DNA of 5,336 nt from Candidatus Nomurabacteria bacterium. Lineage in GTDB: Bacteria; Patescibacteriota; Minisyncoccia; Phycocordibacterales; UBA9973. Every line of letters starts with the position of its first letter. Position 1 is the stretch's first letter. The notes under the pieces were generated by a model. The model ran no database searches, was not told the DNA's origin, and worked only from the letters and a program-made list of their open reading frames with translations. Made by a program: the position numbers and the translations under genes. Below are positions 1 to 5,336 of this stretch, in pieces. The stretch lies in NCBI GenBank assembly GCA_021413565.1, contig JAIOQC010000068.1:1-5336 (forward strand), given 5' to 3'.

Positions 1-57
1 CGTCCAACCCCAACCATATAATTTCCTTTTAAACCAAATTTTCTTAGTATTTTCCAT
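1..57 (-). CDS. N-terminus of a small probable membrane protein (partial)
   Basis: Seen: an ATG at 57-55 opens a frame of 19 codons that runs off the left edge. The peptide starts M-E-N-T-K-K and continues W-F-K-R-K-L-Y-G-W-G-W-T, basic and rich in aromatic residues. I recall a similar W-F-K-x-K-x-Y-G-W-G-W opening in small uncharacterised multi-pass membrane proteins common in CPR genomes, where a transmembrane segment follows. That family match is from memory and the membrane part lies outside the window. A perfect TATAAT at 69-64 ends 6 nt before the ATG, so transcription would begin at or next to the start codon. This supports both the start choice and the reality of the gene. No function can be assigned. 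Confidence 0.65.
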   Translation of the reverse strand, partial: MENTKKIWFKRKLYGWGWT

Positions 58-63
58 ATTTTT

Positions 64-69
64 ATTATA
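64..69 (-). promoter_or_regulatory. -10 box TATAAT of the left-edge gene (leaderless layout)
   Basis: A perfect TATAAT on the minus strand ends 6 nt before the ATG at 57. The expected transcription start, about 7 nt downstream of the box, falls on the ATG. No convincing -35 hexamer lies 16-18 nt upstream; that space is occupied by an inverted repeat at 73-91. Confidence 0.55.
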
Positions 70-72
70 CTA

Positions 73-91
73 CAATTTGAATTCAAAATTG
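73..91. repeat. Inverted repeat around GAATTC in the promoter region
   Basis: The sequence reads CAATTT-GAATTC-AAAATTG, an inverted repeat centred on GAATTC with one extra A in the right arm. It lies directly upstream of the -10 box of the left-edge gene, where a repressor site or the -35 region would be. It could also be a chance AT-rich palindrome or a weak hairpin after the nucleotidyltransferase gene; there is no T-run to make it a terminator. Confidence 0.3.
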
Positions 92-123
92 ATTATCTTA
101 GCATTTCGATGGTCTTTGAGTGC

Positions 124-636
124 TTAATTATTTTCAATATATTTTTCTATCGCTTGAACATCGAGCATTTGATATTGGTGGTCTTTATCAGCAAGTTCTT
201 TTTTATAAGCGATTAAATCACGAGGATTAATTAAAGAAACCTCTATACCGGCAATCGATACTATTTTATTAGGAAATTTTCTAAAGTTATCTTTTGTTTG
301 GAACCATTCTGTTTGTTCTTTATTGCTCATTCTTAAAGTATCGATATCTGTTATATCGATTTCTTGGCCATTATAATTCAATGAAATAGTGTCACAATCC
401 CATTTTTCATTTAGATAATGTTTTGGTCCAGAAGTAATATAATCTTTAGTTTCTGCAACAATAATAGGAAAATATTCTCCAGACAAAGAAAAATCTATAT
501 CATTTACAGGGCGAGATGAACCATACACATGAGCGGCAAAACCACCTCCAATACGATAAGGGATATTATTTTTATTCAAAATACTCACTATCCATTTAAG
601 AGCGTCTAAAGTTTTCTCTTCTAATTTTATTTCCAT
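124..636 (-). CDS. Nucleotidyltransferase-fold protein, function unknown
   Basis: A 170-residue protein with the minimal nucleotidyltransferase core. Residues 30-32 are G-G-G, followed by R42 and the acidic pair D46-I-D48, with a probable third acidic residue at D94 (Q-E-I-D-I). This is the G-G-x(9-13)-D-x-D metal/nucleotide-binding pattern of the pol-beta-like superfamily. A later P-R-D-L-I-A-Y-K stretch (138-145) matches the helix that often follows the core in small stand-alone members (AbiEii/MNT/LinA-like or DUF6036-like groups). Such proteins transfer a nucleotide to a protein, RNA or small molecule; the substrate here cannot be told. No HEPN or antitoxin partner is visible beside it. 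It starts 37 nt after the tRNA-Gln gene on the same strand and has no clear promoter or Shine-Dalgarno of its own, so co-transcription with the tRNA is likely. The ATG at 636 is well placed, about 29 residues before the first motif. Confidence 0.8.
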   Translation of the reverse strand: MEIKLEEKTLDALKWIVSILNKNNIPYRIGGGFAAHVYGSSRPVNDIDFSLSGEYFPIIVAETKDYITSGPKHYLNEKWDCDTISLNYNGQEIDITDIDTLRMSNKEQTEWFQTKDNFRKFPNKIVSIAGIEVSLINPRDLIAYKKELADKDHQYQMLDVQAIEKYIENN

Positions 637-673
637 AATTTTTACTAACTATCTTCGTACTAACTCAAGGTTG

Positions 674-744
674 CTGCGAGACTTGGACTCGAACCAAGAT
701 AACCTCCTCCAGAGGGAGGTGTCCTACCATTAGACGATCTCGCA
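674..744 (-). tRNA. tRNA-Gln (anticodon CUG)
   Basis: The minus strand folds into a full cloverleaf. The acceptor stem is TGCGAGA/TCTCGCA, the D stem GTCT/GGAC with a 7-nt loop containing GG, the anticodon stem CCTCC/GGAGG with loop CTCTGGA, and the T stem CTTGG/CCAAG with loop TTCGAGT. The variable loop is 4 nt. Bases 34-36 are CTG (window 712-710), reading CAG, hence glutamine. The U1-A72 first pair and G73 discriminator are known glutamine identity features and agree. At 71 nt it is slightly short because of the small D loop. The 3' CCA is not encoded (the discriminator is followed by CAACC), so a CCA-adding enzyme is needed. Confidence 0.95.
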
Positions 745-754
745 ATGTTTGCAC

Positions 755-782
755 ATATTACCATAAAAAGCTTAAAAATCAA
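755..782 (-). promoter_or_regulatory. Promoter of tRNA-Gln (and probably the nucleotidyltransferase gene)
   Basis: On the minus strand, TTGATT (782-777), a 16-bp spacer and TAATAT (760-755) form a plausible sigma-70-type promoter. Initiation would fall near 748, about 4 nt before the mature 5' end of the tRNA. The same TTGATT plus 16-bp spacing occurs before ftsE. It points away from the LOG promoter, whose -35 box lies only 22 bp further on. Confidence 0.55.
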
Positions 783-804
783 TAAATTTATATGTAAGTT
801 CTGG

Positions 805-833
805 TTGGAAATAACGAATATTTCTTGTATAAT
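805..833 (+). promoter_or_regulatory. Near-consensus promoter of the LOG-family gene
   Basis: TTGGAA (805-810), a 17-bp spacer and a perfect TATAAT (828-833) form a strong sigma-70-type promoter. Initiation is expected at about 840, only a few nt before the ATG at 843. The mRNA would therefore be leaderless or nearly so. The -10 box itself lies inside the longer frame that opens with TTG at 825, which rules that start out if this promoter is used. Confidence 0.75.
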
Positions 834-842
834 CAACTACAT

Positions 843-1571
843 ATGAAAGAAAATACAGGGCCTCAAAAATACAGACCAAAACAGTTAACAATTGAAGATA
901 TTAAAAACGGGTGTATCACTCTTTATGGTGAAAATCATGATGAAACTAAATTGTGCATGATTCAGGAAGAGTTTCGACAAGGTATTAGTCTAATTCAAGA
1001 TTTCACTCCATCAGTGACATTCTACGGTTCAGCAAGATTACCTGAAGATCATATTGCATATAAACAAACACATTCATTGGCTTATCGTATTGCCAAAGAA
1101 CTTGGTTACAATATTTTGTCTGGAGGAGGTTCTGGAATTATGGAAGCTGCTAATAAAGGTGGTTTTGAAGCAGGAGTAAAATCAGTAGGACTCACAATCA
1201 ATGAACAAATAACAAATCCGTATGTCACTAATGAAATTCCATTCTACTTCTTCTTTGCTAGACAAGTTGCTATGTCTTATGCAACTGAAGTAGTGATATT
1301 CTGTCCTGGTGGATTCGGAACGCTCGATGAACTATTTGAAATGCTAACTTTGCAACAAACAGGCAAATTAGATAAAATTCCAATTATCTTGTTTGGTTCA
1401 GAATTCTGGAATCCAATTCAAAACTTAATCAAAGAAGTATTGATAGATAAATATAAAACTATTAGTCCAGCGGACTTGGATTTATACACAATCACAGACG
1501 ATGAAGATTTGATTCTAAAAATCATCAGTGAGAGTAGGATGAGAGATGGTAAGACAAGCCTTGCACAATAA
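843..1571 (+). CDS. LOG-family protein (Rossmann-like nucleotide phosphoribohydrolase)
   Basis: A 242-residue member of the LOG/TIGR00730 family, formerly called lysine decarboxylase-like. Characterised members cleave nucleoside 5'-monophosphates, such as cytokinin riboside monophosphates, to base plus ribose 5-phosphate. Visible motifs: the first beta strand with Y-G-S-A-R (61-65); the glycine-rich loop S-G-G-G-S-G-I-M-E-A-A-N (93-104); and P-G-G-F-G-T-L-D-E (155-163), the family's active-site signature, with E163 and upstream R140 as probable catalytic or phosphate-binding residues. About 55 residues precede the core, typical of longer bacterial LOG proteins. The start was set to ATG 843 rather than TTG 825 because a near-consensus -10 box covers 828-833. 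The gene stands alone and converges on pyrG. Its substrate in this organism is unknown; purine/pyrimidine salvage or nucleotide clean-up is an inference. Confidence 0.9.
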   Translation: MKENTGPQKYRPKQLTIEDIKNGCITLYGENHDETKLCMIQEEFRQGISLIQDFTPSVTFYGSARLPEDHIAYKQTHSLAYRIAKELGYNILSGGGSGIMEAANKGGFEAGVKSVGLTINEQITNPYVTNEIPFYFFFARQVAMSYATEVVIFCPGGFGTLDELFEMLTLQQTGKLDKIPIILFGSEFWNPIQNLIKEVLIDKYKTISPADLDLYTITDDEDLILKIISESRMRDGKTSLAQ

Positions 1572-1666
1572 GAGGTTAAACCCCAAGGGCAAGCCCTGGA
1601 CCCGTTTGGAGTTCGCTTAGCTCACACGGGTCTGCACCAAAGGTGCGGGGTTATAAACCTCTTTTT
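1571..1666 (+). terminator. GC-rich branched RNA fold ending in a T-run (LOG terminator or small RNA)
   Basis: Starting at the last base of the LOG stop codon, the plus strand can fold into a four-way structure. The closing stem is AGAGGTT (1571-1577) with AACCTCT (1656-1662), then AACCCC (1579-1584) with GGGGTT (1647-1652), separated by a small internal loop. Three hairpins sit inside: AGGG-CAAG-CCCT (1586-1597); ACCCGT/ACGGGT (1600-1605 with 1626-1631) capped by GAGTT/AGCTC (1609-1613 with 1619-1623); and GCACC-AAA-GGTGC (1634-1646). Five Ts follow at 1662-1666. The core 1581-1650 is about 64% G+C by hand count, far above the surroundings. The T-run after a long stem suggests rho-independent termination on the plus strand. 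The three inner arms are more than a terminator needs, so a structured non-coding RNA or mobile repeat is possible. I do not recognise a named RNA family. Confidence 0.6.
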
Positions 1667-1726
1667 GCTCTCCTCGGCTCGGAAGTAAGAAAGAGTACTT
1701 TCTTACTTCGCTTGCTCTACGTCGGC
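1665..1726. repeat. 12-bp hairpin flanked by imperfect direct repeats
   Basis: GAAGTAAGAAAG (1682-1693) pairs perfectly with CTTTCTTACTTC (1698-1709) around a 4-nt AGTA loop. On either side are similar sequences in the same orientation: TTGCTCTCCTCGGC (1665-1678) and TTGCTCTACGTCGGC (1712-1726). No T-run follows on either strand, so it is not a typical terminator. The arrangement resembles a small intergenic repeat unit, but only one copy is in the window. Confidence 0.55.
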
Positions 1727-1737
1727 AATAAACTTAT

Positions 1738-1773
1738 TAAAAAATAACTACACATATGTGTAGTTATTTTTTA
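1738..1773. terminator. Bidirectional terminator between LOG and pyrG
   Basis: This is a perfect 36-bp palindrome centred between 1755 and 1756: TAACTACACAT faces ATGTGTAGTTA, flanked by six As on the left and six Ts on the right. Read from either strand it gives an 11-bp stem followed by a U-run, as expected for a shared rho-independent terminator between convergent genes. The pyrG stop codon (1766-1764) lies within it, so the last codons of pyrG form its A-rich side. Confidence 0.8.
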
Positions 1774-2366
1774 TTATTCTTAACGCAGGCTTTTATAAAT
1801 GCAGTAAACAATGGATGAGGAGACAGTGGACGAGCTTTGAATTCAGGATGAAATTGTGTGCCCAAGAAAAATGGATGTTTTGATGCTGGTAATTCGGCAA
1901 TTTCCATCAACATACCATTTGGAGATTTACCAGAAAATACTAAACCTTTCTTTTCTAGCATTTCAACATAAGCGTTGTTGACTTCATAACGATGACGATG
2001 ACGCTCAAAAATCTTGGTTGAAGAATACGCCTTCTCTGCAATACTTCCCTTTGATAGAACTGCATCATATGCACCTAAACGCATACTACCACCGAGTTTC
2101 TTTGTAGCAATTTTCTCTTTTTGGTCTTCCATAATATCAATAACCATATTCCCACCCGATGAATTAATTTCACGAGTATTGGCATCTTTTAACCCAAGAA
2201 CATTACGAGCATATTCAATAACTAAAAGTTGCATACCGTAACACAAACCAAAATATGGGATATTGTGAGTACGAGCGTATTGTATAGCAGAAATCTTGCC
2301 CTCAATACCACGAGAACCAAATCCACCTGGAACAATGACACCATCATAAACTGAAAGGTTCTTCAA
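1764..2366 (-). CDS. pyrG: CTP synthase, C-terminal glutaminase domain (part of split pyrG)
   Basis: These 200 residues are the class I glutamine amidotransferase half of CTP synthase, which hydrolyses glutamine and passes ammonia to the synthetase half. Visible: the oxyanion region V-P-G-G-F-G-x-R-G (12-20), the nucleophile C42 in G-L-C-Y-G-M-Q, M-R-L-G, the R-H-R-H-R-Y-E-V-N-N stretch, and catalytic H173 and E175 in F-H-P-E-F. The domain is therefore chemically complete from its oxyanion strand on, but lacks the first strand and helix of the fold. The only available start is TTG at 2366. The frame is open upstream to about 2408 and encodes linker-like residues (S-S-V-D-F-E-K-N-P-K-L) continuous with it, so this looks like the rear part of one disrupted gene rather than a separately evolved gene. 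It is in the -1 frame relative to the N-terminal part. Confidence 0.85.
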   Translation of the reverse strand: MKNLSVYDGVIVPGGFGSRGIEGKISAIQYARTHNIPYFGLCYGMQLLVIEYARNVLGLKDANTREINSSGGNMVIDIMEDQKEKIATKKLGGSMRLGAYDAVLSKGSIAEKAYSSTKIFERHRHRYEVNNAYVEMLEKKGLVFSGKSPNGMLMEIAELPASKHPFFLGTQFHPEFKARPLSPHPLFTAFIKACVKNNKK

Positions 2367-2411
2367 GAGTTTAGGATTCTTTTCAAAATCTACTGATGAG
2401 AAAAATACTTA
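2366..2411 (-). other. pyrG: pyrG break: internal deletion with frame change
   Basis: Reading the minus strand, the front half ends G-K-Y-F-S-H-Q and stops at TAG (2392-2390). The rear frame becomes open right after a TAA at 2411-2409 and reads V-F-F-S-S-V-D-F-E-K before the TTG. From the Y of G-K-Y to the V of V-P-G-G-F-G there are only about 25 residues if the frames are joined, against about 51 in E. coli PyrG, so at least about 26 codons are missing. The lost length must be 1 modulo 3 to explain the frame change. A run of five Ts (2405-2401) would allow a single -1 slip joining the frames, but would not restore the missing residues. Confidence 0.75.
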
Positions 2412-3343
2412 CCAATGATTGCTATGTGAACTTCTGACTTTGATGAGTGAACTGATTTCGCAAACTTTTTCCACTCAAGAGATTTGGCATTGGAAGCACC
2501 GTCGCACTTCATATCCACAACATCACAAATAATGTCACCAAGTCCTTCTTTTTCGAAATTCAAAGGAATATCATAAATACTATTAACATCAGGAGCAGAG
2601 ATGACACGCTCGGGAATAATATTACAAAACATTGAAAGTTTCTCTTTGCGTCTGTCATCTAGTGGCTGAGAACTACGGGCAATAATAATATCTGGTTGGA
2701 TACCAGAGCCATTCAGCGTCCGAACAGCGTATTGAGTTGGCTTTGTTTTCATTTCGCCAATCTTTGATGGAATTGGCAAATAAGAAACCATTACAAAAAA
2801 CACATCCTTTGGGTGTTTAATTTTCATCATACGAGCAGCTTCAAGGAAAAGCATATTTTGATACTCTCCTACTGTTCCACCAATTTCTATTACGACAACA
2901 TCAGCACGAGCATTGTCACGAGCAACTTCAATACGACGAATAACCTCAAGTGGAATGTGCGGAACAACTTCAACGCATTTACCTGCATATTCTAAATTGC
3001 GTTCTTTCTCAATAACAGTCTGATACACACGACCAGTAGTCATGTAATTGATACGGGTCAAATCAATATCCAAGAATCGCTCATAATTACCCATATCTTG
3101 ATCAGTCTCATCACCATCATCTAAGACGAACACTTCTCCGTGCTCAGTTGGGTTCATAGTACCAGCATCCAAATTGATATATGGATCAATCTTGATAGCA
3201 GTAACACGCTTACCACGGTCTTTTAGTATACGAGCAATAGAAGACGCAGCGACTCCTTTACCAACCCCAGAGATTACACCACCGACGACAAAAATATATT
3301 TACATTGAGAATCTTTTTTGAGAGTAGGTGTCTTTGTGGTCAT
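2390..3343 (-). CDS. pyrG: CTP synthase, N-terminal synthetase domain (part of split pyrG)
   Basis: These 317 residues are the ATP-dependent synthetase half of CTP synthase (UTP + ATP + NH3 to CTP), the last step of de novo CTP synthesis. Visible: the P-loop G-G-V-I-S-G-V-G-K-G (21-30), K-I-D-P-Y-I-N (51-57), E-H-G-E-V-F-V (67-73), Mg-ligand D83 in D-Q-D-M-G (E. coli D72), E-I-G-G-T-V-G-E-Y-Q-N (Mg/UTP region), K-T-K-P-T-Q and S-I-Y-D-I-P. Every expected motif is present. The frame stops seven residues after the conserved I-I-G-K-Y that begins the glutaminase domain. Full-length enzymes are usually about 530-550 residues. It starts 28 nt after ftsX with no Shine-Dalgarno. Free ammonia could in principle feed this half alone. 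Whether it is a real split gene, a pseudogene or an assembly error cannot be decided here. Confidence 0.9.
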   Translation of the reverse strand: MTTKTPTLKKDSQCKYIFVVGGVISGVGKGVAASSIARILKDRGKRVTAIKIDPYINLDAGTMNPTEHGEVFVLDDGDETDQDMGNYERFLDIDLTRINYMTTGRVYQTVIEKERNLEYAGKCVEVVPHIPLEVIRRIEVARDNARADVVVIEIGGTVGEYQNMLFLEAARMMKIKHPKDVFFVMVSYLPIPSKIGEMKTKPTQYAVRTLNGSGIQPDIIIARSSQPLDDRRKEKLSMFCNIIPERVISAPDVNSIYDIPLNFEKEGLGDIICDVVDMKCDGASNAKSLEWKKFAKSVHSSKSEVHIAIIGKYFSHQ

Positions 3344-3350
3344 ATTTATA

Positions 3351-3356
3351 AATATA
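3351..3356 (-). promoter_or_regulatory. Possible -10 box (TATATT) before pyrG
   Basis: TATATT, one mismatch from consensus, ends 7 nt before the pyrG ATG, the same spacing as the other leaderless-type starts here. The region is simply AT-rich and no -35 box is recognisable, so read-through from ftsX may be the main source of transcript. Confidence 0.25.
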
Positions 3357-3371
3357 AAAGTTTAGATTGAT

Positions 3372-4295
3372 CTACTTGCGCAAATATCGATGAATAGCAA
3401 AGGCACTTGAAATACTACCGAGAATTATTCCTGAGCCGAGCATTATAATAAACAACTGAATGAAATTTGATTTATAGTATGAGAATAGATTAATACCAAA
3501 GAAATCGGTCATTTGATTGCCCAACCAAATAGAAATTGGAATGAACAATATCAAAGTAAGTAGTGATGCCACAATACCCACAAGCATACCTGAAACGATA
3601 AATGGACCACGAATGTATTGATTCCCTGCTCCAACCAAACGCATCACACTAATCTCGTCACGAGACATATAGATAATTAGGCGGATAGTTGAGAATGTAA
3701 TAACGATAGAAATGAGAGCGAGCGCAAGTGACACAGCGAAACCTAGACGCTTGGCACCATTGATAATTGAAGTTAATCTGTCGATTACAACTTTGTTTTG
3801 ATGATAATCAACTTTGTCTATAATAGTAAGAGCACCTTTTGAAATCACATTGTCAGTTTCAAAATATTTACTAATACTTTCGTATTGTGAAGGATCCCGA
3901 GCACGCACATTCAATGATGCACCGAGTGGATTATCAGAAAGTTCATCTAGAGCCTGTAGAGTTAGGTAATCATTGGCATGTTTCTCTTTAAAGTCAGATA
4001 GTGCTTGGTCTTGTGATGTATAAGTAACTTCTTTTATTTCTGGAAGCTTTTCTAATGCTTGTTGAACATTTTTGATAGAAGATTCTTCTGCGCCTGGTAC
4101 GAAATATACAGTCACATCAACTTTATTTCTTATGTCAGTGAGTGATGCACTTAGAGCGGCCTGAATAAATATCAAACTTGTAATAACAAAAAGAGTTATC
4201 GTCATTATTAATATAGAAGCGATTGAAGTAAAACCACTTCGCATAAAATTGCGATAACCTGAACGAACAATTCTTTTGATATTCATCATCAACAT
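3372..4295 (-). CDS. ftsX: Cell-division protein FtsX (ABC-type permease)
   Basis: A 307-residue inner-membrane protein with FtsX topology. A short basic cytoplasmic N-terminus (I-K-R-I-V-R-S-G-Y-R-N-F) leads to TM1 (about 22-47). A large extracytoplasmic domain follows (about 49-182), then TM2 (about 185-210), the cytoplasmic S-R-D-E-I-S-V-M-R-L-V-G-A loop typical of the family, TM3 (about 233-258) and TM4 (about 277-300). FtsX pairs with the ATPase FtsE; ATP binding drives a shape change in the outer domain that activates peptidoglycan hydrolases at the septum. The gene follows ftsE by 7 nt. ATG 4295 was chosen because an extended -10 box ends 6 nt upstream. ATGs at 4289 and 4286 are close alternatives, the latter giving M-N-I-K-R. 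The frame also extends upstream to 4334, inside ftsE, which is unlikely as a start. pyrG follows after 28 nt. Confidence 0.92.
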   Translation of the reverse strand: MLMMNIKRIVRSGYRNFMRSGFTSIASILIMTITLFVITSLIFIQAALSASLTDIRNKVDVTVYFVPGAEESSIKNVQQALEKLPEIKEVTYTSQDQALSDFKEKHANDYLTLQALDELSDNPLGASLNVRARDPSQYESISKYFETDNVISKGALTIIDKVDYHQNKVVIDRLTSIINGAKRLGFAVSLALALISIVITFSTIRLIIYMSRDEISVMRLVGAGNQYIRGPFIVSGMLVGIVASLLTLILFIPISIWLGNQMTDFFGINLFSYYKSNFIQLFIIMLGSGIILGSISSAFAIHRYLRK

Positions 4296-4301
4296 AAAAA
4301 T

Positions 4302-4310
4302 ATTATAGCA
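4302..4310 (-). promoter_or_regulatory. Extended -10 promoter for ftsX overlapping the ftsE stop codon
   Basis: TGCTATAAT on the minus strand is a perfect extended -10 element (TG-N-TATAAT), which needs little or no -35 box. It overlaps the ftsE stop codon TAA (4305-4303). Initiation would fall at about 4295, exactly on the first candidate ATG of ftsX, giving a leaderless ftsX mRNA independent of ftsE. The match is constrained by ftsE coding only in part, so chance cannot be excluded. Confidence 0.45.
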
Positions 4311-4986
4311 TATACTTACCGTCTTTATCATCACGAATTACACGGCCATTTTCAAGGGTAATAACACGCTTTTTAATCTGGTCGATAACTGAACGATTGT
4401 GAGTAGTCAAAAGGATAGTTGTACCTAAATCGTTGATCTTCTTCAAAATATTTACTACTTCGGCTGTATTTATAGGGTCGAGATTACCTGTTGGTTCATC
4501 GGCAATAATAATATCTGGCTGAGTAATAATCGCTCGGGCAATAGCGAGACGCTGTTTCTCTCCACCTGAGAGTTGGTGAGGAAAATGAAAAGACTTATGG
4601 GCTAAATCAACTAATTCTAAAACATGTGGAACATCCTCTGAAATCTCTTCGTCATCTTTGCCTGTGGCTTCCATAGCAAAAGCAATATTTTCATAAGCAT
4701 TCTTATTGGGCAACAGACGAAAATCTTGAAATACCACACCTATCTTGCGACGGAAACCAGTCAAATCATTGTTGGATAGTTTATGAATATCTGTTGACTC
4801 AAAAAATACTGTACCATCTGTAGGAGACTCTTCTGCAAGTATCAATTTAGTTAATGTTGTTTTACCGGCACCTGAATGCCCAACAACAGAGACAAATTCA
4901 CCCGGAGAGATTGATAATGTAATATTATCAATAGAAGGATTTTCATCTTTTGCATATTTTTTTGTAACATTATTGAAATAAATCAT
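4303..4986 (-). CDS. ftsE: Cell-division ATP-binding protein FtsE
   Basis: A 227-residue ABC ATPase, normal length for FtsE. Motifs in order: Walker A G-H-S-G-A-G-K-T (36-43), Q-loop F-Q-D-F-R-L-L (86-92), signature L-S-G-G-E-K-Q-R (139-146), Walker B I-I-I-A-D-E-P (159-165), the G-N-L-D D-loop (167-170) and switch H196. F-Q-D-F-R-L-L is characteristic of FtsE rather than of the related MacB/LolD ATPases, and adjacency to ftsX confirms it. It works as a dimer on the cytoplasmic face of FtsX. The start was placed at ATG 4986, giving M-I-Y-F-N-N-V-T-K-K-Y, which matches the usual FtsE opening. A GTG at 5052 would add 22 residues with no family counterpart, encoded across a hairpin. No Shine-Dalgarno precedes ATG 4986. 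Confidence 0.95.
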   Translation of the reverse strand: MIYFNNVTKKYAKDENPSIDNITLSISPGEFVSVVGHSGAGKTTLTKLILAEESPTDGTVFFESTDIHKLSNNDLTGFRRKIGVVFQDFRLLPNKNAYENIAFAMEATGKDDEEISEDVPHVLELVDLAHKSFHFPHQLSGGEKQRLAIARAIITQPDIIIADEPTGNLDPINTAEVVNILKKINDLGTTILLTTHNRSVIDQIKKRVITLENGRVIRDDKDGKYML

Positions 4987-5003
4987 ATGAGCGTAAAGTA
5001 ACA

Positions 5004-5046
5004 AGAGAAAAGCGGATAGGGCTGGGCTCACTATTCCCTTCTCTCT
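5004..5046 (-). promoter_or_regulatory. Strong hairpin in the ftsE 5' leader
   Basis: On the minus strand AGAGAGAAG (5046-5038) pairs with CTTTTCTCT (5012-5004) through 9 pairs, one of them G-U. The stem continues GG/CC and ATAG/CTAT with single bulged bases at 5035 and 5013, giving about 15 pairs around an 11-nt loop TGAGCCCAGCC. It lies between the predicted ftsE start of transcription (about 5059) and ATG 4986, ending 17 nt before the ATG. No U-run follows, so it is not a clear terminator. It could affect translation or stability of the ftsEX mRNA or processing of a prfB-ftsE transcript. Confidence 0.55.
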
Positions 5047-5065
5047 ATCCACTTATCACTCAAAC

Positions 5066-5093
5066 ATTATAACTTTTTTTCATTCTTAATCAA
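5066..5093 (-). promoter_or_regulatory. Promoter of ftsEX
   Basis: TTGATT (5093-5088), a 16-bp spacer and a perfect TATAAT (5071-5066) lie on the minus strand in the 128-bp gap between prfB and ftsE. Initiation is expected near 5059, leaving a leader of about 73 nt before ATG 4986 that contains a strong hairpin. The geometry is the same as that of the tRNA-Gln promoter in this window. Confidence 0.6.
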
Positions 5094-5114
5094 AGTTTGT
5101 TGTTTTTCTTTATG

Positions 5115-5336
5115 TTATAAGCTTTTTTCAGCTTCAATAAACTCATCAATATTGCCATCTTGTAGAACTTTATCAACATCATTGACTACAACATCTGTGC
5201 GATGGTCTTTGACCATCTTGTATGGATGCAAAACATACGATCGTATCTGATTCCCCCACTCTATCTCAGTAGTTGAGGAAATAGACATACCAGATTTTAA
5301 TCGAGCCTTGTCTTCTTCACGCTTTTTATAAAGTTT
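5115..5336 (-). CDS. prfB: Peptide chain release factor 2, C-terminal part (partial)
   Basis: A frame of 73 codons enters from the right edge and ends at TAA (5117-5115). It reads [23 protein letters not shown], then [13 protein letters not shown]. This is the conserved C-terminus of RF2; W-G-x-Q-I-R-S-Y and V-K-D-x-R-T distinguish RF2 from RF1. RF2 releases finished proteins at UAA and UGA codons. The codon-recognition and GGQ domains, and the N-terminal site where many prfB genes carry a programmed frameshift, lie outside the window. prfB upstream of ftsE-ftsX is a widespread order. The presence of RF2 suggests UGA is still a stop codon here, although every complete gene in the window ends in TAA or TAG. 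No terminator follows before the ftsE promoter. Confidence 0.92.

Follow-up and report, generated by a model that had tools for sequence, protein, structure and literature searches.

Insertion sequences of the IS200/IS605 family are not known to have terminal inverted repeats or target duplications. Their transposases read subterminal hairpins together with a fixed flanking tetranucleotide, according to the accessible portion of PMC6006769, which also describes Y1 subclasses with atypical structures on their flanks. The accessible portion of PMC3733652 defines REP elements as palindromes of 20-40 bp with an unpaired GTAG or CGTC at one end. Among MITE-like repeats, Correia/NEMIS, RU-2/YPAL and CIR are under 200 bp, mobile and present in several copies; Correia elements occur in long and short forms with terminal inverted repeats and target duplication, and CIR consists of two arms with a linker between them, without terminal inverted repeats (PMC2229807, in its accessible portion).

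Here we describe a repeat unit from Candidatus Nomurabacteria, identified in a 5,336-nt stretch of contig JAIOQC010000068.1 (the window, in assembly GCA_021413565.1). The unit has dispersed copies and a covarying fold, its two domains (D1 and D2) follow each other in the same order at most aligned places, its borders are ATAA and AATAA, and its flanks carry no detectable duplication. Like REP, BIME and REPIN elements with their RAYT (TnpA-REP) proteins, this is a short, non-coding, intergenic palindromic repeat with several copies per genome and single-strand hairpins; unlike REP elements, it measures about 160 bp and has a four-way junction and a second domain. It resembles IS200/IS605 ends and their non-autonomous derivatives, as the accessible text of PMC6006769 presents them, in its structured ends and its insertion beside a short fixed motif, and it agrees with that family in that no duplication was detected. 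Against the classical description of a MITE, it is short, non-coding and multi-copy, but we detected neither inverted repeats nor target duplication (the latter in a comparison of low power), whereas Correia elements have both; and while CIR folds into two arms, the element has a cloverleaf D1 and ATAA/AATAA borders (both comparisons with PMC2229807 as far as its accessible text goes).

In the window, the element lies between a gene for a LOG-type protein and a convergent CTP synthase gene. The features of this region are:

673-744, minus strand: tRNA-Gln(CTG), upstream of LOG.
825-1571, plus strand: ORF of a LOG-type protein; best NCBIfam match TIGR00730, at its cut-off.
1566-1571, plus strand: left border CAATAA, read from the sequence, overlapping the LOG stop codon TAA (1569-1571); ATAA is common at copies.
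1571-1664, plus strand: D1, a four-way-junction cloverleaf; 35 pairs, 32 of them changed on both sides across the family.
1571-1577 (5' arm) and 1656-1662 (3' arm), plus strand: P1, outer closing stem, from the fold; 7 of 7 pairs covary.
1579-1584 (5' arm) and 1647-1652 (3' arm), plus strand: P2, inner closing stem, from the fold; 5 of 6 pairs covary.
1586-1597, plus strand: hairpin A, from the fold; 3 of 4 pairs covary.
1598-1633, plus strand: hairpin B with a nested stem at 1609-1623, from the fold; 7 of 8 and 5 of 5 pairs covary.
1634-1646, plus strand: hairpin C, from the fold; 5 of 5 pairs covary.
1662-1666, plus strand: TTTTT following P1, the two together possibly acting as an intrinsic terminator in their own genome; also in the plain-hairpin copies on contigs C74 and C65.
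1665-1728, plus strand: D2, made of closing pairs TTGC/GCAA (1665-1668/1725-1728), a pyrimidine-rich internal loop and a hairpin at 1682-1709; 11 of 12 hairpin pairs covary.
1729-1732, plus strand: right border TAAA (AATAAA from 1727), read from the sequence; AATNA is common at copies.
1738-1773, no strand assigned: palindromic terminator between LOG and pyrG, probably ancestral; many congeners have a palindrome at the same junction.
1764-3343, minus strand: CTP synthase gene (pyrG), convergent to LOG, in two ORFs in different frames.

The split of pyrG (ORFs 2390-3343 and 1764-2366) could be a sequencing error or a genuine break.

The LOG and pyrG genes converge in 23 of 24 genomes of the genus, and the remaining locus has no pyrG. 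The gap between the two genes is 196 nt in the window, versus 35 and 30 nt in two congeners (L014 and L025) where a terminator directly follows the LOG stop codon. Across the genus, gaps range from 30 to 230 nt, and two other congeners (L013, L027) have a gap as long as that of the window without its element. A long palindrome stands close to the LOG stop codon in many relatives, and the window retains one at 1738-1773. The element was not seen after LOG in any of 23 congener loci, and the original prediction's proposal of a 3'-UTR element of the LOG mRNA was not supported: the element is probably not an RNA dedicated to the LOG gene. It seems to have inserted at the LOG stop codon, in front of the older terminator, and its outer stem and T-run may incidentally terminate LOG transcription in the window. 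In two further congeners (L024, L028), a GC-rich insert with several hairpins and a CAGCAGAAA(A)TT motif sits inside the LOG terminator stem; a similar motif occurs in the extended second domain of the copies of another genome, G173 (L172, L205).

Folding of 1565-1670 gave an outer stem (1570-1577/1656-1663), an inner stem (1579-1584/1647-1652) and three inner hairpins, in agreement with the closing stem, three inner hairpins and TTTTT first proposed for this DNA. The minimum free energy was -50.8 kcal/mol, compared with -29.6 +/- 3.7 for shuffled sequences (z -5.7; none of 200 shuffles folded as well), and with DNA parameters 1565-1735 yielded a nearly identical D1 fold on both strands (z -5.8 and -5.9). 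The core is G+C-rich, reaching 0.64 in 50-base windows, in line with the expected value of about 64%. The predicted limits, 1571-1666, held for the D1 fold and fell short for the repeat unit, of which they cover only the first half: the unit is about 160 bp long and runs from about 1569 to about 1732.

The second half, D2, has a conserved pyrimidine-rich internal loop. Inspection of the element's ends (5' end AAAGGTATTAAACC, 3' end GTCGGCAA) found no terminal inverted repeats; each end pairs inside its own domain. The borders recur across copies. ATAA was present within 13 bases spanning the start of D1 in 52 of 58 copies, versus 5.4% of 2,207 random places, and on the right side 46 of 58 had an AATNA border no more than 260 nt away, versus 18.4% of random places.

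The element's own genome (500 kb in 102 contigs, 84% complete) held no second cloverleaf copy in a sequence search. Searching with the 3' part retrieved C74:1083-1160 (94%) and C65:5076-5153 (92%), with identity over 1655-1735, and partial copies on C11 (E 2.8e-6) and C53 (E 0.01). Since these copies share the 3' half, we consider 1571-1732 a single repeat, with a long D1 in the window and a short one elsewhere. In the C74 and C65 copies, the D1 outer stem forms a plain hairpin whose letters have changed yet still pair (AGAGGT/AACCTCT and AGAAGT/AACTTCT), followed by the same second hairpin and then the tail CTCTACGTCGGCAATAAA. The copies in the window and on C74, C65 and C11 each lie where a long open frame has its stop codon; for C53 no such frame was found. 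Deletion between two GGTATTAAACC-like direct repeats on either side of the core probably gave rise to the short forms. An 11-base direct repeat with at most 2 mismatches brackets D1 in 34 of 59 copies (1.2 expected), the window copy having 3 mismatches, and one Treponema contig (L117) carries long and short forms together. Long and short forms are also described for Correia elements in the accessible part of PMC2229807.

Within the genus, the element's own genome was the sole match among 24 (E <= 0.001). A BLAST search of the family brought the count to 4 of 147 genomes (own included), through D2-like matches in three that belong to another genus. R1, a covariance model built from the single window copy of D1, found two further cloverleafs in the family, both in another Nomurabacteria genome, G033 (2 of 146 genomes). 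Across the order, R1, a covariance model of the sort called for by the original prediction, recovered 58 places in 24 of 397 genomes (own included) and 16 of 179 genera, with up to 9 per genome, at a per-genome threshold of E <= 0.01, at which 397 genomes should yield about 4 false ones, the E-values being rough. The best E-value lay below 1e-4 in 21 of the 24. One pair among the 58 places, L211 and L212, shares its left flank and represents a single duplicated segment. R2, a D2 model from 6 sequences including the window, gave 42 matches in 64 loci, and of 59 aligned D1 places, 36 had a D2 downstream in the same orientation (35 of 58 without the window). The idea of a mobile palindromic repeat, one of those first put forward, gained support from the several copies per genome, the covarying stems and the sporadic presence among genomes. 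At four loci of one genome (G367; L200, L201, L202, L203), D2 contains an extra nested palindromic insert (CACCACGG..GAGTACTTC..), which suggests that repeats landed inside one another. At two loci from different families of the order (L192, L204), the element immediately precedes one and the same gene, which from its sequence appears to be tpiA.

The D1 alignment to R1 comprised 65 matches in 63 distinct rows and left out the partial copy of G173 on contig C67. Six of the rows are reverse-strand duplicates of near-palindromic copies; these were kept for covariation and dropped for the G.T/A.C, direct-repeat, flank and border counts. Both sides changed in 32 of 35 D1 pairs (23.3 in shuffles), with 323 double-change cells against 106 shuffled and a score of 0.377 against 0.140, in an alignment fitted to the tested structure and so leaning towards it. 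With pairings shifted by 1-3 columns, the score was at most 0.096. In the D2 hairpin, 11 of 12 pairs covaried, with 69 double-change cells versus 17.8 shuffled. The closing stem of D2 changes in step in many copies (TTGGC/GCCAA, TTAGC/GCTAA, TTAAC/GTTAA, TAAAC/GTTTA), and in 8 of 34 rows the script counted only 0-3 pairs there.

Such strong covariation in both domains, with a very stable fold, would also be expected of a structured non-coding RNA, small or cis-regulatory, that was dispersed because it is useful or as a hitch-hiker. G.T pairs outnumbered A.C in D1, 77 to 51, as an RNA would have it, but this count comes from a noisy alignment that blurs it, and the strict subset (7 versus 3) holds just 5 rows and is too small. 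In the well-aligned D2 stem, by contrast, G.T made up 10 and A.C 14 of 463 cells, whereas 28 tRNAs from loci of the order gave 34 versus 1 with ARAGORN, which favours standard pairs. The wobble counts lean towards DNA, not decisively. In Rfam 15, searched at gathering and E-value thresholds, no family reached the cut-off except tRNA (674-744), and the other matches were at chance level; the same search of nine loci with copies or related repeats gave no match on the repeat. No sigma-70-like promoter was found in 1400-1571. Together with the differing neighbours and the lack of a significant strand preference described below, these observations make the RNA reading unlikely in our view, and they also speak against the small RNA of the original prediction.

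The genes that adjoin the copies are unrelated and differ between copies. In 56 copies checked, the left neighbour could be compared for 54 and was on the same strand as the element in 31 and on the opposite strand in 23 (p 0.34). Where both neighbours were called (50 copies), 15 pairs were convergent, 24 co-directional and 11 divergent. One alternative is that the element is an intrinsic terminator of LOG in elaborated form, whose outer stem and T-run terminate and whose inner arms are decoration. This would account for the stem and TTTTT directly after the stop codon, a GC stem and T-run in the own genome being what intrinsic terminators look like. It would also suit the plain hairpin-T-run copies on C74 and C65 at the stops of long open frames and the 14 of 54 copies that start within 4 nt of the end of a left gene on the same strand. 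However, the probably older palindromic terminator persists in the window, the 11 copies between divergent genes sit where no terminator is needed, the G033 copies have no T-run after P1, and D2 is left unexplained. Three inner arms and a second domain also set the element apart from ordinary intrinsic terminators. We regard this possibility as very unlikely. Small RNA, 3'-UTR element and dedicated terminator all fit poorly.

No target duplication was detected: in 35 copies with both borders, a left flank matched its own right flank no better than a permuted one (5.43 versus 5.47 of 7, p 0.78), in a test to which uniform borders give low power. The ORFs common to 59 loci, judged by eye in the 25 largest clusters, were the element's own frames or housekeeping-like, and no transposase was recognised among these clusters. 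As judged from the sequences, a non-autonomous mobile repeat is likely the best-fitting description of the element.

We then looked at enzymes that could act on such a repeat. Of 397 genomes of the order, 248 have Y1 genes, and so do 8 of 13 genomes in which the element or a related repeat is present. Within the order, Y1 genes were found in 19 of 24 element genomes compared with 229 of 373 others (one-sided p 0.06); the own genome, 84% complete, gave no Y1 match. We examined 52 Y1 loci from 50 distinct regions, a minor share of the Y1 genes in the order, and none was flanked by the element. The sole D1 there lay 3.4 kb from the Y1 gene (L260), and the sole strong D2 beside an IS200-type tnpA (L238). 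We rejected the latter as an autonomous copy because the hairpins at the ends of that tnpA are different ones. About 0.9 kb from another Y1 gene lay a weak D2 (L267, E 0.002), and three other D2 matches had E-values of 0.05 or worse. No tnpA-bearing copy with the same ends was found in the genome parts read.

An atypical REP/REPtron-like element from a RAYT (TnpA-REP) lineage, whose movement would depend on a domesticated Y1 protein and not on an IS transposase, would be in keeping with the frequency of Y1 genes in the order and with the Y1 subclasses with atypical flanking structures in the accessible text of PMC6006769. G033 has two RAYT-like Y1 genes side by side (L162, 716-2061), and in 22 of 34 copies the right strand of D2 contains CTACGTC, which is GACGTAG on the opposite strand. 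That tag is nevertheless away from the hairpin foot, GTAG is missing from the G033, G173, G182 and Treponema copies, and no RAYT gene was linked to the element in the loci examined. With a unit of about 160 bp and a misplaced tag, the element falls outside the REP definition, and we hold this origin to be improbable. In a Parcubacteria genome, GACATCnGATGTC palindromes flank a RAYT-like Y1 gene (L160, near 1200-2125) and make up a candidate REP pair of a different type.

Other candidates were set aside. HEARO RNA (RF02033) exceeded the cut-off in 0 of 13 genomes, with two weak matches that we judged unrelated on reading. An IscB recognises ATAAA (accessible part of PMC13180657); the IscB RRXRR domain likewise exceeded the cut-off in 0 of 13 genomes, with one sub-threshold match of 14.5 bits in the own genome. 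Integron attC sites were dismissed on reading the sequences, where the box motif is absent. An attC site has RYYYAAC and GTTRRRY boxes at its ends.

On balance, we favour a two-domain, non-coding repeat of about 160 bp, with several copies in some relatives, that is likely mobile and is predicted to be cut as folded single-stranded DNA by a transposase acting in trans. The element would fold as a single strand into the D1 cloverleaf and the D2 hairpin, the transposase supplied in trans would cut this folded strand, and the enzyme would be of the HUH (Y1) type. Present-day movement, the folded strand as substrate and the type of enzyme are all three points that we infer; the HUH single-strand route is proposed because the domains are folded, inverted repeats are absent, no duplication was detected and the borders are fixed.

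Beyond the order, a pattern made of hairpin C and the right arm retrieved 86 stretches from the genome collection, often on several contigs per genome, from Spirochaetaceae and Treponema, Prolixibacteraceae, Nanoarchaeota and Woesearchaeota, and also from Doudnabacteria and Parcubacteria. We read 80 of the 86, of which at least six (L084, L093, L107, L114, L128, L134) look like chance matches, and R1 E-values in these loci are non-independent, as the pattern includes hairpin C. Treponema, Bacteroidales, Nanoarchaeota and Woesearchaeota all carry similar repeats. In the groups compared, the right border is mostly AATAAA-like, and the left one is group-specific where readable (ATAAA, ATGAA, ATCAA), with no such left border seen in the Woesearchaeota group; this too is unlike target duplication. 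The outside repeats share the pattern, a likeness that we keep apart from descent from one family. Structured repeats of about 175 bp occur in the Spirochaetaceae JAISLT (L115, L140, L089), where many contigs end within a copy; these repeats probably break assemblies. BLAST matched no phage to the window element and no plasmid to a Treponema relative of the repeat, and pattern scans of viral contigs gave 0 matches. More tentatively, these repeats might form a mobile-DNA class common to ultra-small bacteria, spirochaetes and DPANN archaea. The four-way junction and internal-loop hairpin would then serve as an address label, and at an AATAAA site one strand, with neither terminal inverted repeats nor target duplication, would fold as two adjoining domains, to be cut and moved by an enzyme not yet recognised. 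This broader idea is possible but doubtful.

In the titles and abstract openings that we searched, whose coverage excludes most subscription papers, the repeat is unnamed and no such small mobile repeats are described from ultra-small bacteria; a search for three short repeat strings returned one of them, in a Caulobacter DnaA paper. The finding raises a concrete question: which enzyme moves the cloverleaf repeat? Copies of the repeat account for some of the GC-rich structured islands that resemble regulatory RNAs in otherwise AT-rich genomes, and annotators of non-coding RNAs in ultra-small bacterial genomes could misread copies as RNAs. With its two covarying domains and fixed borders, the cloverleaf repeat is a clear, searchable family.
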